From: Glycomyces sp. L485
GTDB lineage: Bacteria > Actinomycetota > Actinomycetes > Mycobacteriales > Micromonosporaceae
Assembly: GCF_022548875.1 (NCBI RefSeq)
Contig: NZ_JAKZEW010000003.1
Coordinates: 141,112 to 205,111, forward strand
Reading direction: 5' to 3'
Length of the DNA: 64,000 bases
Below, in pieces: positions 1 through 64,000 of the stretch. The notes below the pieces were generated by a model that saw only the letters and a program-made list of their open reading frames with translations, was not told the DNA's origin and ran no database searches. The position numbers and the translations under genes are program-made. Position 1 is the first letter of the stretch, and each line of letters starts with the position of its first letter.

Positions 1-226
1 AGCGGGTCAGCCCCGGGTCGATCCCCATGACGCGCACTCGTGCCTCCGATCTGTCGTTCGCGCCAGCTTATCCGGGAGGAATGACAGGAGTTTCCCGTGA
101 CGCTCGTGGCATCCCCCATAAATCACTTGCCGAGCGGCTAGGAAGAGGGTTACGTTCGTTGAGGCCAGGAGACGAAGACGCCGCCCTGGGCCCCGATCTC
201 TTCCGCATCCCCAAGACTTCTGTGAG

Positions 227-1477
227 TTGACTGTGTCCGCTGCCGCGTTCAATCCGGGGGCCGCCCAGAGCGGCCACTCGCGCCGCTACATCACCATGAT
301 GGTGCTCGTGCTCGGCACGCTCGCCGCGACCGCGCCGCTCGCCACCGACCTCTACCTCCCGGCCTTCCCGAACATGGCCGAAGCCCTGGGCTCGACCGAG
401 AACCACATCCAGCTGACCTTGACGTCCATGATGGTGGGCCTCGGGCTGGGCCAGGCCGTCATCGGACCGCTCTCGGACCGGTTCGGCCGCCGCGGCCCGC
501 TGCTCATCGGCATGGGCGTGTTCACGCTGACCGCGCTGCTGTGCGCCGTGGCCACCACCGCGGACCAGCTGATCGCCATCCGGTTCGTGCAGGGCCTGAG
601 CGGCGCGGCCGGAATGGTCATCACCCGAGCGGTCATCCGCGACCACTTCGAGGGCGACGCCATGACCCGCTTCACCGCCAAGATGATGCTCATCACGATG
701 CTCGCGCCGATGCTCGGCCCGATCATCGGGGCGCAGCTCATCCACGTCGGCCCGTGGCCGATCGTGTTCGTGTTCATGGCGGTCATGTCGGCGCTGGCGA
801 CCGTCCTGGTGTGGCACTACCTGCCCGAGAGCCTCCCGGCCGACCAGCGGCAGTCGCAGACGGGCCGCGAGCTCGCGGCGACCATCGGCGGCCTGGTGCG
901 CGATCCGCGATTCATCGCGCCGACGCTTGTGGTGTGCCTGAACTTCTCGATGCTGTTCACCTACGTCTCGACGTTCAGCTTCGTCTCGCAGGACGAGCTG
1001 GGCGCCTCGGCAGGGGCCTACTCGGCGGTCTTCGGTGTCGGGACGCTGGCGCTGCTGCTGGGCAACCAGGCGAACATGGTGCTCATCGACCGCGTCGAGT
1101 CGGGCGCCCGCATGGTCGTGGGCCTGGCGATCTCCCTGACGGGGGTTGCCTGGATCGCGGGCGTGCAGATGCTCGGGCTGGTCGGCCTCGTGAGCGTGAC
1201 GATCGGGATCGCCTCGATGATGTTCGGCTGCGGCGTGATCTTCCCGAACGCCGGGGCGGCGGCTATGTCGTCGCAGCGGCCGCAGGTCGCAGGAACCGCT
1301 TCGGCGTTCATGGGCTCGCTCCAGATGGCCGCCGGCGGCGCGCTTCCGGCCCTGGCCACCTTGGGCGGGGTGAGCCTGGCGAGCATGACCGGGGGCATCG
1401 TGGTCTACGGGATCGGCACGGCGATCGCGGTGGTGGCGACCATCCGCGTCTACCGCAGGCGGCCTGTCGCGGCCTAA
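227..1477 (+). CDS. MFS multidrug exporter, Bcr/CflA type
   Basis: A 416-residue, about 12-helix integral membrane protein of the major facilitator superfamily. The loop 2-3 signature GPLSDRFGRRGP is at residues 80-91, and a second conserved stretch (RFVQGLSGAAGM, about 119-130) resembles Bcr/CflA drug-resistance exporters, which expel small hydrophobic drugs using the proton gradient. The N-terminal 22 residues are cytoplasmic and polar. The start is uncertain: TTG at 227 gives the longest form, while GTG at 233, two codons later, is equally plausible; neither has a strong ribosome site. The substrate cannot be read from the sequence. It is followed on the same strand by a phosphoribosyltransferase gene with no obvious functional link. 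Confidence 0.85.
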   Translation: MTVSAAAFNPGAAQSGHSRRYITMMVLVLGTLAATAPLATDLYLPAFPNMAEALGSTENHIQLTLTSMMVGLGLGQAVIGPLSDRFGRRGPLLIGMGVFTLTALLCAVATTADQLIAIRFVQGLSGAAGMVITRAVIRDHFEGDAMTRFTAKMMLITMLAPMLGPIIGAQLIHVGPWPIVFVFMAVMSALATVLVWHYLPESLPADQRQSQTGRELAATIGGLVRDPRFIAPTLVVCLNFSMLFTYVSTFSFVSQDELGASAGAYSAVFGVGTLALLLGNQANMVLIDRVESGARMVVGLAISLTGVAWIAGVQMLGLVGLVSVTIGIASMMFGCGVIFPNAGAAAMSSQRPQVAGTASAFMGSLQMAAGGALPALATLGGVSLASMTGGIVVYGIGTAIAVVATIRVYRRRPVAA

Positions 1478-1534
1478 GACGCGGGCGGCCGGCCGCTTTC
1501 GTTTATCCCGGGCCGGGCCGGGCACCTCCCCGAT

Positions 1535-2194
1535 ATGCACAACCGAGTGTTTCGCGACCGGCGCGATGCCGGGCATGCGCTGGCCGCGCTGCTCGACCGG
1601 TTCCGGGACCGCTCCGACGTGCTGGTGCTCGCACTGCCGCGCGGCGGGGTGCCGGTCGGCCACGAGGTCGCCCGCGCGATCCGGGCTCCGCTGGACGTGT
1701 TCACGGTCCGCAAACTCGGCGTCCCCGGCCACGAGGAGCTGGCCATGGGCGCCATCGCCAGCGGCGGCGTCACCGTGCTCAACGACCAAGTGGTCCGGTT
1801 CAGCGGCACGAGCCGCGGCGAGATCGAGCGGGTCGCCGAGCGCGAGTCGGTCGAGCTGAGCCGGCGCGAGCGCGCCTACCGCGGCGACCGTCCTCCGCTC
1901 GAGCTCAAGGGCAAGACGGTACTGCTGGTCGACGACGGCCTGGCCACCGGTTCGACGATGCGCGCGGCGATTCAGGCGGTGCGGTCCCTCGGCCCCGAGC
2001 GGCTGGTCGTCGCCGTCCCGACCGGACCGGTCTCAGCTTGCCGGGAGCTGGAGGGCCTGGTCGACGAGATGGTGTGCGCGATGAACCCCGAGCCGTTCGC
2101 CGCGGTCGGCCAGTCGTACCAGGTCTTCGACCAGACCAGTGACGACGAGGTCCGCGAGCTGCTCGACGAGCGGTCAGGGCCTGACTCCGCTTAG
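1535..2194 (+). CDS. phosphoribosyltransferase-domain protein
   Basis: A 219-residue soluble protein of the type I phosphoribosyltransferase fold. The PRPP-binding loop VLLVDDGLATGST lies at residues 129-141, and the pyrophosphate-contact loop LALPRGGVPVG at 32-42. The N-terminus (FRDRRDAGHALAALL) is typical of the stand-alone PRTase family found beside hydrolases and universal stress proteins in actinobacteria. The substrate of this family is not established, so no nucleotide-salvage role is assigned. The gene ends 4 nt inside the convergent hydrolase gene, whose stop is at 2191; a small hydrolase fused to or beside such PRTases is a recurrent arrangement. Confidence 0.85.
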   Translation: MHNRVFRDRRDAGHALAALLDRFRDRSDVLVLALPRGGVPVGHEVARAIRAPLDVFTVRKLGVPGHEELAMGAIASGGVTVLNDQVVRFSGTSRGEIERVAERESVELSRRERAYRGDRPPLELKGKTVLLVDDGLATGSTMRAAIQAVRSLGPERLVVAVPTGPVSACRELEGLVDEMVCAMNPEPFAAVGQSYQVFDQTSDDEVRELLDERSGPDSA

Positions 2195-2829
2195 GCGGGG
2201 CCCAGATGTTCGTTGAACCAGTCGCGGGCGAGTTGGGCCACCGAATCGAGCGCACCGGGCTCCTCGAACAGGTGCGTCGCTCCCGGGACGATCGCGATCC
2301 GGCTCGGCCCGCCCAGTAGCCGCTGCGCGGCGTAGTTGAGGCCCAGGACCTCCTCGTCGCGCTCGCCTACGATCAGGAGCGTCGGCGTCCTGACGTTCGG
2401 CAGGTCCTCGGCCGCCAGGTCGGGCCGTCCCCCGCGCGAGACCACCGTGCGCACCTCGATGCCCGGTGCCGTGGCGGCGCGCAGCGCGGCCGCCGCTCCG
2501 GTGCTCGCCCCGAAGTAGCCGATCCACTCGGTTTCGGGGCTGGGCCGGCTCTGGAGCCAGCTGGTCACCTCGGCGAGACGCCCGGCCAGCAGCGCGATGT
2601 CGAAGACCTTGGCGCGGTCGTCGCCCTCGGCGGGCGTGAGCAGGTCGAACAGGAGCGTGCCGAGTCCGGCCTCGTTCAGCGTCCGGGCCACGTACTGGTT
2701 GCGTCTGCTGTGGCGGCTGGAGCCGCTGCCGTGGGCGAACACCACGACGCCCGCCGCGTCGCCGGGAACCGCCAGGTGCCCTTCCAACTCGACGGGCCCG
2801 GCCGGGATCTTCAACGTCTCGTCGGTCAT
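2191..2829 (-). CDS. alpha/beta hydrolase (dienelactone-hydrolase-like)
   Basis: A 212-residue alpha/beta hydrolase. The oxyanion/His-Gly motif FAHGSGSSRHS lies at about residues 31-41, the nucleophile elbow is GASTG with Ser109, the acid is probably the Asp in LLIVGERDEEV, and the catalytic His is in PGATHLFEE near the C-terminus. The start is the ATG at 2829, giving MTDETLKIPAG; the open frame continues upstream but runs antisense-like into the next gene's 3' region and is not coding there. It is convergent with the phosphoribosyltransferase gene and overlaps it by 4 nt. Paralogues of this small hydrolase are often fused to PRTase domains, which suggests a shared but unknown pathway. Confidence 0.8.
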   Translation of the reverse strand: MTDETLKIPAGPVELEGHLAVPGDAAGVVVFAHGSGSSRHSRRNQYVARTLNEAGLGTLLFDLLTPAEGDDRAKVFDIALLAGRLAEVTSWLQSRPSPETEWIGYFGASTGAAAALRAATAPGIEVRTVVSRGGRPDLAAEDLPNVRTPTLLIVGERDEEVLGLNYAAQRLLGGPSRIAIVPGATHLFEEPGALDSVAQLARDWFNEHLGPA

Positions 2830-2858
2830 TCGGCAGGCGTACCCCGCCGCCGACCGCC

Positions 2859-3617
2859 CTACGCGTCGAGCTCGGCGAGGACGTCGTCGGAGATGTCGAC
2901 GTTCGTGTAGACGTTCTGGACCTCGTCGCTGTCTTCGAGCGCGTCCACGACCCGCATCACCTTGCGTGCACCCTCGGCGTCGACGGCGATGCTGGTGGAG
3001 GGCTGGAACCCGGCCTCGGCCGAGTCGTAGTCGATGCCGGCCTCCTGCAGCGCGGTGCGCACCGCTACCAGGTCGGTCGGCTCGCACAGCACCTCGAAGC
3101 CGTCCTCGACCAGGTCGTTGACCTCCTCGGCACCGGCGTCGAGGACCGCCATGAGGATGTCGTCCTCGGTCAGGCCGTCGGCGTTCGGCACCGCGATGAC
3201 GCCCTTGCGGGAGAACAGGTAGCCGACGCTGCCGGCCTCGCCGAGCGAACCGCCGTTGCGGGTCAGCGCGACGCGCACCTCGGAGGCGGCCCTGTTCCTG
3301 TTGTCGGTCAGGCACTCGATGAGCACGGCGACCCCGCCGGGCGCGTAACCCTCGTACATGATCGTCTCGTAGTCGACACCGCCGCCGTCGAGTCCGCCGC
3401 CTCGTTTGACCGCGCGGTCGATGTTGTCGTTGGGCACCGAGCTCTTCTTGGCCTTCTGGATGGCGTCGAAGAGCGTGGGGTTGCCGGCGGGATCGGGACC
3501 ACCAGTACGCGCCGCGACCTCGATGTTCTTGATCAGCTTCGCGAAGATCTTGCCCCGCTTGGCGTCGATCGCGGCCTTCTTGTGCTTGGTCGTCGCCCAC
3601 TTGGAGTGGCCACTCAT
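2859..3617 (-). CDS. YebC/PmpR family transcription/translation factor
   Basis: A 252-residue YebC/PmpR/TACO1 family protein. It opens with the hallmark [22 protein letters not shown]-type N-terminus and continues with the family's acidic C-terminal domains ([20 protein letters not shown] in the middle). Members bind DNA as regulators, and some ease ribosome stalling on proline-rich stretches; which applies here is unknown. It lies 20 nt downstream of pdxT on the same strand, the standard actinobacterial order pdxT-yebC (usually followed by ruvCAB). Here the ruv genes do not follow; an unrelated hydrolase gene does. Confidence 0.95.
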
Positions 3618-3637
3618 GCCAGCAGTCCCCTGTCCTA

Positions 3638-4276
3638 CTACTCAACCGTTCCGGCACCGGAGCGCCGGACCATATCCACGAAGTACCGGTGCACACGCGC
3701 GTCCGGCGTCACCTCCGGGTGGAAGGAGGTCGCCATGCATGCTCCCGCTCGTACGGCGACGATCCTACCGCCCGGCTCGGCGGCCGGTCCGTCCCCGCTG
3801 TCCACGCGGCCCAAGACCTCGACGCCTTCGCCGATGCGCTCGACCCACGGCGCGCGGATGAAGACGCCGTGGAACGGGCCGCCCTCCACGCCGGTCAACT
3901 CGACCGGCGACTCGAACGAGTCGACCTGGCGGCCGAAGGCGTTGCGCCTGACCGTCATCGGAATCGCTCCGAAGGAGCGCTGGTCCGTCCGGCCGTCGAG
4001 GACCTCGCCGGCGAGCAGGATCATGCCGGCGCACGACCCGAACGCGGGCATCCCCGCGTCCAGGCGCTTCGCGAGCGGCTCGAACAGCTCGAAGACGGTC
4101 AGCAGTTTGCTCATCGTGGTCGACTCGCCGCCGGGAATGACCAGGCCGTCGACCGAGTCGAGCTCGGATTCACGCCGGACCGGCACCGCGCGGGCACCGG
4201 CGGCCTCGATCGCGCGCATGTGGTCGACGACGTCGCCTTGCAGCGCGAGCACGCCGATCTCGGGCACCACGGTCAT
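3638..4276 (-). CDS. pdxT: PdxT, glutaminase subunit of pyridoxal 5'-phosphate synthase
   Basis: A 212-residue class-I glutamine amidotransferase that hydrolyses glutamine and channels ammonia to PdxS for de novo pyridoxal phosphate synthesis. The triad is visible: Cys82 in FGSCAGM, and His186/Glu188 in TSFHPEV. The substrate loop IPGGESTT is at 48-54. The length is normal for the family (about 190-220). pdxT usually sits directly after pdxS, but here about 2 kb with two membrane-protein genes, a small conserved gene and an SSI inhibitor separate them, so the two subunits are probably transcribed separately. yebC follows 20 nt downstream. Confidence 0.95.
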
Positions 4277-4438
4277 CAGAGAACTCCAAATGTCGCATTC
4301 ATCGGGCGATACAAGGGTAGTTCGGCCACAACGCGCCGCCTACCTGGGCAATCGGCGCTGTGACCGATTACTGCACGCTGGGACCGATCCGTTAGGCTCT
4401 GCGGGCGAACGTGCAGCACCCCTAGGAGCTTTAGGACC

Positions 4439-4849
4439 ATGCCTGAGATTGTCAAGCGCAACCCGATGCCCCGTTCGGTCCGGGCCGGACGCAACGCCCT
4501 GTGGTTCCAGGCGGCGATCAGCGCCGCCGTCGGCGGCCTCCTCGTCCTGGCCCACCACACCGCCCGCGGCCTGGTCCCGCCCGCCGCCGAGCATGACGTC
4601 TACCGCGGCGCCGCGGGCCTCGGCGCCTTGGCGCTGTTCCTGGTCCTGGCGGTGCTGCTCCTGCGCACCCAGTGGCGGGTCCTGTGGCTGCTGGTCCTGC
4701 TCAGCCAGGTCTTGAGCCTGGTCGGCCTCGTGTGGCTCATGGTCACCGGCGGCCTGTACTGGGCGTTGTGCATCGCGTTGGCTATCGTTCCAGTAACCAT
4801 CATCGGAACGTTGACCGAGCGGTTCGCCCGCCGCTGGTTCAACCACTAA
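4439..4849 (+). CDS. small four-helix membrane protein, unknown function
   Basis: A 136-residue integral membrane protein with about four hydrophobic helices (roughly residues 20-40, 55-77, 80-100, 105-125) and a basic C-terminus (RFARRWFNH). No catalytic motif was recognised. The ATG is preceded by AGGAGC about 10 nt upstream, and a likely -10 box TAGGCT lies at 4393-4398. A gene for a second small membrane protein with similar layout follows after 22 nt, so the two are probably co-transcribed. It lies divergent from pdxT. Confidence 0.7.
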   Translation: MPEIVKRNPMPRSVRAGRNALWFQAAISAAVGGLLVLAHHTARGLVPPAAEHDVYRGAAGLGALALFLVLAVLLLRTQWRVLWLLVLLSQVLSLVGLVWLMVTGGLYWALCIALAIVPVTIIGTLTERFARRWFNH

Positions 4850-4871
4850 ACCGCTCGGAAGGCGATCGCCA

Positions 4872-5408
4872 ATGCTCCCGCAACCGAACTTCGGCCCCTC
4901 CTCAGGCCCAGAGGACAACGACGACGAGGTCGAGGGACCGCCGAAGCAGTTCCGCCGGTTGCGGATCGCCCTGTGGGTGCAGGCCGCGCTCGCGGTGCTG
5001 GCCGGCAACTTCCTGACCGTCACAGTGTTCACCTACCGGTCCATGTCGGCCGCCGACCTCACCGAGGCCTTCACCGAGACCGAGGGCGCCGAGGCGGCCG
5101 CGTCACTTGCCCGCGACGCCCACGAGTACTACCAGACCACGGGCTTCCTGGCCGCGAACCTCACGATCGCCGGGATCACGATCCTGGCAGCGATCGTCGC
5201 GGCGCTGTGCGCGATGCGGTTCAAGAACCGCATGAAGGTGGTGCGCCGCAGCGCGATCGCGGCGTCGATCGTCCTGTTCCTCGCGGGCATGCTCATGACG
5301 ACGGTCTTCGGCTACCTGGTCGCGCCTTGGGTGTTCGCCTCGGTGCTGTCGCTGTGGTGGCTGTTCTCGGCCGACATCAGGCACTGGATGGACCGCAGTT
5401 CGAAGTAA
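4872..5408 (+). CDS. small membrane protein, unknown function
   Basis: A 178-residue protein with a 35-residue acidic, proline-rich cytoplasmic N-terminus followed by four hydrophobic helices (about 36-55, 92-115, 122-142, 148-165). Its C-terminus resembles that of the preceding membrane protein, so the pair may be an old duplication; this is an impression from layout rather than an alignment. The start ATG is preceded by GGAAGG. Its 3' third is overlapped antisense by the open frame of the gene starting at 5714. Confidence 0.7.
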   Translation: MLPQPNFGPSSGPEDNDDEVEGPPKQFRRLRIALWVQAALAVLAGNFLTVTVFTYRSMSAADLTEAFTETEGAEAAASLARDAHEYYQTTGFLAANLTIAGITILAAIVAALCAMRFKNRMKVVRRSAIAASIVLFLAGMLMTTVFGYLVAPWVFASVLSLWWLFSADIRHWMDRSSK

Positions 5409-5714
5409 CCGGGACTCGTCTTCACCGCTCGGCGCCCCGCCGTGGCGGCGGAGGTAGTCGATGAACGCCGCGCGCGCCAGCGGCTCGCTCTCGCCCCATC
5501 GTCCCTGGGTCGCCTCGCGCCACATCGCCACCAGGTCGTCGATGGCCACGCCGATCTCGGCGACGTCGGGGTCGAGGTTGTCCGCCTGGCCGGCGGCCGG
5601 GGTGTGGCGGAACAGCTCGATGAAGAACCGCCAGTCGTAGCGGTGTCGCGCCAGCGCGAACGCCCGGTGCTGAAGCTCCGAGGTCGAGAGCCGGTCGAGG
5701 TCGTCTGCGTTCAT
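5103..5714 (-). CDS. conserved hypothetical protein, probably only the N-terminal ~97 residues are genuine
   Basis: The first about 95 residues are soluble and helix-rich and look like a compact conserved actinobacterial domain (MNADDLDRLSTSELQHRA at the start; FIDYLRRH near residue 93). After that the frame stays open for another 100 residues with Arg/His/Asp-rich composition typical of an antisense reading of the convergent membrane-protein gene at 4872-5408. A stop lies in a neighbouring frame at 5422, close to where the domain should end, so a single-base indel near 5430 would restore a normal short protein. The N-terminal part is supported; the C-terminal extension is doubtful. No function is known. 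Confidence 0.55.
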   Translation of the reverse strand: MNADDLDRLSTSELQHRAFALARHRYDWRFFIELFRHTPAAGQADNLDPDVAEIGVAIDDLVAMWREATQGRWGESEPLARAAFIDYLRRHGGAPSGEDESRLLRTAVHPVPDVGREQPPQRQHRGEHPRRDQVAEDRRHEHAREEQDDRRRDRAAAHHLHAVLEPHRAQRRDDRCQDRDPGDREVRGQEARGLVVLVGVAGK

Positions 5715-5792
5715 GCTTCAAGCGTAGGCGCGCGCACGGAAATCGGAGTGTCGATGGGCGATTGCAAGCGCCCGGCTACTTAGGATCGAGCC

Positions 5793-6194
5793 ATGTTCAA
5801 CTGGCTCGCGCGCATCGCCGCCGCTCTCGGCGCGATCGCACTCGTATCGTTCTCCGCTCCCGCGCAGGCCGCTCCCGCCTCGGACGGCCCGCACGGCAGG
5901 TTCATGATCCACTGGTCCGCGGTCGACGGCGGCGAATCGGCCACCGTCTCACTGGCCTGCCCGCAGGAGTGGAGCGAGCACCCGAACGCCGAGCAGGCGT
6001 GCGCTCAGATCGAGGGCGCCGGCGGATCCATCGAGCGGATCGAACCGGTCAGCGGGTTCTGCACCAAGGAATACGCCCCGGTGCGCGTGATGATGATCGG
6101 CCACTGGCACGAGACGTGGCAGTTCTTCACAGGGACCTTCGCCAACCGCTGCGAGGCGAACCTGGCAACCGGCGGGCACCTGCTCGACATCTAG
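5793..6194 (+). CDS. secreted subtilisin-inhibitor-like (SSI family) protein
   Basis: A 133-residue precursor. A signal peptide of about 27 residues ends at AQA. The mature part carries the four cysteines of the Streptomyces subtilisin inhibitor family, in LACPQ, QACAQ, GFCTKEYAP and NRCEA. By position against SSI (Cys-Pro-Met-Val-Tyr-Asp-Pro), the P1 residue of the reactive loop is Lys in CTKEYAP, which predicts inhibition of trypsin-like rather than subtilisin-like proteases. A -10 box TAGGAT (5781-5786) ends 6 nt before the ATG, so the mRNA is probably leaderless. A strong hairpin (6209-6237) follows. Confidence 0.88.
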   Translation: MFNWLARIAAALGAIALVSFSAPAQAAPASDGPHGRFMIHWSAVDGGESATVSLACPQEWSEHPNAEQACAQIEGAGGSIERIEPVSGFCTKEYAPVRVMMIGHWHETWQFFTGTFANRCEANLATGGHLLDI

Positions 6195-6208
6195 CCCGGA
6201 GTGCGAAG

Positions 6209-6237
6209 GCGGGCCGGGAGTGCGACTCCCGGCCCGC
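6209..6237. terminator. bidirectional hairpin between the SSI gene and pdxS
   Basis: A perfect 12-bp stem (GCGGGCCGGGAG at 6209-6220 with its complement at 6226-6237) and a 5-nt loop. It lies 15 nt after the SSI stop and 17 nt after the convergent pdxS stop. There is no strong T-tract, as is common in high-GC actinobacteria. Confidence 0.75.
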
Positions 6238-6253
6238 TATTGCCTGCGGTGAT

Positions 6254-7174
6254 TTACCAGCCGCGGCCGGCGAGCTTCTGGTCTTCGGGGAGGGTGTCGA
6301 CGTTGATGCCGACCATGGCCTCGCCGAGACCGCGCGAGACTTCGGCGACGACCTTCGGGTCGTCGTAGAAGGCGGTGGCCTTGACGATCGCGGCGGCGCG
6401 CTTGGCGGGGTCGCCCGACTTGAAGATGCCGGAGCCGACGAAGACGCCTTCGGCGCCCAGCTGCATCATCATGGCCGCGTCGGCCGGCGTGGCGATGCCG
6501 CCGGCGGTGAACAGCACGACCGGGAGCCTGCCGAGCCGGGCGACTTCTGCGACGAGCTCGTAGGGGGCGCGCAGTTCCTTGGCGGCGGCGTAAAGCTCGG
6601 CCTCGTCGAGCTTGGTCAGGCGGCCGATGTCGGCGCGGATCTGTCGCATGTGGCGGGTGGCCTCGACGACGTTGCCGGTGCCGGCCTCGCCCTTGGAGCG
6701 GATCATGGCCGCGCCCTCGGACAGGCGCCGGAGCGCCTCGCCGAGGTTGGTCGCACCGCACACGAACGGCACGGTGAACTTCCATTTGTCGATGTGGTTG
6801 GCCTCGTCGGCGGGCGTGAGGACCTCGGACTCGTCGATGTAGTCGACGCCGAGGGTCTCCAGGACCTGCGCCTCGACGAAGTGGCCGATGCGGGCCTTGG
6901 CCATCACGGGGATCGAGACGGCTTCGACGATGCCGTCGATCATGTCGGGGTCCGACATGCGCGACACGCCGCCCTCGGCGCGGATGTCGGCGGGGACGCG
7001 TTCGAGCGCCATGACCGCCACCGCTCCGGCGTCTTCGGCGATCCTGGCCTGCTCGGGCGTGACGACGTCCATGATGACGCCGCCCTTCAGCATGTCGGCC
7101 ATGCCTCGCTTGACGCGGGCGGTCCCGACTTCGGCCTCGGTCTTCTGGGTCTCTGACACGGTCACCGGCTCCAT
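6254..7174 (-). CDS. pdxS: PdxS, pyridoxal 5'-phosphate synthase lyase subunit
   Basis: A 306-residue (beta/alpha)8 synthase that combines ribose 5-phosphate, glyceraldehyde 3-phosphate and ammonia from PdxT to make pyridoxal 5'-phosphate. The imine-forming Lys93 is in [10 protein letters not shown] and the second active-site Lys161 in [12 protein letters not shown]. The length and the near-invariant core fit the SNZ/PdxS family; the N-terminal 20 residues are variable. A likely -10 box TAGAAT lies on the minus strand at 7215-7210. The gene is separated from its partner pdxT by about 2 kb, which is unusual. Confidence 0.97.
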
Positions 7175-7258
7175 CTGATGGTCAACGTTAGGGGTGCCTG
7201 ACCTGGACGATTCTACGCCGCGACCGGCCTCACAGCCCCTTGGTACAGACAGGTGCGG

Positions 7259-7747
7259 CTAGCGCAGCGGGTCGTCGATCTCCCAGTACCGCGGGCGGGG
7301 CAGCCGGTGGTGAAGGCGCAGCACCACGGACATCGGCAGGGACCGGGAGGCGACGGCGTCGCGCACGAAGTCGGTGTGGATCTGGCGGGCCAGGGCGACG
7401 CGCCGATTGGCGGCCTCCAGGTCGCCGGCGCCGATGTGGCCGTCGTCGAGCTCCCTCAGGGCCCGGGTGAGGTCGTTCTCGGCGTATTCGCGCAGTTCAC
7501 GCTGTCGGCGGGTGTCGGCGGGTACGGCGACGACGGACAAGGCGAGGGCGACGGCCTCCTCGAATCCGGGGCGGCCGACGAACTTGAGGACGGTCTCGGC
7601 GCGCTCGTCGAGCTTGGCGAGCAGCGCGGTCTCGGCGGTGCGGGCACGGCGGTGCAGGCGTTCGACCCGCGTGACCGTCCATGTCGCATAGGCGCCGACG
7701 ACTGCCACGACCGCCACGAGTACTGCCAGCCACCACATCCGGATCAT
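7259..7747 (-). CDS. membrane-anchored hypothetical protein
   Basis: Read from the ATG at 7747, the protein is 162 residues. One N-terminal membrane helix (MWWLAVLVAVVAVVGAYATW) is followed by a charged, helix-rich cytoplasmic or periplasmic domain with repeated Arg/Glu pairs. Alternative in-frame starts exist at 7738 and 7825; the 7825 form would translate a 10-bp tandem repeat into a Gly/Arg/Pro-rich leader, which looks non-coding. Conserved single-helix proteins of this shape occur upstream of pdxS in actinobacteria, but no function is known to me. Confidence 0.65.
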   Translation of the reverse strand: MIRMWWLAVLVAVVAVVGAYATWTVTRVERLHRRARTAETALLAKLDERAETVLKFVGRPGFEEAVALALSVVAVPADTRRQRELREYAENDLTRALRELDDGHIGAGDLEAANRRVALARQIHTDFVRDAVASRSLPMSVVLRLHHRLPRPRYWEIDDPLR

Positions 7748-7766
7748 CGTAATGGGGCGCGGCTCG

Positions 7767-7806
7767 CGGCCCGGTGCGGCCCGGTGCGGCCCGGTGCGGC
7801 CCGAGG
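7767..7806. repeat. 10-bp tandem repeat upstream of a membrane-protein gene
   Basis: Three exact copies of CCGGTGCGGC at 7771-7800, with a partial copy on either side. The repeat lies 20-55 bp upstream of the preferred ATG at 7747 of the leftward gene, so it falls in its promoter/5' leader. It would be expected to vary in copy number by slippage. Confidence 0.7.
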
Positions 7807-7912
7807 CGCCCACCGGGCCGGTCACGGCCGAGCGCCCGCCGCCGGACCGCTCCTGGGCGATTTCGACGCGGGCGCCGCGTTCAAGTCTTCGTCGGTGTTC
7901 CTTCGATAGCCG

Positions 7913-8362
7913 TCACTCCCCTGTCGAGTTCCGTTCACGGCGGCTCATGACCTGGCGGGCGCAGACGAGGCCCAGCAGGAACGCGAGCGCACCGATGATG
8001 ATGTTGTTCCAGATGACCCCGGTGCCGGGATCGGTACCGACCGCCCATGGCGAGAAGATCATCCAGATGCCGATCGCGCTCATGGCCCAGCTCATGCCGT
8101 ACATGCGCTCCGGGGCCACGGTGAATCCGAGCGCGAGCAGGCCGATCGCGATGCCGACGACCAGGTTGTGCGTCGCGAGCTCAGCCTGGGTGGCCGAGAA
8201 GTTCACCACCCAGGGAGAGATGACGCAGTACAGGCCGAGCAGGAATACCGGGGCGTCGATGAACGCCACGTCCCTCCGGCCCATCATCCTGGCGTAGCGG
8301 GTTCGCATTTCATGGACGTCCGGGTGGCCTGTGAGGTCACCCCTGCGTGAGACATCGGCCAT
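7913..8362 (-). CDS. SPW-repeat membrane protein
   Basis: A 149-residue membrane protein with four helices in two pairs. Each pair carries the Ser-Pro-Trp signature of the SPW family: LYCVISPWVVNF and WMIFSPWAVGT. The ATG at 8362 has a good ribosome site (GGAGGG) 5-10 nt upstream; the open frame extends further but without support. The family function is unknown. It follows the PimA-like gene by about 100 nt and may be read through from the PIM operon. Confidence 0.8.
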   Translation of the reverse strand: MADVSRRGDLTGHPDVHEMRTRYARMMGRRDVAFIDAPVFLLGLYCVISPWVVNFSATQAELATHNLVVGIAIGLLALGFTVAPERMYGMSWAMSAIGIWMIFSPWAVGTDPGTGVIWNNIIIGALAFLLGLVCARQVMSRRERNSTGE

Positions 8363-8468
8363 ACGACAGCCCTCCGTCCGATCCGTGCGCGTGCGGCTGC
8401 ACGGGGATACACGGACCGCTGCCCTCATTATGTACCCGGAAAGTCACGCCGGGTAAAGATTCCGGCGC

Positions 8469-9593
8469 TCAACGCCGCTCGGCGCCTGCTTCGATCGCGG
8501 CGCGGTAGACCTCGGTGACCCGGGCGGCGACCTCGGGCCAGTCGTAGCGTCTGACCCATTCGTTCGCGACCTCGACGTACTCGGCGCGCAGGGCGGCGTC
8601 GTCCAGGAGCCGGCCGGCCTTCTCGACGAGGTCGGCCGCGTTGCCGACAGCGAACAGGCCGCCGGCGCGGCCGTCGTCCAGGACGCTCCTGAACGCCTCG
8701 ATGTCGGAGGCGAGCACGCACGTGCCCGCGGCCATGGCCTCGGTGAGGATCATGCCGAACGACTCGCCACCGGTGTTGGGGGCGACGTAGAGGTCGACGC
8801 TGGCGAGCATGCTCGCCTTCTCCCCGTTGGGGACCGCGCCGAGGAAATGGACGCGCTCGGCGACGTCGGGGGCGAGCCCGGCGACGGCGGCATCGGGATC
8901 GCCGCTACCGACGACGAGAAGGTGCAGGTCGGGCCGGTCTGCGGCGAGGCGGGCGAAGGCGTCGCGGAGGATCCCGAAGCCCTTGCGCGGCTCACCGTAC
9001 CGGCCCATGAAGCCGATGGTGGCGCCCTCGGGCTTGGAGGCGAGTGGATCGGCCTTGCGGTAGAAGGCGACCGGGACGCCGTTGGGTATCTCGACGGCGC
9101 CGCCGCCGAGGTGCTCGACCTGCACCTTGCGGGCATAGGGGCTGACTGCGATGCGCGCCGAGAGGTTCTCCAGGACCAGTTGCGCCATGTTCTTCCCGGC
9201 CGCGAGCATCCGCGAGCGGGTGATGGCGGTGTGGAAGGTGGCCACGACCGGGCAGCGGGCGGTGAGCACGGCCAGACACGCCAGGCTCGGCGTGAGCGGC
9301 TCGTGGACGTGGACGACGTCGAAGCCGCCGTCGAGGCACCAGCGGCGCACGCGCGCGGCCGAACGCGGCCCGAAGGCGAGGCGGGCGATCGAACCGTTGT
9401 AGGGGACGGCGACGGTCTTGCCTCCGGGGACGACGAAGTCGGGCAGGTCGCTGGTGTCGGTGGCGGGGGCGAGCACGGACACGTCGTGGCCGACGTCGAT
9501 GAGGGTCTCGGCGAGGTCGCGGATGTGGTACTGCACGCCGCCGGGCACATCGAAGGAGTACGGGCTCACGATCCCGATCCGCAGGTCACCCAT
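8469..9593 (-). CDS. PimA-like phosphatidyl-myo-inositol mannosyltransferase
   Basis: A 374-residue GT-B fold, family GT4 glycosyltransferase. The N-terminal acceptor domain opens with GIVSPYSFDVPGGVQYHI; the C-terminal nucleotide-sugar domain carries GRYGEPRKGF and the E-X7-E type motif in GGESFGMILTEAM. By context and similarity it transfers the first mannose from GDP-mannose to phosphatidylinositol at the cytoplasmic face of the membrane. Its ATG overlaps the stop of the acyltransferase gene by 1 nt. The order HIT - pgsA - acyltransferase - mannosyltransferase matches the mycobacterial PIM locus. I infer PimA identity; a paralogue with another acceptor is possible. Confidence 0.85.
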   Translation of the reverse strand: MGDLRIGIVSPYSFDVPGGVQYHIRDLAETLIDVGHDVSVLAPATDTSDLPDFVVPGGKTVAVPYNGSIARLAFGPRSAARVRRWCLDGGFDVVHVHEPLTPSLACLAVLTARCPVVATFHTAITRSRMLAAGKNMAQLVLENLSARIAVSPYARKVQVEHLGGGAVEIPNGVPVAFYRKADPLASKPEGATIGFMGRYGEPRKGFGILRDAFARLAADRPDLHLLVVGSGDPDAAVAGLAPDVAERVHFLGAVPNGEKASMLASVDLYVAPNTGGESFGMILTEAMAAGTCVLASDIEAFRSVLDDGRAGGLFAVGNAADLVEKAGRLLDDAALRAEYVEVANEWVRRYDWPEVAARVTEVYRAAIEAGAERR

Positions 9594-10486
9594 CAGGGCT
9601 CCGTGCGCTCGAAATCGGCCGACCAGAACCGCTGGAGCATGTGCCAGTCCTGCGGGTGGGCGCCGATGCCCTCGGCGAAGGCGTCGGCCATGGCCTGCGT
9701 GGTGGAGGCGACGCGGTCGCGCAGCCGCCCGGTGCCGGTGTCGAGCGGCCCGGTGATGTGGCAGACGGCCCGGTCCGGCTCGTAGTGGATGCGGGCGGTG
9801 AACAACGGGACCCTGTTGCGGATCGCCAGCAGCGCCGGTCCGGTGGGGAACGTCGTCGTCTCGCCGAAGAATTTCACCTCGATGCCCTTGCGACCCAGGT
9901 CGCGGTCGGCGACGAGGGCGACGACGTCGCCGGCGTCGAGCCGCTCGCCCAGCACCGCCTGCGGGTCCCGGTCGCCGCCAGAGGCCGGGACGATGTTCAT
10001 CCCCAGCGACTCGCGGTACTCCAGGAAGCGGCGGAACACGCCCTCGGGTTTGAGGCGCTCGACGACGGTGGTGAGCCGGTCCCCTGCGATCTGAGGCACC
10101 CAGGCCCCGGCGAAGTCCCAGTTGCCGCTGTGGGGGAGGGCGACGATGCTGCCCTTGCCTTCGGCGAAGCGTTCGGCGACCGGCTCGTAGCCGTTCATCT
10201 CGAAGCTGCGGTCGAGGTCCTCGCGGCTCATCGACGGCAGCCTGAACGCCTCAAGCCAGTAGCGGGCGTAGGAGCGCATGGCCTCACGCACCAGCTCCTC
10301 GCTCACCTCGCCGTCGACGACGCGGGCGAGGTTGCGCCGCAGCTGCCGGACCTCCCGGCCGTTCTTCTGCCAGGCCCGGTCGGCGAAACGGCGGGCCAAG
10401 GCCGAGGCCGGCCTCTGGGGCGTGAGGCGGATGCCGCGCCAAGCGGACAGGTACGCCCATTCGGTGAGTCGCTCACGCATCGGCAC
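9593..10486 (-). CDS. PatA-like phosphatidylinositol mannoside acyltransferase
   Basis: A 297-residue protein of the lipid-A acyltransferase (LpxL/HtrB) superfamily. The HX4D catalytic motif is visible as His119...Asp124 in LPHSGNWDFAG. In actinobacteria with PIM lipids, this enzyme acylates the mannose of PIM1/PIM2 on the inner leaflet. It overlaps pgsA by 14 nt upstream and the mannosyltransferase by 1 nt downstream, which implies translational coupling in one operon. Confidence 0.87.
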   Translation of the reverse strand: MPMRERLTEWAYLSAWRGIRLTPQRPASALARRFADRAWQKNGREVRQLRRNLARVVDGEVSEELVREAMRSYARYWLEAFRLPSMSREDLDRSFEMNGYEPVAERFAEGKGSIVALPHSGNWDFAGAWVPQIAGDRLTTVVERLKPEGVFRRFLEYRESLGMNIVPASGGDRDPQAVLGERLDAGDVVALVADRDLGRKGIEVKFFGETTTFPTGPALLAIRNRVPLFTARIHYEPDRAVCHITGPLDTGTGRLRDRVASTTQAMADAFAEGIGAHPQDWHMLQRFWSADFERTEP

Positions 10487-11099
10487 GCTCCAGGGCGTTC
10501 AGGCCCGCACGGGCGTGGACCAGGCGCTGCACGACGGTGACCGTCGTGAGCACGGCGAGCACAGCCATGCCGACCTCCATCGCGTAGGGCACGCCGAGGA
10601 TCTCGGCGACGACGGCGACACCGGCGATGATGATCCGCTCGGGCCGCTCGGCGATGCCCACGTTGCACTCGACCCCCAGGCCCTCGCAGCGGGCCTTGAC
10701 GTACGAGACGACCTGGGAGGTGACCAGCACCGCCAGCGCGAGCGCGCAGAAGAGGAACCGCTCCTCGGCGAGTGCCCAGTAGGCGAGGCCGCCGAAGATC
10801 GCGCCGTCGGCCAGCCGGTCGCAGGTCGAGTCGAGCAGCGCTCCGAAACGGCTGGTGGTGCCCTTGACGCGGGCGATAGCCCCGTCGAGCATGTCGGTCA
10901 GTACCGAGAGGCCGATGACGATGAGGCCGGCGAGCAGCCGCCCCTGCGACAGCAGCAGTATCGAGGCGACGACGACCACGGCGGTGCCGACGAGGGTGAC
11001 GGCGTTCGCGGACACGCCGATGCGGATGAGGACCTTCGCCACGGCGTCGACATAGCGCCGCAGCCCCGCTCGTCCGGAGGTCCGAAGGAACTTCGCCAT
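10473..11099 (-). CDS. PgsA-like phosphatidylinositol phosphate synthase
   Basis: A 208-residue integral membrane CDP-alcohol phosphotransferase with about six helices. The full family motif is intact: Asp69-x2-Asp72-Gly-x2-Ala-Arg77-x8-Gly86-x3-Asp90-x3-Asp94 (TDMLDGAIARV ... LLDSTCDRL). In actinobacteria the enzyme at this locus condenses CDP-diacylglycerol with inositol 1-phosphate, the first step towards phosphatidylinositol and PIMs. The start ATG has AGGAGA 5 nt upstream. It is the first gene of the overlapping pgsA-patA-pimA set and follows the HIT gene by 83 nt. Confidence 0.9.
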   Translation of the reverse strand: MAKFLRTSGRAGLRRYVDAVAKVLIRIGVSANAVTLVGTAVVVVASILLLSQGRLLAGLIVIGLSVLTDMLDGAIARVKGTTSRFGALLDSTCDRLADGAIFGGLAYWALAEERFLFCALALAVLVTSQVVSYVKARCEGLGVECNVGIAERPERIIIAGVAVVAEILGVPYAMEVGMAVLAVLTTVTVVQRLVHARAGLNALERADA

Positions 11100-11182
11100 G
11101 GTCTCCTGATTTCTTGGCGTCGCCCACTGGGTGTTCGGGCACTGGGCTGGTGGTGGGTATTGACTCTATAGTGCCCTTGCGA

Positions 11183-11728
11183 TTACGGCCGACCCCAGGC
11201 GGCGGCCAGTTCGGTGCGGGTGTCGGCCAGCAGCTGCGGGAGGGTCTTGGTGCGGCCGATGATCGGCATGAAGTTCGAGTCCCCGCCCCACCTGGGCACG
11301 ATGTGCTGATGCAGGTGCCCGGCGATGCCGGCCCCGGCGACCTGGCCCTGGTTCATCCCGATGTTGAAGCCGTGGGCGCCCATGACCGCGCGGACGACCC
11401 TCATGGCCTCCTGCGTGAGCGAGCCCATCTCAGCGACCTCCTCGACGTCCAGGTCGGTGTAGTCCGGCACGTGGCGGAACGGCACGACCATGAGGTGGCC
11501 GGAGTTGTAGGGGAACTTGTTCATGACGACGTACATGCACTGGCCGCGCGCGACTATGAGCCCGTCGGCGTCGTCGAGCTTGGGGATCTCGCAGAACGGG
11601 CAGCCCTCGATGTCGGCGTCGTCCCCGGTCGGCTTCCCCTCGCCCTTGATGTAGGCCATCCGGTGCGGCGTCCACAGTCGCTCGTAATCGTCGGGGACAC
11701 CGGCTCCTTCGGATGCAACTTGGCTCAC
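11183..11728 (-). CDS. HIT-family nucleotide hydrolase/phosphorylase
   Basis: A 181-residue histidine-triad protein. The triad is at His138, His140 and His142 in GHLHQHIVPRW, and a CPFC (43-46) probably forms half of a zinc site near the N-terminus. Actinobacterial members act on AP4A-type dinucleotides. It normally sits directly between thrS and pgsA; here a convergent antiporter gene separates it from thrS. Confidence 0.9.
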   Translation of the reverse strand: MSQVASEGAGVPDDYERLWTPHRMAYIKGEGKPTGDDADIEGCPFCEIPKLDDADGLIVARGQCMYVVMNKFPYNSGHLMVVPFRHVPDYTDLDVEEVAEMGSLTQEAMRVVRAVMGAHGFNIGMNQGQVAGAGIAGHLHQHIVPRWGGDSNFMPIIGRTKTLPQLLADTRTELAAAWGRP

Positions 11729-11837
11729 GGAGACGATCCTAGGCCACCGCCCGGGGCGGCGTCGACCGCCGCGAAGTGGCGCGCGGGCTCCGCCTTCGGT
11801 GTCAAAACTATCCGCTTTCGTCCCTTGAGGCCCGGAT

Positions 11838-13343
11838 ATGCTTCGGAGCGTGACGTTGCCTCAGCTGTACCTCGTATTGCTCATAGGCTGCGCCACCGTG
11901 CTCGTGTCGATCGCGGCCATCCGCGCCACCCACCGGCTCGGGCTGCCCGCGCTGCTGGTGTTCCTCGGCGCCGGCATGGCGCTGGGAGAGGACGGTCTGG
12001 GCATCGCGTTCGGCAGCTTCGAGATCGCGCAGGTCATCGGCACGTTCGCGCTGGCGCTCATCCTCATCGAGGGTGGCCTGTCGACCCGCTGGCGGGCGAT
12101 CTCGGGGCAGTTGGCCCCGGCGGGGCTGCTGGCGACGGCCGGCGTGGGAGTCAGCGTCGCCGTCGTCGCGTTCGGCGCGCACTATCTGCTCGGGTTCTCC
12201 TGGCAGACTTCGCTGATCCTCGGGGCTGTGGTGGCCTCGACCGACGCCGCGGCGGTGTTCTCCGAGTTGCGGGGGGTGGGCCTGCCGAAGAAGCTGTCGG
12301 GAACGTTGGAGGCGGAATCGGGGTTCAACGACGCGCCGGCGGTGATCCTGGTTCTGGCGTTCTCATCGGCGGCGGGGATCCCGAGCACGGTGAACCTCAT
12401 CGGCACGCTGGTCTGGCAGTTGACGGCCGGCACGGCGATCGGGGTGGCGGTCGGATTCGGCGGGGCGTGGCTGCTGCGGCGCCTGGCGCTGCCGATGTCC
12501 GGGCTCTACCCGCTGGCGGTCTTCAGCCTCGGCCTGGCGGCGTTCGCGGCGGCGGGGGCGCTGAACGCCTCTGGGTTCATCGCGGCCTATCTGGCGTCGC
12601 TCATCCTCGGGAACTCGCACCTGCCGCACCGGGCGGCGACACTGTCGTTCGCCGCCGGCCTGGGCTGGATGGCGCAGTTGGGCATGTTCGTGATGCTGGG
12701 CCTGCTGGCGAGCCCGGCGAACCTGATGAACGCGCTGGTGCCGGGCCTCATCCTGGGCGCGGTGCTCACGCTGGTGGCGCGGCCGCTGTCGGTGGTGCTG
12801 TGCCTGGTGCCGTTCCGGTTCTCGCTTCGCGAGCAGACGCTGATCTCTTGGGCGGGGCTGCGCGGGGCGGTCCCGATCGTCCTGGCCACCATTCCGCAGT
12901 CCGAGCGCCTGCCCGGGGGCCAGGCGCTGTGGGACATCGTGTTCATCCTGGTCGTGGCGTTCACGCTGTTGCAGGGTCCGACCCTGCCGTGGGTGGCCAG
13001 GCGGCTCGGACTGTCGAGCCCAGAGGTCGTCCAGGAGGTCGAGATCGAAACCGCGCCGCTGGACGCGGTGGACGGCGAGGTCCTGACGATCACGATCCCG
13101 AAGCGCTCCGGTCTGGCGGGTCTGCGCCTGTTCGAGCTCCGACTTCCCGAGGGCAGCGCGATCGCCGGGGTGGTCCGCGAGAAGCGACTGTTCGTCCCCG
13201 AGATGAGCGACCGGCTGCGCTCGAGCGACCAGCTCATCGTGGTGACCTCACCCAGGCTGAGAGAGGCCACTGAGCAACGCCTCACAGCTCTGACCAGGGC
13301 TGGAAGACTGGCCCGCTGGCTCGGCGAGAGCGGCAAGGACTGA
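11838..13343 (+). CDS. cation/proton antiporter with C-terminal TrkA-C domain
   Basis: A 501-residue protein: about 12-13 membrane helices (residues 10-390) of the CPA1 Na+(K+)/H+ exchanger type, then a cytoplasmic RCK/TrkA-C ligand-sensing domain (about 410-485, VLTITIPKRSGLAGLRLFEL onwards). The transport core shows ILGAVVASTDAAAVFSEL and SGFNDAPAVILV, the conserved Asp-containing helices. This layout matches NhaP2-type potassium/proton antiporters gated by cytoplasmic nucleotides. The start may instead be GTG at 11850, which has TATGCT (11837-11842) 7 nt before it. It splits the usual thrS-HIT pair. Confidence 0.9.
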   Translation: MLRSVTLPQLYLVLLIGCATVLVSIAAIRATHRLGLPALLVFLGAGMALGEDGLGIAFGSFEIAQVIGTFALALILIEGGLSTRWRAISGQLAPAGLLATAGVGVSVAVVAFGAHYLLGFSWQTSLILGAVVASTDAAAVFSELRGVGLPKKLSGTLEAESGFNDAPAVILVLAFSSAAGIPSTVNLIGTLVWQLTAGTAIGVAVGFGGAWLLRRLALPMSGLYPLAVFSLGLAAFAAAGALNASGFIAAYLASLILGNSHLPHRAATLSFAAGLGWMAQLGMFVMLGLLASPANLMNALVPGLILGAVLTLVARPLSVVLCLVPFRFSLREQTLISWAGLRGAVPIVLATIPQSERLPGGQALWDIVFILVVAFTLLQGPTLPWVARRLGLSSPEVVQEVEIETAPLDAVDGEVLTITIPKRSGLAGLRLFELRLPEGSAIAGVVREKRLFVPEMSDRLRSSDQLIVVTSPRLREATEQRLTALTRAGRLARWLGESGKD

Positions 13344-13346
13344 GAC

Positions 13347-13371
13347 GGCGCGCACCCGAGCGGTGCGCGCC
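13347..13371. terminator. bidirectional hairpin between antiporter gene and thrS
   Basis: A perfect 10-bp stem GGCGCGCACC (13347-13356) with its complement (13362-13371) and a 5-nt loop, sitting between the two convergent stops. Confidence 0.75.
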
Positions 13372-13382
13372 GCCGCGTCTCG

Positions 13383-15404
13383 CTACTCGCCTTCGGCCGC
13401 GGCCGAGGGGCCTTCGTTGACGCGCGATTCGACGACCTCGACCACGTGGGCGACGGCCTCGTCGATCGGGACGCCGTTGCGTTGGGAGCCGTCGCGGTAG
13501 CGGAACGAGACCGCGCCCGCGTTCTGGTCGTCGTCGCCGACGATGACCATGAAGGGGATCTTCTGCTGCTGGGCGTTGCGGATCTTCTTCTGCATGCGGT
13601 CGTCTGAGTGGTCGACCTCGCCGCGGATCCCGGCCTCGCGGAGCTTCGCGAAGAACCCGTCCAGGTAGTCGGCGTTCTCGTCGCGCACCGGGATGCCGAT
13701 CGCCTGCACCGGGGCCAGCCAGGCCGGGAAGGCGCCCGCGTAGTGCTCGAGGAGCACTCCGAAGAATCGCTCGATCGAGCCGAACAGGGCCCGGTGGATC
13801 ATGACCGGCTGCTTGCGGGTGCCGTCGGCGGCGGAGTACTCCAGCGCGAAGCGCTCCGGCTGGTTGAAGTCCAGTTGGATGGTCGACATCTGCCAGGTCC
13901 GGCCGATGGCGTCCTTGGCCTGCACCGAGATCTTCGGGCCGTAGTAGGCCGCGCCTCCGGGGTCCGCCACCAGGTCGAGTCCCGACGCCTCGGCGGCCTC
14001 CCGCAGCACGGCGGTGGCCTCCTCCCACCTGGCGTCGTCGCCGATGAACTTCGGCGAGTCGTCCTTGGTGGACAGCTCCAGGTAGAAGTCGTTGAGGCCG
14101 TAATCGCGCAGCAGCGACAGCACGAAGGTCAGCAGGCTCTTGATCTCCTCGGAGGCCTGCTCCTGGGTGCAGTAGATGTGCGCGTCGTCCTGGGTCATGC
14201 CGCGCACCCGGGTGAGGCCGTGGACGACGCCGGACTTCTCGTAGCGGTACACCGACCCGAACTCCGACAGGCGCAGCGGAAGCTCCCGGTAGGAGCGCCC
14301 CCGCGAGCGGTAGATCAGGTTGTGCATCGGGCAGTTCATGGCCTTGAGGTAGTAGTCGGCGCCCTCGAACTCCATGGGCGGGAACATCGAGTCGGCGTAG
14401 TACGGCAGGTGCCCCGAGGTCTCGAACAGGTTCGATTTGCTGATGTGCGGGGTGTTGACCAGGTCGTACCCGGCCTCCTTCTGCCGCTGCCGGAGGTAGG
14501 ACTCCATCTCCTGGCGGACGATGCCGCCCTTGGGGTGGAACACCGGCAGGCCCGAGCCGAGCTCGTCGGGGAAGGAGAACAGGTCGAGCTGCGCGCCGAG
14601 CTTGCGGTGGTCGCGTTTGGCGGCCTCCTCCAGGCGCTGGAGGTACTCCTTCTGCTCGGCCTTGGTCGGCCAGGCGGTCCCGTAGATGCGCTGCAGCTGC
14701 GGGTTCTTCTCCGAGCCCATCCAGTACGCGGCGGCCGAGCGCATGAGCTTGACCGCCCCGATGAGCCTGGTCGAGGGCAGGTGCGGGCCCCGGCACAGGT
14801 CCGACCAGCACCGCTGGCCGGTCTTGGGGTCGACGTTGTCGTAGGCGGTGAGCTCGCCGCCGCCGACCTCCATGACCTCGTCGGCGTCGGTGCCCTCGCC
14901 CTTGGTCTCGATGAGCTCCAGCTTGTAGGGCTCGCCGGACAGTTCGGTGCGGGCCTCGTCGAGCGAGGCGTACCTGCGGCGGTGGAAGGTCTGGCCCTGC
15001 TTGATGATCTGCAGCATGCGCTTCTCGATCGTCTTCAGGTCGTCGGGGTTGAACGGCTCGGCGACGTCGAAGTCGTAGTAGAAGCCGTCGGTCACCGGCG
15101 GCCCGATGCCGAGCTTCGCCTCGCGCAGCTCCTGCACGGCCTGCGCCATGACGTGCGCGGCCGAGTGGCGCATGACGTTGAGCCCGTCGGGGCTGTTCAA
15201 CGCGACCGGCTCGACCTTGGTGTCGGCCTCGGGAACCCAGTCCAGGTCGCGCAGCTGACCTTCCGGGTCGCGGACGACGACGATCGCGTCCGGGCCATGG
15301 GCGGGGAGCCCGGCCCCGGCCACCGCGTCGGCGCACGTAGTGCCAGCCGTCACCCAGAGCGGTTCGACGACGGCTGGACTGTTGTTCGGCGCTGCGGATG
15401 CCAC
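13383..15404 (-). CDS. thrS: threonyl-tRNA synthetase
   Basis: A 673-residue class II synthetase that charges tRNA-Thr in the cytoplasm. A TGS domain (about 1-75) is followed by the editing domain, with its HxxxH signature in [11 protein letters not shown]. The catalytic core contains motif 2 ([20 protein letters not shown]) and motif 3 ([13 protein letters not shown]), and the C-terminus is an anticodon-binding domain. The length is normal. I see no convincing T-box leader in the roughly 150 nt upstream. Confidence 0.97.
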
Positions 15405-15651
15405 GGTTCTCCCTCGATCACGTTCGGCCGGGTCTCGACCCGGCGCTGCACATTCGCGTCAATGGTAGTCGTCGGCACCGCCCGTGCTCCAACGCATTGC
15501 CCGCGGGTGGCCGGTCCCTGGGTATTTCCCTCAGTGAAGCCGTGACCTTGGATCGGGCTCCGAGGTGAGACCGAGTGAACGGCGAATGCCGCGACCGCTG
15601 CGGGCCGGGTCGCCGCTCCTGACAGTACGGTTGAAACCAGAAGGTTTCGAC

Positions 15652-15680
15652 GCGCCCGCCGCGTATCCCGCGGCGGGCGC
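15652..15680. terminator. strong hairpin just upstream of the pyroglutamyl peptidase gene
   Basis: A perfect 12-bp stem GCGCCCGCCGCG (15652-15663) with its complement (15669-15680) and a 5-nt loop, followed by TTCCCGCCCCCTT. It lies 28 nt before the pcp start codon, so it is either an upstream terminator or an attenuator in the pcp leader. Confidence 0.45.
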
Positions 15681-15708
15681 TTCCCGCCCCCTTGTAAGGA
15701 GTGTGATC

Positions 15709-16326
15709 ATGCGCCGAGTTCTGCTGACCGGATTCGAACCGTTCGGTTTCATAGACGGCAACTCGTCGTGGGAGGCGGTCAAGCTGGCCGCCGAGCACCC
15801 GATCGAGGGCGCGGTGATCGAGACCGTGCTGCTTCCGGTGACGTTCTCGGGCGCACCCCTGTCCATGGAGGCCGCGATCGAGGCGTTCGATCCGGAGGTG
15901 GTCGTCGCGGTCGGCCAGGCGGGCGGCAGGGCCGCCGTCGCCGTCGAGCGGGTGGCGGTGAACCTTGTCGACGCCTCCATGCCGGACAACGACGGCCGCC
16001 AGCCGATCGGCGACGTACTGGTCGCCGACGGTCCCGGCGCCTACTTCACCGGTCTGCCGCTGCGGTCGTGCGTCGAAGCCGCGCGCGCGGCCGGGGTCCC
16101 CGCGGCGGAGTCCATGACGGCCGGCACGTACGTGTGCAACACCGTGTTCTACCGGCTCATGCACCTCGTGGCGACCCGCCGCCCGGGCCTGCGCGGCGGG
16201 TTCGTCCACGTGCCGCTCATGCCCGGGCAGTCGCTCGACGGCGCCTACCCGACGCTGTCGTCAGAGCTGGCCGCGAAGGCCATCGCCGCGATCGTTCGGA
16301 CGGCACTGGACGGCGACCCTCACTAG
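15709..16326 (+). CDS. pcp: pyroglutamyl-peptidase I
   Basis: A 205-residue cytoplasmic cysteine peptidase (family C15) that removes N-terminal pyroglutamate from peptides. The signature TGFEPFG opens the protein (7-13). The catalytic triad candidates are Glu80 (AVERVAVN), Cys143 (GTYVCNTVFY) and His167 (GGFVHVPLMP). The ATG at 15709 was chosen because AAGGA lies 8 nt upstream; the open frame itself extends 144 nt further into the hairpin region and is not credible there. The length is typical (about 210). Confidence 0.92.
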   Translation: MRRVLLTGFEPFGFIDGNSSWEAVKLAAEHPIEGAVIETVLLPVTFSGAPLSMEAAIEAFDPEVVVAVGQAGGRAAVAVERVAVNLVDASMPDNDGRQPIGDVLVADGPGAYFTGLPLRSCVEAARAAGVPAAESMTAGTYVCNTVFYRLMHLVATRRPGLRGGFVHVPLMPGQSLDGAYPTLSSELAAKAIAAIVRTALDGDPH

Positions 16327-17285
16327 TAGTTCTCGAGCACGATCTTCCCGAAGTGACCGCCGGCCTCCATGAGGCCGAGGGCCTCCTGAGCCTGCCGGAA
16401 CGGCAGGCGGGTGGTGACGACGGGCTTGATCTCCCCCGAGTCGAGTGCGGGCCAGACGTGTTCGAAGACCTCGGCGAGGATCTGGCGGCGCTGCTCGATG
16501 GGGCGGCTGCGCAGAAGAGCGCCGGTGACGGTGTGGCGTTTGGCGAGCAGCCTGCCGAGATCGATCTCGGCGGTGCGTCCCTTCTGGAGACCGATGACGC
16601 TGAGCCGACCGTCGACCGCGAGGGCCTTGAGGTTCTGTTCGAGGTTGGCCGCCCCGATGATGTCCAAGATGGCGTCGGCGCCGTCGGCCGCGGCCAGTTC
16701 GGCGGCGAAGTCGCCCTCACGGTAGTCGACGACGTGATCGGCTCCGAGCGCTTCGAGCCGCTCCTGCGTGCCCGCTCGGGCGGTCGTCCAGACCTCGGCG
16801 CCGATGAGCTTGTGGGCGAACTGGACCGCGAAGGTGCCGATCCCTCCGGCGCCGCCGTGGACGAGCACACGCGGCCGTTCCTTGTGACGGCCGAGCAGAT
16901 AGCCGAGGTTGGAGTAGACGGTGGCGGCCGCCTCCGGCAGGGCGGCGGCGTCGATCAGGTCCACACCCTCGGGTTTGGGCAGAACGAGTCCAGCGTCGAC
17001 GGCCAGCAGCTCGGCGTAGCCGCCGCCGGGCACCAGCGCGCACACCTCGGTGTCCACCAATGCACTGTTGTCGTCGCCGCCGACGGCGACGATCCTGCCG
17101 GAGACCTCCAGGCCAGGCCAGGCGGGAGCCCCAGGCGGAGGCGGGTAGTGCCCGGCCACTTGGAGGAGGTCGGCCCGGTTGACTCCGGCCGCGGCGACTT
17201 CGATGAGGACCTCTTCGGGTCCGGGTTCCGGGTCGGGAACCGTGTCGGACACGAGGTTCCCGTCTGCAACGGTCAAGGCAAGCAT
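16323..17285 (-). CDS. zinc-type alcohol dehydrogenase-like NADPH:quinone oxidoreductase
   Basis: A 320-residue medium-chain dehydrogenase/reductase. A GroES-like N-terminal domain (GPEEVLIEVAAAGVNRADL at 22-40) precedes a Rossmann domain with the glycine-rich loop HGGAGGIG (143-150). No zinc-ligand cysteines are seen, as expected of the quinone-oxidoreductase/crotonase branch (QorA/PIG3 type) using NADPH. The ATG at 17285 gives MLALTVADG; an upstream extension would run into the 3' end of the next gene. It overlaps pcp by 4 nt, tail to tail. Confidence 0.88.
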   Translation of the reverse strand: MLALTVADGNLVSDTVPDPEPGPEEVLIEVAAAGVNRADLLQVAGHYPPPPGAPAWPGLEVSGRIVAVGGDDNSALVDTEVCALVPGGGYAELLAVDAGLVLPKPEGVDLIDAAALPEAAATVYSNLGYLLGRHKERPRVLVHGGAGGIGTFAVQFAHKLIGAEVWTTARAGTQERLEALGADHVVDYREGDFAAELAAADGADAILDIIGAANLEQNLKALAVDGRLSVIGLQKGRTAEIDLGRLLAKRHTVTGALLRSRPIEQRRQILAEVFEHVWPALDSGEIKPVVTTRLPFRQAQEALGLMEAGGHFGKIVLENY

Positions 17286-17302
17286 GAACCGAATCCTAAG
17301 AC

Positions 17303-18280
17303 TTACGTTCCTTCGCTTGAATGGCCGGGGAACAGATGGGCGTCCGGGTTCATGGCGACCGCGGCGTTGTTCACCGCCGTGGCGGCCTCGCCGAAGCCGG
17401 TGGCGATGAGCCGGACCTTGCCCCGGTACTGGGCGATGTCCCCCGCGGCGAACACGCCCGGCAGGTTGGTGGCCATGGTGGAGTCGACGAGGATGCAGCG
17501 TTTCTCGATGTCCAGGCCCCATTCGGTCATCGGCCCGAGGTCGGCGGTGAAGCCGAGTGCGGCGACGACCGTGTCCGCCGGGAGCCGGCGCGACTCGGAC
17601 TCGCCCTTGACGTCGATTTCGACGCCGGTGACGCGCTCATCACCGATCAGGCGCGAGACCTGCGCGTTGACGACGATGGGGACGCCGAGGTCCCTGACGC
17701 GGGCCACCGAGCCCTCGTGTGCGCGGAACCGGTCGCGACGGTGGACGAGAGTGACGCTGCGGGCGACGGGATGCAGGGCCAGCGCCCAGTCGAAGGCCGA
17801 GTCGCCGCCGCCGACGACCACGACGTCCTTTCCGGCGTGCGCGGCGAGCTCGGGAACGAAGTAGACGACGCCTTCGCCGACGAAGTCGGCCGCGGCGGGC
17901 AGCGGCCGGGAGGCGAAGCTGCCGAGCCCGCCGGTGATGATGACCGCACCGCAGTTGACGCGGGTGCCGTCGTCGAAGTCGAGCACCGGCCCGCGCTCGG
18001 CGTGCGTGAGCTTCTCGGCGCGGCGTCCGAGCAGGTAGTCGGGGTGGAACGGCGCTGCCTGCCGCACCAGGTTGTCGACCAGTTCGCGGCCCTTGATCTC
18101 GGGGAAGCCGCCGACGTCGAAGATGAGCTTCTCGGGGTACATGGCGGTGATCTGGCCGCCGGGCTCGGGCAGCGCGTCGGCGACGACCGTCGACAGGCCT
18201 CTGAATCCCGCGTAATACGCGGCGTAGAGACCGGTCGGGCCGGCACCGATGATGGCCAGGTCGACTTCGATATCGGGCAT
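17303..18280 (-). CDS. ferredoxin--NADP(+) reductase, thioredoxin-reductase-like type
   Basis: A 325-residue FAD flavoprotein. The FAD-binding GAGPTG is at 12-17, the NADPH-binding VVVVGGGDSAF at 153-163, and a second FAD motif GVFAAGDIAQYRGKV near the C-terminus. The redox-active CxxC of thioredoxin reductase is absent, and the C-terminus is extended, which places it with the YumC/TrxR-like ferredoxin-NADP reductases. It moves electrons between NADPH and ferredoxin or flavodoxin. The oxidoreductase gene lies 17 nt downstream and may be co-transcribed. Confidence 0.9.
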   Translation of the reverse strand: MPDIEVDLAIIGAGPTGLYAAYYAGFRGLSTVVADALPEPGGQITAMYPEKLIFDVGGFPEIKGRELVDNLVRQAAPFHPDYLLGRRAEKLTHAERGPVLDFDDGTRVNCGAVIITGGLGSFASRPLPAAADFVGEGVVYFVPELAAHAGKDVVVVGGGDSAFDWALALHPVARSVTLVHRRDRFRAHEGSVARVRDLGVPIVVNAQVSRLIGDERVTGVEIDVKGESESRRLPADTVVAALGFTADLGPMTEWGLDIEKRCILVDSTMATNLPGVFAAGDIAQYRGKVRLIATGFGEAATAVNNAAVAMNPDAHLFPGHSSEGT

Positions 18281-18599
18281 TCACTATCACCGACTCCGTT
18301 GGCAGGGATACCTGGATCACATGGTAACCACCAAAGCGCGCCGGTGGGACCATCCGACCGGTCGGATCGCCCGAGCCCGATCGGCGGCGCGGAGCACGCC
18401 GGCGAAGACCGGGGCGTCGGCGCCGAGATGCCATCGACCTGGAAGCGGTCGAGCGCGGACCGAGCCCCGCCGCAGTCGCCACCGCTGCGGCGCGACCGCC
18501 CTCGTGTATCCGCGGTGGCACGTTCGCACCGACGAGCGCTCCTCCACGAGCAGCGAAGACGCGAAGCCGATGGCAGGCGGCGTGCGGAACCGCCATCCT
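18281..18599. other. 319-bp intergenic region without a recognised gene
   Basis: It lies between the start of the ferredoxin reductase gene and the stop of the biotin carboxylase gene, both leftward. Open frames here are short, overlap in several frames and lack ribosome sites. The 30 bp before 18280 must contain the reductase promoter. I see no clear terminator hairpin after the carboxylase stop. Confidence 0.5.
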
Positions 18600-21500
18600 T
18601 CACTGCCGGTCCAGAACGGCCACAGCAGATCCGGCCGCCACCTGACTTCCCGGCTCCACAAGCACCTTGAGGACCCGACCGTGCTGCGGGGCGACGACCG
18701 GCGTCTCCATCTTCATGGCTTCCAGGACGAACAGGGTCTGGCCCGCCTCGACGGCCTGACCGGGCTCGACCTCGACCTTCCAGACCGCCGCCGCCAGCGG
18801 CGACTCCACGACGGCTCCTCCTGGCGGGGCCTCGATCGCCGACTGCGGCGCGGCGGCCGGCTCGGCCTGCTGGCGGTCGAACTCACCGGAGGCCTCCCAG
18901 GCGGCCCGCTCGACCGCGAACGCCGCCGACTGGCGCTCCTTGAACTCGGCTATGCCAGCCGCGTTGCGATCGAGGAAGTCCCGGTAGTCGCTGTAGCGGA
19001 ACTCCCCTTCGACCGTTCTCGGCATGAACCTGCCCGCGGCCATCTCGGCCCGCAGCTCCCCCAGCTCCTCGGATTCGACCGGATACCAGCGGATCCGGTC
19101 GAAGAAGCGCAGCAGCCACGGCTTGCCCGGCTCGAACGGGCCCCGCTGGCGGTGGGTGTTCCACACCTGCACCGTGCGGCCCACGAACTGGTAGCCGCCG
19201 GGGCCCTCCATGCCGTAGACGCACAGATAGGCGCCGCCGATGCCGACGGCGTTCTGCGGAGTCCAGGTGCGCGCCGGGTTGTACTTGGTGGTCACCAGCC
19301 TGTGCCTCGGATCGAGAGGCGTCGCCACCGGAGCGCCGAGGTAGACGTCCCCGAGCCCGAGCACCATGTACTCGGCGTCGAAGAGGATCCGGTGGACCTC
19401 GTCCACATCGTCCAGCCCGTTCATGCGGCGAATGAACTCGATGTTCCACGGGCACCAGGGGGCGTCGTCGCGGACGCCGTTCATGTACCGGTCGATGGCC
19501 TCGCGGGTCGACGGGTCGTCCCACGACAGCGGCAGCCACACCTCGCGGCTCGGCACGGCGAGCTCGTCGGTCGAGGGCAGCGACTCCTCGATCCCGCCGA
19601 GCAGATCCACCAGTTCGCGCTGGCCGATCCGGGCAGGGTCGAAGTGGATCTGGAGGCTGCGGACACCCGGGGTCAGGTCGATCAGTTCCTCGCCGAGGTG
19701 CTCGGCGACCGCCTCGGCCAGCACGTGAACGCGCATGCGCAGCGCCAGATCGAGCGTGTGCGGGCCGTATTCGACCAGCACGTTGTCGTCGCCGGAGCGC
19801 CGGTAGACGGCCTCGGGGCGGTCGGGTCCGGCCGGCGACTCGGCGAGCACGGGCGGAGTGTCGTCCACCCTGGTGAAGCGGACGGTGTCGCCGGGCCGGA
19901 GCTGTCCGAGCCTCCAGCGCTCGGCGGAGGTGACGGTCGCGGGGCAGACGAAGCCGCCGAGGCTGGGCCCGTCGGGTCCGAGGAGGACGGGCATGTCACC
20001 GGTGAAGTCGACCGCTCCGATCGCGTAGGCGTTGTCGTGGATGTTGGACGGGTGGAGGCCGGCCTCGCCGCCGTCCTCTCTGGCCCATCGCGGTTTCGGG
20101 CCGGTCAGTCGGACGCCGGTACGCGCGGAGTTGAAGTGGACTTCCCAAGCGGCGGCGTAGAACTCAGCCATGTCCTCGGGTGTGAAGAAGTCCGGGGCGG
20201 CGTGCGGGCCTTCGACGACGGGCAGCTCCCACGCGTTGGTGAAGTGCGGCCGGTCGGCTTCGGCCACCGGCGCCGGTTCGGCAAGGCCGTCGGGGTCCGC
20301 GGGACGGACGACGTCGCCGGTGCGCAGCACGCCTCCGGTGAGGCCGCCGATCTCGCCGAGGGTGAAGGTGGCGGCGGAGCCGAGGTAGGCGGGGACGTCG
20401 AGGCCGCCTCGGACGAGCAGGTAGGTGCGCAGACCCCTCTGCTGGGGAGCGGCGATCGCGAGTTCGGCTCCGGCCTGGACGGTGACCGGTTCCCATTGCG
20501 ACGCCCGGCGTCCGTCGACGGTGACTTCGGTGGGCGCGCCGGTGACGCAGACGAGGGTATCGGCGCTGAAGCGCAGGGTCGGGCCCTGGGCGACGCATTC
20601 GAGTCCGGGTGCGCCCTCGGGGTTGCCCAGGGCGCGGTTGCCGAGTCGGAACGAGCGGTCGTCCATCGGCCCGGAGGGCGGGAGTCCGACCTGCCAGTAG
20701 CCGACGCGGCCGGGCCAGTCCTGCACGGTGGTCTGGGTGCCGCCGCTGACGACGTCGATGCGCGGCCGCGGGTCAGCGATGTCGGCGAGGGTGGCGGTGG
20801 TGTGCTCGGCGGCGGTGAAAGCGTCGTCGGCGAGGGCGGCGGCGAGCTGGCCCTGGTTCGTCTCTATCCCGGCGACCTCGAGTTCGCCGAGCGCTCGGGC
20901 CGCCGCCGCGACCGCCGCCGCGCGGTCGGGTCCGTGGGCGATGAGCTTGGCGATCATGGGGTCGTAGTGGGGGCCGACCTCGGTCCCCGCCTCGATCCAG
21001 GTGTCGACGCGGACCCGCTCGGGCAGCCGGAGGTGGGTGACGGTGCCGGTGGACGGCTGGTGGCCCTTGCCGGGGTCTTCGGCGTAGAGGCGGGTTTGGA
21101 CGGCGTGTCCGCTCGGCGTCAGCGAACACCCCATCATCGATTTGTCTTCTTGAGCGAGTCTGATCATCCATTCGACCAGGTCGATGCCGAAGACGGCCTC
21201 GGTGACCGGGTGCTCGACCTGGAGGCGGGTGTTGACCTCCAGGAACGCGACGTCTCCGCGGTCGGTGTCGTAGAGGAATTCGACGGTCCCCGCCGAGCGG
21301 TATCCGACCGAGGAGCACAGACGCCGTGCCGCCTCCCGGATCTGTTCGCGCAGCGGAGCCGGGAGGTTCGGCGCGGGGGCCTCCTCGACGACCTTCTGGT
21401 TGCGGCGCTGGAGGGAGCAGTCGCGGTCGCCGACCACGACCACGTCGCCGGCGCCGTCTCCGAAGACCTGGGCCTCGACGTGGCGGGCGCGGCGGACGAG

Positions 21501-22103
21501 CCGTTCGAGGAAGAGCCCGGCATCGCCGAAACCGGCCTCGGCGACGCGTTTGACGCCCTCCCAGGCCCCACGCAGCTCCTCGGCGGTCGAGGCGGGCCGC
21601 ATGCCGATCCCGCCGCCGCCCGCGGTCGCCTTGAGCATGACCGGGTAGCCGATGCGGTCGGCCTCGGCCAGCGCTTCGCCGACGTCGCCGAGCAGGCCGG
21701 TGCCTGGCATGAGCGGGACTCCGGCGGCCTCGGCGGCGGCGCGGGCGGTGTGCTTGGCGCCGAACAGGTCGAGCTGTGCGGGCGTGGGTCCGACGAAGGC
21801 GATTCCGGCGGCTTCGACGGCGCGGGCGAAGGCGGCGTTCTCTGACAGGAATCCGTATCCGGGGTGGATCGCTCCGGCGCCGGTGGCCAGGGCTGCTTCG
21901 AGGACGGCGTCGGCGCGCAGGTAGGAGTCGGCCGGGGCGGGTCCGCCGATGGGGACGGCCTCGTCGGCGGCGTCGACGTGCGCGGCGCCGCGGTCGGCCT
22001 CGGAGTAGACGGCGACGGTCTTCAGGCCGAGGCGTCTGGCGGTGGCGATGACGCGGACGGCGATCTCGCCGCGGTTGGCGACGAGCAGGGTGTCGAAGGT
22101 CAA
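18600..22103 (-). CDS. biotin-dependent urea/guanidine carboxylase
   Basis: A 1,167-residue, all-in-one biotin enzyme. It contains an N-terminal biotin carboxylase domain (about 1-450, starting LLVANRGEIAVRVI, ATP loop LKATAGGGGIGM), KipA-like (AHS2) and KipI-like (AHS1) carboxyltransferase domains (about 475-1000), and a C-terminal biotinyl domain with Lys1131 in LEAMKMET. The length suits the urea carboxylase family. The TTG start at 22103 overlaps the TGA of the preceding gene (CTTGA). The family includes true urea carboxylases and guanidine carboxylases. The two upstream genes are the subunits known to deiminate carboxyguanidine, so guanidine is the more likely substrate. No allophanate hydrolase gene is nearby. 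Confidence 0.9.
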   Translation of the reverse strand: MTFDTLLVANRGEIAVRVIATARRLGLKTVAVYSEADRGAAHVDAADEAVPIGGPAPADSYLRADAVLEAALATGAGAIHPGYGFLSENAAFARAVEAAGIAFVGPTPAQLDLFGAKHTARAAAEAAGVPLMPGTGLLGDVGEALAEADRIGYPVMLKATAGGGGIGMRPASTAEELRGAWEGVKRVAEAGFGDAGLFLERLVRRARHVEAQVFGDGAGDVVVVGDRDCSLQRRNQKVVEEAPAPNLPAPLREQIREAARRLCSSVGYRSAGTVEFLYDTDRGDVAFLEVNTRLQVEHPVTEAVFGIDLVEWMIRLAQEDKSMMGCSLTPSGHAVQTRLYAEDPGKGHQPSTGTVTHLRLPERVRVDTWIEAGTEVGPHYDPMIAKLIAHGPDRAAAVAAAARALGELEVAGIETNQGQLAAALADDAFTAAEHTTATLADIADPRPRIDVVSGGTQTTVQDWPGRVGYWQVGLPPSGPMDDRSFRLGNRALGNPEGAPGLECVAQGPTLRFSADTLVCVTGAPTEVTVDGRRASQWEPVTVQAGAELAIAAPQQRGLRTYLLVRGGLDVPAYLGSAATFTLGEIGGLTGGVLRTGDVVRPADPDGLAEPAPVAEADRPHFTNAWELPVVEGPHAAPDFFTPEDMAEFYAAAWEVHFNSARTGVRLTGPKPRWAREDGGEAGLHPSNIHDNAYAIGAVDFTGDMPVLLGPDGPSLGGFVCPATVTSAERWRLGQLRPGDTVRFTRVDDTPPVLAESPAGPDRPEAVYRRSGDDNVLVEYGPHTLDLALRMRVHVLAEAVAEHLGEELIDLTPGVRSLQIHFDPARIGQRELVDLLGGIEESLPSTDELAVPSREVWLPLSWDDPSTREAIDRYMNGVRDDAPWCPWNIEFIRRMNGLDDVDEVHRILFDAEYMVLGLGDVYLGAPVATPLDPRHRLVTTKYNPARTWTPQNAVGIGGAYLCVYGMEGPGGYQFVGRTVQVWNTHRQRGPFEPGKPWLLRFFDRIRWYPVESEELGELRAEMAAGRFMPRTVEGEFRYSDYRDFLDRNAAGIAEFKERQSAAFAVERAAWEASGEFDRQQAEPAAAPQSAIEAPPGGAVVESPLAAAVWKVEVEPGQAVEAGQTLFVLEAMKMETPVVAPQHGRVLKVLVEPGSQVAAGSAVAVLDRQ

Positions 22104-22720
22104 GCCGGGTCCTCCTCGGTCACGATCACCTTGATCGGCGTGGGGTTGAAGGCGTTGCACGGGTTGTTGATCTGGGGGCAGTTGGAGACGAGGGCGATGA
22201 CGTCGCGCTCGGCGCGGACGGTGACCTCCAGTCCGGGGGCCGAGATGCCGTCGACGATGCCGAGGCAGCCGTCGGCCTCCACGGGCACGTTCATGAACCA
22301 GTTGATGTTGCCGGTCAGGTCCCGTTTGCCGAGGCCCCATCTGGCGCCCTCGTGGAGGAAGTTCTCGACGCAGGCGTGCTGGCTCCAGGTCTGGTGTCCG
22401 TAGCGGAGGGTGTTGGACTCTTTGGAGCAAGCGCCGCCGATGGTGTCGTGGCGGCCGCAGTTGTCGGCGGTGATCGTCGCCATGGGACGGTGCTCGACGT
22501 CGCGCAGGACCGATCCGGTGGTGAGGAACAGGTTGCCGGCGGCGGCGACGGTGTTCTGGGCGCTGTAGCGCAGGTCGGTGTCGTGCGCGTCGTAGAGCAG
22601 GAAGTCGACGGCCTGGTTGCCGCCGAGGTCGACGATGGTGAGCGACCGCCCGGCCTCGACGATGCCGGACCAGGGCGCGCGGGCGGCGACGACGTGCTCG
22701 GCGAGGGTCTTGGCGGTCAT
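22100..22720 (-). CDS. urea-carboxylase-associated protein 2 (carboxyguanidine deiminase subunit, CgdB-like)
   Basis: A 206-residue DUF1989 protein, one of the paired proteins once called UAAP1/UAAP2 and later shown to form a heteromeric carboxyguanidine deiminase. Conserved stretches include ADNCGRHDTIGGACSKESN and NCPQINNPCNAFNP, with Cys and His probably binding a metal. Its start ATG overlaps the stop of the preceding gene (ATGA, 22717-22720), and its stop overlaps the carboxylase start, so all three are translationally coupled. Which of the two is subunit A or B is my assignment by gene order. Confidence 0.85.
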   Translation of the reverse strand: MTAKTLAEHVVAARAPWSGIVEAGRSLTIVDLGGNQAVDFLLYDAHDTDLRYSAQNTVAAAGNLFLTTGSVLRDVEHRPMATITADNCGRHDTIGGACSKESNTLRYGHQTWSQHACVENFLHEGARWGLGKRDLTGNINWFMNVPVEADGCLGIVDGISAPGLEVTVRAERDVIALVSNCPQINNPCNAFNPTPIKVIVTEEDPA

Positions 22721-23553
22721 ACTGCGGCTCCGAGGAATTCGGCGGTGTTGGACAGGGCTCGGCGAATCTCGGGTGTGGAGGTCCACAGGGGGTCGCCGGG
22801 GGCGGTGGGCCGGTCCTTCCATGCGAGGACGCGAAGGCTGGTGGCGGTGTATTCGTCACGCGGGTCGAGCGGGTGGGGGGTGTTGGCGAGCAGGAGCAGC
22901 AGCGGGGCCTCGGCGCGGAGGCGGACGCGCTTCCCGGCTCCGGCGCCGCCGGTCCAGTGGAGGCGGCCTTCCTCGTCCGCCTTGACGCCCTTGAAGAGGC
23001 TGACCACCGGCGGCAGGTCGCGGGCGGTGAGGGCGTGTTTGGCGGCGGCGAGCTTGAGCAGCTCGCGGGCGGCGGGGGTGGTGCTCCAGGGGCTGCCGTC
23101 GCCGTAGCGCTCCCGGTTCTGGGCGGCGGTGGCGGCGCCGCAGAAGGTGTCGTGGCGGCCGGATTCGTCCAGTGCGAGGCTGGCGAGCGCGCGGCCCTGG
23201 TCGGACAGGAGGAGGCCGCCCTCGCCGAGGTAGGCGCTCCATTGGACCTTGACGGTGTCGGCGACGCACAGGCGCTCCCAGGGCCGTCCGGCCCAGGCGA
23301 GTGCGATCTGGGCGCAGGCGTCGCCGTCGAGGTCGGTGAGTTCGACTACGGTGCCCGGCGCGAGGACCTTGTGGGTGTAGCCGCCGCCGCGGACGGTCTC
23401 GGCCCACACCATGTGCTCGTCGGCGAGCTCGCCCGGAACCCCGGGAAAAGCGCTCGCTGGAACCCAGGGGCGGTCGAGTGCGGTCGATGCGGCCTCCTGC
23501 GCGCGGGCGTGTTCTCGGGCGGCATAGGTCGTCGAAGTCGAGGAATCAGTCAT
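22717..23553 (-). CDS. urea-carboxylase-associated protein 1 (carboxyguanidine deiminase subunit, CgdA-like)
   Basis: A 278-residue DUF1989 family protein, first gene of the carboxylase operon. Its conserved core includes YTHKVLAPGTVVELTDLDGDACAQI and SGRHDTFCGAATAAQNRERYG, mirroring the Cys/His motifs of its partner. Together they would convert carboxyguanidine to allophanate and ammonia. The start ATG has GGAGG 7 nt upstream, and a perfect inverted repeat (23573-23592) sits 20 nt before the ATG, where a repressor would block initiation. The N-terminal 40 residues are variable. Confidence 0.87.
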   Translation of the reverse strand: MTDSSTSTTYAAREHARAQEAASTALDRPWVPASAFPGVPGELADEHMVWAETVRGGGYTHKVLAPGTVVELTDLDGDACAQIALAWAGRPWERLCVADTVKVQWSAYLGEGGLLLSDQGRALASLALDESGRHDTFCGAATAAQNRERYGDGSPWSTTPAARELLKLAAAKHALTARDLPPVVSLFKGVKADEEGRLHWTGGAGAGKRVRLRAEAPLLLLLANTPHPLDPRDEYTATSLRVLAWKDRPTAPGDPLWTSTPEIRRALSNTAEFLGAAV

Positions 23554-23572
23554 CGTGGCCTCCGATTTCGAA

Positions 23573-23592
23573 TTTCTATCGTTTGATAGAAA
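23573..23592. promoter_or_regulatory. predicted TetR operator O1 upstream of the carboxylase operon
   Basis: A perfect 8-4-8 palindrome, TTTCTATC-GTTT-GATAGAAA. The same motif occurs twice more, in the TetR/symporter intergenic region (25247-25266 and 25282-25301), with one or two changes. It lies 20-39 nt before the first gene's ATG. Confidence 0.75.
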
Positions 23593-23660
23593 CTACAGTT
23601 CGTTGCGATCGGGGGAATTGCCTTCATGTTTCGTCGCGGTTTCCTACCGCTCACGAACGA

Positions 23661-23685
23661 GGGGCGCGGGCTCCGCCCGCGCCCC
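23661..23685 (-). terminator. terminator after the symporter gene
   Basis: A perfect 10-bp stem GGGGCGCGGG (23661-23670) and complement (23676-23685), loop CTCCG, 17 nt beyond the symporter stop. Confidence 0.7.
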
Positions 23686-23701
23686 TTCGTCCGCGCTCAG
23701 C

Positions 23702-25225
23702 TCAGTCCTCGGCCCCCACCGGAACCTTCTCCGGCTGGGCCTGGATCGGGACCGAGGCCGGCGCCGTCAGCGCGGCCCTCGCCGGACGCACCAGAGCGGC
23801 GACCGCGTAGGCCGCGAGTCCGCTCGCGACGGCGATGAACGTGGGCCAGCCGTCGAAGGCCGGTGTCACCACGTCGTTCGCGAAGTAGAGCAGGTCGTTC
23901 GGTGCACCGTAGATCGTGGGCGTGACCGCGAAGAGCACCAGCCGGACTCCGGTGCCCACCGCGATCGCGGCCAGGGCCGCGACCGCCCCGCCGCGCCGCC
24001 AGTAGTGGCCGACGATGAACGGCACGGCCAGCCCGGCGAGCATGAGGTCGAACGCCAGCGTGAGCAAGATGCCGGTCTGCGGCACCCGGACCGCCATGAC
24101 CACCGACAGGATCACGATCGGGAACATCGCCCATCGGCTCGCGCGCAGCAGCGGGTCCTTCCCGGCACCGAAGATCTTCAAGCCCGGAAGCCTGCCGTTG
24201 TCGGTGTCGCGGATCCCGGCGATGTTGCGGGCGACGACCGCGCCGGTCCCGAGGATGGCCCCGTTGGCGGTCGAGCACGAGGCGGCCACGATCGCCGCCA
24301 GCACCGCCATGGCCAGCCCGGTGGGCGCGTGGTCTTCGAGGAGGGTGAACAGCACGGCCTCTCCCCCGTCCGCTCCGACGATGTCGACCGCCGAGAGCGC
24401 CACGTAGGTGAACGGGATGCCGATGAGGAGCGTGCCGGCCGCCCCGAGGAAGCAGGCGCGGCGCGCGACCTGCGGGCTCTTGGCGGCGAAGATGCGCTGC
24501 ATGAAGTCGATGGCCACGATGTCGCCGACGCCGAGCGCGATGAGGGTCGCCCAGTTGATCGGCGCGCCTCCGGCCGTGGAGGTCAACTGCTCGAAGTCGA
24601 AGGCGCCCATGCCCTCCGGCACGGAGATGCCATGGGTGAGGGCGACCCACGCGAACAGGGCGGCGGTGGCGACGACGGTGATGGCCATCTGCGCGGCGGC
24701 GGTGTACGCGTCGGCGAACATGCCGCCGGCGACCGTGTAGGTGAGCACCACCGCGACGATGAGGAGCACTCCGATCGAATAGTCGATGCCGAGGAAGTGC
24801 TCGAACAGGAAACCGCCCGCGACGAGGTTCCCGGCGAGGAGGACGACATAGGCCACGACCATGAGGACCGAGGAGGAGACCTCGACCTGTCGGCCGTAGC
24901 GGCGGGCGTACCAGTCGGGCAGGGTGAGGAGTTTCGCGGCGTTCATGGGCTTGGCGAAGAAGATGCCGGTGAGCACCAGGCAGAGGGCGAGGCCGATGGG
25001 CAGGCTGGCTCCGGCCCAGAAGCCGAAGCCGTAGGCGAGGTCGGTGTTGCCGAGGGTGGCGTTGGAGTCGACGGCCTGGGCCATGAGCCCGGCGGCGACG
25101 AGCGGCAGACCGAGCGTGCGGCCTGCCACGAGGTAGCGTCCGGAGTCGCCCTCGACCTTGCGGGAGACCGCGAGACCGATGGCCAGGACGATGAGGATGG
25201 AGAGTCCTACACCGAGGAGTATCAT
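23702..25225 (-). CDS. sodium:solute symporter (SSS family)
   Basis: A 507-residue, about 13-helix member of the SSS/SLC5 family, driving uptake of a small solute with Na+. The family signature region is visible around GYGFGFWAGASLPIGL-type residues (positions 65-80) and in MALSAV/DIVAIDFMQRIFAAKSP in mid-protein. Start ATG at 25225 with GGAAGG upstream. It shares a predicted operator motif with the carboxylase operon and is divergent from the TetR gene, so it probably imports the carboxylase substrate (guanidine, urea or a related compound) or a precursor. The specificity is an inference from context only. Confidence 0.88.
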   Translation of the reverse strand: MILLGVGLSILIVLAIGLAVSRKVEGDSGRYLVAGRTLGLPLVAAGLMAQAVDSNATLGNTDLAYGFGFWAGASLPIGLALCLVLTGIFFAKPMNAAKLLTLPDWYARRYGRQVEVSSSVLMVVAYVVLLAGNLVAGGFLFEHFLGIDYSIGVLLIVAVVLTYTVAGGMFADAYTAAAQMAITVVATAALFAWVALTHGISVPEGMGAFDFEQLTSTAGGAPINWATLIALGVGDIVAIDFMQRIFAAKSPQVARRACFLGAAGTLLIGIPFTYVALSAVDIVGADGGEAVLFTLLEDHAPTGLAMAVLAAIVAASCSTANGAILGTGAVVARNIAGIRDTDNGRLPGLKIFGAGKDPLLRASRWAMFPIVILSVVMAVRVPQTGILLTLAFDLMLAGLAVPFIVGHYWRRGGAVAALAAIAVGTGVRLVLFAVTPTIYGAPNDLLYFANDVVTPAFDGWPTFIAVASGLAAYAVAALVRPARAALTAPASVPIQAQPEKVPVGAED

Positions 25226-25246
25226 CAGGAACCTTCCGGGAGCCGA

Positions 25247-25266
25247 TTTCTATCAATTGACAGAAA
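25247..25266. promoter_or_regulatory. predicted TetR operator O2 upstream of the symporter gene
   Basis: TTTCTATC-AATT-GACAGAAA, one mismatch from the perfect O1 palindrome. It lies 22 nt before the symporter ATG. Confidence 0.7.
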
Positions 25267-25281
25267 TCAACCGCCTCGGGG

Positions 25282-25301
25282 TTTCGATCGGTCGATAGAA
25301 T
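25282..25301. promoter_or_regulatory. predicted TetR operator O3 between symporter and TetR genes
   Basis: TTTCGATC-GGTC-GATAGAAT, two mismatches from O1, with its centre 35 bp from O2. O2 and O3 together span the start region of the divergent promoters. Confidence 0.6.
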
Positions 25302-25478
25302 TTATTTCGTTCACATGAATCTCTCCGCACAAGTGAAACATGCACGTGTGAGTCGATCCGGCGAAGCGCTTCCACATGCGCCGGGGGAGGTCGCCCGCTC
25401 GGTCGAGACGCGCGGAGTCCGCATGGCCTGCATTAGACTTGGCCGCGCACCACGGACAGGAAGGCACAACCGATCTCG

Positions 25479-26228
25479 ATGGCAGCGAAAGAGCCCATGA
25501 CAGAGCGACCCCGGCGGCGAGTGGGCCGCCCCCGCGTCGCCCCCGAGGACGACGGCGCCGAACCCCGCGAGCAGATCCTCGCCGCCGCCGCCGAACTCTT
25601 CACGACCCAGGGCTACACCGCCACCTCCACGCGGGCGATCACCGCGAAGGCCGGCCTCCGCCAGGCCAGCATGTACTACTACTTCGCCTCGAAGGAGGAG
25701 CTGCTTCGCACCCTCCTCGAAACCACCGTGGCCCCGTCCCTCGAATTCGCCCGCTGGGCGCTGACGGAGCGCGAGGCGATGGCCGAGGCCCGCTTGTGGG
25801 CGCTGACCCGCATCGACGCCGCCCAGCTGGCCGGAGCCCGGCACAACCTGGGGGCACTCTACCTGCTGCCGGAGGTGCGCCGCCCCGCCTTCGAGTCGTT
25901 CCGGGACCTGCGCGACAGGCTGCGCGACACCTACAAGCAGCTGCTGAGCCAGACCGCCGCCGGCCTCCTCTACACGCCAGGCGAGCTGCACCAGCGTTCG
26001 CGACTCGTCTTCGGCCTGGTCGAAGGCGTCATCCTCGCCCGCCAGGACAACGCGACCGTCTCCGACCCGGTCTGCTTCTCGGCCGACGTCGCCGACGGCG
26101 CGATGCGCCTCGCCGACGTCGGCGACATGTCCGAGGCCAGGAAGCAGGGCATGAGCCTGTGCGCGGACTGGCTGGGCCGGTCGGCGCACTACAGTGGTCA
26201 CGGCGAGGACGAGGCGGGCGGCGAATGA
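25479..26228 (+). CDS. TetR-family transcriptional regulator
   Basis: A 249-residue TetR regulator. The N-terminal helix-turn-helix is at about residues 48-70 ([21 protein letters not shown]), followed by a large ligand-binding domain. Its gene is divergent from the symporter and separated from it by 253 bp containing two predicted operators. A -10 box TAGACT lies at 25434-25439. ATG 25479 has AGGAAGG about 14 nt upstream; ATG 25497 is an alternative. It probably represses the symporter, the carboxylase operon and itself until the inducer binds. Its stop overlaps the start of gmd (ATGA). Confidence 0.88.
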
Positions 26229-27220
26229 CGGCCAAGAAGGCACTGATCACCGGCATCAGCGGACAGGACGGCTCGTATCTGACCGAGCTGCTGCTGGCCA
26301 AGGACTACGAGGTCCACGGGATCGTCCGGCACACCTCGTCGCTGATCGCCAACACCTCCCGCCTCGCCCCGGTCTACCAGGACCCGCACGAGTCGGGACG
26401 CCGGCTCTTCCTCCACAAGGGCGATGTGACCGACGCCGGGCTGCTGGTCAACCTCATCCGCGACATCCGACCGGAGGAGATCTACAACCTGGCCGCGCAG
26501 AGCCACGTGCGTGTCAGCTTCGACCTGCCCGACTACACCGCGAACGTCACCGCGCTCGGCGCGATCCGGTTGCTGGAGGCGGTGCGCGCCTCGGGGATCG
26601 ACACCCGCGTCTATCAAGCGTCCACTTCGGAGATGTTCGGTCTCACCGCCCCGCCCCAGGACGAGCGGGCCCCGTTCCATCCGCGCAGCCCTTACGGCAT
26701 CGCGAAGCTGTTCGCGCACTGGTCGACCGTCAACTACCGCGAGTCCTACGGCATGTTCGCCGTCAGCGGCATCGCGTTCAACCACGAGAGCCCGCGCCGC
26801 GGCGAGACGTTCGTGACCCGCAAGATCACCAGGGCGGTCGCCCGCATCAAGGCCGGCATCGAGAAGCGTGTCTACCTGGGCAATCTCGACGCGGTCCGCG
26901 ACTGGGGCTACGCGCCGGAGTACGTCGAGGCGATGTGGCTCATGCTCCAGCACTCCGAGCCGGTCGACTACGTCGTCGCAACCGGGCGGTCCGCCACCGT
27001 CCGCGACTTCGCCGAGGCCGCCTTCGCCCACGCCGGGCTCGACTGGCGCGACCACGTCGAGCACGACGACCGGTACGAACGGCCCGCGGACGTCCCCGAG
27101 CTCATAGGCGACCCCTCGAAGATCGCCCGCGAGATCGGCTGGAAGGCGAAGGTCCACTGGGACGAGCTGGCCCGCATCATGGTCGACGCCGACCGCGCCG
27201 CGCTCGGCGAAGGCGCCTGA
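26225..27220 (+). CDS. gmd: GDP-mannose 4,6-dehydratase
   Basis: A 331-residue extended short-chain dehydrogenase that converts GDP-mannose to GDP-4-keto-6-deoxymannose, a precursor of GDP-fucose, GDP-rhamnose and related sugars. The NADP-binding [10 protein letters not shown] is at 10-19, the active-site Ser/Glu in STSEMFG, and the YGIAK catalytic pair follows. Start ATG at 26225 ([10 protein letters not shown]) overlaps the TetR stop by 4 nt (ATGA). No GDP-fucose synthase or other partner is adjacent, so the final sugar cannot be told. The coupling to a TetR gene of an unrelated pathway is odd. Confidence 0.93.
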
Positions 27221-27278
27221 GGATTTCGGGCAGCCGATACGGGCTTGGGTCCACGCTCGAATGGATACGATCGCGGGC

Positions 27279-28115
27279 ATGACCGAATTCAACGCACCGA
27301 TCGAACTGAACGACGGCGTTTCCATGCCCCGCATCGGATACGGGACCTACAAGGTCGGAGACGACAAGGCGCGGCAGACCGTCGAGACGGCCCTGGAGCT
27401 GGGTTACCGGCTGGTGGACACCGCCGAGATGTACGGCAACGAGGTCGGCGTCGGCTCCGCCGTCGCGAACTCCGGACTCCCCCGCGCCGACGTGTTCCTT
27501 ACCAGCAAGCTCTGGAACGACCACCACGGCTACGACTCGGCCCGCCGGGCTCTGGAGGCGTCCCTCGAACACCTCGGCACCGACTACATCGACCTGTACA
27601 TGATCCACTGGCCGTCCCCGAAGCAGGACCTGTACGTCGAGACGTTCCAGGCGCTGCTCAAGGCGAAGGAGGAGGGCCTGATCCGCTCGGCCGGGGTGTC
27701 CAACTTCCTGCCCGAGCACCTTGAACGGGTCAAGGACGAGACCGGCGCGTGGCCGTCGGTCAACCAGGTCGAACTGCACCCGTACTTCAACCAGCCGCGC
27801 CTGCGGGCCTGGCACGCCGAAAGGGGCATCGCCACCGAGTCGTGGGGGCCGCTGGGCCAGCGCACCGGCTCGCTGCTGCACGAGCGGGCGGTGGTCGACG
27901 CGGCCACGGCCCACGAGAAGACCGCCGCGCAGGTGGTCATCCGCTGGCACCTCCAGCGCGAGTGCGTGGTCATCCCGAAGTCCTCGCACACCGAGCGGAT
28001 CGCCGAGAACCTCCAAGTGTTCGACTTCGCGTTGACCGAAGAGGAGCTCGACGCCATCGACGCCCTCGAAACGGGCGAGCGTCAGGGCATCGACCCCGGC
28101 GGCCACGAGAGGTGA
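27279..28115 (+). CDS. aldo/keto reductase
   Basis: A 278-residue NADPH-dependent (alpha/beta)8 reductase of the AKR5/2,5-diketogluconate-reductase type. The catalytic Tyr is in VDTAEMYGNE, the Lys in LTSKLWNDHHG, the His in YMIHWPSP, and the NADPH-binding VIPKSSHTERI is near the C-terminus. ATG 27279 was chosen over ATG 27261 because a -10 box TACGAT (27266-27271) ends 7 nt before it, implying a leaderless mRNA that would begin at this codon. The carbonyl substrate is unknown. The next gene begins 4 nt after the stop. Confidence 0.88.
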   Translation: MTEFNAPIELNDGVSMPRIGYGTYKVGDDKARQTVETALELGYRLVDTAEMYGNEVGVGSAVANSGLPRADVFLTSKLWNDHHGYDSARRALEASLEHLGTDYIDLYMIHWPSPKQDLYVETFQALLKAKEEGLIRSAGVSNFLPEHLERVKDETGAWPSVNQVELHPYFNQPRLRAWHAERGIATESWGPLGQRTGSLLHERAVVDAATAHEKTAAQVVIRWHLQRECVVIPKSSHTERIAENLQVFDFALTEEELDAIDALETGERQGIDPGGHER

Positions 28116-28119
28116 ACCG

Positions 28120-28812
28120 GTGCTGATCGCTCTGCTGCACAGCCCGCTGACCGGCCCTGCCGCGTGGGAGCCGGTGGCCGCCTCGCTGCGCCGGCGCGGC
28201 CTGCGCGTGGTGGCGCCGACGCTCGTGGAGGCATTCGACGCCGACCCGCCCTACCATCGGGCGATCGCAGGCCGGGTCGGTCGGCAGATCGCCGAAGCCG
28301 GGCCCGACGGCCCTGTGACGCTGGTGGCGCACAGCGGCGCCGGTGCGCTGCTGCCCGCGATCGCCGCGGCGGTCCCGCAGGTCGAGGGTGCGGTGTTCGT
28401 CGATGCGCTGCTGCCTCACCCGGGCCGGAACTGGTTCGCGACCGTTCCTCCGGAGATGCGCGAGCACCTGAAGGGCCTGGTCGACGGGGACCGTCTGCCG
28501 AGGTGGAGCGACTGGTTTCCGCCCGAGGTGATCGAAGGGCTCCTCCCCGATCCCGAACAGCGCCGCCGCTTCATCGGGGAGCTGCCGCGGACGCCGCTCG
28601 CCTATTTCGAGGAGACCGCGCCTTCGCCGGAGTCATGGCCGCCGCGGCGATGCGCCTACGTGCGTCTCAGCGACGGCTATCGCGACGAGGAGGCCGAGGC
28701 GTCCCGACTGGGCTGGCCGGTCCGCCGCCTCGACGGCGATCACCTCTCGATCATGACCCGGCCCGAAGCGGTGGCCGAGATCCTCGACGGGCAGGTCAAC
28801 GACCGGTGGTGA
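28120..28812 (+). CDS. alpha/beta hydrolase
   Basis: A 230-residue small alpha/beta hydrolase. The nucleophile elbow is at HSGAG (Ser in TLVAHSGAGALL) and the catalytic His is near the C-terminus in LDGDHLSIM. GTG start at 28120, just after the aldo/keto reductase stop at 28115, with GAGAGG overlapping that stop as ribosome site; probably co-transcribed. Substrate unknown. Its last 17 nt overlap the convergent hydrolase gene. Confidence 0.8.
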   Translation: MLIALLHSPLTGPAAWEPVAASLRRRGLRVVAPTLVEAFDADPPYHRAIAGRVGRQIAEAGPDGPVTLVAHSGAGALLPAIAAAVPQVEGAVFVDALLPHPGRNWFATVPPEMREHLKGLVDGDRLPRWSDWFPPEVIEGLLPDPEQRRRFIGELPRTPLAYFEETAPSPESWPPRRCAYVRLSDGYRDEEAEASRLGWPVRRLDGDHLSIMTRPEAVAEILDGQVNDRW

Positions 28813-29632
28813 GGCCGAGGCCGTCGGCCGTCTCCACGACGGCGTCGACGACCTCGTCGCCGGCGACCAGAGCGGGATCGTTGTGGCCGGTCGCCTCGAC
28901 GTGGACCAGGGTCACCGGGGTTCCGGCCGCCTCGGCGGCCCCGGCGACGGCCTTGCTCTGGTCGGCCGGGACGATCTCGTCGGCGTCGCTGTAGACGACG
29001 GTGACCGGTGCGCCGTTGGAAGCGAGGTCCTCGACGACGGGGAAGCGGTCGCGCAGGATCAGGTCGACAGGGAGTAGTGGGTAGTGCTCCTTGCCGGCGT
29101 CGGCCAGGCTCGTGAACGGCGAGCGCAGCACGAGCGCGGCAGGGTCGACCTCAGTGGACAGTCTAGTGACGACGCCGGCGCCGATGCTCTCGCCGAACAG
29201 GGCGATCCGGTCGGCCGCGAAGCGTTCCCGCAGGTGGCCCCAGGCGGCGCGGGCGTCGTCGTACAGGCCGTTCTCACTCGGTGAACCGGGATTGCCGCCG
29301 TAGCCGCGGTACTCGAGCAGCAGCACGGTGAACCCTTCGGCGGCGAGCGCCCGGCCGAGTGGCGCTCGTCCGGCCCGGTTCCCGGCGTTCCCGTGTGCCA
29401 CCAGGACGGCCGCTTCTCGGTCGATGGATGGTTCGGGAGCGAACTCCCAGGCGGTGAGGTCCAGCCCGTCGGCGGTGTGCAGCGTGACCGCGGCGGCGTC
29501 GGGAGGGACGGACGGGGTCGACTCATCGGGGTGGTAGATGAGTGACCGCTGCCCGAACCAGACGGCGAGGAACACCAGCGCCACGACGATGAGGACGATG
29601 ACGGACACGCGCACGATCCCGGCCCAGGGCAT
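28796..29632 (-). CDS. membrane-anchored alpha/beta hydrolase (BEM46/ABHD13-like)
   Basis: A 278-residue protein with one N-terminal membrane helix (VSVIVLIVVALVFLAVWFGQ, about 8-27) and an extracytoplasmic or cytoplasmic hydrolase domain. LVAHGNAGNR forms the oxyanion loop, the nucleophile is Ser in LFGESIGAGV, the acid is in YSDADEIV and the His in EATGHND. ATG 29632 was chosen over the longer frame because a -10-like CATAAT (minus strand 29644-29639) ends 6 nt before it. The role of this family in bacteria is not established. Confidence 0.82.
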   Translation of the reverse strand: MPWAGIVRVSVIVLIVVALVFLAVWFGQRSLIYHPDESTPSVPPDAAAVTLHTADGLDLTAWEFAPEPSIDREAAVLVAHGNAGNRAGRAPLGRALAAEGFTVLLLEYRGYGGNPGSPSENGLYDDARAAWGHLRERFAADRIALFGESIGAGVVTRLSTEVDPAALVLRSPFTSLADAGKEHYPLLPVDLILRDRFPVVEDLASNGAPVTVVYSDADEIVPADQSKAVAGAAEAAGTPVTLVHVEATGHNDPALVAGDEVVDAVVETADGLGLTTGR

Positions 29633-29698
29633 ACCCGTATTATGCCGCCCCGCGGCCGGCACGTCGCCAGACGCCTCGACTGTTGCTGCAGAGCCGAG

Positions 29699-30727
29699 TC
29701 AGAAGTTCACTTCCCATACAGTGACTTCAAGGGAGTCGACCAGTGTCAGGCCCTCGTCTCTCTGGTTGTCGTGCATGTCACCTACCGGTACGAATTCGAC
29801 GGTGACGCCTGTCGCCTCAGCGGGGACCTCGAACACGGTCTTCTCCATCACCGCATTGCCGGTGGCGTTGCGCTTGGTCCAATCCACCGGCGCATAGGTC
29901 GAATCGCCATCCGACACCCTTACGGCCCGTTCCAGATCGAGCAGCCAACTCGCCTTTCCCTCGAAGGACGACTCGGAACCGCACCACCTGAACGCGACGA
30001 CGATGAAGACAGTGCCCTCGGTCGCCCAGCCCCGATCCTCGTTCCAGACACCCCGGGTGACCTCACCCCAAGGGCTGGTGCAGGTCGTATGCCAAATGGA
30101 CTCGCTACTCCGCATGAGGACGTCTTCGTACTCGTATCCGTCGAGCTCGAAGGCGCCCAGTTCGACTTCGTTGTAGTAGGCGAGGACCGGGTCGACCTGC
30201 TCACCGGTGCGGAAGTCGAGTCCCTGGGCGCGACCATCGTCCTCGACCCACAGCACAGCGTCCTCACCGGCTCGAACGCTGACCGCGACGAAACCGCCGC
30301 GCGGCGGCAGGGCTTTCAGATCGATCCGCCGGTCTCCGGCCTCGACCCAGACTTCGAGCGGGCCGCCGCCGTCTTCCGGCTGATGGGTCGGGGTGAGCGC
30401 GAGCTGATTGATCAAGAGCTCCGCGCCGTCGACGAGCAGTGGCAGATCGGCCAGCCGCTCGGTCTGCTCGGCCATGTGCTCAGGGACTTCGTCGACGGCG
30501 AATTGGCACAGCATGGTGACCGCGAAGTGCGCTCCCATCAGGTCCGCACCGGCGTCCCCCAGCCAGGCCTCATCTTCCCGGCCGCACCAAGGGTTCTCAC
30601 TAGAGCCGGTGAAGATCTCATAAACTCCGGTGGTCTCGAGCGGTTCGATCTCGGCGCAGGCGGTCGCGCTCAGCATCACTGCGGCGAGCGGGGCGAGGGT
30701 CGTCAGCGACTTGCACGAAAGGGGCAC
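29699..30727 (-). CDS. putative lipoprotein of unknown function
   Basis: From GTG 30727 the protein has 342 residues. A basic-hydrophobic leader ends in MLSATAC, a usable though atypical lipobox with Cys24, so it is probably tethered to the outer face of the membrane. The mature part is acidic, with scattered Cys (WCGREDE, MLCQF, TTCTSPWG, RWCGSES) that could form disulfides, and is beta-rich. TATGGT (30739-30734) ends 6 nt before GTG 30727, supporting a leaderless start; ATG 30748 is the longer alternative. I recognise no family. GC content appears lower than its neighbours. Confidence 0.65.
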   Translation of the reverse strand: MPLSCKSLTTLAPLAAVMLSATACAEIEPLETTGVYEIFTGSSENPWCGREDEAWLGDAGADLMGAHFAVTMLCQFAVDEVPEHMAEQTERLADLPLLVDGAELLINQLALTPTHQPEDGGGPLEVWVEAGDRRIDLKALPPRGGFVAVSVRAGEDAVLWVEDDGRAQGLDFRTGEQVDPVLAYYNEVELGAFELDGYEYEDVLMRSSESIWHTTCTSPWGEVTRGVWNEDRGWATEGTVFIVVAFRWCGSESSFEGKASWLLDLERAVRVSDGDSTYAPVDWTKRNATGNAVMEKTVFEVPAEATGVTVEFVPVGDMHDNQRDEGLTLVDSLEVTVWEVNF

Positions 30728-30773
30728 GCGGTGACCATAAGCGAGCACGCTTCGTGAATCTTCAATAGACGGT

Positions 30774-31394
30774 TCAACCGATGCCGTGGCGGACGGCCCA
30801 CAAGGCCGCCTGGGTCCGGTCGGCCGCGTCGATGCGGCGGAGCAGGTTCGTCACGTGCGTCTTCACCGTCTTCTCGGAGACCCCCAGCGCCCTTGAGATC
30901 TGGCGGTTCGTCTGCCCCTTGGCGATCAGGCCCAGCACCTGCCGCTCGCGCGGCGTCAGCGACGGCGCGGCGGCGCCCGAGCCACCTGCCATGAGCCCTC
31001 GCATCGCCGCGGGCGCCAGGAGCGCCTGTCCGGCGTGGACGGTCCGGATGGCGGCCGCCAGCGCGTCGGGATCAATGTCCTTGTAAACGAATCCGGCCGC
31101 GCCCGCCTCGATCGCCGCGGGCACTCGCTCGCCGTCGGTGGCCGATGTCAGGACGATGATCCGGGGCGCGCCCTCGTCGAGGCGCTCCAGCACACTCTGG
31201 CCGTCGACTCCGGGCATCTTGAGGTCGAGGAGCACCACGTCCGGTTCGGATGCGGCGATTGCCTCCAGCGCCTCCTCGCCGTCCCCGGCCTCGCCGACGA
31301 CCTCGAAATCCGCTTCGAGCTGGAGGTAGGCGCGCAACCCCTGCCTGACCACGGGGTGGTCGTCGACGAGCAGGAGTCGGATCAGGTCAGTCAC
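30774..31394 (-). CDS. LuxR/NarL-family response regulator
   Basis: A 206-residue two-component regulator. The receiver domain (1-120) has Asp11/12 and phospho-acceptor Asp57 in VVLLDLKMPG; the C-terminal LuxR-type helix-turn-helix (about 143-200) reads LTPRERQVLGLIAKGQTNRQI. It is downstream of and overlaps by 8 nt the sensor kinase gene, its likely partner. Target genes unknown. Confidence 0.92.
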   Translation of the reverse strand: MTDLIRLLLVDDHPVVRQGLRAYLQLEADFEVVGEAGDGEEALEAIAASEPDVVLLDLKMPGVDGQSVLERLDEGAPRIIVLTSATDGERVPAAIEAGAAGFVYKDIDPDALAAAIRTVHAGQALLAPAAMRGLMAGGSGAAAPSLTPRERQVLGLIAKGQTNRQISRALGVSEKTVKTHVTNLLRRIDAADRTQAALWAVRHGIG

Positions 31395-32508
31395 GGTTCA
31401 GCTCCAAGGTGACGACGGTGCCATCGCCCGATGCGGTGGCGACGTCGAGCGAGCCGCCGAGGGCCTTGGCCCGCTCGCGCATCGACAGCAGGCCGAGCCC
31501 GCGTGTGGCGGCTTCGTCGGCGTCGAAGCCCTCCCCGTCGTCAGCGACGCTGATGCGCTCGGCGTCGACCGTGACCTCGACGCGGCGGGCGCGGGCGTGC
31601 CGGAAGGCGTTCCCGAGGGCCTCTTGGACGAGCCGGAGCACTTCCACCTCCTGTTCGCGGGACAGGTCGACCGGTGCGTTCACGGTGAAGACCACGTCGG
31701 TGTCGTGGAGCCTGTCGAGCAGGGCTGCGTGGCGGCGCAGCGTCTCGACTAGGCCGTGGGCGTCGAGGTCGGCCGGGCGCAGTTCGACGATGACCGCTCG
31801 CAGCTCGGCGATGGCGTCGGCCGCGAGCGTCTCGACCTCGTCGAGCCGTTCGGACGCGGCGGCCGGGTCGGTGTCGACCAGTCTCGCGGCCGCCCTCGTC
31901 GACAGGCGCAGCGAGAACAGGCGCTGCATGACCGCGTCGTGGAGTTCGCGGGCGAGCCGGTTGCGTTCCTCGACGACGGTCAGCTCCCGGCTGCGCTCGT
32001 AGAGGCGCGCGTTGGTGAGCGCGATGGCCGCGTGCGAGGCGATGAGCTCGATCAGCTCGGTGTCGGCCTCGCTGAAACCGGGCTTGCCGAGGTCGTTGGT
32101 GAGCACCACGATTCCCAGCGTCCGCTCACCGTCGCGGATGGGGACGCCGAGCAGCGCCGCCATCTTGGGGTGGGCCTTGGGCCACCACTGGTAGCGCGGG
32201 TCGCGGCGCAGGTCCGGCAGGCGGATCGGCTCGGACTCGGTGAGGATCGCCGCGAGCATCCCGTGCTGGCGGGGCAGCGGCCCGATCTCCAGGCGCTGCT
32301 CTTCGCTGATGCCGTCGGTGATGAACTCGGCGAAGCCGCCGGCCTCGTCGGGGATGCCGATGGCGGCGTAGTCGGCGCCGACCAGGCGCCGCGCCGAGGA
32401 CACGATCACCTCCAGCACCTGCGAGACCGACAGGTGGCGGGTGATCGCGCCGACTGCGGCCGACAACTCGTGCAGCAGTGCCGTGGAGTCGGAACGGGAA
32501 GCGGTCAC
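31387..32508 (-). CDS. GAF-domain sensor histidine kinase (HisKA_3 type)
   Basis: A 373-residue soluble histidine kinase without membrane helices. An N-terminal GAF domain (about 25-170, ARRLVGADYAAIGIPDEAGG) is followed by a HisKA_3 dimerisation domain with the phospho-accepting His in RLARELHDAVMQRLF and a C-terminal HATPase with VADDGEGFD and GLGLLSMRERA. Such DevS/NreB-like kinases sense gases or redox state through GAF-bound cofactors; no haem-ligand claim can be made from sequence alone. Pairs with the overlapping LuxR-type regulator. Confidence 0.92.
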   Translation of the reverse strand: MTASRSDSTALLHELSAAVGAITRHLSVSQVLEVIVSSARRLVGADYAAIGIPDEAGGFAEFITDGISEEQRLEIGPLPRQHGMLAAILTESEPIRLPDLRRDPRYQWWPKAHPKMAALLGVPIRDGERTLGIVVLTNDLGKPGFSEADTELIELIASHAAIALTNARLYERSRELTVVEERNRLARELHDAVMQRLFSLRLSTRAAARLVDTDPAAASERLDEVETLAADAIAELRAVIVELRPADLDAHGLVETLRRHAALLDRLHDTDVVFTVNAPVDLSREQEVEVLRLVQEALGNAFRHARARRVEVTVDAERISVADDGEGFDADEAATRGLGLLSMRERAKALGGSLDVATASGDGTVVTLELNRD

Positions 32509-32631
32509 GCCCTCAAACCTAGTCGAGTCCGGCGCCCGCGCACTCGGACGCTGGTCTTAAGACCACCGCAGTGGGACCACCGCGACTTCAGCCGGATGTG
32601 CGACGCCGCCCGCGGCCATAGCGTCATAGCC

Positions 32632-33336
32632 ATGAACACCAACGAATCTCGCACCGCCGTCATCACCGGCGCTTCGGCCGGACTCGGCGAAGCGCTCGCC
32701 GAGCAGCTGGCCGGGCGCGGCTGGAACCTGATCCTCACCGCCCGCGGCGAAGAGCGCCTGGCGAAGGTCGCCGAGCGGCTCGACGCGAGGCACCTCGCCG
32801 GGAACCTGGCCTGGGATCGGGCCCACCGCGAACGACTCATCGCTCTGGCCGAGGGCCGGGTCGACCTGCTCGTCAACAACGCCTCCACGCTCGGCGAGCT
32901 GCCGATGCGGCGGCTCGCCGAAGCGGACCTGGAGGTCTGGCCCGAGGTGTACGAGCTGAACGTGCGCGTCCCGCTCCACCTGGCGCAGCTCGCCCTCCCG
33001 TCGTTGCGGGAACAAGGCGGCGCGATCGTGAACATCACCTCCGACGCGGCCACCGGTCCCTATGAGACCTGGGGCGCCTACGGGTCGTCGAAGGCCGCGC
33101 TCGATCAGCTCTCGAACGTGCTCGCCGCGGAGGAACCCGACGTGCGGGTCTGGGCGATCGACCCCGGCGAGATGCACACCCGGATGCTCGCGGACGCGGT
33201 CGGCGAGGAGGAGTCGGCGCAGGCGCCCCCGCCGTCGGAGGCCGCCGCGCTCATCGCCGCGATCATCGAATCCCGCCCGGCCGGCGGCCGTATCGAGGCC
33301 CGGTATTTCGAACCACCCCGAGGAGCCCAGGAATGA
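32632..33336 (+). CDS. short-chain dehydrogenase/reductase
   Basis: A 234-residue classical SDR. The cofactor loop TGASAGLGEA is at 12-21, NNAS in mid-protein, and the YGSSK catalytic pair follows. The C-terminal half deviates from the usual length. The ATG at 32632 is preceded by TAGCGT (32619-32624) with a 7-nt gap, suggesting a leaderless message; the reading frame upstream is antisense to the kinase gene. It overlaps queA by ATGA (33333-33336). Substrate unknown. Confidence 0.85.
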   Translation: MNTNESRTAVITGASAGLGEALAEQLAGRGWNLILTARGEERLAKVAERLDARHLAGNLAWDRAHRERLIALAEGRVDLLVNNASTLGELPMRRLAEADLEVWPEVYELNVRVPLHLAQLALPSLREQGGAIVNITSDAATGPYETWGAYGSSKAALDQLSNVLAAEEPDVRVWAIDPGEMHTRMLADAVGEEESAQAPPPSEAAALIAAIIESRPAGGRIEARYFEPPRGAQE

Positions 33337-34343
33337 GCACGACGTCGACCTTCCCCTTCGCGTTCGCGCTGGACGCCGCCCTGGAGGCGAACCAGCCCGC
33401 CGAGGTGCGCGGATCCTCCCGCTCGGATGTGCGGATGCTCGTGACCGACAAGGCCGCCGGACGCATAGCGCATCACCGGTTCGACGACCTCCCCGCGCTG
33501 ATCCGCCCCGGCGACCTGCTCGTCGTGAACAACTCCACGACGCTGCCGGCGTCGGTGCCGACCAAGCACGGGTGGCGGATGCACTTCTCCTCGACCCGCC
33601 CTGACGGCTCCTGGCTGGTGGAGCTCCGCGACGGTCCGCGCCCCTACCTGGGCGAGGTCCCCGACCGCGTCGTCCACCTCCCCGGCGGCGTCAAGCTCCA
33701 ACTGGAAGAGCGTTTCGGCAGGCGGCTGTGGGCGACCCGGCCGCCGGTGGACTCCGTCCCCGAATACCTGGCGCGCCACGGCAAGCCGATCCGCTACTCC
33801 TACATCGACCGCGACTGGCCGCTGTCGGCCTACCAGACCGCGTTCGCGACCGTCCCGGGATCGGCCGAGATGCCCAGCGCCGCAAGGCCCTTCACGCCGG
33901 AGCTCGTGACGCGCCTGGTGTCGGCGGGGGTGGCGATAGCCCCGATCACACTGCACACCGGGGTGGCGTCCCTCGAAAGCGACGAGGACCCCTACCCCGA
34001 GTGGTTCGAGGTCGGCGAGTTCACCGCGCGTGTGGTGAACTCCGTCAAGGCCTCCGGCGGCAGGGTCATCGCGGTCGGCACGACGGCGGTGCGCGCCTTG
34101 GAGAGTGCCGTGGACGGCGGCGCCGTCGCCGCGGCCTGGGGCCACACCGACCGGATCGTCTCCTCGGCCGACCCGCCGGTGGTCGTCGACGGCCTACTCA
34201 CCGGCTTCCACGAGCCGCGTTCGACGCACCTGTCGATGCTGGAGGCACTGTTCGACACCGAGCTGCTGCGCGAGTCCTACGCCGCCGCCATCGAGGCGCG
34301 CTACCTGTGGCACGAGTTCGGCGACGTCCATCTCATCGCATGA
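33333..34343 (+). CDS. QueA-like S-adenosylmethionine:tRNA ribosyltransferase-isomerase
   Basis: A 336-residue member of the QueA family, which transfers and isomerises the ribosyl moiety of S-adenosylmethionine onto 7-aminomethyl-7-deazaguanine in tRNA to make epoxyqueuosine. The family stretches LRPGDLLVVNNSTTLPA-like (around 58-73) and PITLHTGVAS are present, although several blocks are diverged and the protein is a little short. Queuosine genes are patchy in actinobacteria, and no tgt or queG is in the window, so an altered substrate is possible. It starts and ends with ATGA overlaps to its neighbours. Confidence 0.82.
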   Translation: MSTTSTFPFAFALDAALEANQPAEVRGSSRSDVRMLVTDKAAGRIAHHRFDDLPALIRPGDLLVVNNSTTLPASVPTKHGWRMHFSSTRPDGSWLVELRDGPRPYLGEVPDRVVHLPGGVKLQLEERFGRRLWATRPPVDSVPEYLARHGKPIRYSYIDRDWPLSAYQTAFATVPGSAEMPSAARPFTPELVTRLVSAGVAIAPITLHTGVASLESDEDPYPEWFEVGEFTARVVNSVKASGGRVIAVGTTAVRALESAVDGGAVAAAWGHTDRIVSSADPPVVVDGLLTGFHEPRSTHLSMLEALFDTELLRESYAAAIEARYLWHEFGDVHLIA

Positions 34344-35527
34344 GGGACGCGCGGCGCCTGTGGCGCGTCAGCGCAGGAACGGTGGCGGCGGCCTGGATGC
34401 TCCAGATCGCCGTCACCGTCCACGTGCTCGGTGCCGCTTCGGCTTCCGCTCTGGCGGTGACGGTCCTGTGCGGGACCGCCCCTATGCTGCTGCTCATGCC
34501 GGTGGCCGGGGCGGTGGCCGACCGCTTCGACGTCCGCCGGACCGCGCTCGCCTCAACGGCCGGGCAGGTGGTGTGCCTCGCCGCGGCGGCCATCGCGATC
34601 GCCTACGCCTCGCTGCCGGCCCTGACCGGCGTCTACGCGCTCCAGGGCATGACGGCGGCGTTCTGGACGCCGCTGCGGCAGCGGTGGCTCTACTCCGTCG
34701 TCGCTGTCGAGGACCGCGCCAAGGCCAACGCCTCCCTGGGCTCGCTCAGCGGTGTCATGACCTTGGCCGGCGCGATCGGTGGCGGACTGCTGTCATCGGT
34801 GAGCCCGACCCTCGCGGCGGCCGCGGCCTCGCTGCTGGCGGCGCTGGCATTCGGGCAGCTGGCGCTGATCCCCCGGCCCGCGGGAGGCCGCGCCGCTCCC
34901 GCGCGGACGTCGACACTGTGGTCAGACCTGCGCGAAGGTTTGCGCGCCGCCCGGGACCTCCCTTTGGCCCGGTCCGTGATCTGGGCGGGCATCGCCTGGG
35001 GTTTCATCGGCGGCGGCTACACCGTAATGCTGGCCGCGCAGGTCACCGACGGACTGCGCGGCGGTCCGGTCGTCCTCGGGATCATGTTCGCCGCGGACGG
35101 CCTCGCCATCATCGCCGGGACGTTGCTCGCGGGCCGCCTCCGACCCCGTGCTCATCTGCCGGTGTGGGCGGTCGGCTACGTCGTCCAAGGCCTCCCGTGG
35201 GCAGCGCTGTTCCTCGCCCCGAATCTGCCGGCGGCGTTCGCGTGCCTGGCGCTCATGCGCCTGGCGAGCGGCTGCATCATCGGCCTGGACAACACGATTC
35301 TGCTGGCGACGGTCCCCGACGAGCTGCGAGGCCGCATCGCCTCGGTCCACCACGCCACCTACAGCGCCGTCGGGCGCCTGTCGCTGGCCGCGATCGGCGG
35401 CGCGTTGAGCCTGGTCGGCCTGTCGACCGTCGGTGTCGTGACGGGTCTGGTGTCGGCGACCATCGGCGCGGCCTGGTGGTGCGCCTCAGGTCGCCGCGCG
35501 CGCGGCGCCTACCTGGGGTCGACGTAG
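34340..35527 (+). CDS. MFS transporter
   Basis: A 395-residue membrane protein with 10-12 helices of the major facilitator superfamily (MFS_3/enterobactin-exporter-like). The loop 2-3 motif is present as GAVADRFDVRRTAL (about 56-69). Substrate unknown. Start ATG at 34340 overlaps the queA-like stop by 4 nt, making SDR - QueA - MFS a tightly coupled operon. Its last 19 nt overlap the convergent SDR gene. Confidence 0.85.
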   Translation: MRDARRLWRVSAGTVAAAWMLQIAVTVHVLGAASASALAVTVLCGTAPMLLLMPVAGAVADRFDVRRTALASTAGQVVCLAAAAIAIAYASLPALTGVYALQGMTAAFWTPLRQRWLYSVVAVEDRAKANASLGSLSGVMTLAGAIGGGLLSSVSPTLAAAAASLLAALAFGQLALIPRPAGGRAAPARTSTLWSDLREGLRAARDLPLARSVIWAGIAWGFIGGGYTVMLAAQVTDGLRGGPVVLGIMFAADGLAIIAGTLLAGRLRPRAHLPVWAVGYVVQGLPWAALFLAPNLPAAFACLALMRLASGCIIGLDNTILLATVPDELRGRIASVHHATYSAVGRLSLAAIGGALSLVGLSTVGVVTGLVSATIGAAWWCASGRRARGAYLGST

Positions 35528-36351
35528 ATGTCGGGCTGGAACTCGGTCTGTCCGGGTACGACCGCGTATCCGGACAGGTCGGTGACGCCCTCGGCCGCCA
35601 GGACGTCTTCGACGAGCACCGCGTTGCCGGTGTAGGCGTCCGGGGATTTCCGGAGGATCGCCAGGGCGGCGTCGGCGACGATCTCGGGCTTGCGGCTGCG
35701 CTCGATCATGGGCGTGCCTCCGAGCGCGAACTCGACCGCGGCGGTGGCGATCGTGGTGGCCGGCCACAGGCAGTTGGCGGCGACGCCGGGCTCGGTGCCG
35801 GCCGCGCCGAGGGTCATGATCGTCATGCCGTACTTGGTGGCCGTGTAGGGGCCGCCGTCGAACCACTTCGGGTCGGTCGCCAGCGGCGGGGCGATGGTGA
35901 GCAGGTGGGCGTGGTCGGACTCGCGCAGGTGCGGCAGAGCGGCCGAGAGGGTGGCGAAGGTACCGCGCAGGTTGACCTGCGAGATGAGGTCGAATCTCTT
36001 GAGGCTCATCTCGCCGACGGGGGTGAGGTCGAGAGCGGAGGCGTTGTTGACGCAGATGTCGAGCCCGCCGAATTCGGAGGCGGCGCGGTCGACGGCCTCG
36101 GTGACGGCTTCGGCGTCGCGCAGGTCGCCGATGATCGGGAGGGCCTGCCCGCCGGCCTTCTCGACCTCGGCAGCGGTCTCGTATACGGTGCCGGGGAGTT
36201 TCGGGTGCGGCTCGCCGGTCTTGGCGAACACCGCCACCTTGGCTCCGGCCGCGCCGAGCGCGACGGCGATGGCCTTGCCGATGCCGCGGCTGGCGCCGGT
36301 GACGAACGCGGCGCGCCCGGCGAGGGGACGATTGTTCACGGCTGGCTCCAT
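35509..36351 (-). CDS. short-chain dehydrogenase, HSDL2-like
   Basis: A 280-residue SDR. The cofactor loop TGASRGIGKA is at 19-28, NNAS near 101, and YTATK provides the catalytic Tyr and Lys. The long insertion after the first strand (KTGEPHPKLPGTVYETAAEVEKAG) and the WPATTIATAAVEF segment resemble hydroxysteroid-dehydrogenase-like protein 2. Natural substrate unknown. Start ATG at 36351; the region upstream (36352-36773) carries no convincing gene on this strand. Confidence 0.87.
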   Translation of the reverse strand: MEPAVNNRPLAGRAAFVTGASRGIGKAIAVALGAAGAKVAVFAKTGEPHPKLPGTVYETAAEVEKAGGQALPIIGDLRDAEAVTEAVDRAASEFGGLDICVNNASALDLTPVGEMSLKRFDLISQVNLRGTFATLSAALPHLRESDHAHLLTIAPPLATDPKWFDGGPYTATKYGMTIMTLGAAGTEPGVAANCLWPATTIATAAVEFALGGTPMIERSRKPEIVADAALAILRKSPDAYTGNAVLVEDVLAAEGVTDLSGYAVVPGQTEFQPDIYVDPR

Positions 36352-36773
36352 TGCTCTGCCTCCAGGTCTGTCGGTTGAAACCGAATCCTACTAATGGGTA
36401 ACTTACAGGTCGACGGACCACAGCGCCACCCCGACACGGGCTTGAGTCAAGCGACCTCCGGCTGGAACCGGGGGCCCTGACTCCCGGCGCGACCGTTGCT
36501 TGAGCTTCTCTTGGGCTGCAACTCCGGCCCGCGCCCGCGCCATCCGCTTGCGGTAGCGTTCCAGGGCCTTGCCTTGGAAACTCACTGCATCAGCATTGGT
36601 GGCGAGATCGACGATCCCCGGTCGACCCCGATTCGGGAAACCAGCTGAACGAAAGCTGTGAGCCGGTGCGGAAGTGGTGTGGAAACAGGCGCGGCCCCTG
36701 TCGGCAGCCGGTGCCCTGAAATAGGCTGGGCTCGCAACCGAATGCAGGCAGAGTCAGCGACAAGGAGCGGTGG
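36352..36773. other. 422-bp intergenic region, no convincing gene
   Basis: It lies between divergent SDR and response-regulator genes. A 60-codon leftward frame at 36403-36585 begins with GTG but has no ribosome site, and its basic composition is not distinctive. The last 20 bp hold the ribosome site AAGGAGCGG of the response regulator. Base composition is somewhat lower in GC than the flanks. Confidence 0.5.
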
Positions 36774-37535
36774 ATGTCTTCGACAAGTGGGCCCGCCGGA
36801 GCCACACCCCCCGAGGTGCCGCTCCGGTCGGACGGGTCTGCGGCGCGGCTCCTCGTCGTGGACGATGAAGAGAGCTTGGCGGACCTGCTGGTCGAAGCCC
36901 TCTCCTTCCAGGGCTACGACGTCGCCTCGGCCCCCTCGGGCGCCGAAGCGCTCGCCGCGGTCGACACCTCGCGGCCGGACCTGATCATCCTCGACGTCAA
37001 CATGCCCGGGCTCGACGGCTTCGCCGTCGCCGATCGCCTGCGCTCGACCGGCGACAAGACCCCGATCATCTTCCTGACCGCCCGCACCGCACCAGACGAC
37101 CTGCGCGAGGGCTTCGGGAGCGGCGGCGACGACTACTTGATGAAGCCGTTCCGGCTCGAAGAGCTGTCGCTGCGGGTCTCGGCGGTCCTGCGCCGCACGC
37201 TCGGCACCGATGCCGGCAATCCGCGCACCGACGACACCGTGACCGTCGCCGACCTCTCACTCGACCTCGCCGCACACCAGGTGACGCGGGGCGGCAAGAC
37301 GGTCGACCTGTCCCCCACCGAGTTCCGCCTGCTGCGGTACCTGGCCGCGAACGCCGGACGCGTAGTATCCAAACAGGAGTTGCTGAAGCAGGTGTGGGGC
37401 TATGACTTCGACACCGAGTCGAGTCTTGCCGAGACGTACGTGTTCTACCTGCGCCGCAAGATCGACAAGCTCGGGCCGCGGCTCATCCACACCGTCAGGG
37501 GCGTCGGCTACATGCTGCGCCCGCCGCAGGAGTAG
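36774..37535 (+). CDS. OmpR/PhoB-family response regulator
   Basis: A 253-residue response regulator. A 20-residue variable N-terminal tail precedes the receiver (about 24-140) with acidic pair Asp30/Asp31 and phospho-acceptor Asp74 in IILDVNMPG. A winged-helix DNA-binding domain (about 155-250) ends with the recognition segment RLIHTVRGVGYML. It resembles the mycobacterial TcrX/TrcR/MprA group. AAGGAGCGG precedes the ATG. The cognate kinase gene follows after 3 nt. Confidence 0.93.
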   Translation: MSSTSGPAGATPPEVPLRSDGSAARLLVVDDEESLADLLVEALSFQGYDVASAPSGAEALAAVDTSRPDLIILDVNMPGLDGFAVADRLRSTGDKTPIIFLTARTAPDDLREGFGSGGDDYLMKPFRLEELSLRVSAVLRRTLGTDAGNPRTDDTVTVADLSLDLAAHQVTRGGKTVDLSPTEFRLLRYLAANAGRVVSKQELLKQVWGYDFDTESSLAETYVFYLRRKIDKLGPRLIHTVRGVGYMLRPPQE

Positions 37536-37538
37536 GCC

Positions 37539-38915
37539 GTGGCGATCCGCACCAAGATCGCGGCGGCGATGGCGGTCCTGCTCATCGTCGCGGTGGGCAT
37601 CATCGGCTTCGTGACGGTCAAGACGGTGTCCGACCACCTGTTCGGCCAGGTCGACTACCGGATCGAGGAGTATGTCTCGCACCTGGCCGAGCCGCCCCAG
37701 GGCAATCAGACCGAGGACTTCGGCTACTCGGACTTCGCCCTGCTGATCTACGACGAGTCCGGCGAGCTCTTCCTGGTCCATCGCGCGGGCTATATCGGCG
37801 ACCCGTATTCACTGCCCGACGTGCCCACGGTGCCGGACGACGACGGCTTCTTCAATGTCGAAGGCGTCGACGGCGACACGACCTACCGCGCCGTCACCAC
37901 GCACGACGAGTTCATCGTCCAGGGCAGGCCCGTCGACATCGTGATCGCCACGCCGATCGACGACGTGGAGGCGACAATCGGGACCCTGAACCGCACGGTG
38001 ATCGTCACCGGCGCGTTCGTAGGCGCCCTCGGCATCGCCGTCGCGTGGATCATCACCCGCCGCGGCATGCGTCCGGTCGACCGGATGGTCGCCGACGCCG
38101 AGACCGTGGCCTCCGGCCGGCTCGACCACCGAATCACGCCCGCCGACCAGCGCACCGAGATGGGCCGGCTCTCCTCGGCGCTCAACTGGATGGTGTCGCG
38201 ACTGACCGAGGCGATCTCTGAAAGGGACCGCCAACACGAGCGGCTGCGGCAGTTCGTCGCAGACGCCGGACACGAGCTGCGCACGCCGCTGACCGCGATC
38301 GGCGGCTACGTGCAGCTCTACCAGTCCGGGGCAGCCGCCGAGGGCGAGAAGCTCGACCGGGCCATGGACCGCATCGGCTCGGAGAACGCCCGGCTCGCCA
38401 AGCTCGTCGACGACCTCATGGTGCTCTCCCGCCTCGACGAGGAGGTCGGCGGCGACCGCGAGCTCGTGGAACTCGTCCAACTCGCGCAGGACGCGGTCGA
38501 CGACGCCGAGGTGGCCGACCCCGACCACTCGGTCGCGCTGCGCGCCGACGAGCCGATCACTGTGGTCGCCAACGAAGGCCAGCTGCGGCAGGTCCTGGTC
38601 AACCTGCTGTCCAACGCCCGCGTCCACACCCCGGCGGGCACGCACGTCGACGTCTCCGTCGAAAGCGACGACGCATGGGCGGTCCTCAAGGTCACAGACC
38701 ATGGGCCCGGCATCCCCGAGGATCACCGCCGGAGGATCTTCGACCGGTTCTACCGGGCCGACCCGTCACGCTCGCGCGCCACAGGCGGCTCGGGCCTCGG
38801 ACTGTCCATCGTGACCTCGATCGTCGCCGGGCATGGCGGCGAACTGCGCCTGGAGAGCACTGAGGGCGAGGGCACCACTATCGAAGTGCGAATCCCGAAG
38901 GCGCAGCTCGAATAG
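37539..38915 (+). CDS. membrane sensor histidine kinase
   Basis: A 458-residue kinase, partner of the preceding regulator. Two membrane helices (about 8-28 and 152-172) bracket a roughly 120-residue extracytoplasmic sensor rich in acidic residues. Then come HAMP (173-228), HisKA with phospho-accepting His245 in AGHELRTPLTAIG, and the HATPase domain (N box LLSNARVHT, G boxes DHGPGIPED and GGSGLGLSIV). GTG start 3 nt after the regulator stop. Signal unknown. Confidence 0.93.
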   Translation: MAIRTKIAAAMAVLLIVAVGIIGFVTVKTVSDHLFGQVDYRIEEYVSHLAEPPQGNQTEDFGYSDFALLIYDESGELFLVHRAGYIGDPYSLPDVPTVPDDDGFFNVEGVDGDTTYRAVTTHDEFIVQGRPVDIVIATPIDDVEATIGTLNRTVIVTGAFVGALGIAVAWIITRRGMRPVDRMVADAETVASGRLDHRITPADQRTEMGRLSSALNWMVSRLTEAISERDRQHERLRQFVADAGHELRTPLTAIGGYVQLYQSGAAAEGEKLDRAMDRIGSENARLAKLVDDLMVLSRLDEEVGGDRELVELVQLAQDAVDDAEVADPDHSVALRADEPITVVANEGQLRQVLVNLLSNARVHTPAGTHVDVSVESDDAWAVLKVTDHGPGIPEDHRRRIFDRFYRADPSRSRATGGSGLGLSIVTSIVAGHGGELRLESTEGEGTTIEVRIPKAQLE

Positions 38916-38992
38916 CGATCGCTCAGCCTCAACGCCTCAGCCCAGGTCCCTCGCGCGAGCGCCAGGAGATTCCAGCAGTCGTCACGCGAACA

Positions 38993-39025
38993 GAAGGGGG
39001 CGGGCCCTGCGGGCCCGCCCCCTTC
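38993..39025. terminator. bidirectional terminator between kinase and nuclease genes
   Basis: A perfect 15-bp stem GAAGGGGGCGGGCCC (38993-39007) with complement (39011-39025) and a 3-nt loop, between two convergent stops. Confidence 0.85.
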
Positions 39026-39040
39026 GCGCATTCGACAGCG

Positions 39041-41275
39041 CTACCAGAGCCTGATCGTCACGACCTCGGGATCGTGGTCGGAGACTCCGTAGCGGCCGTA
39101 CTCCGGCTCCTCACCGAAGGCGGAGGCGTCGGCGGGGTAGTCGGAGTTGATGTGGGCGCTGGTCGCGTCGGTGATCTTCCAAAGCAGCGCGGGCGAGGCC
39201 CACAGCTGGTCGAGGGTCTGGGCCTGACCGTTGAACGTGTAGCCGTAGGCGGCCTCCGGGTGCTGCCACAGCGCCCGGTCGTACAGGTTCCACAGGCCCG
39301 AGTCCTCATAGAGCACCGCGAGCTGGTCCGACGGACCGGTCCAGTCACCGGTGATCGTCTCCCCCTCGGCGTACGGGTCGTCCGGGCGAGGGAAGACGTT
39401 CAGGTCGCCGCCGGCGAGCACCTTGGCCCAACGGTTCTCGTCGAGGATGGCATCGCTGATCGCGGCCAGGTAGGCGGCCTGCTCGGTGCGGTGCAGCACC
39501 CGCCGGTCGGGACCTGACGAGAAGTGGTTGTTCACCAGGAAGATCTCGGTCCGCCTGTGACCACCCTTGAGGACGAACTCGGCCACCTGCGCGGGGCGAC
39601 TGAACACGTCCCCGCCGTCGCAGGCTCGGGGACCGGAGCTCGTGCACTGGGAGAGCACGTCCTCGGGCAGGGCCGCGTTGAACGCCTTCGGATTCTCGAC
39701 GTCGGCGTTGATCTCGTCGGCCTCGGTCGGGTAGTCGACCTGCGGGTCAGCGCCGAAGATCGCGTCCTTCGACTTGACCTTCGCCAGTTCGGCCTTGTCT
39801 GCCTGGTACAGGAAACCGGTCATGATGCCGCGGCTGTCGGACGCGTCGAGGTCTCCCGCGGCGGTGTAGAGCGGGCCGCCGCTCTCGGCGATGACCAGCC
39901 CGAGCTCCTGCAGCGAGTCCGGCTGCCCGTCGGCGAACCCGTTGGCCTCGCCTGAGTTCTCCAGGTCGCAGACCAGGCGGTCGGCGCCGAGGTCGGCATC
40001 GGCGGTCCACTCGGGATTGACCGAGCAGACGTCCTGGGACTCGCCCTCCTGGGTCATGATGATGGTCGGGCTGTGGAGGTCCTCGATGATCTGGGCCGCC
40101 TCGCGCTCCATCCGTTCCTGGTACTCCTCGTGGGAGGCCGGGACGTAGTTGAACGGCGGATCGACGTCGCCCTCGGGGTCGTCGGCGTCGACGCAGCCGG
40201 TGTCGGTCTCGAAGTCGCAGCCCGAGTTCGGGTCGTTCCGGTAGTCGTAGAGGTTCTCGATGTTGTAGGAGGCGATGGCCGCCTCCTTCCAGCCGGGGGC
40301 CTCGACCGGGTTGTTCTCGGCCGGCTCCAGTCCGCCTTCGAGAGCGAGGTTCTCGGCGATCTCGACGGCGTACTTGCCGAACGAGAGGTAGACCCCGCCG
40401 GTGGCTTCCTCGGTGATGACGTCGAAGGTCTTGGCCGGGGCGATGACCGTGTCCAATTCGCCTTCGGTGGCGCGGATGCCCAGGTCGCCCATGACGAACA
40501 GGTAGCCGTTGCCGTCGTCGAACGTCGCGGGGTCGGTGTCGAGCGGGTGGGCGTCGCGGAAGGCGCGGGCCGCGTAGCCGTCCTGCCCGGCGGCCACGGC
40601 GTCGCCGCGCATGGCCCAGACCTCGCCGCCGGAGGAGTAGACGTCGCGTCCGGCGGTGACGACCGAGTCGGCCGGGACGGTCATCTGCATGCCCAGGTGG
40701 CGGCGGAAGTAGACCTTCGACTCGTCGGCGTCGTTCGGCGGGTCGACCTCGACGGACTCGACGACCTCGTGGGGGTCGAGCCCGGTCTCGACCACGTCGT
40801 AGACGAAGGCCGAGCCGCCGCTGAACTGGACGTTGCCGAAGTAGGTGCCGACCCTGGCGCGCAGGACGACCTCGTCGCCGACGGTCACGTCCCAGCGGGA
40901 GCCGAGCTCCTCCTCCGCCGGGGAGTCGAAGGCGGTGCGCAGGCTGTCGAAGGATCCGTTGTAGACGAAGATCCCGTCGGAGGAGTTCGGGTCGCCGTCG
41001 GTGGCGTCGGCGCGCTCCTGAACGAAGAAGCCGCGGGCTCCGTCCGGGTCGAGCGTCTCCTGGGTGACCACGCCCTGGACGAGGACCGTCTGGTTGTGCA
41101 GGGGCGAGCGGAAGTCGGTCTCGCCGTCGCCGATCGAGCCTTGAACCTCACCGATGTGGATGATCTCGGGTTCATCGGCGTGGGCCTGAGAGGTGAAGGT
41201 CAGCCCGGCGATGCCGACCGCTGCTGCGCCTGCCGCAGCGGTCGCTATCCGGGCTCTCCGTCGGAGGGAGGACAC
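39041..41275 (-). CDS. secreted endonuclease/exonuclease/phosphatase-family nuclease (ExeM/NucH-like)
   Basis: A roughly 744-residue exported protein. The signal peptide ends at SQAHA. An N-terminal OB-fold-like region (EIIHIGEVQGSIGDGETDF, then GVVTQETLDPDGARGFFVQE) is followed by a C-terminal endonuclease/exonuclease/phosphatase domain starting at EAAIASYNIENLYDY, with Mg-ligand motifs MTQEGE, LVNNHF, AGGDLN and VSDHDPEVV. This matches the ExeM/NucH extracellular nucleases that degrade extracellular DNA. GTG 41275 was preferred to TTG 41290 because GGAG lies 9 nt before it. A -35/-10 pair lies at 41402-41374. Confidence 0.88.
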   Translation of the reverse strand: MSSLRRRARIATAAAGAAAVGIAGLTFTSQAHADEPEIIHIGEVQGSIGDGETDFRSPLHNQTVLVQGVVTQETLDPDGARGFFVQERADATDGDPNSSDGIFVYNGSFDSLRTAFDSPAEEELGSRWDVTVGDEVVLRARVGTYFGNVQFSGGSAFVYDVVETGLDPHEVVESVEVDPPNDADESKVYFRRHLGMQMTVPADSVVTAGRDVYSSGGEVWAMRGDAVAAGQDGYAARAFRDAHPLDTDPATFDDGNGYLFVMGDLGIRATEGELDTVIAPAKTFDVITEEATGGVYLSFGKYAVEIAENLALEGGLEPAENNPVEAPGWKEAAIASYNIENLYDYRNDPNSGCDFETDTGCVDADDPEGDVDPPFNYVPASHEEYQERMEREAAQIIEDLHSPTIIMTQEGESQDVCSVNPEWTADADLGADRLVCDLENSGEANGFADGQPDSLQELGLVIAESGGPLYTAAGDLDASDSRGIMTGFLYQADKAELAKVKSKDAIFGADPQVDYPTEADEINADVENPKAFNAALPEDVLSQCTSSGPRACDGGDVFSRPAQVAEFVLKGGHRRTEIFLVNNHFSSGPDRRVLHRTEQAAYLAAISDAILDENRWAKVLAGGDLNVFPRPDDPYAEGETITGDWTGPSDQLAVLYEDSGLWNLYDRALWQHPEAAYGYTFNGQAQTLDQLWASPALLWKITDATSAHINSDYPADASAFGEEPEYGRYGVSDHDPEVVTIRLW

Positions 41276-41373
41276 GAAGAGGTGCTCCAATGCTGTTGTC
41301 GGGAGATGGGGCCACCTTCACTCAAGCGCATCGATGGGACGTCCGCGAGACATGAAGGTGAATTCCTCGTATC

Positions 41374-41402
41374 ATCCTATGTCTCGTGGCGGCGGCGCAC
41401 AA
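41374..41402 (-). promoter_or_regulatory. predicted promoter of the secreted nuclease gene
   Basis: On the minus strand TTGTGC (41402-41397), a 17-nt spacer and TAGGAT (41379-41374), about 100 nt before the start codon. Confidence 0.5.
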
Positions 41403-41418
41403 TGGCCTCCACGGCGAA

Positions 41419-41446
41419 GGCGGGGTCCCCCTGAGGGAACCCCGCC
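41419..41446 (-). terminator. terminator of the rhamnogalacturonan lyase gene
   Basis: An 8-bp stem GGCGGGGT (41419-41426) with ACCCCGCC (41439-41446), plus a short inner CCC/GGG pairing, 13 nt after the lyase stop. Confidence 0.6.
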
Positions 41447-41458
41447 CGCCTCATGTCG

Positions 41459-44011
41459 TCACCGCAGCTGCTCGATCAACTGCCGGGCCTGGTGGGCGAG
41501 GACCGGTCCGGGCTCGCCGTCGACCCGATCGGCCATGGCGGCGAAACCCTCCAGGAACCTGATCGCCTGCGAGGCCTTGCCCTTCTCCAAGTGCCACTCG
41601 GCCGTGGCGAGCTTGGCGTGGAGCACGAAGTACTCCCAGCGGGCGAGGTCGCCCTTGTAGGACTTCAGCGTGCCCTTGAGCTCGTCCAGTGTGCCCGGGG
41701 CGTGGAAGTCGGGGACGGCGACGTCCGCGAAGTCCATGTCCGAGGCCATGTAGAAGCTCGTGTACTGCGGCTGGTTGTAGGTGGTCTGCTGCGTCGCAAC
41801 ACCGACCCGGTACTGGGGGTCGTGCATGAGCGTGTACAGCTTGTGGTCGGTGACCTCGGTGGAGAGGTAGACCCGCACGGCCGAGGAGTCCTCGGTGCGG
41901 ACCAGCATCTCCTCGCGCCAGTCGCCGAAGACGTCGGCGACCAGGCCCGGGTTGCCCTTGGTCCAGTTGTTGGTCAGGGTCCCGGTGGCCTCCAGGACCA
42001 CACCGTCCTGCCAGTCGCTGATCTTAGGCGTCTCGAGCACATCGGTGGCCGCGCCGGAGATGATCTGCGTGGTCAGGTCTCCCGACCAGCGGATGCTCAT
42101 GTTGGTGCCCGGCGTGGCGCCCTCGATCGGATCACCGGAGGCTGTGAACAGGCCTTCGGGGTTGCCGTCCTGGCCGGGAGGCAGCGAGGCCCAGACCTCG
42201 AGCCCCTCGATCTCGGGGTCGATGTCGCCGGCCATGCCGCGGCCCGTGTCGCGGCCGGAGTAGTCGCCCCACAGGACTTCGCCGGTGGCGGCGTCGCGCA
42301 TCGCGTAGCCGTAGGGGGCCCAGGGGCCGCCCTCGAAGACTGAGAAGATCTCCAGGCCTTCGCGGCTCGGGTCCAAGTCGCCCAGGTGGTGCGCGTCGCC
42401 GTGTCCGAGCTTGACGTACTCCCCTTCGACGTTCGAGCCCTCGGGGCCGTAGGCGTAGGAGGAGTACAGGAGCGAGCCGTCGTCGTCAAGCGCCGCGGCG
42501 CCGTAGATGATCTCCTGTTTGCCGTCGCCGTCGACGTCGGCCGCCCCCAGCGAGTGGTTGCCCTGCGTGGTGAGGGTGCCCCATTCGGGGTCGGGTCCTT
42601 CGACGCCGTGCGGCCCGTCGTTGAACGGGTTGGACAGCGGGGCGTGGCCGGAGTCGGCGAGCCAGCGCAGGCTCAGCTCCTTGCCGTCCCAGTCGATGGC
42701 CGCGATGGTGGTTCGCGTGTAGTAGCCGCGGGCGAAGATCGCCGAGGCGTGCTCGCCGTCGAGGTAGGCGACGGCCGACAGGAACCGGTCGACTCGGTTG
42801 CCCGGCTCGATGCGCGACATGGCGTAGTCGCCCCACAGGAGGCCGTCGTCGCCGCGCTCGACCGGATAGTCGATGGTGTCCATTTCGAGGCCGGTGGCGC
42901 CGTCGAAGACCGTCAGGTACTCCGGACCGGAGATGACGAAGCCCTCGAAGTCACGGAGCTGATTCCGGCCCGACCGCGACGGCGCGTAGACGTCGATGAA
43001 GTGGTCGGCGAGGCTCTCCGCATCCTCTTGGGACAGCGGGTACTCGAAGTCGAACTCGTCGTCGGCGCCGAGCGCCGCCTCGATCGTTGCGGGCCAGTCG
43101 CCGTTCACGACCTCGGGATGCTCGTGCCAGCCCAGGAACACGCCGACCAGGTGGTCGTAGTAGTCCTCGGCGCTGTAGACGTAGTCGTCCTCGTGCGTCA
43201 CACCGGCGTCGACATCGTCCTCGGGCAGCGTGATGAACGATTCCTCGTCCGCCGCATAGGAGGTGGTCTTGGTGCCGGGGGCTGTCTTCATCATGATCTC
43301 GGAGACGCCGTCACCGTCGAAGTCGTAGACGTCGAACTGGGTGTAGTGCGCGCCGGCCCGGATGTTGACGCCGAGGTCGATGCGCCAGAGCAGCTCGCCT
43401 TCGAGCGTGTAGGCGTCGAGGTACACCGGACCGGTGTAGCCGACCTGGGAGACGTCCTTCGAATTCGTGGGGTCCCACTTGACGACGTACTCGTATCGGC
43501 CGTCGCCGGTGAGGTCCCCGACGCTGATGTCGTTGGCCCGGTAGCTGTAGGCCTCTCCAGCCGGAGTGACGCCGTCGGCGGGCTTCTCCATCGGGATGTC
43601 GATGTACGACTCCGACCAGGGACTCACCGTATCGGAGAAGTCCACCTCCTCCCCGTCAACCATGGCGACGACCTGGTACTCGGCGTCCTCACCCTCGGCG
43701 TCGAGGTAGTTCGTGCTGTCCGAGACCGAGGCGATGAGTTCGCCGTCCCGGTAGACGTTGAAGTCGGCGCCGGTCAGACCTGAATCGTTATAACCGGACA
43801 CTTCATCAGCAAGCAGGCGCCAGCTGAGGAAGACGCCGTCCTCGGTACGTGCCGCGACGAGGCCCCGGTCGAGGTTTTCGAGCTGGATACCGGTGCCCTG
43901 GCCACCAGCGGGCTTGTCGTGTCCGTGAGCGGCGACGGCGAAGCCGGCACCGGCCACGGAGGCGGCGAGCGCCACCGCCGTAACGCGGGTGAGCTTATTG
44001 GGAGGACTCAT
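41459..44011 (-). CDS. secreted rhamnogalacturonan lyase (PL11 family)
   Basis: An 850-residue exported polysaccharide lyase that cleaves the rhamnogalacturonan I backbone of pectin by beta-elimination. A signal peptide (about 1-28) precedes an N-terminal beta domain (IQLENLDRGLVAARTEDGVFLSWR) and the eight-bladed propeller of family PL11, with many acidic calcium-binding loops (DFDGDGVSEIMMKT, DVDGDGKQEIIYG). An about 65-residue helical C-terminal tail (LKGTLKSYKGDLARWEYF onwards) is an add-on of unknown role. A strong promoter and an operator-like palindrome lie upstream (44098-44148). Confidence 0.92.
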   Translation of the reverse strand: MSPPNKLTRVTAVALAASVAGAGFAVAAHGHDKPAGGQGTGIQLENLDRGLVAARTEDGVFLSWRLLADEVSGYNDSGLTGADFNVYRDGELIASVSDSTNYLDAEGEDAEYQVVAMVDGEEVDFSDTVSPWSESYIDIPMEKPADGVTPAGEAYSYRANDISVGDLTGDGRYEYVVKWDPTNSKDVSQVGYTGPVYLDAYTLEGELLWRIDLGVNIRAGAHYTQFDVYDFDGDGVSEIMMKTAPGTKTTSYAADEESFITLPEDDVDAGVTHEDDYVYSAEDYYDHLVGVFLGWHEHPEVVNGDWPATIEAALGADDEFDFEYPLSQEDAESLADHFIDVYAPSRSGRNQLRDFEGFVISGPEYLTVFDGATGLEMDTIDYPVERGDDGLLWGDYAMSRIEPGNRVDRFLSAVAYLDGEHASAIFARGYYTRTTIAAIDWDGKELSLRWLADSGHAPLSNPFNDGPHGVEGPDPEWGTLTTQGNHSLGAADVDGDGKQEIIYGAAALDDDGSLLYSSYAYGPEGSNVEGEYVKLGHGDAHHLGDLDPSREGLEIFSVFEGGPWAPYGYAMRDAATGEVLWGDYSGRDTGRGMAGDIDPEIEGLEVWASLPPGQDGNPEGLFTASGDPIEGATPGTNMSIRWSGDLTTQIISGAATDVLETPKISDWQDGVVLEATGTLTNNWTKGNPGLVADVFGDWREEMLVRTEDSSAVRVYLSTEVTDHKLYTLMHDPQYRVGVATQQTTYNQPQYTSFYMASDMDFADVAVPDFHAPGTLDELKGTLKSYKGDLARWEYFVLHAKLATAEWHLEKGKASQAIRFLEGFAAMADRVDGEPGPVLAHQARQLIEQLR

Positions 44012-44097
44012 CTAAGGGGGGCTCCTTGCGTTCGTACGAGGCCAGCCGGAGCGCGCCAAACAGAGCGTACGGGGGTCACGCGACCGGCGAACCTGGA

Positions 44098-44148
44098 TTG
44101 AAACGATTTAACGCATCGAAGGTTATCGACAGAACAACTCCTTGTCAA
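44098..44148 (-). promoter_or_regulatory. predicted lyase promoter with LacI-like operator at the transcription start
   Basis: On the minus strand, TTGACA (44148-44143), a 17-nt spacer and TAACCT (44125-44120) form the best promoter in the window. The imperfect palindrome TTGAAACGATTTAA (44098-44111; 10 of 14 positions symmetric, central CG) begins about 9 nt after the -10, over the expected start point. This is the size and core of LacI-family operators. Confidence 0.55.
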
Positions 44149-44285
44149 GATGGAGATAACACCGAAATCCTGCCACTTGAACCTCAAACACCTCAATCAC
44201 CACCCTCGCCACTGTGACCGCCGAAACGGCCTCGGACCCAGTGCAGCTCGCCACCAACACCTCCGGTACAGTTCTATCCCGTCCC

Positions 44286-44357
44286 GGTCGATTAGCTCAG
44301 CGGGAGAGCACTCGCTTCACACGCGAGGGGTCACTGGTTCGATCCCAGTATCGACCA
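44286..44357 (+). tRNA. tRNA-Val, anticodon CAC
   Basis: A 72-nt cloverleaf folded by eye. Acceptor GGTCGAT/ATCGACC, D stem GCTC/GAGC, anticodon stem CTCGC/GCGAG with loop TTCACAC (anticodon CAC), T stem ACTGG/CCAGT with TTCGATC loop, discriminator A; CCA is not encoded. A -10-like TACAGT lies at 44267-44272. Its 3' half (44317-44357) is also the end of the antisense recombinase gene, marking the integration site of the mobile element. Confidence 0.95.
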
Positions 44358-46149
44358 CAACACCTGTCCTAATCGAACCCTGGGCCCCCGAAGGGGGCTC
44401 GGGGTTGTTTTTGTGCCCGCCGGCTTGTGAACGGCCCGGCATTGCCCCGGCCTGTTCCAACCATCCGATCAGCGGTTTGGCCGTTTCAGCAACGTTTTCC
44501 CCTGCGACGGCTGGTTCGCCGTCTTCGATGTCGATGTAAAGCTTCTCGAAGCACACGAAGTTCATGGTCTTGCGCAGGTCATCCGGTGCGTTGCGGTAGA
44601 TCGCGCGAGGCCGTACGAAAAGGTCGGCGAGGCCTTCGATGCGTTCGCGGGCCGCGTCGAGTCCTGCGGTCCCGGCCTCGGCCAGGCGGTTCTTGAGCGC
44701 GGTCCTCTCGCCTCGGATGGCGCGTTGTTTCGCGGTGAGTTTCTCGACCGGCCAGTCTCTATCGGTCAGCAGTTCGATGAGCTGGTCTTCGAGGGCATCG
44801 AGCCGTCGGAGTTCGGCTTTGATGTGCTTGCGGATCTGCTCGACCGTGGCGTGGTGGTCGGTGAAGACCTCTTCGAGGAGTTCGGCGATCTCGGACCGTT
44901 TGTCTTCGGTGACGGTGAGGGTGGCGTAGTGGGCTTCGACGGCCTGCTCGATGTCGTCCAGTCGCGCGCGGGGCAAGTCGCATTTCTGGGCGGGGTCCCG
45001 TTCAAGGAGTCCGACGCAGCGGAAGTAGAAGTATTTGCGGCCGGTGTGGCTGCGGGCGGGGTCGAGGACCAGTCTGCGACCGCAGCGTCCGCACCACAGC
45101 AGGCCCTTGAGGTAGCACTCCCAGGTGCGCTCTCTGGTTCCGGCGCGGCGTTTGGCGAGGATGTCTTGGACGCGGTCGAAGATCTCGGGCTCGACGAGCG
45201 GTTCGTGTTCGCCGGGGTAGTCCTCGCCTTTCCAGACGACGAGGCCGAGGTAGGTGCGGTCGGTGAGGATGCGGCCGATCTCGGAGAGGTACAGGGGCCT
45301 GCCCGCCGGGTAGGCCTCGGTCGGCCGGGTGCGCAGTCCGGCGTCGGCGATGAACTCGCGCAGGGCATGCGTGCTGTACTGGCCGGTGGCGTAGCGCTCG
45401 AACATCAAGGTGATGAGCGGGCCGCGCACCGGGTCGGTCTCGATGACCTTGATCTTGCGGCCTTCGACGGTCTTGCGGGTGTTGAGGTAGCCGAGTTTCG
45501 CTTTGCCCGGCGTGCCGCCGCGTTTGGCCTTGCCTTCCATCTTGGTGCGGATGTCGGCTCCGCTGGCTTTGGAGAAGTAGGTGTTGACCTGGTCGAGAAT
45601 CCCGGCCATGAACTGGCCCTCGGGGGTCTCGTCGGTGTAGTCGGTGGCCGAGATGAGCCGGACGCCCCGGTCGTTGAAGTCTCGCTTGGTGAGTGCGGCG
45701 TCGACGTCGTCGCGGAAGGCGCGCGAGCGCTTGTAGATGATCACCGCATCGACATCGCCGAGGGTCTTGATGCGTTCGAGGAGGGCTTGGAAGACCGGCC
45801 GGGCGGCGATGGAGGTGGCGGAGTTGCCGGGTTCGACGTATTCGCCGATGAGGATGTAGCCGGTGCGATCGGCCGTCGCATGACCGTGCTCGCGCTGGGT
45901 CTGGATGGAGTTCCCGTCCGGGTCGGTGTCGGTCTCCATCTGCCTTTTTGTGGAGACGCGAAGGTACAGGAGGGCGAACCCGATCACGGGCACGCCGGAA
46001 GCGGTGGTCTGCGCGGCGGGGTCGAAGTCGTAGGCGGTGAACCCGTAGGCCCAGGGTTCGCCCTCGAATGCGGGGATCGAGCGCTGTCGCCGCTGTTTGA
46101 CGGCTCTGCCTCGCCTATTCGCCGGTCGGGGTCGTGGAGTCTGGCTCAC
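44317..46149 (-). CDS. large serine recombinase (integrase)
   Basis: A 610-residue site-specific recombinase. The resolvase catalytic domain has nucleophile Ser66 in LLYLRVSTKRQ and Arg-rich YKRSRAFRDD. A recombinase domain follows (KRGGTPGKAKLGY), then a zinc ribbon (LWCGRCGRRLVLD with a Cys further on in YFRCVG) and a coiled-coil segment (about 440-500). The last about 35 residues are not recombinase-like; they are a translation of the attachment region, with the stop in the tRNA anticodon loop. GTG start with AGGAGG 5 nt upstream. It probably integrates and excises the element at tRNA-Val. Confidence 0.95.
   Translation of the reverse strand: MSQTPRPRPANRRGRAVKQRRQRSIPAFEGEPWAYGFTAYDFDPAAQTTASGVPVIGFALLYLRVSTKRQMETDTDPDGNSIQTQREHGHATADRTGYILIGEYVEPGNSATSIAARPVFQALLERIKTLGDVDAVIIYKRSRAFRDDVDAALTKRDFNDRGVRLISATDYTDETPEGQFMAGILDQVNTYFSKASGADIRTKMEGKAKRGGTPGKAKLGYLNTRKTVEGRKIKVIETDPVRGPLITLMFERYATGQYSTHALREFIADAGLRTRPTEAYPAGRPLYLSEIGRILTDRTYLGLVVWKGEDYPGEHEPLVEPEIFDRVQDILAKRRAGTRERTWECYLKGLLWCGRCGRRLVLDPARSHTGRKYFYFRCVGLLERDPAQKCDLPRARLDDIEQAVEAHYATLTVTEDKRSEIAELLEEVFTDHHATVEQIRKHIKAELRRLDALEDQLIELLTDRDWPVEKLTAKQRAIRGERTALKNRLAEAGTAGLDAARERIEGLADLFVRPRAIYRNAPDDLRKTMNFVCFEKLYIDIEDGEPAVAGENVAETAKPLIGWLEQAGAMPGRSQAGGHKNNPEPPSGAQGSIRTGVVVDTGIEPVTPRV
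44376..44412 (+). terminator. rho-independent terminator downstream of tRNA-Val, inside the recombinase gene
   Basis: A 14-bp stem (44376-44389 with 44393-44406, two G-T pairs) and a 3-nt loop, followed by a T-rich tract GTTTTTG. It reads on the plus strand, so it would end tRNA-Val transcription, yet it lies within the antisense coding sequence of the recombinase tail. Confidence 0.75.
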
Positions 46150-46294
46150 TGGGGGCCTCCTTCGCTGCTGTGGTGCTGTTGTCGCGTTGGCGGTTCAGGT
46201 GCTCGTCGAGTGCGATGAGCAGGTTGGCGAGTGCGCGGGCGTCGAGGTCGGGGCGGGGTGCTCCGGTGACGATGATCCGGCGACGGGGCTTCAC
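46115..46294 (-). CDS. small protein upstream of the recombinase
   Basis: A 59-residue protein, basic at the N-terminus (KPRRRIIVTG) with a central helix (LDARALANLLIALDEHLNRQ). The GTG at 46294 was chosen because GGGAGG lies 8 nt before it; the GTG at 46303 would be abutting that site. Its 3' end overlaps the recombinase gene by 35 nt, so the two are coupled. Small proteins of this size often precede serine integrases in actinobacterial elements; an excision factor role is possible but unproven. Confidence 0.6.
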   Translation of the reverse strand: MKPRRRIIVTGAPRPDLDARALANLLIALDEHLNRQRDNSTTAAKEAPSEPDSTTPTGE

Positions 46295-46430
46295 CGGCCC
46301 CACCTCCCGTGTCCGTCCGCAAGGGACGCATACAGGCTCGCTATCGCGAACGTATCCCCGGTCCGGGGCCTGATCAACCAGCCTGCTCGTGATCGACCGA
46401 GGGTGGCAGGGGTTCGGGATGGCGGCCGTC

Positions 46431-47285
46431 TCATCGGGGCCTCCTGGCGACGATGACGTCCTCGAAGACGTTCAGGTGCGCGGGGAACCCGGCGCGGGCG
46501 AGGCGGCGGGCGTGGTGGAGGCCGAAGAACGAATGGCGGGGCCGCAGGCTTCCCTCGGTCCACGGCGCCAGGAGTGCGATGTGGCGGGCGTAGAGGTCGA
46601 ATCCGCACGCTGCGGCGGTGGCGGCGAGCTGTCCGGGCAGGTCGATCAGAACCCCGGAGTCGCGGTATGGCCGGCCGGTGAGACATGCGAACCCGCCGGG
46701 TTTGAGCACGGTCCGGCAGGCCGTCAGGACTTCGGCGAGGCCGGTGGCGAAGCGCTCGGGGCCGCCGACGGCGAGCTGGCCGGGGTGCGGGCGGTGGACG
46801 AAGGGGTGCTCGGCGGTCGCGGCGAGGCGTCCCGGGCCGGTGTAGGTGCGCACGCGGGCATGTCCGTAGAGCCCGTACGGCGGAGACGTGACGATAAGCG
46901 CCACCTTCCCGACCGCGCTCACCGGCAACAGGTCGGGCAGGTCGCGGGCGTCTCCGCAGAGCACCGACCCGGTTCCGGCGGCACCTTGGGCTGTGGCGAG
47001 GTCGATGTTGTCGACGGCCATGTCGATCCAGGGGGCCTCGCAGTCGACGCCGATGGCGTCCCGGCCCAGGTGCATCGCTTCGACCACGGTGGTGGCGATG
47101 CCGCACATGGGATCGACGACGAGGTCACCGGGCCCGGAGTAGGCAGCGATGGCATGGGCGGCCAGTGCCGGCGGCATCTTCGCGGGGTGCTCGGTCGAGG
47201 CTGCGGAGTAGCGCCCGGCCCGCTGAGTTCGCTGGGCATGCTGGCCGGTGGCCCAGACCGAGGCGAGGCGGCGCGACGCGCTCAT
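46431..47285 (-). CDS. orphan DNA (N4-cytosine or N6-adenine) methyltransferase
   Basis: A 284-residue S-adenosylmethionine-dependent methyltransferase. Motif X-like EHPAKMPPALAAHAI (32-46) precedes motif I VVDPMCGIATT (56-66), and the catalytic motif IV TSPPYG is at 133-138. The order X-I-IV fits the gamma-type amino-methyltransferases, and TSPPY favours N4-cytosine. No restriction enzyme is next to it, so it may be a solitary epigenetic or anti-restriction methylase. The start ATG overlaps the stop of the upstream gene (ATGA, 47282-47285). Confidence 0.85.
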   Translation of the reverse strand: MSASRRLASVWATGQHAQRTQRAGRYSAASTEHPAKMPPALAAHAIAAYSGPGDLVVDPMCGIATTVVEAMHLGRDAIGVDCEAPWIDMAVDNIDLATAQGAAGTGSVLCGDARDLPDLLPVSAVGKVALIVTSPPYGLYGHARVRTYTGPGRLAATAEHPFVHRPHPGQLAVGGPERFATGLAEVLTACRTVLKPGGFACLTGRPYRDSGVLIDLPGQLAATAAACGFDLYARHIALLAPWTEGSLRPRHSFFGLHHARRLARAGFPAHLNVFEDVIVARRPR

Positions 47286-47923
47286 CGGGCACCCCCAGCG
47301 ACTTCGGCGCGGCAGAACAGGGCGATGTCGCGGTGGAGCCGCGTCAGCGCGACCGGCAGGGCGAACTCCCCGGTGAGCGCTTCGGCGTGTGCGGCGGCTC
47401 TCTGAAAGACCTCGGTGGCGGCACAGACGAGGTGCGCCTGGAATGTCAGGCCCGCGGTGGCCGAGGGCGGGAGAGCGGCCGGTCCGGCCGCGTCGATGAC
47501 GACCAGGCGGCCTTGAGGCTGGAGGGTGGCGATCGTTGCCGTCCACTCCGCCGGCCTGGCGGCCAGATGCGCGGGTGCGATGGTCAGGCGCGAGCGCCCC
47601 TCATGGCGGGAGAGGAGTTCGACCAACACCGCGCGGGGAGCGTGCAGCAGCATCAGCCGGGAACGGTCGGCGTCCGAAACCGAGCGGAGCGCAGCCGAGG
47701 CAGCATCGATCGCCCTGCGGGAGGTCGCGATCCAGGTGACCGCTCGGCCCGTTGCGGCGAGTGCGACCGGGTCGATGCCGGTGTCGACGATGGTGATGCG
47801 CTGGCCCGGCGCGGCCAGACGCGCAGCGGTCTCGGTGGTGATCTCCGCCGTAGTGGCCGGTCCGGGCCAGACGTTCAAGGGGATCTCGATGCGGGCTTCT
47901 GAGTGGTGCTCTCGTGCGGTCAT
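47282..47923 (-). CDS. hypothetical Rossmann-like partner of the methyltransferase
   Basis: A 213-residue protein, coupled by ATGA to the downstream methyltransferase. The segment GQRITIVDTGIDPVALAATG (about 40-59) has the beta-alpha pattern of a nucleotide-binding fold, and QGRLVVIDAAGPAAL looks like a second strand with acidic end. The catalytic methyltransferase motif is missing, so it may be a degenerate methylase or regulatory subunit. An array of 10-bp repeats (47973-48030) lies about 50 nt upstream of its ATG. Confidence 0.7.
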   Translation of the reverse strand: MTAREHHSEARIEIPLNVWPGPATTAEITTETAARLAAPGQRITIVDTGIDPVALAATGRAVTWIATSRRAIDAASAALRSVSDADRSRLMLLHAPRAVLVELLSRHEGRSRLTIAPAHLAARPAEWTATIATLQPQGRLVVIDAAGPAALPPSATAGLTFQAHLVCAATEVFQRAAAHAEALTGEFALPVALTRLHRDIALFCRAEVAGGAR

Positions 47924-47972
47924 GGCGGTGGCGGCTGCGCCGTTGGCTTCCAGTCATAGGAGAACCGCCGCT

Positions 47973-48030
47973 TGTGACCGGCCTCTGACCTGCACTGTGA
48001 CCAGTTGTGAACGCCTGTGAACGGTTGTAA
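47973..48030. repeat. helically phased TGTGA(A/C) repeats, array 1
   Basis: TGTGA or close variants at 47973, 47984 (TCTGA), 47996, 48006, 48016 and 48026 (TGTAA). The last four are spaced exactly 10 bp, i.e. on one face of the helix. The same core in a 10-bp series occurs at 61911-61950. Both arrays lie at the upstream edges of transcribed blocks, consistent with a regulator or replication/transfer protein binding cooperatively. Confidence 0.65.
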
Positions 48031-48149
48031 ATGGACGTTGCGTCAACCCCGAGCTACTATCCTCGGCCCGGCCGACCAACCGTCTGGTTCTGAGCACGAA
48101 AAAAGCGCTCGCGCGTGCGTTGGAGGTCCCGAGCATCGGCTCGGAGCAT

Positions 48150-48370
48150 CGGTGATGACCGTCGGCGGCGACTACGCCGAGGGCTTCGCCGAAGACCTCG
48201 GCGTAGGTCGCGCAGGCCTCCCCGTCGGTGATCCCGCCCAGGTGTGCGGTCGTCTCCTCGCGCTCGCCGCCGGCCGGATCGCGGTATACATCATTGAAGT
48301 ATCGAACGCGGACGGCGGATTCGAGGGCGGGTCTCAGGATCGGCACCGCTCAAGCGCGGGAATCGATGCC
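48150..48370 (-). pseudogene. degenerate 3' copy of the small gene at 52489-52875
   Basis: On the minus strand, GGEREETTAHLGGITDGEA and AEVFGE match EREEMTAHLKGLTDEEA and TEVFGK of the 52.5-52.9 kb gene. Nucleotide identity is about three quarters by eye over 120 bp. The copy lacks the N-terminal half, has an in-frame TGA at 48352-48350 and one extra base near its 3' end that removes the normal stop, letting the frame run on to 47954. A degraded hairpin (CCGAGC/GCTCGG) follows, as in the other copy. It abuts the restriction endonuclease stop. Confidence 0.6.
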
Positions 48371-48423
48371 CGTTTCGAAGTGATCGGTTGCAGGGCCCCC
48401 GGACCATGGATCGTCGTCGGGTG

Positions 48424-49404
48424 TCAGTACTTCAAGGCCTTGTCCCAAGAGACTGGCTCTTCGTCCTCCTGGGCGACGACGCGGCGTTTCCCGGCGAGCA
48501 TCACGAAGGGCCGTCCGTCTCCGACATCGGGGACGAGTCGAACCGAGATCCACTCGCCCTTCCTGGGAACCGGCAGTTCCAACGTCTTGGCGATGATCGG
48601 GTGCTGCTCTTGATGGCCCAGGATGGCGATGCCCTCTCCCGCCAGGGCTTTGCGGCTGTCACGAATGCGCTTCGCCATGTCGATCTGGACCGCGATGGGT
48701 TCGACGGCGTCACGGTTGACGATCACACCTCGAACCCGGCGGAACAGCTCGGTGACCTTCGCCTGTCCCGAGTTGCACTCGAGAATGATGCGACGATCCT
48801 CATCGTCCATGTGGAGCAGGAGGTTGGGGGGAAGTCTTCCCTCAGGTACCAGCCACTCGATGAATTTTCGGTTCGCGGCGGTGAGCGCCTTCTTGCTGTC
48901 CTTGTTCGATCCGGCGCCCATCAGAGCCTCGTGTGCTCGCAGCAATCCGACGTGAAACCGCTGCTTACGGTCATTGGCGTGGATCAGCAGGCAGACCTGG
49001 CCGAAGGACTCGGTGGGAAAATTCCATCCGAAGGGAAAGACGGAGAACTTCGAGTCGACCTGGTGGCCTGCGATGACGTAGTCCATCGGCTTTTTCCTGC
49101 CCGGTACATGCAGGCCCTTCGGAATGTCGAACTCCGCCCTGACCAGGATCTCCACCTTGGTTCCGAGGTAGGTCTTCTCGGTCTTCTCGAGATCGTTCAT
49201 CACGTCATAGCGGCCGGTCCGCCTGCCGTCGAGCACCTCGTCGATCGACCGACGGAGGACGGCGCCGAATCGATCTTCGAGGTCGATCTGCGACCGGAAC
49301 CATTCGGCGACGTCATCGAGTTCACCATCTTCCGCCGGTTGCGGTCTCTCCGGCTGGGGCGCGTTGTCCGAGTGAGTGTTCTGCACGAACCAACAATGGC
49401 ACAA
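48424..49404 (-). CDS. NaeI-like type IIE restriction endonuclease
   Basis: A 326-residue endonuclease closely resembling NaeI in the blocks I can recall. These are DGRRTGRYDVMNDLEKTEKT, KVEILVRAEFDI, the catalytic MDYVIAGHQVDSKFS with Asp108, Asp117 and Lys119 (NaeI Asp86, Asp95, Lys97), SGQAKVTELFRRVRG, and GIAILGHQ...LELPVPRKG of the effector domain. NaeI cuts GCC^GGC and needs a second site as effector; the same specificity is inferred here. It has Leu, not Lys, before EKTEK, as in wild-type NaeI. TTG 49404 or GTG 49386 could be the start. It is the last gene of the methyltransferase-Vsr-endonuclease operon. Confidence 0.88.
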   Translation of the reverse strand: MCHCWFVQNTHSDNAPQPERPQPAEDGELDDVAEWFRSQIDLEDRFGAVLRRSIDEVLDGRRTGRYDVMNDLEKTEKTYLGTKVEILVRAEFDIPKGLHVPGRKKPMDYVIAGHQVDSKFSVFPFGWNFPTESFGQVCLLIHANDRKQRFHVGLLRAHEALMGAGSNKDSKKALTAANRKFIEWLVPEGRLPPNLLLHMDDEDRRIILECNSGQAKVTELFRRVRGVIVNRDAVEPIAVQIDMAKRIRDSRKALAGEGIAILGHQEQHPIIAKTLELPVPRKGEWISVRLVPDVGDGRPFVMLAGKRRVVAQEDEEPVSWDKALKY

Positions 49405-49422
49405 CCGGGTCAGTCGGGTGGT

Positions 49423-49887
49423 TCACGGATCTCCGGCCGGTCGGCCACCGAGTTCGCTCGAATCTTGTCGGCGCGCCAGGATCAACGCCGCGAGCCGCTC
49501 GACGACCTCTTCGGGGTGCTCGTGCTCCCATACCCGGAATGCGATCCAGCCGGCCGCGGCGAGTGCCTCATCGGTCTCGCGGTCGCGTTCACCGTTCCGT
49601 CGGACCTTCTCGGCCCAATATTCGGCGTTGGTCTTCGCCACGGTGTGGTGTTCAGGGCAACCGTGCCAGAAGCACCCGTCGAGGAAGACGGCGACCTTGG
49701 CTCTGGTGAACACCATGTCGGCCGTCCGCCGAAGCTTGGGCAAAGGCCGCATCGCGACGCGGTAGCGCAGACCCTTGGCATGGGCGGCTCGACGCAGCCG
49801 CAGCTCGGGTTTGGTATCCCGGCTCTTGTTCGACTGCATGCTTCGCCTGACACCCGGACTCGAAGCCGTCGTCGGTCGCTCTGGCAT
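49423..49887 (-). CDS. vsr: Vsr very-short-patch repair endonuclease
   Basis: A 154-residue Vsr family nuclease that nicks beside T:G mismatches formed when 5-methylcytosine deaminates, protecting the methylated site from mutation. Family blocks are MQSNKSRDTKPELRLRR (17-33), FLDGCFWHGCPEH (68-80) with the catalytic and zinc residues, NAEYWAEKVRRN, and WIAFRVWEHEH. It sits between the C5-methyltransferase (29 nt) and the NaeI-like enzyme (18 nt), the usual setting for Vsr. Confidence 0.95.
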   Translation of the reverse strand: MPERPTTASSPGVRRSMQSNKSRDTKPELRLRRAAHAKGLRYRVAMRPLPKLRRTADMVFTRAKVAVFLDGCFWHGCPEHHTVAKTNAEYWAEKVRRNGERDRETDEALAAAGWIAFRVWEHEHPEEVVERLAALILARRQDSSELGGRPAGDP

Positions 49888-49916
49888 GGGGTTTCCTCAA
49901 AGCCCTAACGGACGGT

Positions 49917-50996
49917 TCAGTCCTTCGTTGTCTCGTTTGCGAAGGCCACGGCATGGACGTGCTCGGCGATCGCCTTGCCCAACAACGGAGGCACCGCGTT
50001 CCCGATCTGCCGTGCGACCTCGATCTTGGTCCCCTCGAACACGAATTCGTCGGGGAACGATTGAAGGCGGGCGGCCTCCCGGTGCGTGATGGGGCGGTGG
50101 GCCTCAGGATGGAGATACCGCCCTTTTTCAGGCTTGTAGAACTCGGTCCGGATGGTCACCGACGGACGATCCCACCACAGGCGGCCCATCACGTCCGTTG
50201 TACCGGTCGGTTTATTCCTCCAGCAATTCGGCAGCAGGTCGGGACGGTTCCGAGCCAGATCGAACCGATTGCCGCCCTCGGGGATGGCCTTGTACCGCTC
50301 CAACGACATCGGGCGGGGATTGCGCTTGATGTGCAGGTCCTGACGTTCGCCGTCCCAGATCACATCATCGGCCTCGGGTTGAGGCGGCAGGTCGGCGATG
50401 ACGTCCCGAACCGTCGCGTACGGCGTGCCGTCAGGGGAATCCGGACCGTGCGTGATCGGCGGCGGCCACGGAACGGACTCCACGTCGCGAACCGCGATGA
50501 AGATCCCGCGACGTCGGCTCTGTGGAACTCCGTAGTCGGCGGCGTGCAGCGCCCCGTAGGCGAAGCCGTAATCGCGGAGGACCTTGTCCGTTTCCATCAG
50601 CTCCAACAGTTTCGCGAACTGCGCCGAACGTTGGAACTCGGGAACGTTCTCGATTACGAACGCCTTCGGGCGGACCTCGCGAACGGCTGTCAGGTAATGG
50701 CGCCACAGCTCGTTCAGCTGTGCTCGGGACACGTCGTCCCGGTCGCGCCCGAGGGGAGAGAACCCCTGACAGGGTGGTCCACCGACGATCACATCGGCTT
50801 CAGGGTACTGGGTCACCAGTTCGATGGTCCCGGCGTTGACCTCGCAACCGAAGTTCCGTTTGAAGGTGCGTGCCGCGGCTTGATCGTTCTCGACGGCGAA
50901 TATCGACTCATAGCCGACCCCTGCGAGATCGAAGCCGAGGCTCAGGCCTCCGGCGCCCGCGAACAGATCAATTGTCCGTATCGACTCAACACTCAC
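49917..50996 (-). CDS. DNA (cytosine-5) methyltransferase of the NaeI-like system
   Basis: A 359-residue C5-methyltransferase with all major motifs: I IDLFAGAGGLSLGF (9-22), IV GGPPCQGFS with catalytic Cys76, VI VIENVPEF, VIII QSRRRGIFIAV, IX RLQSFPDEFVF and X RQIGNAVPPLL. Expected to protect the site cut by the NaeI-like enzyme (probably GCCGGC). The GTG start at 50996 overlaps the TGA of a 29-codon leader ORF (GTGA), so its translation is likely coupled to the leader. First large gene of the restriction-modification operon. Confidence 0.93.
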   Translation of the reverse strand: MSVESIRTIDLFAGAGGLSLGFDLAGVGYESIFAVENDQAAARTFKRNFGCEVNAGTIELVTQYPEADVIVGGPPCQGFSPLGRDRDDVSRAQLNELWRHYLTAVREVRPKAFVIENVPEFQRSAQFAKLLELMETDKVLRDYGFAYGALHAADYGVPQSRRRGIFIAVRDVESVPWPPPITHGPDSPDGTPYATVRDVIADLPPQPEADDVIWDGERQDLHIKRNPRPMSLERYKAIPEGGNRFDLARNRPDLLPNCWRNKPTGTTDVMGRLWWDRPSVTIRTEFYKPEKGRYLHPEAHRPITHREAARLQSFPDEFVFEGTKIEVARQIGNAVPPLLGKAIAEHVHAVAFANETTKD

Positions 50997-51082
50997 AGTG
51001 ACCGCCCCCGTCGCGATTGCCCGTCGGTGGCGATCATACGGATCGGCGCCGACAACTCGGCCTGGAGCAGTCTCGTGATCAT
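50993..51082 (-). CDS. leaderless 29-codon leader ORF coupled to the cytosine methyltransferase
   Basis: A short frame starting MITRLLQAEL and ending RRGRSL. Its ATG (51082) is 7 nt after a -10 box TAGGAT (51095-51090), so it would be translated from the 5' end of the mRNA. Its TGA overlaps the GTG of the methyltransferase (50996-50993). The methyltransferase has no clear ribosome site of its own, so the leader probably delivers ribosomes to it. Peptide function is not implied. Confidence 0.5.
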   Translation of the reverse strand: MITRLLQAELSAPIRMIATDGQSRRGRSL

Positions 51083-51099
51083 GGCCGTCATCCTACATC

Positions 51100-51114
51100 A
51101 GGTGTAATACACCT
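51100..51114. promoter_or_regulatory. perfect palindrome upstream of the restriction-modification operon
   Basis: AGGTGTA-A-TACACCT, a 7-1-7 palindrome just upstream of the predicted -10 box (51090-51095), in the -35/spacer region. It is a candidate operator for the divergent ribbon-helix-helix protein or for autoregulation by the methyltransferase. Confidence 0.55.
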
Positions 51115-51216
51115 TTTATGCACGTGCCCGTTGATCGATGTGTGCCACACGACGTACGCGCGTTGTTAGTCATCGTCGTACGAATTCTCGAACCGGCGTG
51201 GCAGTACTCTATGGGC

Positions 51217-51426
51217 ATGCCGAATCAGCCCAAGACCCCTGCGCGGACGTGCCGGATCTCGGACGATGAATGGAGGCGTCTGGGTGAGTGCGCCGAGACG
51301 CTTGGACGATCGCGCGGCGAGATCGTTCGCGACTTGGTTCGCTGGTATCTGAGCGGCGGGGACATCGCGCCACCGGTGCGCCCGGCTCGAATGAATGGAC
51401 CGCCCTCCAAAGCGGGAACAGGTTGA
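51217..51426 (+). CDS. ribbon-helix-helix-like small DNA-binding protein
   Basis: A 69-residue protein with RTCRISDDEWRRLGECAETLGRSRGEIVRDLVRWYL, the strand-helix-helix pattern of CopG/Arc-type repressors. TACTCT (51205-51210) ends 6 nt before ATG 51217, supporting a leaderless start there rather than at 51118 or 51211. It is divergent from the methyltransferase operon with a perfect palindrome between, so it may control the restriction-modification genes. It could instead be an orphan antitoxin-like protein. Confidence 0.65.
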   Translation: MPNQPKTPARTCRISDDEWRRLGECAETLGRSRGEIVRDLVRWYLSGGDIAPPVRPARMNGPPSKAGTG

Positions 51427-51621
51427 AAGTGGATGCCGGAGACTTCGTTCCGGCGTATCTCCGACGGCAGCACTGTACGGGAGACAGGGACATTCGTCAT
51501 CACCGAGTTGCAGCGGCGGTGAGCGTTCGCCTCCTCGTCGGGAGGACGGTCCTTCGCCCGGCCCCGATACCGTGATCGAACGTGCCGAGTTCCCGACGCT
51601 CCTTCATTGATGCGAGCATGG

Positions 51622-52254
51622 TCAGGCGCGGAGCCGGTTGAGCTTTGCAAGCAGGGCCTCGCAGTCAGCGACACGCCGCTGGTTGTATCCGGGATCTTGA
51701 GGGTCGCCGGGGGCGTCGCCCGCCTTGTGGTCGTGGATATCGAGAGTGACCATCTGCCGCAGCAGATCCACTTCGTAATCGGTGATCACGAGGGTGAGCA
51801 GCGGAGCCTCCGCCGTCGTGGGCCGCGCTGCTTCGGCGTCCTCCCGAACGACGGCACCATCGCGAACGAAGACCTTGTACTCCCCGTCCGGCCTCTGAAC
51901 GTAGAGGGTCTGTTCGAAGCGACGAGCGGTGCCGTCGGGAGCGGTCCCGAAGTCGGTCACTATATTTCGCAGCTCGGCCTCGATCTCCGTGTCACGGTGC
52001 TCCTCCGCCAACGGGTCGGCCTGTACGGCGATGCCTCGATGGCAAGGTCTGCCATTCGCGTCGAGATCCGGAATCATCGCGATGCCGATCATTCCGTTCT
52101 CGCCGACCTTCACGAAGTACCCGTCACCTATCCGCCCGTCGTCCGCCCAGGTGACCTTCCGGTATTCTCCGTCCGCGATCTTGGCCTCGACCTCCGCTTC
52201 GGTGATGGCCGGCTCGACGTCGATCGCTTCGTATACATAGATGTCTTCGCTCAT
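51622..52254 (-). CDS. hypothetical acidic protein
   Basis: A 210-residue acidic soluble protein with no membrane segment or recognised motif. The N-terminal half is beta-rich (GYFVKVGENGMIGIAMIPDL), and the C-terminal half is helical and ends LLAKLNRLRA. Not recognised. It lies inside the restriction-modification island between the two copies of the duplicated small gene, and is probably transcribed alone. The 195 bp between it and the ribbon-helix-helix gene hold nothing I recognise. Confidence 0.65.
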   Translation of the reverse strand: MSEDIYVYEAIDVEPAITEAEVEAKIADGEYRKVTWADDGRIGDGYFVKVGENGMIGIAMIPDLDANGRPCHRGIAVQADPLAEEHRDTEIEAELRNIVTDFGTAPDGTARRFEQTLYVQRPDGEYKVFVRDGAVVREDAEAARPTTAEAPLLTLVITDYEVDLLRQMVTLDIHDHKAGDAPGDPQDPGYNQRRVADCEALLAKLNRLRA

Positions 52255-52452
52255 GATTCGTCCTCAAGATGATGTTCAGGTGCTTCGAAGTCTATTGGTT
52301 CAGTAGTTCACGGGCAGTTCTGTGCATCTACAGCGGATCGGGAATGCGGCGGGGGACACAGCCTGGAGGTCATGCGAGGCCACGGCCTCCGGCCATGGGG
52401 CATTTTGCCTGTTCGCCGGGAGCCTGACCGCTGCGTTTCACCGATGAGAGAC

Positions 52453-52480
52453 GGTGTCCCGAGCTTGGGCTCGGGACACC
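52453..52480 (-). terminator. terminator after the small TAG-interrupted gene
   Basis: A perfect 12-bp stem GGTGTCCCGAGC (52453-52464) and complement (52469-52480), loop TTGG, 9 nt beyond the final stop. Confidence 0.75.
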
Positions 52481-52488
52481 GGTGGAGA

Positions 52489-52875
52489 CTACGTCGAGAG
52501 CTTGCCGAAGACCTCGGTGCAGATCGCGCGGGCCTCCTCATCGGTGAGCCCTTTGAGATGCGCGGTCATCTCCTCGCGTTCACCGCTGTACGGGTCGATG
52601 CACGTCTCCGATGAGTACCAGGTTCGGGCGTCGATGCAGTCGGGCGGCCCCTAGACGGAGGCCTCGATGGCGGCGAAGTAGCAGCTGCCGAGACTACGGT
52701 TGCCGGACAGGAATGCGGCGGCGGCCGCGATGGGGTCCTTTACGTCGTCCTCGGCGATGTCGATGAAGGCGACGTGCTCTGCCTCTTCGGTTTTCAGTTC
52801 GGGTTCGTCGGCGTCGTCCTCCCAGGGGAGATAGGTCCGTCGCCAGACGGTGATCGTGAGCTACTCAGCGTTCAT
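52489..52875 (-). pseudogene. small gene with two in-frame TAG codons
   Basis: TAGGAG 6 nt before ATG 52875 is an excellent ribosome site, yet the frame reads MNAE then TAG (52863-52861). It then stays open for 69 codons (starting LTITVWRRTYLPWEDD, ending FAAIEASV), meets TAG (52653-52651), and continues 53 codons (GPPDCIDARTWYSS, GEREEMTAHLKGLTDEEARA) to a final TAG at 52491-52489. All three parts share one frame, and neither later part has an ATG/GTG/TTG near its beginning. Most simply a gene inactivated by two nonsense changes; readthrough is the alternative. It follows directly on the upstream gene's stop. Confidence 0.6.
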
Positions 52876-52884
52876 GCCGGTCTC

Positions 52885-53658
52885 CTAGACGGTGAAGACG
52901 ACACGGCCGGGGCACCAGCCGATCGGGCAGTCGATGGTGTTGTCGCGATGGCCGGTGGCGTCCTCGTAGTGCCATTCGAGGTCGTTGCCGACGTCGTCGG
53001 GATCGGGGTTGAACCACCACGATCCGGCGCAGGCGATCCAGGACCGATTGCAGGAAGAGCAGTCGGCGCTGATCTGCCAGGCATCGAATCCTTCGATGTC
53101 GGCCAGGGCTTCGACGGTGATTTCGCCGGGACAGGCCCAGATGCCGTGAAGGTGGGCCCGGGTTCCGGCGGCGGTGATGATCTCGCAGAACAGGTAGCGG
53201 CCCGCCGGGATCGGGTACCGGTCGAGTATGACGGCCCTCGATGCTCCGTCGTCCTCGTCGATGACGGTGGCGGCGGTGAGAGTGCAGGGGACGGAGAGCG
53301 TCAACAGGCTGAGTCTGCGCGAGTCGTCGAGGAAGGAGAGCCCGGTGGTGTCGTCCCAAACCGTCTCGGCACCGGCGTGGAACCCGAGCGCTGTCAGCTC
53401 GCGGGCGAAGGCGTGCAGGCCGGTGCGGTCGAGGACGTGCCTGCTCGGGGGCTGCCGGCCGCCACCGGTGTCGAGGTCGTTTTCGGTGAGGGCCTGCCCC
53501 GGTGGGGTGGCGAACAGGCATGCGGGATGCTGCCAGGCTTCGGCCAAGGACTCGGCGGGAGCGGCGTGCAGGTGGTGGACGGCGTGGTCGAGGGTGGCGG
53601 TCGCGGCGACGGTGAGGCAGTACGCCTCGGCGGTGACGATGGAAGGTTCGCTGGACAT
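52885..53658 (-). CDS. hypothetical protein with C-terminal cysteine motifs
   Basis: A 257-residue soluble protein, not recognised. The C-terminal third has DCSSCNRSW and a further CPIGWCPG, spacing that could bind a metal. Start ATG 53658 with AAAGG upstream. Its TAG overlaps the ribosome site of the next small gene. Part of the leftward array of unknown element genes. Confidence 0.7.
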   Translation of the reverse strand: MSSEPSIVTAEAYCLTVAATATLDHAVHHLHAAPAESLAEAWQHPACLFATPPGQALTENDLDTGGGRQPPSRHVLDRTGLHAFARELTALGFHAGAETVWDDTTGLSFLDDSRRLSLLTLSVPCTLTAATVIDEDDGASRAVILDRYPIPAGRYLFCEIITAAGTRAHLHGIWACPGEITVEALADIEGFDAWQISADCSSCNRSWIACAGSWWFNPDPDDVGNDLEWHYEDATGHRDNTIDCPIGWCPGRVVFTV

Positions 53659-53705
53659 GCTGATAGGCCTTTCAAAAGACGGTGGCGATGGACGTGCGTG
53701 AACGC

Positions 53706-53728
53706 CGCCCCGCGGTCCAGGCGGGGCG
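53706..53728 (-). terminator. hairpin after the gene at 53753-54490
   Basis: An 8-bp stem CGCCCCGC (53706-53713) and complement (53721-53728), 24 nt after the stop. Confidence 0.5.
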
Positions 53729-53752
53729 TCGCGTCAGGAATGGAGGGGCGGG

Positions 53753-54490
53753 TCAGGCGGGCGGTTCGGGCCCGGCGGTCTCACGGGCGTTCCGGTCGGG
53801 GCGCCAGGAGTTGTGGACGATCACCGGCTCTGTCGGCCCCCGGAAGACGAGTTCGGAGACCTGCTCATCGTCCCCGCAGACTTCGACGGAGAGCCCGCCG
53901 TGCTCGTCCGGTTCGGGGTCGGCGGTGACGGTAAAGGGCCACTGCCAAGCCGGGTCGGTGGCCTCGTCACCGACGACCAGATGGCGGTAGACGGTGAGCC
54001 GGTCGGGCCAGTGGCATCCACACGAGCACGGGCAGGGCCGGTCGTCGCAGTCTCGTCCGGGGCACCGGTTATGAGCGGCGACGCAAGGAGATTCGGCACC
54101 GGGACCGGGGAGGCGTTGCTCGGACAAGGCGATGGGGACGGTACCCCGGTCGTCGGTGAGCAGCAGCAGGGCGCGGACGCCTTCGGCGGTGATCTCCCGG
54201 ATGCCGGTGAGGGTGAACGGGACGGGCTTGGTGCGGTAGGGCTTGGCGCGACTCAGCCACAGGGTCGGCTCAGCTGCGCCGGTGGCGGCGATCAGGCCGG
54301 AGCCCAGGTAGTTGAGCGCGAGCATGCGGCGGGATGCGGCGGCGCTGGGGCGCACGGTGGTGCTGTGCCATCGGATTTGGGCGGCGGCGCGGCTGACCGT
54401 CCGGTATAGCGCCGGGTCGCGGTCCCAGACGGTGTCGGTGGCGAGCCAGTTGAAACCGGCCGGTTCGGTGGCGATGATGTCGTGGCGCAT
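53753..54490 (-). CDS. hypothetical protein with a cysteine-rich segment
   Basis: A 245-residue protein, not recognised. The central CPGRDCDDRPCPCSCGCHW (about 160-180) is strikingly cysteine-rich and resembles a metal-binding loop. The N-terminal part reads like a small alpha/beta domain and the C-terminus is acidic. Start ATG 54490 with GAAAGGA upstream; the frame continues far upstream but antisense-like through the neighbouring gene. Confidence 0.7.
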   Translation of the reverse strand: MRHDIIATEPAGFNWLATDTVWDRDPALYRTVSRAAAQIRWHSTTVRPSAAASRRMLALNYLGSGLIAATGAAEPTLWLSRAKPYRTKPVPFTLTGIREITAEGVRALLLLTDDRGTVPIALSEQRLPGPGAESPCVAAHNRCPGRDCDDRPCPCSCGCHWPDRLTVYRHLVVGDEATDPAWQWPFTVTADPEPDEHGGLSVEVCGDDEQVSELVFRGPTEPVIVHNSWRPDRNARETAGPEPPA

Positions 54491-54519
54491 GGGGGCGGGT
54501 CCTTTCTCAGGTAGCGGAA

Positions 54520-54550
54520 ACGCCCGCCGAGCGGTCGGCTCGGCGGGCGT
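54520..54550 (-). terminator. hairpin after the gene at 54565-55239
   Basis: A perfect 13-bp stem (54520-54532 with 54538-54550), loop GGTCG, 15 nt after the stop. Confidence 0.7.
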
Positions 54551-54564
54551 GCGCGGGGTGGCAG

Positions 54565-55239
54565 TTATGTCTTGGTGGTGGTGTCGTTCGCGGAATCGGC
54601 TTCCTCGGAGCGTGGGCCGGGTGGTGGGGCGAGCCGGTAGAGGTGGGCGTCGTAGCCGACGGCGCGGAGGCGTTCGAGGGCCTGGTAGTCGTCGAGGATG
54701 CCGCGATGCAGGCGCGTCATACGCTTGCGGCGCTCGGCTTGCCAGCGGCCGAGTCCTCGACTGGTGGCGTTGATGCAGTGGACGAGGTATTCGGGGTCGC
54801 GTCGGACCCAGTGGAGGGCGACGAAACGCAGGAGCGTGGTGGCGCTCTCCCTGGTCCGGTCCGGCAGGTTCCAGCTGAGGAATCCGCCGCACCGGTCCGC
54901 GTCGGCCAGCAGCAGCGGGTGGAAGTACGTGCTCGTCTGGTGACGGGCGATCTCGACGCCGTTGACGGTCAAGGGGTCGTCCAAGTCCTTGCGGTCGACG
55001 AAGTTGTAGTGCCGCCGGTGCGGGTCGCCGTGGCCGAGGAGCACGTGGACGTCGCAGTCTTCGAGGACCGGCGGGTGGTCGAACGCGGGTTCGGCCTCGG
55101 CCCAAACGGTGACCGTGCCGCTGATGCGCGGCCCGTCGAGCCGGTAGCAGGTGGCCGGGAGCGTCCAGTCGTCGTGGAAGTCGGCGCGGGTGCGGCCCAG
55201 TTGCGGGGCCGACCGGCTGGTGATGGTGATGCGTCCCAA
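54565..55239 (-). CDS. hypothetical protein
   Basis: A 224-residue protein with no recognised family. It is mostly beta in the N-terminal 90 residues (SGTVTVWAEAEPAFDHPPV) and helical and basic afterwards (RWQAERRKRMTRLHRGILDDYQALERLRAVG). TTG 55239 was chosen because GGAGG (55249-55245) lies 5 nt before it; TTG 55251 would overlap that site. Flanked by perfect hairpins on both sides, so likely a single-gene unit. Confidence 0.65.
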   Translation of the reverse strand: MGRITITSRSAPQLGRTRADFHDDWTLPATCYRLDGPRISGTVTVWAEAEPAFDHPPVLEDCDVHVLLGHGDPHRRHYNFVDRKDLDDPLTVNGVEIARHQTSTYFHPLLLADADRCGGFLSWNLPDRTRESATTLLRFVALHWVRRDPEYLVHCINATSRGLGRWQAERRKRMTRLHRGILDDYQALERLRAVGYDAHLYRLAPPPGPRSEEADSANDTTTKT

Positions 55240-55260
55240 CGATGCCTCCAAACAGGGGAA

Positions 55261-55289
55261 GGCGGGGCCGCGACATACGCGGCCCCGCC
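55261..55289 (-). terminator. hairpin after the ArdC-like gene
   Basis: A perfect 12-bp stem GGCGGGGCCGCG (55261-55272) and complement (55278-55289), loop ACATA, directly after the stop at 55294. Confidence 0.75.
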
Positions 55290-55293
55290 GGGT

Positions 55294-56028
55294 TCAGTCG
55301 AATTCGAGGACGGTGCCCTCGTCGATCCCGCTCCGGTCCCTGGCGGGTCGGGCTTGGGTGCGGTCGGCCTTCACTGAGGTCCGGGCCTCGGCGAGGCGCT
55401 GCGCTAGGGCGCTGAGCGCCGCCGGGGAGCGCGGGTCGTCGGCAGCGACGGTGACGGCGCCCGCTTCGGTGTCGAGCTCGGCGCTCACCGTCCCGTCGCT
55501 GGTCGCGTTGTCGACGACCGACAGACCGAGCTTGCCGGCCTCGCGGTCGAGCCGTTCGCGCCAGATCGCGGACGGGTCCGCCTCGGCATCGGTCGCGGCG
55601 TCGGGATCGGGAACCAGGTCGGCCTGTTCCTCGGTCTGGCTCAGCTCGAACACGGCCTTCGTCCGAAACAGGGTCGAACCCTCGTCGCCGTCGGCGTCCG
55701 CGTCGGCCTTGTGCGCCTTCGTCTGCTGGATCGGGTAGACGATCCGCAGGACCGCCCTGGTGCCCTTGCGGATGGTCCTGCCGCGTTCCTTCCAGCCGCG
55801 GCCGGTGTCGATGTCAGTCAGCTCGATCCCGGCCTCTTCGGCCTGGTGGGCGAGCATCATCAGGTTGCGGGGGCTGTAGGCGGCCAGTTTCGGCGACCGG
55901 AGCGCGAGCGCCGTCGCCCGTTCCCCGGCGTCCGGTGCCGCCAGGGCGGCGTCAGCGGCTTCGGCGAGTGCCTGGTCGCGGGCCCTGAACTCGGCCTTCT
56001 CTTCGTCGGTGTACTGCTTGCGTCCCAT
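55294..56028 (-). CDS. ArdC-like N-terminal domain protein (possible anti-restriction/ssDNA-binding)
   Basis: A 244-residue protein. The segment YSPRNLMMLAHQAEEAGIEL, then DIDTGRGWKERGRTIRKGTRA and FRTKAVFELSQTE (about 50-140), matches the single-strand-DNA-binding N-terminal domain of ArdC-type anti-restriction proteins of plasmids and conjugative elements. The HExxH metallopeptidase half of ArdC is not present; instead an acidic linker leads to a C-terminal domain with repeated Ala/Asp. AGGAGGA precedes the ATG. It may protect incoming single-stranded element DNA. Confidence 0.75.
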   Translation of the reverse strand: MGRKQYTDEEKAEFRARDQALAEAADAALAAPDAGERATALALRSPKLAAYSPRNLMMLAHQAEEAGIELTDIDTGRGWKERGRTIRKGTRAVLRIVYPIQQTKAHKADADADGDEGSTLFRTKAVFELSQTEEQADLVPDPDAATDAEADPSAIWRERLDREAGKLGLSVVDNATSDGTVSAELDTEAGAVTVAADDPRSPAALSALAQRLAEARTSVKADRTQARPARDRSGIDEGTVLEFD

Positions 56029-56051
56029 CGTGTTCCTCCTTTTCGGGACGG

Positions 56052-56086
56052 CGCAGGGCCGATAGCGGATCGCTATCGGCCCTGCG
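56052..56086 (-). terminator. hairpin after the winged-helix protein gene
   Basis: The longest perfect stem in the window: 16 bp (56052-56067 with 56071-56086) and a 3-nt loop, 18 nt past the stop at 56105. Confidence 0.8.
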
Positions 56087-56104
56087 TGTGCGGGTGGTGT
56101 CGGT

Positions 56105-57067
56105 TCAGGCCAGGCGGTAGGAGCGCTGGCCGGTTTCGGCGGTGGCGTCGGCGAGCTTGTCCGCGATGACGAGCTCTTTGAGGTAGTTGTTGACGGCGTT
56201 GGGGTCGGCCTCGCGGTGGTGCGCGTCAGCGGCCCGGACCGCGTCGGCCACCCCGGCGGGGGTGAACGGCTGCTCGATCGCGCCTTCGTCCAGGACCGCG
56301 TCGATCTGCTTTCGCAGTTCGCCCCTGGTGCGGGCGGGCTTGGTGTCGTTCCGGGTGCGGTCGCCCCGGCTGCGGTTGCCCTTCGTGCCGCCGTTCGCCC
56401 AGGGCATGCGCTTGACGATGCGGACCTCGATCTCCTCGGGCGCGTCGGCGGTCTGGAGCCGCTGCGCGACGACGGTCGCCGCGATCCCCTCGATGGTCAC
56501 GGTCCACTCGCCGCCGTCGACGTCGTTCGGGTCGGACTTGGTGACCAAGCCATGCTCGCCGAGCGCCCACAGGGTGCGCAGCAGCCGGGTCCGCTCGGCT
56601 GTGGTCGCCTTCCCGCAGTTCCGGGCGAACCACTCGATGTCGAACGGCTCGCCGACGCTTGCAAACTGGTCGAGCATCGTCGCGGTGAAGACCATCTCCG
56701 CGTCGACCTGGACCGGGGCGGGCGCGGTCGTCTCCCCCTCGTCGTCTTCCCCGTTCTCCTCAGTCGGGGACTCGCTCTCCTGGGTGTCGGGGACCGATTC
56801 GGCGGCCTGCGACTCGTCGGGGACCTCGGGAGCCGGCGCCTCGGCGACCGGTTCGGCGGCCTCCGGCTCGGCGGGCGAGGTGAGGGACCACTTCTGCGAA
56901 CGGCCGGAGCCAGCGGCCTCGACCTGCCCCGCGGACTGGAGCTCTTCCAAGGCGGCCTTGGCGTCGCTGGTCGCCAGGCCGGTGGTGGCGGTGAGGTTGC
57001 GGATGGACAGGGGCTCTGCGGCCTCGGTGAGGCAGGCCAGGACCTTGTCGCGGTTGTTGTCAGCCAT
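56105..57067 (-). CDS. winged-helix DNA-binding protein with acidic linker
   Basis: A 320-residue protein. The N-terminal winged helix-turn-helix (about 1-65; EPLSIRNLTATTGLATSDAKAALEEL) is of MarR/replication-initiator type. It is followed by a 60-residue Glu/Pro/Ala-rich acidic linker, a second domain (about 125-215), a basic stretch (GGTKGNRSRGDRTRNDTK) and a C-terminal helical domain with another winged-helix-like segment. Probably binds DNA at more than one place. Its ATG overlaps the stop of the preceding small gene. Confidence 0.75.
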   Translation of the reverse strand: MADNNRDKVLACLTEAAEPLSIRNLTATTGLATSDAKAALEELQSAGQVEAAGSGRSQKWSLTSPAEPEAAEPVAEAPAPEVPDESQAAESVPDTQESESPTEENGEDDEGETTAPAPVQVDAEMVFTATMLDQFASVGEPFDIEWFARNCGKATTAERTRLLRTLWALGEHGLVTKSDPNDVDGGEWTVTIEGIAATVVAQRLQTADAPEEIEVRIVKRMPWANGGTKGNRSRGDRTRNDTKPARTRGELRKQIDAVLDEGAIEQPFTPAGVADAVRAADAHHREADPNAVNNYLKELVIADKLADATAETGQRSYRLA

Positions 57068-57266
57068 CGGGCTGTCCTCTCTTCTTTCGTGATCGGTTGG
57101 TGCGGTCGGTTGGCGGGAATCCGCCGCGGGCCAGCCACTGGGCCAGCCCGGCTCGGATCTCGGCGAGTTCTTGGCGGAGCCCGGCGCGCTGCTCGGACGT
57201 CAACGTCCGATCGCGCGGCTGTACTTGGAGGTCGCGGATGCGTTCGCGTGCGGCGTCGGGATCGAT
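57060..57266 (-). CDS. small basic protein with a probable ATC start codon
   Basis: A 68-residue frame reading IDPDAARERIRDLQVQPRD onward, ending RKKRGQPDG. It has an ideal ribosome site (GGAAGGAGGG, minus strand 57288-57279) but no ATG, GTG or TTG at the right distance. ATC at 57266, about 10 nt from the site, is the only sensible first codon; a TTG lies about 20 codons in. Its stop overlaps the ATG of the winged-helix gene (ATGGCTGA), so it is coupled to it. ATC starts are rare, so a changed start codon that lowers expression is an alternative. Confidence 0.45.
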   Translation of the reverse strand: MDPDAARERIRDLQVQPRDRTLTSEQRAGLRQELAEIRAGLAQWLARGGFPPTDRTNRSRKKRGQPDG

Positions 57267-57339
57267 AAGACGGTCCCTCCTTCCCGAATAGGTCGGATTG
57301 AGGCGGCCGTTGGACGGCCCGCCGATGGAGGCATCGGGG

Positions 57340-58461
57340 CTACTGGAGCGGCGCGGTCGCGACGACCGTGCGCGCACCGGGCGCGGTGAGCAGGAGCCGG
57401 TTGCCGGTGGTGAGGGCGAGGGTGACTTCCCCGTCGGGAAGGGTCGCCAGGGCCTTCTTGAACAGTCGCCGGTCGACCGTGCGGCGCAGGCCCCAGAACT
57501 CGGCCACCTCGGACAACTCCAAGCTGTCGCCCTTGGCCGCGCGGGCGCGGGAAGTGAGCGACTTCTTGGACTGCGTGGCACTGGCCTGGACCCGCTCGTC
57601 GAAGTACCGGCTGATCACTGACACGTCCTCGACGGCGGTGGCGAGGATCTTGATGTGGCTGGTGACCTGGCCGTGGCGCAGTTCCAGCCACCGGCCCGAA
57701 CCGCAGGCGACCTGGGCAGCGCTCCACTCTCCGGTCATGTCGGCGAAGGGCTTCACCAGTGCCTTGACGGACTCGGCGGGAATGACGACATCGATCCCGT
57801 TCCGGTCGCCGATGTCGGTAGTGGGCTCGATGGTTTGGACCGTCGCGGCGTAGGTCGCGGTAGCCCACGCCTGGACGCCCGAAGCGTCGATGCGGACCCG
57901 GACCGCCGCCCGGTCGCCGCGAGCGGGTCCGGCTTCGGCGATCTCGGCCGAGCGGGCGGCGGCGGCGAGCGCCGCGCCATCGAGGACGCCGCCGGTGATG
58001 CGTTCGGCGTCCTCGCTCGGCTGCGGCGGGGTCGGGCACCGGTCGAGCGGTACGGCGGCCAGGACCACCGTGCAACCGGGGGCCATCACGGTGATGGCCT
58101 TTCCGGCTGCGGTGAATTCGACGCTCTCTCCGCCGACGAGGTCGAGCGCGGCGGCCAGCCGGGCGGCATCGACGGCGGCGGTGCCGCTGCGGTGGAGCGG
58201 TCCATGCTTGGCCTCGAAGGAGACGGCCAGGGCATGGCTGTAGTCGAATCCGGTGAGCGTCAACTGCTCCTCGTCGGCGTCGAGCCGGACCGCGCGGAGT
58301 TCGCGGCTCGGGTGCTTCGCCGGGATCGGCACACGCGCGAAACCGAGGGCTCGGCGGAACCATTCGGCGCGGACCTGGACGCGCAGGGCCGGATCGGGGT
58401 CGAGTTCGGGTCGTGGCTGGCTGCGTGCGAGTGAGCTCAGGTCGTGGTTGCTGGTGTCCAT
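57340..58461 (-). CDS. element-encoded DnaN-like sliding clamp
   Basis: A 373-residue protein, the normal size of a bacterial beta clamp. Three repeated domains can be traced: FRRALGFARVPIPAKHPS...RELRAVRLDADEEQLTLTGFDYSHA; then ITGGVLDGAALAAAARSAEIAE...VRVRIDASGVQAWATATYAATV; then KKALATLPDGEVTLALTTGNRLLLTAPG. DnaN clamps ring DNA and tether polymerases. Chromosomal dnaN would be elsewhere, so this is an accessory clamp, perhaps used in replication of the element. AGAGGAGAA precedes ATG 58461. No polymerase gene is adjacent. Confidence 0.7.
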   Translation of the reverse strand: MDTSNHDLSSLARSQPRPELDPDPALRVQVRAEWFRRALGFARVPIPAKHPSRELRAVRLDADEEQLTLTGFDYSHALAVSFEAKHGPLHRSGTAAVDAARLAAALDLVGGESVEFTAAGKAITVMAPGCTVVLAAVPLDRCPTPPQPSEDAERITGGVLDGAALAAAARSAEIAEAGPARGDRAAVRVRIDASGVQAWATATYAATVQTIEPTTDIGDRNGIDVVIPAESVKALVKPFADMTGEWSAAQVACGSGRWLELRHGQVTSHIKILATAVEDVSVISRYFDERVQASATQSKKSLTSRARAAKGDSLELSEVAEFWGLRRTVDRRLFKKALATLPDGEVTLALTTGNRLLLTAPGARTVVATAPLQ

Positions 58462-58556
58462 GTTGTTCTCCTCTTTCTGGTGCGGTGGTGGACATGGCGA
58501 GCCGGCCCCGACAGGACGTCGAGACCGGAGATGGGGATGCCGTGTAGCGGCTGGGT

Positions 58557-59027
58557 TCAGCCCTCGGCCGGTCGTTTCGGTCCGGCGGCGCGGATGCGTT
58601 CGGCGACCCGGTCGCTGAACAGTCGCCTGCCGTCGTGGACGCGCAGCCGCTCGCCGCGCTCGGAGGGGCCGAGTCCGGCGTAGCGGCGCAGCCGGGGCAG
58701 GTCGGTCGCGTCGAAGGCCTCGGTGGTGAGGGTGGCGAACGTCGAGCCGGTGTCGGGGTGCTCGAATTCGACGACGACGGCCCCAGCCGGTTCGAGCGGG
58801 GTGAGTCCGTTGTGGTTCCGGTCGGCTACGGCGCGCCGGAGAATGTGGCGGCCGAGGACGACGCCCCACAGGGGTTTGAGAGCTCCGGGAGCGGCAGCGG
58901 GCAAGCCCGAGGCGTCGGCTTCGGCGTCGTGGGCGATGCGGCGGCAGGTCCAGCAGATCCGGCCGGGCACGATGGTGTCCATGCCGCACAGACGGCACGG
59001 CCGTTCGTGGCTGTTGAGATGGGACAT
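58557..59027 (-). CDS. hypothetical protein with N-terminal zinc ribbon
   Basis: A 156-residue protein. RPCRLCGMDTIVPGRICWTCRR (about 9-30) is a CxxC...CxxC zinc ribbon. The rest is a mixed alpha/beta domain (LKPLWGVVLGRHILRRAV) with a basic tail. Start ATG 59027. Not recognised beyond the zinc ribbon; might bind nucleic acid. Confidence 0.7.
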   Translation of the reverse strand: MSHLNSHERPCRLCGMDTIVPGRICWTCRRIAHDAEADASGLPAAAPGALKPLWGVVLGRHILRRAVADRNHNGLTPLEPAGAVVVEFEHPDTGSTFATLTTEAFDATDLPRLRRYAGLGPSERGERLRVHDGRRLFSDRVAERIRAAGPKRPAEG

Positions 59028-59067
59028 GGCGGTCTTCCTGTTCGAGGCGATTCGGATGGGGAGACGG

Positions 59068-59099
59068 CGATGGCCGCAGCCGGGAGGCTGCGGCCATCG
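59068..59099 (-). terminator. hairpin after the gene at 59114-59506
   Basis: A perfect 14-bp stem (59068-59081 with 59086-59099), 4-nt loop, 14 nt after the stop. Confidence 0.75.
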
Positions 59100-59113
59100 A
59101 GGACGGGACGGGT

Positions 59114-59506
59114 TCAGGCGGGGACCGAGAGCGTGGCGCGGGTGGCGAACAGCTCGGCCCTGAGGGCATCGCGTTCGGCTTCGAGCGCCGCGCAGCGGCG
59201 TCGCAAAGCGGCGATGTCGCTGGCCGGGTCGAGCGGCGCGGCCGTGGCCCGGCACTCGCGGCAGTGGTGCGGCCAGGGGTGCAGGTCAACCGGGGCAACC
59301 ATTTGCCGCTGCGGCCACACCTCGAACTGAGGGCGGTCGAAGGCGACCTCCACCAGATCGACCAGGGTGCTCTCGATCGTCGCCGGGCAGTAGTACGGCG
59401 CGAGCGTGTTGACCGCGGCGGCGCCGGGGGCCGGCAACCACAACCAGGGCCTGGCCGCGACTCGTTGCCCTGGCTCCAGGGACACAGGGGTATGCGGGTG
59501 GTTCAT
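59114..59506 (-). CDS. hypothetical protein with CxxC motif and C-terminal coiled coil
   Basis: A 130-residue protein with HHCRECRAT (a possible metal site, about 88-96) and a C-terminal coiled coil DIAALRRRCAALEAERDALRAEL (about 102-124). Unknown function. ATG 59506 with GAGAGGAATCC upstream; an upstream extension of the frame has no support. It is divergent from the prepilin-peptidase-like gene. Confidence 0.65.
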   Translation of the reverse strand: MNHPHTPVSLEPGQRVAARPWLWLPAPGAAAVNTLAPYYCPATIESTLVDLVEVAFDRPQFEVWPQRQMVAPVDLHPWPHHCRECRATAAPLDPASDIAALRRRCAALEAERDALRAELFATRATLSVPA

Positions 59507-59593
59507 GGATGGATTCCTCTCGTTGATGCGATGGCATGGCGGGATAGGGATTTGGACCCTGCTGCGGGCGGTGAGTCTCGGTAGCCTGGAGCG

Positions 59594-60244
59594 ATGCACC
59601 CCTGGACTGCGGCCCTGCTCGCCCTGGTCGCCGCGCTGCCGTTCATCGCGGCCGCTTGGACGACGGTGCCGAGACGGTTGCCAAGGCCGTCGTTTCGCAC
59701 CCGGAACGGACGGGTGCTGTGGTCGATTGCGGCGGCGCTGTCGGCCGTAGCGCTCACGCTCGCCTTGAGCGGCACGACCTCACTCGGCCTGGTGGAACAA
59801 TCGGCGCTGCTGCTCTTCGCTGCCGCCGCGCCCGGCATCACGTTGTGCGACGCGGTCACCCGCCGCCTGCCGTTCTGGATGACCTACGTGCTCACCGCTG
59901 CGCTCGCCGGAGTCCTCGTCTGGGACTTCCTCGTCGAGGACGGGCGGACACCTCTGGTCGGCGCACTGCTCGGCGCGGCCATCGCGCTGCTGGCCCTCGG
60001 ACCGGTCGCGCTGCTCTCCGGCGGCGGCCTCGCCAAGGGCGATGTCGTCATCGCCGAGGTCTACGCCGCGCCGCTGGGCATGATCGCAATCGCCTCGGTC
60101 GCCTGGTGGCTCGTCCTCGGCTTCGCCCTCGCCCTGCCCGTCGCGCTCCTGCGCTGGCGACAGCACGGACGGTCCCACCGGATGCCGCTGGGACCATTCC
60201 TCCTGGCCGCGTGGGCAGCCGTGGCGCTGGCGGTTACTCGCTGA
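59594..60244 (+). CDS. prepilin peptidase-like A24 membrane protein
   Basis: A 216-residue protein with about seven helices. The two aspartates of the A24 aspartic peptidases are placed as in TadV/CpaA: Asp86 in ITLCDAVTRRLP and Asp150 in LAKGDVV. The family's GxGD is AKGD here. It would process type IV prepilin-like proteins at the membrane. TAGCCT (59582-59587) ends 6 nt before ATG, indicating a leaderless message. It is the only clearly rightward gene in this array and overlaps the convergent DUF4192 gene by 11 nt. No pilin gene is seen. Confidence 0.75.
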   Translation: MHPWTAALLALVAALPFIAAAWTTVPRRLPRPSFRTRNGRVLWSIAAALSAVALTLALSGTTSLGLVEQSALLLFAAAAPGITLCDAVTRRLPFWMTYVLTAALAGVLVWDFLVEDGRTPLVGALLGAAIALLALGPVALLSGGGLAKGDVVIAEVYAAPLGMIAIASVAWWLVLGFALALPVALLRWRQHGRSHRMPLGPFLLAAWAAVALAVTR

Positions 60245-61208
60245 GTCGCCGTTCGCTGCCCGACTCGCCGATGGTGGCGAGCGTGGCGGGCGGCAGACCG
60301 GACTGAAGCGCCGACAGCAGCATCTGGGCCAGCCGGTAGGACGGGTCGGCACGCAAGGCCACTTCGAACGCCTCCAGGGCGAGCACCCCGTTGCCGCAGC
60401 GGTAGGCGGCGAATCCGGCGACCGTGGCAGCGGGGGCGACCAGGTCGTCCTCCAGGTGGCGGGCCACCCAGATCCACAGGTCGAGCCGAGCCCGGTCCGG
60501 GTGGGTCGCGATATCGGACAGCACATGGTCGCGGAGCTCGACGTCGGCGAGCGCCAGTCCCAGACGCGCAATCGCCGCGGGCCAGGGCAGGACGGGGAAC
60601 TCCCACCACTGGTTGAGGTACTCCAGCTCGCGGCGCCGCCAAGCGACCCGGTCCCGCTGTGCTTCGTCCTCGCGAAACTGGTTGACGTCTGCGGCGACCG
60701 CCGTTCGGGAATCGGCGCCCGCCGGGTCAAGCAGCGCGGCGACGGCGGCCCGATCGGGCCGGGCGACACCGCCTGCGGCGATGATCGAGAGCACCGCCTC
60801 GGGCAGTTGCGGGACCGGTCGGCCTTCGGGTGGACAGCACGACTCATCGCAGGTCAGCGCCCAGTAGCGTCCTTGATCGACCCGGAGGATGTCGAGCGCG
60901 GCGATCCCCGCCGCGTCGAGCCTGCGGCCGGTGACCGAGGCGACGGCCAGGGCGATCGGCTCGGGCCCGTAGACGATCGCGACGGCTTGGCCGCAGTTGT
61001 TGCGCGTCAGCTGGGCGACAAGGTCGCGTACTTGATCGGCATCCTCGGTCCACTCGGGCAGGTCGACGCGGAACGTGCATTGGAGGCCGCTCTCGTTGAG
61101 GCCGAGGACAACGAGGCTCGACTCCGGAGCGAAGCCGAGCAGGTGGGGCACGACGGCGACCAGGTCGCCGGGGCCGTTGATCTTGATCGGCGCGGTGTGC
61201 TGTGACAT
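60234..61208 (-). CDS. DUF4192-domain protein
   Basis: A 324-residue soluble protein. The N-terminus reads INGPGDLVAVVPHLLGFAPESSLVVLGL, the hallmark of DUF4192, followed by DVELRDHVLSDIATHPD and a TPR-like C-terminus (CGNGVLALEAFEVALRADPSYRLAQMLL). CDESCCPP (about 120-127) could bind a metal. The family is widespread in actinobacterial plasmids and integrated elements and has no known function. Confidence 0.85.
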   Translation of the reverse strand: MSQHTAPIKINGPGDLVAVVPHLLGFAPESSLVVLGLNESGLQCTFRVDLPEWTEDADQVRDLVAQLTRNNCGQAVAIVYGPEPIALAVASVTGRRLDAAGIAALDILRVDQGRYWALTCDESCCPPEGRPVPQLPEAVLSIIAAGGVARPDRAAVAALLDPAGADSRTAVAADVNQFREDEAQRDRVAWRRRELEYLNQWWEFPVLPWPAAIARLGLALADVELRDHVLSDIATHPDRARLDLWIWVARHLEDDLVAPAATVAGFAAYRCGNGVLALEAFEVALRADPSYRLAQMLLSALQSGLPPATLATIGESGSERRLSE

Positions 61209-61304
61209 GGCTATTCCCTTCTGTGTGAGCGCCCGGTTGGGCTGGGTGTGGCTGATGACTGTTTGCGGTTGGTGTCTACGACTGGAACGAGTCCAGGCGT
61301 TCGA

Positions 61305-61628
61305 TCAGGACCCTGCGACGCGGGTGCGCTTCTTTGCAGCGACGATGACGGCGAGCGGGTCGCGCGGGGCGTCGAGGTCGCATTCGAGGCAGTCGCAGCC
61401 GATGCGGTGGAGGCTGTCCGGGTAGGCCCATTGCGGGGAGTTCCAAGGGCCGGGGACGGGGAGGTTCACCAGGACGGCGTGCGGGTTGGGGCCCGGGGTG
61501 AAGCCGGCGACGACGGCTTCGACGAACCTCGGAGAGATGAAGTCGGTGAAGCGGCCCTTGCCGGTCGGGATGGTGATGGCCGGGCGAAGGCGGACCGTCT
61601 GGCCGATGGCGAGGTGGGCGATGTCCAT
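61305..61628 (-). CDS. hypothetical small protein
   Basis: A 107-residue protein. The N-terminal half is beta-rich (GQTVRLRPAITIPTGKGRFTDFI), then comes CDCLECD (about 80-86), a possible metal-binding knot, and a basic end. Start ATG 61628 with GGAGTC upstream. It is the first gene of the leftward array, about 100 nt upstream of the DUF4192 gene. No known family. Confidence 0.6.
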   Translation of the reverse strand: MDIAHLAIGQTVRLRPAITIPTGKGRFTDFISPRFVEAVVAGFTPGPNPHAVLVNLPVPGPWNSPQWAYPDSLHRIGCDCLECDLDAPRDPLAVIVAAKKRTRVAGS

Positions 61629-62059
61629 GAAGAGACTCCAATCGATTCGCGGGCATGGCGATGACCCCGAGCGGTCGGCTCAGGGTGTGCGTGGTGGATG
61701 CGGCCCGTGCGGGCTGCGTGATTGGCCGCGCGTGGGCGGTCGGCTCACAGAGGCGCTGCGTCTGGTGGCTGTCGTGTGGGCCCGACCGGTGTCCCGGTGG
61801 GGCGATCCACATCCGGTTCAGTCACCGGTAGACGGAGCGGGCTCCGAAGCGGGGATTACGTCAAACGTGGTGTGATGCTCCGACCGTAGCCATTGAGCAG
61901 GAGAAATGCACGGTCACAAGCGATCACAGCCGTTCACAAGCGGTCACAAGCCCGAATGTCTCGGCAATGGAGGGACCTGAGGCCCCAGAATGTCAGCGGA
62001 ACCAATGCCCAAATATGGGGAGCGGGAAGGCAGAGGGGTCCGGGTTTGCAAGTAACGAC
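61629..62059. other. 431-bp region with hairpin and phased repeats
   Basis: It contains an imperfect 9-bp hairpin (61664-61672 with 61678-61686, one mismatch) with loop GGTCG, whose core resembles the hairpin at 54520-54550, and the phased repeats at 61911-61950. The rest is lower in GC and holds no convincing gene. Confidence 0.5.
61911..61950. repeat. helically phased CGGTCACAAG repeats, array 2
   Basis: Four adjoining 10-bp units: CGGTCACAAG, CGATCACAGC, CGTTCACAAG, CGGTCACAAG. The minus-strand core TGTGA(A/C) is the same as in array 1 (47973-48030). Confidence 0.75.
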
Positions 62060-62161
62060 ATGAGGTCGAAGGATTCTTCGTCGCTCAGCTCGGATGGCTC
62101 GAAGAACGGCGCTGCCAAGAAGGCTGAGAGCAAGCCCAAGTCGGAGACCAAGGCCGCATAA
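62060..62161 (+). CDS. small Ser/Lys-rich protein
   Basis: A 33-residue frame reading MRSKDSSSLSSDGSKN and ending KPKSETKAA; an ATG at 61967 would lengthen it by 31 residues of unrelated composition. It is followed 2 nt later by a 9-bp hairpin, which supports a transcript ending there. No ribosome site is obvious. Function unknown and gene status uncertain. Confidence 0.35.
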   Translation: MRSKDSSSLSSDGSKNGAAKKAESKPKSETKAA

Positions 62162-62163
62162 GC

Positions 62164-62185
62164 CGAGGGCCGGGTACGGCCCTCG
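62164..62185 (+). terminator. hairpin after the small Ser/Lys-rich ORF
   Basis: CGAGGGCCG (62164-62172), loop GGTA, CGGCCCTCG (62177-62185). Confidence 0.6.
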
Positions 62186-62260
62186 ACCGCTGGGGTTCGC
62201 TCGGGAAATGACCGCTTGCCGTCCTCCAGGCCGCCGCTCACCGTGTGGAATCCTCAACGG

Positions 62261-62973
62261 ATGAACTGGATGGAGTTCGTCGCCGCTCTGACGGAAGTCC
62301 TCGTCTGGCCGCTCGCTGTCGTGGTGCTCGTGCTGGTCTTCCGCAAGCCCCTCTCGAAGCTGATCGCGCTCCCGCTGGAACGGCTCTCGTTCCCAGGCGG
62401 CGAACTCGTGTGGCGTGGAATGATCGCAGACGCCTCCGCGCTGTCGCAAGAATCTGAGCAGGAAACGCGAGATGTTCAGGAAGTCCTTGAGGGAGACCAG
62501 ATCGCCCCTCCCGAAGAAACGGTCTCGTGGGAGCTTGAGAAATTTGGTTTCGATCACGCGCTGTTTCAAACGGTGAACGATGGGCCTCCGGTCGTCGCTC
62601 GGGTTGCGGGGATGAACGGGCTTCGCCAGTTCATGAACGACGGCTCTATAAGCTCACCGGGAACGTGGGCGGGATCGACCTTCGCGAGATTGCTCGCACA
62701 GCACAATCGGCGGGGATCATCGAGGTCAACCTCTTCGAGTCGTTGTTGAGTATCGCCGACTTGAGCGACCTGTTGACGCACGGTGCGATCCGCGAGGACT
62801 CCTCCAAGGTGATTGACTTGCTCAAGCTCATCCGCAACGCGCATCGTCAGTTCACGGTGCAGGCGCTCGGGTTCACGGTTATGGGTCCAATCCCTGAACG
62901 GGCAGAACGACGCGCGAACGACTGGAGGCCGCTGAACAGGCAGGCCAACTCTGAAGCCAAGAACTCTGCGTAG
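62261..62973 (+). pseudogene. membrane-anchored hypothetical protein split by a frameshift
   Basis: An N-terminal membrane helix (LTEVLVWPLAVVVLVLVF) and an acidic stalk lead to VAGMNGLRQFMN in one frame (up to about 62640). The natural continuation, RLYKLTGNVGGIDLREIARTA to the end at 62973, is in the next frame. Inserting one base at 62640 (GA to GAG, giving MNERLYKL) restores a roughly 238-residue protein. It is either a recent pseudogene, a sequencing error or a programmed shift; the site has no slippery run. Family unknown. Confidence 0.6.
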
Positions 62974-63189
62974 CTGGTCAGAGGCTGTGTAGCCGGACCC
63001 CTAGACGCGAAGTGTCGCACCGCCGAGTGCAGCAACTTGCCCTCCGAGGGCGAGAGCGATTCGGTGCCCTGCTGTTCTGGGGATATGATTTCGGGTTCGC
63101 TTCGAGGCCGGAATAGGGGGTGCTGCCTGGGGTTTCGGGCTGTGTTCGGGGTGGTGTTGTCATGGGACCGGGCGTGGGGCAGGCCGTAA

Positions 63190-63211
63190 GGCCAGGTTGT
63201 TAGACCTGGCC
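63190..63211 (-). terminator. hairpin after the replication-relaxation gene
   Basis: GGCCAGGT (63190-63197) and complement (63204-63211), 6-nt loop, 26 nt after the stop, inside repeated GGCCGTAAG sequence. Confidence 0.55.
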
Positions 63212-63237
63212 GTAAGGGTCGGTCGTGGCAGGTTCGC

Positions 63238-64000
63238 CTACGGCAGTTCGGACCGGTGGGCGATCTCGGCGAGGGTGAGTCGCTTGCCGTAGCCGATGAG
63301 CCGCCAGTGCGATCCGGTCGGACGCGCTCCGGCTTCGGTGGTGAGGGCTGTGGCGACGGGGAACTCCAGCGCTTCGCGGGCGGCTCCGGCGTGGAAGTGG
63401 TCTTCGCGGGCCCGGCTGGGCAGGGTGAATAGGACGGTGCGGGACCGGCCGCCGTCGAGCGGCCGGTAGCGGACGTAGCGGCGCAGCTTCGCGATGAGCT
63501 GGGTGTGGGTCTCGGTGCCGGTGTCGTGTTCGTGCCAGGCCCGCAGCTCGGGTCCGCCGCGCCACTTGAGGACGTATCCGGCATCGGGGCGCAGCTGCCC
63601 CGAGCATGCCTCGGCGGCTTCGGTCTCAGCAAGCCATTGGGCGATGGTGAACACGCCGCCGGAGTGCCGGGCGTCGGCGTGGAGGCAGGCGGCGAAGGCG
63701 TTCACTGCTTCGAGGTGAGCCCGGTGGCGGGAGACGGCGAGCCGCTGCATCTGCCACGAGCACCACTGCCGGGTCGGGGGCTTCTCGGCATTGCGCATCG
63801 CCCAGATCGCGTGGCCCCATTCGCCGAGCGTGTAGCGGTAGGCCGCACGGTGCCCGGGCCGGAACCGGGCGAGCACGCCGAGCTCGGTGAGGGTGAGGAT
63901 GCGTTGGCGCGCCGTCCACTCCGAGGTGAACCAGATCGCGGTGATCATCGGCGCGGTGAGGATCTTGTGAACGGCGAGCGCATCGACGATCGCGATGTCC
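63238..64000 (-). CDS. replication-relaxation family protein, 5' end cut by the window
   Basis: At least 253 residues visible; the frame is open to the window end, reading VDALAVHKILTAPMITAIWF before the first internal Met, so the true start lies beyond 64,000. The N-terminal winged helix (TARQRILTLTELGVLARFRPG) and the following beta-rich part (GYVLKWRGGPELRAWHEHD) match the replication-relaxation family of actinobacterial plasmids and integrative elements, related to relaxase/replication functions. GTG/ATG starts cannot be judged. Confidence 0.8.
   Translation of the reverse strand, partial: DIAIVDALAVHKILTAPMITAIWFTSEWTARQRILTLTELGVLARFRPGHRAAYRYTLGEWGHAIWAMRNAEKPPTRQWCSWQMQRLAVSRHRAHLEAVNAFAACLHADARHSGGVFTIAQWLAETEAAEACSGQLRPDAGYVLKWRGGPELRAWHEHDTGTETHTQLIAKLRRYVRYRPLDGGRSRTVLFTLPSRAREDHFHAGAAREALEFPVATALTTEAGARPTGSHWRLIGYGKRLTLAEIAHRSELP

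Follow-up and report, generated by a model that had tools for sequence, protein, structure and literature searches.

Hairpins between the genes of a mobile-element array in Glycomyces sp. L485 look like U-poor actinobacterial gene ends

Introduction

Transcript 3' ends that carry a stable hairpin without the U-run of a classical terminator have been described in actinobacteria. In Streptomyces clavuligerus, the so-called 'HS-U-lack' ends are structured, lack the U-run and show intermediate read-through within gene clusters (PMC8269248). For Streptomyces, few U residues (3–4) are described behind long stable hairpins (PMC12207403). Another point of comparison is given by the actinobacterial type IV secretion ICEs (PMC3218068), with an integrase, a VirB4-like ATPase, a coupling protein and a chromosomal location. 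Integron gene cassettes, in turn, consist of single genes with a folding sequence behind each.

The locus reported here invites all of these comparisons. The window, a 64-kb stretch of the Glycomyces sp. L485 genome, contains a row of leftward genes in which stems stand close behind the stop codons; the genes and hairpins of this row lie on the minus strand, as do the DUF4192, serine recombinase and Replic_Relax genes, with coordinates counted from the start of the window. An earlier note had proposed from this layout that single genes are exchanged like cassettes, that transcription is attenuated between them, and that the set may form a replication-maintenance or anti-defence module.

The conjugative element

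The array genes lie within a chromosome-inserted conjugative element of Glycomyces sp. L485, a soil actinobacterium. Protein family scans identified a serine integrase, VirB4, a coupling protein and a Replic_Relax protein among its genes. The large serine recombinase at the left end (44317..45993; PHROG integrase, 1.5e-75; Resolvase and Recombinase domains) overlaps a tRNA-Val gene, and this tRNA was the only Rfam match between 44000 and 64000, up to E=1. The replication-relaxation (Replic_Relax) gene is located at 63238..63948, and the conjugation genes continue rightward of the window beyond it. The element shares with the ICEs of PMC3218068 the integrase, the VirB4-like ATPase, the coupling protein and the chromosomal location. 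It differs from them in that the proteins scanned, which included part of the genes right of the window, contained Replic_Relax and no recognised relaxase, and in having a serine integrase at a tRNA gene, a combination called rare in that source.

Relatives of VirB4 occur in 177 of the 354 genomes of the bacterial family. The element regions compared below were taken from the top of the VirB4 list and are not a random draw; several are shortened by contig ends, and the 13–20-kb stretches may overrun the element.

The array genes

Several of the gene names given in the earlier note withstood scrutiny. The DUF4192 gene (60234..61208, 324 aa) is clear, with a Pfam score of 212 bits against a cut-off of 27.8, and the protein of 55294..56028 (244 aa) has an ArdC N-terminal domain (Pfam ArdcN, 31 bits, cut-off 22.6). 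In this domain it is like the ArdC antirestriction proteins. The metalloprotease motif of full ArdC, HExxH, lies in the C-terminal part; the protein encoded here is short and, on inspection by eye, without HExxH, which sets it apart from full ArdC. The winged-helix assignment of 56105..57067 is supported by a structure model, as described further below.

The sliding-clamp label was borne out only weakly. The gene at 57340..58461 (373 aa) matched the PHROG processivity factor with E 1.2e-23 and scored 24 bits against TIGR00663 (dnaN cut-off 137.65) and 20.2 bits against the Pfam clamp (cut-off 24.4). Both of these scores fall under their cut-offs for a DnaN clamp. Its structure model reached a pLDDT of 34, unusable for judging a clamp fold, and searches of phages, plasmids and viral contigs, as well as of the sequences of solved structures, returned zero matches. 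A scan of genome contigs using two peptide patterns found the protein in Glycomyces buryatensis alone.

For the zinc-ribbon and cysteine-rich labels no family match was found. The former concerns 58557..59027 (156 aa), where CxxC pairs near the start look zinc-ribbon-like by eye and a weak PHROG match of unknown function is the only hit; the latter concerns 53753..54490 (245 aa), whose relatives occur in 3 of 354 genomes when its own is counted, the third one distant at 32%. Two further genes are likewise without family match. One, 54565..55239 (224 aa), has a TTG start preceded by GGAGG and relatives in 2 of 354 genomes, its own included. The other, 59114..59506 (130 aa), forms one family with 61305..61628 in a profile search; searching with the single sequence gave relatives in 3 of 354 genomes, and the profile gave them in 8 of 63 element regions.

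Hairpins behind the genes

As the earlier note had stated, five leftward genes each have a stem nearby on the 3' side, and the perfect stems measure 8, 13, 12, 16 and 14 bp at distances of 4–24 nt. The 8-bp hairpin (53706..53728) lies 24 nt past the stop of 53753..54490, the 13-bp hairpin (54520..54550) 14 nt past that of 54565..55239, the 12-bp hairpin (55261..55289) 4 nt past that of 55294..56028, the 16-bp hairpin (56052..56086) 18 nt past that of the winged-helix gene, and the 14-bp hairpin (59068..59099) 14 nt past that of 59114..59506. In dinucleotide-preserving shuffles of each gap (300 rounds, scored on reaching the observed stem length), the 8-bp stem was equalled in 4 rounds and the other four in none. 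The hairpins are real, beyond chance and close behind the stops. A stem of 11 bp that contains two G-U pairs (58502..58528), 28 nt past the stop of 58557..59027, was read by eye; it had been missed by the perfect-stem scan and is an addition to the earlier list. Another 13-bp stem lies further left, at 52452..52481. The gap after the clamp-like gene is the sole one of seven tested without a strong stem, its best being 7 bp, reached in 72 of 300 shuffles.

No U-run follows the five perfect stems, the next 10 nt containing 2, 3, 5, 1 and 2 T (for the genes with stops at 53753, 54565, 55294, 56105 and 59114, respectively). A scan for classical terminators between 45000 and 64000 called none of the five, and its overall yield was at chance level (8 found, 8.5 expected). 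From hairpin to next start codon there are 21–47 nt, with a Shine-Dalgarno-like stretch in between. Within 120 nt upstream of 7 of the array genes there is no TANNNT -10-like motif, which is weak evidence because, at this G+C, chance alone would give only some 3.

The same signal elsewhere in the genome

Perfect stems of at least 9 bp were counted in gaps of 40–400 nt, with genes called by a simple purpose-made caller. On the chromosome, represented by 20 stretches of this one genome plus the leftmost 44 kb of the window, which may contain other mobile DNA, they occur in 14 of the 25 gaps between convergent genes, in 14 of 100 between co-directional genes and in 4 of 41 between divergent ones, in comparison with about 1% of shuffled gaps, and stand at a median of 14–16 nt past the stop. 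The U-poor GC hairpin is thus the usual gene-end signal of the Glycomyces sp. L485 genome. Among co-directional gaps of the elements the proportion is higher: 4 of 8 in the own element, 18 of 48 in a further 8 element regions from the genus (Fisher vs chromosome, p=0.002) and 68 of 218 in 54 regions from other genera (p=0.0009). Such stems are enriched there and not exclusive, given the 14 of 100 on the chromosome.

The array hairpins look like a known type of gene end that separates neighbouring genes more often than usual here. They are like the U-lacking (I-shaped) actinobacterial terminators and 'HS-U-lack' ends in the GC-rich stable stem right behind the gene and the missing U-run, and the setting is shared, since 'HS-U-lack' ends also stand inside gene clusters with partial read-through (PMC8269248). 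Unlike those ends, the array hairpins are predicted from sequence, and their density between co-directional genes exceeds that of the host chromosome. An open literature search, within the terms used, gave no title describing this array or its hairpins.

Comparison with Glycomyces buryatensis

In the one close relative, Glycomyces buryatensis, gene order is preserved across the eight genes from 59114 to 52885 and across the conjugation genes. All six hairpin positions retain a stem there, several with altered sequence: by eye, one stem has two double-sided pair changes and two are of unrelated sequence, and in the 58502..58528 stem three positions are changed with pairing kept. In some gaps the stems are shorter or the loops larger. 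In distant elements the genes flanking the conserved winged-helix gene differ. The array region is thus variable among distant elements, and nothing observed links exchange to the hairpins.

The full array set was found in just one other genome, where DUF4192 is missing, and the idea of a general replication-maintenance or anti-defence module is not upheld. The winged-helix and DUF4192 genes form a backbone that is distributed more widely than the full set.

How the hairpins may act

We consider it probable that the array belongs to the accessory region of a conjugative element that is carried on the chromosome and has type IV secretion genes, and that its hairpins act as leaky terminators of the U-poor, GC-rich type within a read-through transcript, also shielding the upstream message from 3' decay. 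A single transcript would run leftward along the gene row, a fraction of the RNA polymerases would halt at each hairpin, and the hairpin would protect the message upstream of it from 3' decay; each gene could thereby obtain its own expression level without its own promoter. The transcript ends at the hairpins, their leakiness and the effect on gene levels are all inferred. The attenuation suggested in the earlier note is plausible from sequence, because the hairpins resemble the gene-end signals of the genome, the next start is only 21–47 nt away and TANNNT is absent upstream, the last point being weak. Some observations count against leaky termination: the U content behind the stems (1–5 per 10 nt) is at or below the 3–4 given for Streptomyces (PMC12207403), a strong stem is missing behind the clamp-like gene, some G. 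buryatensis stems are shorter or wider-looped, and only 1 of 11 convergent gaps in the other-genera regions has a stem of at least 9 bp.

An unlikely alternative is that the hairpins do not terminate and instead serve stability or processing, as exonuclease barriers that set the lifetime of transcript stretches or as leader structures of the next gene. The few U behind the stems would fit, as would their position near the preceding stop and at the same time 21–47 nt ahead of a start, and the conserved leader before a GGDEF gene in 12 of 35 related elements. Against it, the chromosomal stems peak at convergent ends (14 of 25 gaps), which have no leader downstream, and few stand in divergent gaps (4 of 41); the stems also stay near the preceding stop.

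Complete terminators with one promoter per gene, making the array a string of single-gene transcription units, are less probable still. Strong stems behind most genes are in its favour, yet only 21–47 nt, Shine-Dalgarno-like stretch included, separate stem and next start, and the 120 nt upstream of the 7 genes contain no TANNNT, the promoter type covered by the search. A role of the hairpins as sites in the DNA itself, such as recombination sites that move single-gene cassettes or targets bound by a single protein, is very improbable: gene content between backbone genes does vary among distant elements, but the stems are unlike each other (best arm match 4–8 of 12), no attC-like RYYYAAC/GTTRRRY core-site pair 40–150 nt apart was found, the integrase located at the end of the element belongs to the serine recombinases, and the gene order of G. 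buryatensis is identical. By the same features, namely missing core-site pairs, unrelated perfect stems and collinear order, the array differs from integron cassettes, and the single-gene cassette exchange proposed earlier is not supported. The striking alternation of genes and hairpins in this high-GC mobile element finds its best explanation in ordinary actinobacterial gene ends and should not be taken for a cassette system.

The winged-helix gene and the wider element family

The gene at 56105..57067 encodes 320 aa with three predicted winged-helix domains; its Pfam matches are weak and below cut-off, and the model, with a mean pLDDT of 81, supports the winged helix. Foldseek returned no full-length relative of this model; the sole match with E<=0.001 was to a chain of RNA polymerase III, aligned at 17.9 A, and the others were short winged-helix matches. 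Of the 63 element regions, 39 contain a relative of the gene and 24 gave none at E<1e-3; a further 4 fell short of the 1e-15 limit. In eight related loci, no Rfam family reached its gathering score.

Beyond leaky termination in the array itself, a tentative and rather unlikely extension is that the conjugative elements of one widespread actinobacterial family set accessory gene levels via a ladder of leaky hairpins and not by promoters. In this view the whole family would share a control point at the hairpin behind the triple winged-helix gene, the place of this hairpin being kept while its sequence turns over, perhaps tied to the control of the protein itself. Should further genomes show the same surplus of internal hairpins relative to host chromosomes, this would suggest graded termination as the means by which a common element family tunes its genes. 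The folded stretch behind the winged-helix gene is the conserved leader directly 5' of a GGDEF gene in 12 of 35 elements, where the consensus fold showed double-sided change in 0 of 20 pairs, the sequences being too alike. With z-scores computed against single-base shuffles, a strongly folded stretch stands 3' of the winged-helix gene in 32 of the 35 elements, in comparison with 95 of 252 other co-directional ends.

Hairpins at the ends of the array genes

Five stop codons of the leftward gene row are followed, on the minus strand, by perfect stems: 14 bp beginning 14 nt past the stop at 59114, 16 bp beginning 18 nt past that of the winged-helix gene (56105), 12 bp beginning 4 nt past 55294, 13 bp beginning 14 nt past 54565, and 8 bp beginning 24 nt past 53753. 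When each gap was shuffled 300 times with dinucleotides preserved, a stem as long was found four times for the last and never for the others; in view of these lengths, distances and shuffles, the five hairpins pointed out in the earlier note are real and lie where it placed them. A sixth stem of 11 bp, including two G-U pairs, was recognized by eye after the 58557 gene (58502-58528, minus strand), and the gap downstream of the clamp-like gene (57340) lacks a strong one. A downstream U-run is absent at all five, and none was among the predictions of a classical terminator scan.

Each of the five stems is separated from the next start by 21-47 nt that include a Shine-Dalgarno-like stretch. Because of this spacing, and because no TANNNT motif occurs within 120 nt upstream of seven genes, we infer that one transcript reads through the gene row; it would be partly stopped, or trimmed back, at each hairpin. 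The attenuation proposed earlier is thus plausible and has a known basis, since intermediate read-through is described for U-lacking structured 3' ends in Streptomyces clavuligerus, where the authors suggest that non-terminal ends set abundance among the genes within a cluster (PMC8269248). Elsewhere, a U content of 3-4 within the first 10 nt is reported for Streptomyces terminators, whose hairpins are described as the longest and most stable among the species compared (PMC12207403).

Comparison with Glycomyces buryatensis

The closest relative found was in Glycomyces buryatensis, of the same genus (clamp match 74%), where the eight genes from 59114 to 52885 are collinear and equally oriented, at 51-85% protein identity, and are likewise adjoined by conjugation genes (54-90%); the DUF4192 gene (60234-61208) had no match there. 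By eye, a stem is present at all six hairpin positions. The one after 59114 is near-identical; the one after 58557 has three differing positions, at which G-U pairs preserve the helix. Downstream of the winged-helix gene, both partners of two pairs differ, and one further pair is absent from both arms. The stem after 54565 has 8 bp and a larger loop, and those after the ArdC-N (55294) and 53753 genes (10 and 9 bp) are unrelated in sequence. Between the clamp-like and winged-helix genes the window has 272 nt (57068-57339) and G. buryatensis 80 nt; by eye, the additional DNA looks like a short ORF that lacks a clear start codon.

Stems in the chromosome and in other elements

Perfect stems of at least 9 bp were counted in gaps of 40-400 nt, the chromosomal sample being 20 stretches together with the window's left 44 kb. 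They occurred in 14/25 convergent, 14/100 co-directional and 4/41 divergent gaps (shuffled sequence: about 1%), and their median distance from the stop was 14-16 nt in convergent and co-directional gaps; therefore, the source genome commonly closes genes with such hairpins. Co-directional gaps carried one in 4/8 cases within the element, in 18/48 in eight further element regions of the genus, one of them in the source genome (p=0.002 versus chromosome), and in 68/218 in 54 regions of other genera (p=0.0009), these p-values treating gaps as independent. When stems of at least 8 bp were counted in gaps of 50-100 nt, the element gave 5/7, including the stretch right of the window, versus 6/31 (p=0.014, on the same assumption). 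Convergent gaps in the element regions of the other genera had a stem of at least 9 bp in only 1/11, which counts against a simple picture.

The gene set and its distribution

The family survey covered 60 stretches beside VirB4 genes and three further regions. A profile search of these 63 regions recovered the winged-helix gene, the most widely shared of the array, in 39 (35 at E<=1e-15), DUF4192 in 10 of them, members of the 59114 family in 8 and ArdC-N in 5; it detected the clamp-like, 58557, 54565, 53753 and 52885 genes in the window and G. buryatensis alone. By single-sequence search of 354 genomes, the 54565 gene occurred in two, and the 53753 and 59114 genes in three each, the third distant. 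A close clamp relative was present in 2/61 genomes, source genome included; the remaining matches (22-28%) resemble chromosomal clamps. The set is a lineage-specific accessory group on a common backbone. Neither a general module nor cassette-like exchange of single genes found support.

The fold downstream of the winged-helix gene

The protein encoded at 56105-57067 has three predicted winged-helix domains. The 75 nt downstream of its gene folded with z<-2 at 32/35 loci, 12 of which carry one common conserved leader and are hence not independent. Other co-directional ends in elements reached this value in 95/252 (gaps 40-400 nt) and 4/111 (gaps <20 nt) cases, and chromosomal ends in 22/46 (convergent), 23/89 (co-directional) and 2/63 (short gaps). 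Perfect stems of at least 8 bp followed the gene in 14/35, and a distant element (G012:C15, genome and contig) has an 18-bp perfect stem there. Since the genes that follow vary among elements, the hairpin belongs with the preceding winged-helix gene; in the twelve leader-bearing elements the folded stretch may belong to the gene behind.

A conserved leader before a GGDEF gene

This leader, more surprising than the hairpin array itself, spans about 80 nt downstream of the winged-helix gene in twelve element loci (L124, L126, L129, L130, L134, L135, L137, L140, L142, L143, L148, L155) and recurs at loci L116, L154 and L162-L173. A GC helix of 12-14 bp is followed by GCTCCTT-loop-AAGGAGC, whose pairing would sequester the Shine-Dalgarno sequence of a 211-225-aa GGDEF-domain protein (Pfam 3.4e-32, one protein scanned). 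The core pattern occurs in 52/354 genomes, and the reversed control pattern was not among the matches listed. Of 12 places checked, ten lie before an SGDEF-containing ORF and one before a similar ORF that lacks this motif; the remaining place has no ATG/GTG start. Rfam gave no match to the leader, and no double-sided pair changes occur among 12 sequences. The leader is a candidate regulatory RNA.

Setting of the element

The window corresponds to C33:141112-205111 (contig and positions) in a genome of 4.4 Mb. The conjugative element begins at 44.3 kb of the window and extends rightward with a serine integrase overlapping tRNA-Val, a NaeI-type restriction endonuclease, a cytosine methylase, the array, DUF4192, Replic_Relax, a coupling protein, an M23 peptidase, a VirB4-like ATPase and a T2SSE ATPase. 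On the opposite strand from the large integrase gene (44317-45993), and overlapping its 3' end, lies the tRNA-Val gene (anticodon cac, 44286-44358), a likely attachment site; insertion into tRNA genes by serine integrases is described as rare (PMC3218068). The NaeI-type enzyme and C5 cytosine methylase lie inside the element at 48424-49386 and 49917-50732, the former without a match in the other element regions compared. At E<=1e-40, 177/354 genomes of the family contain a VirB4 relative, and the source genome holds a second VirB4-bearing element (L099, G000:C18:43891-63890) whose VirB4 is 57% identical.
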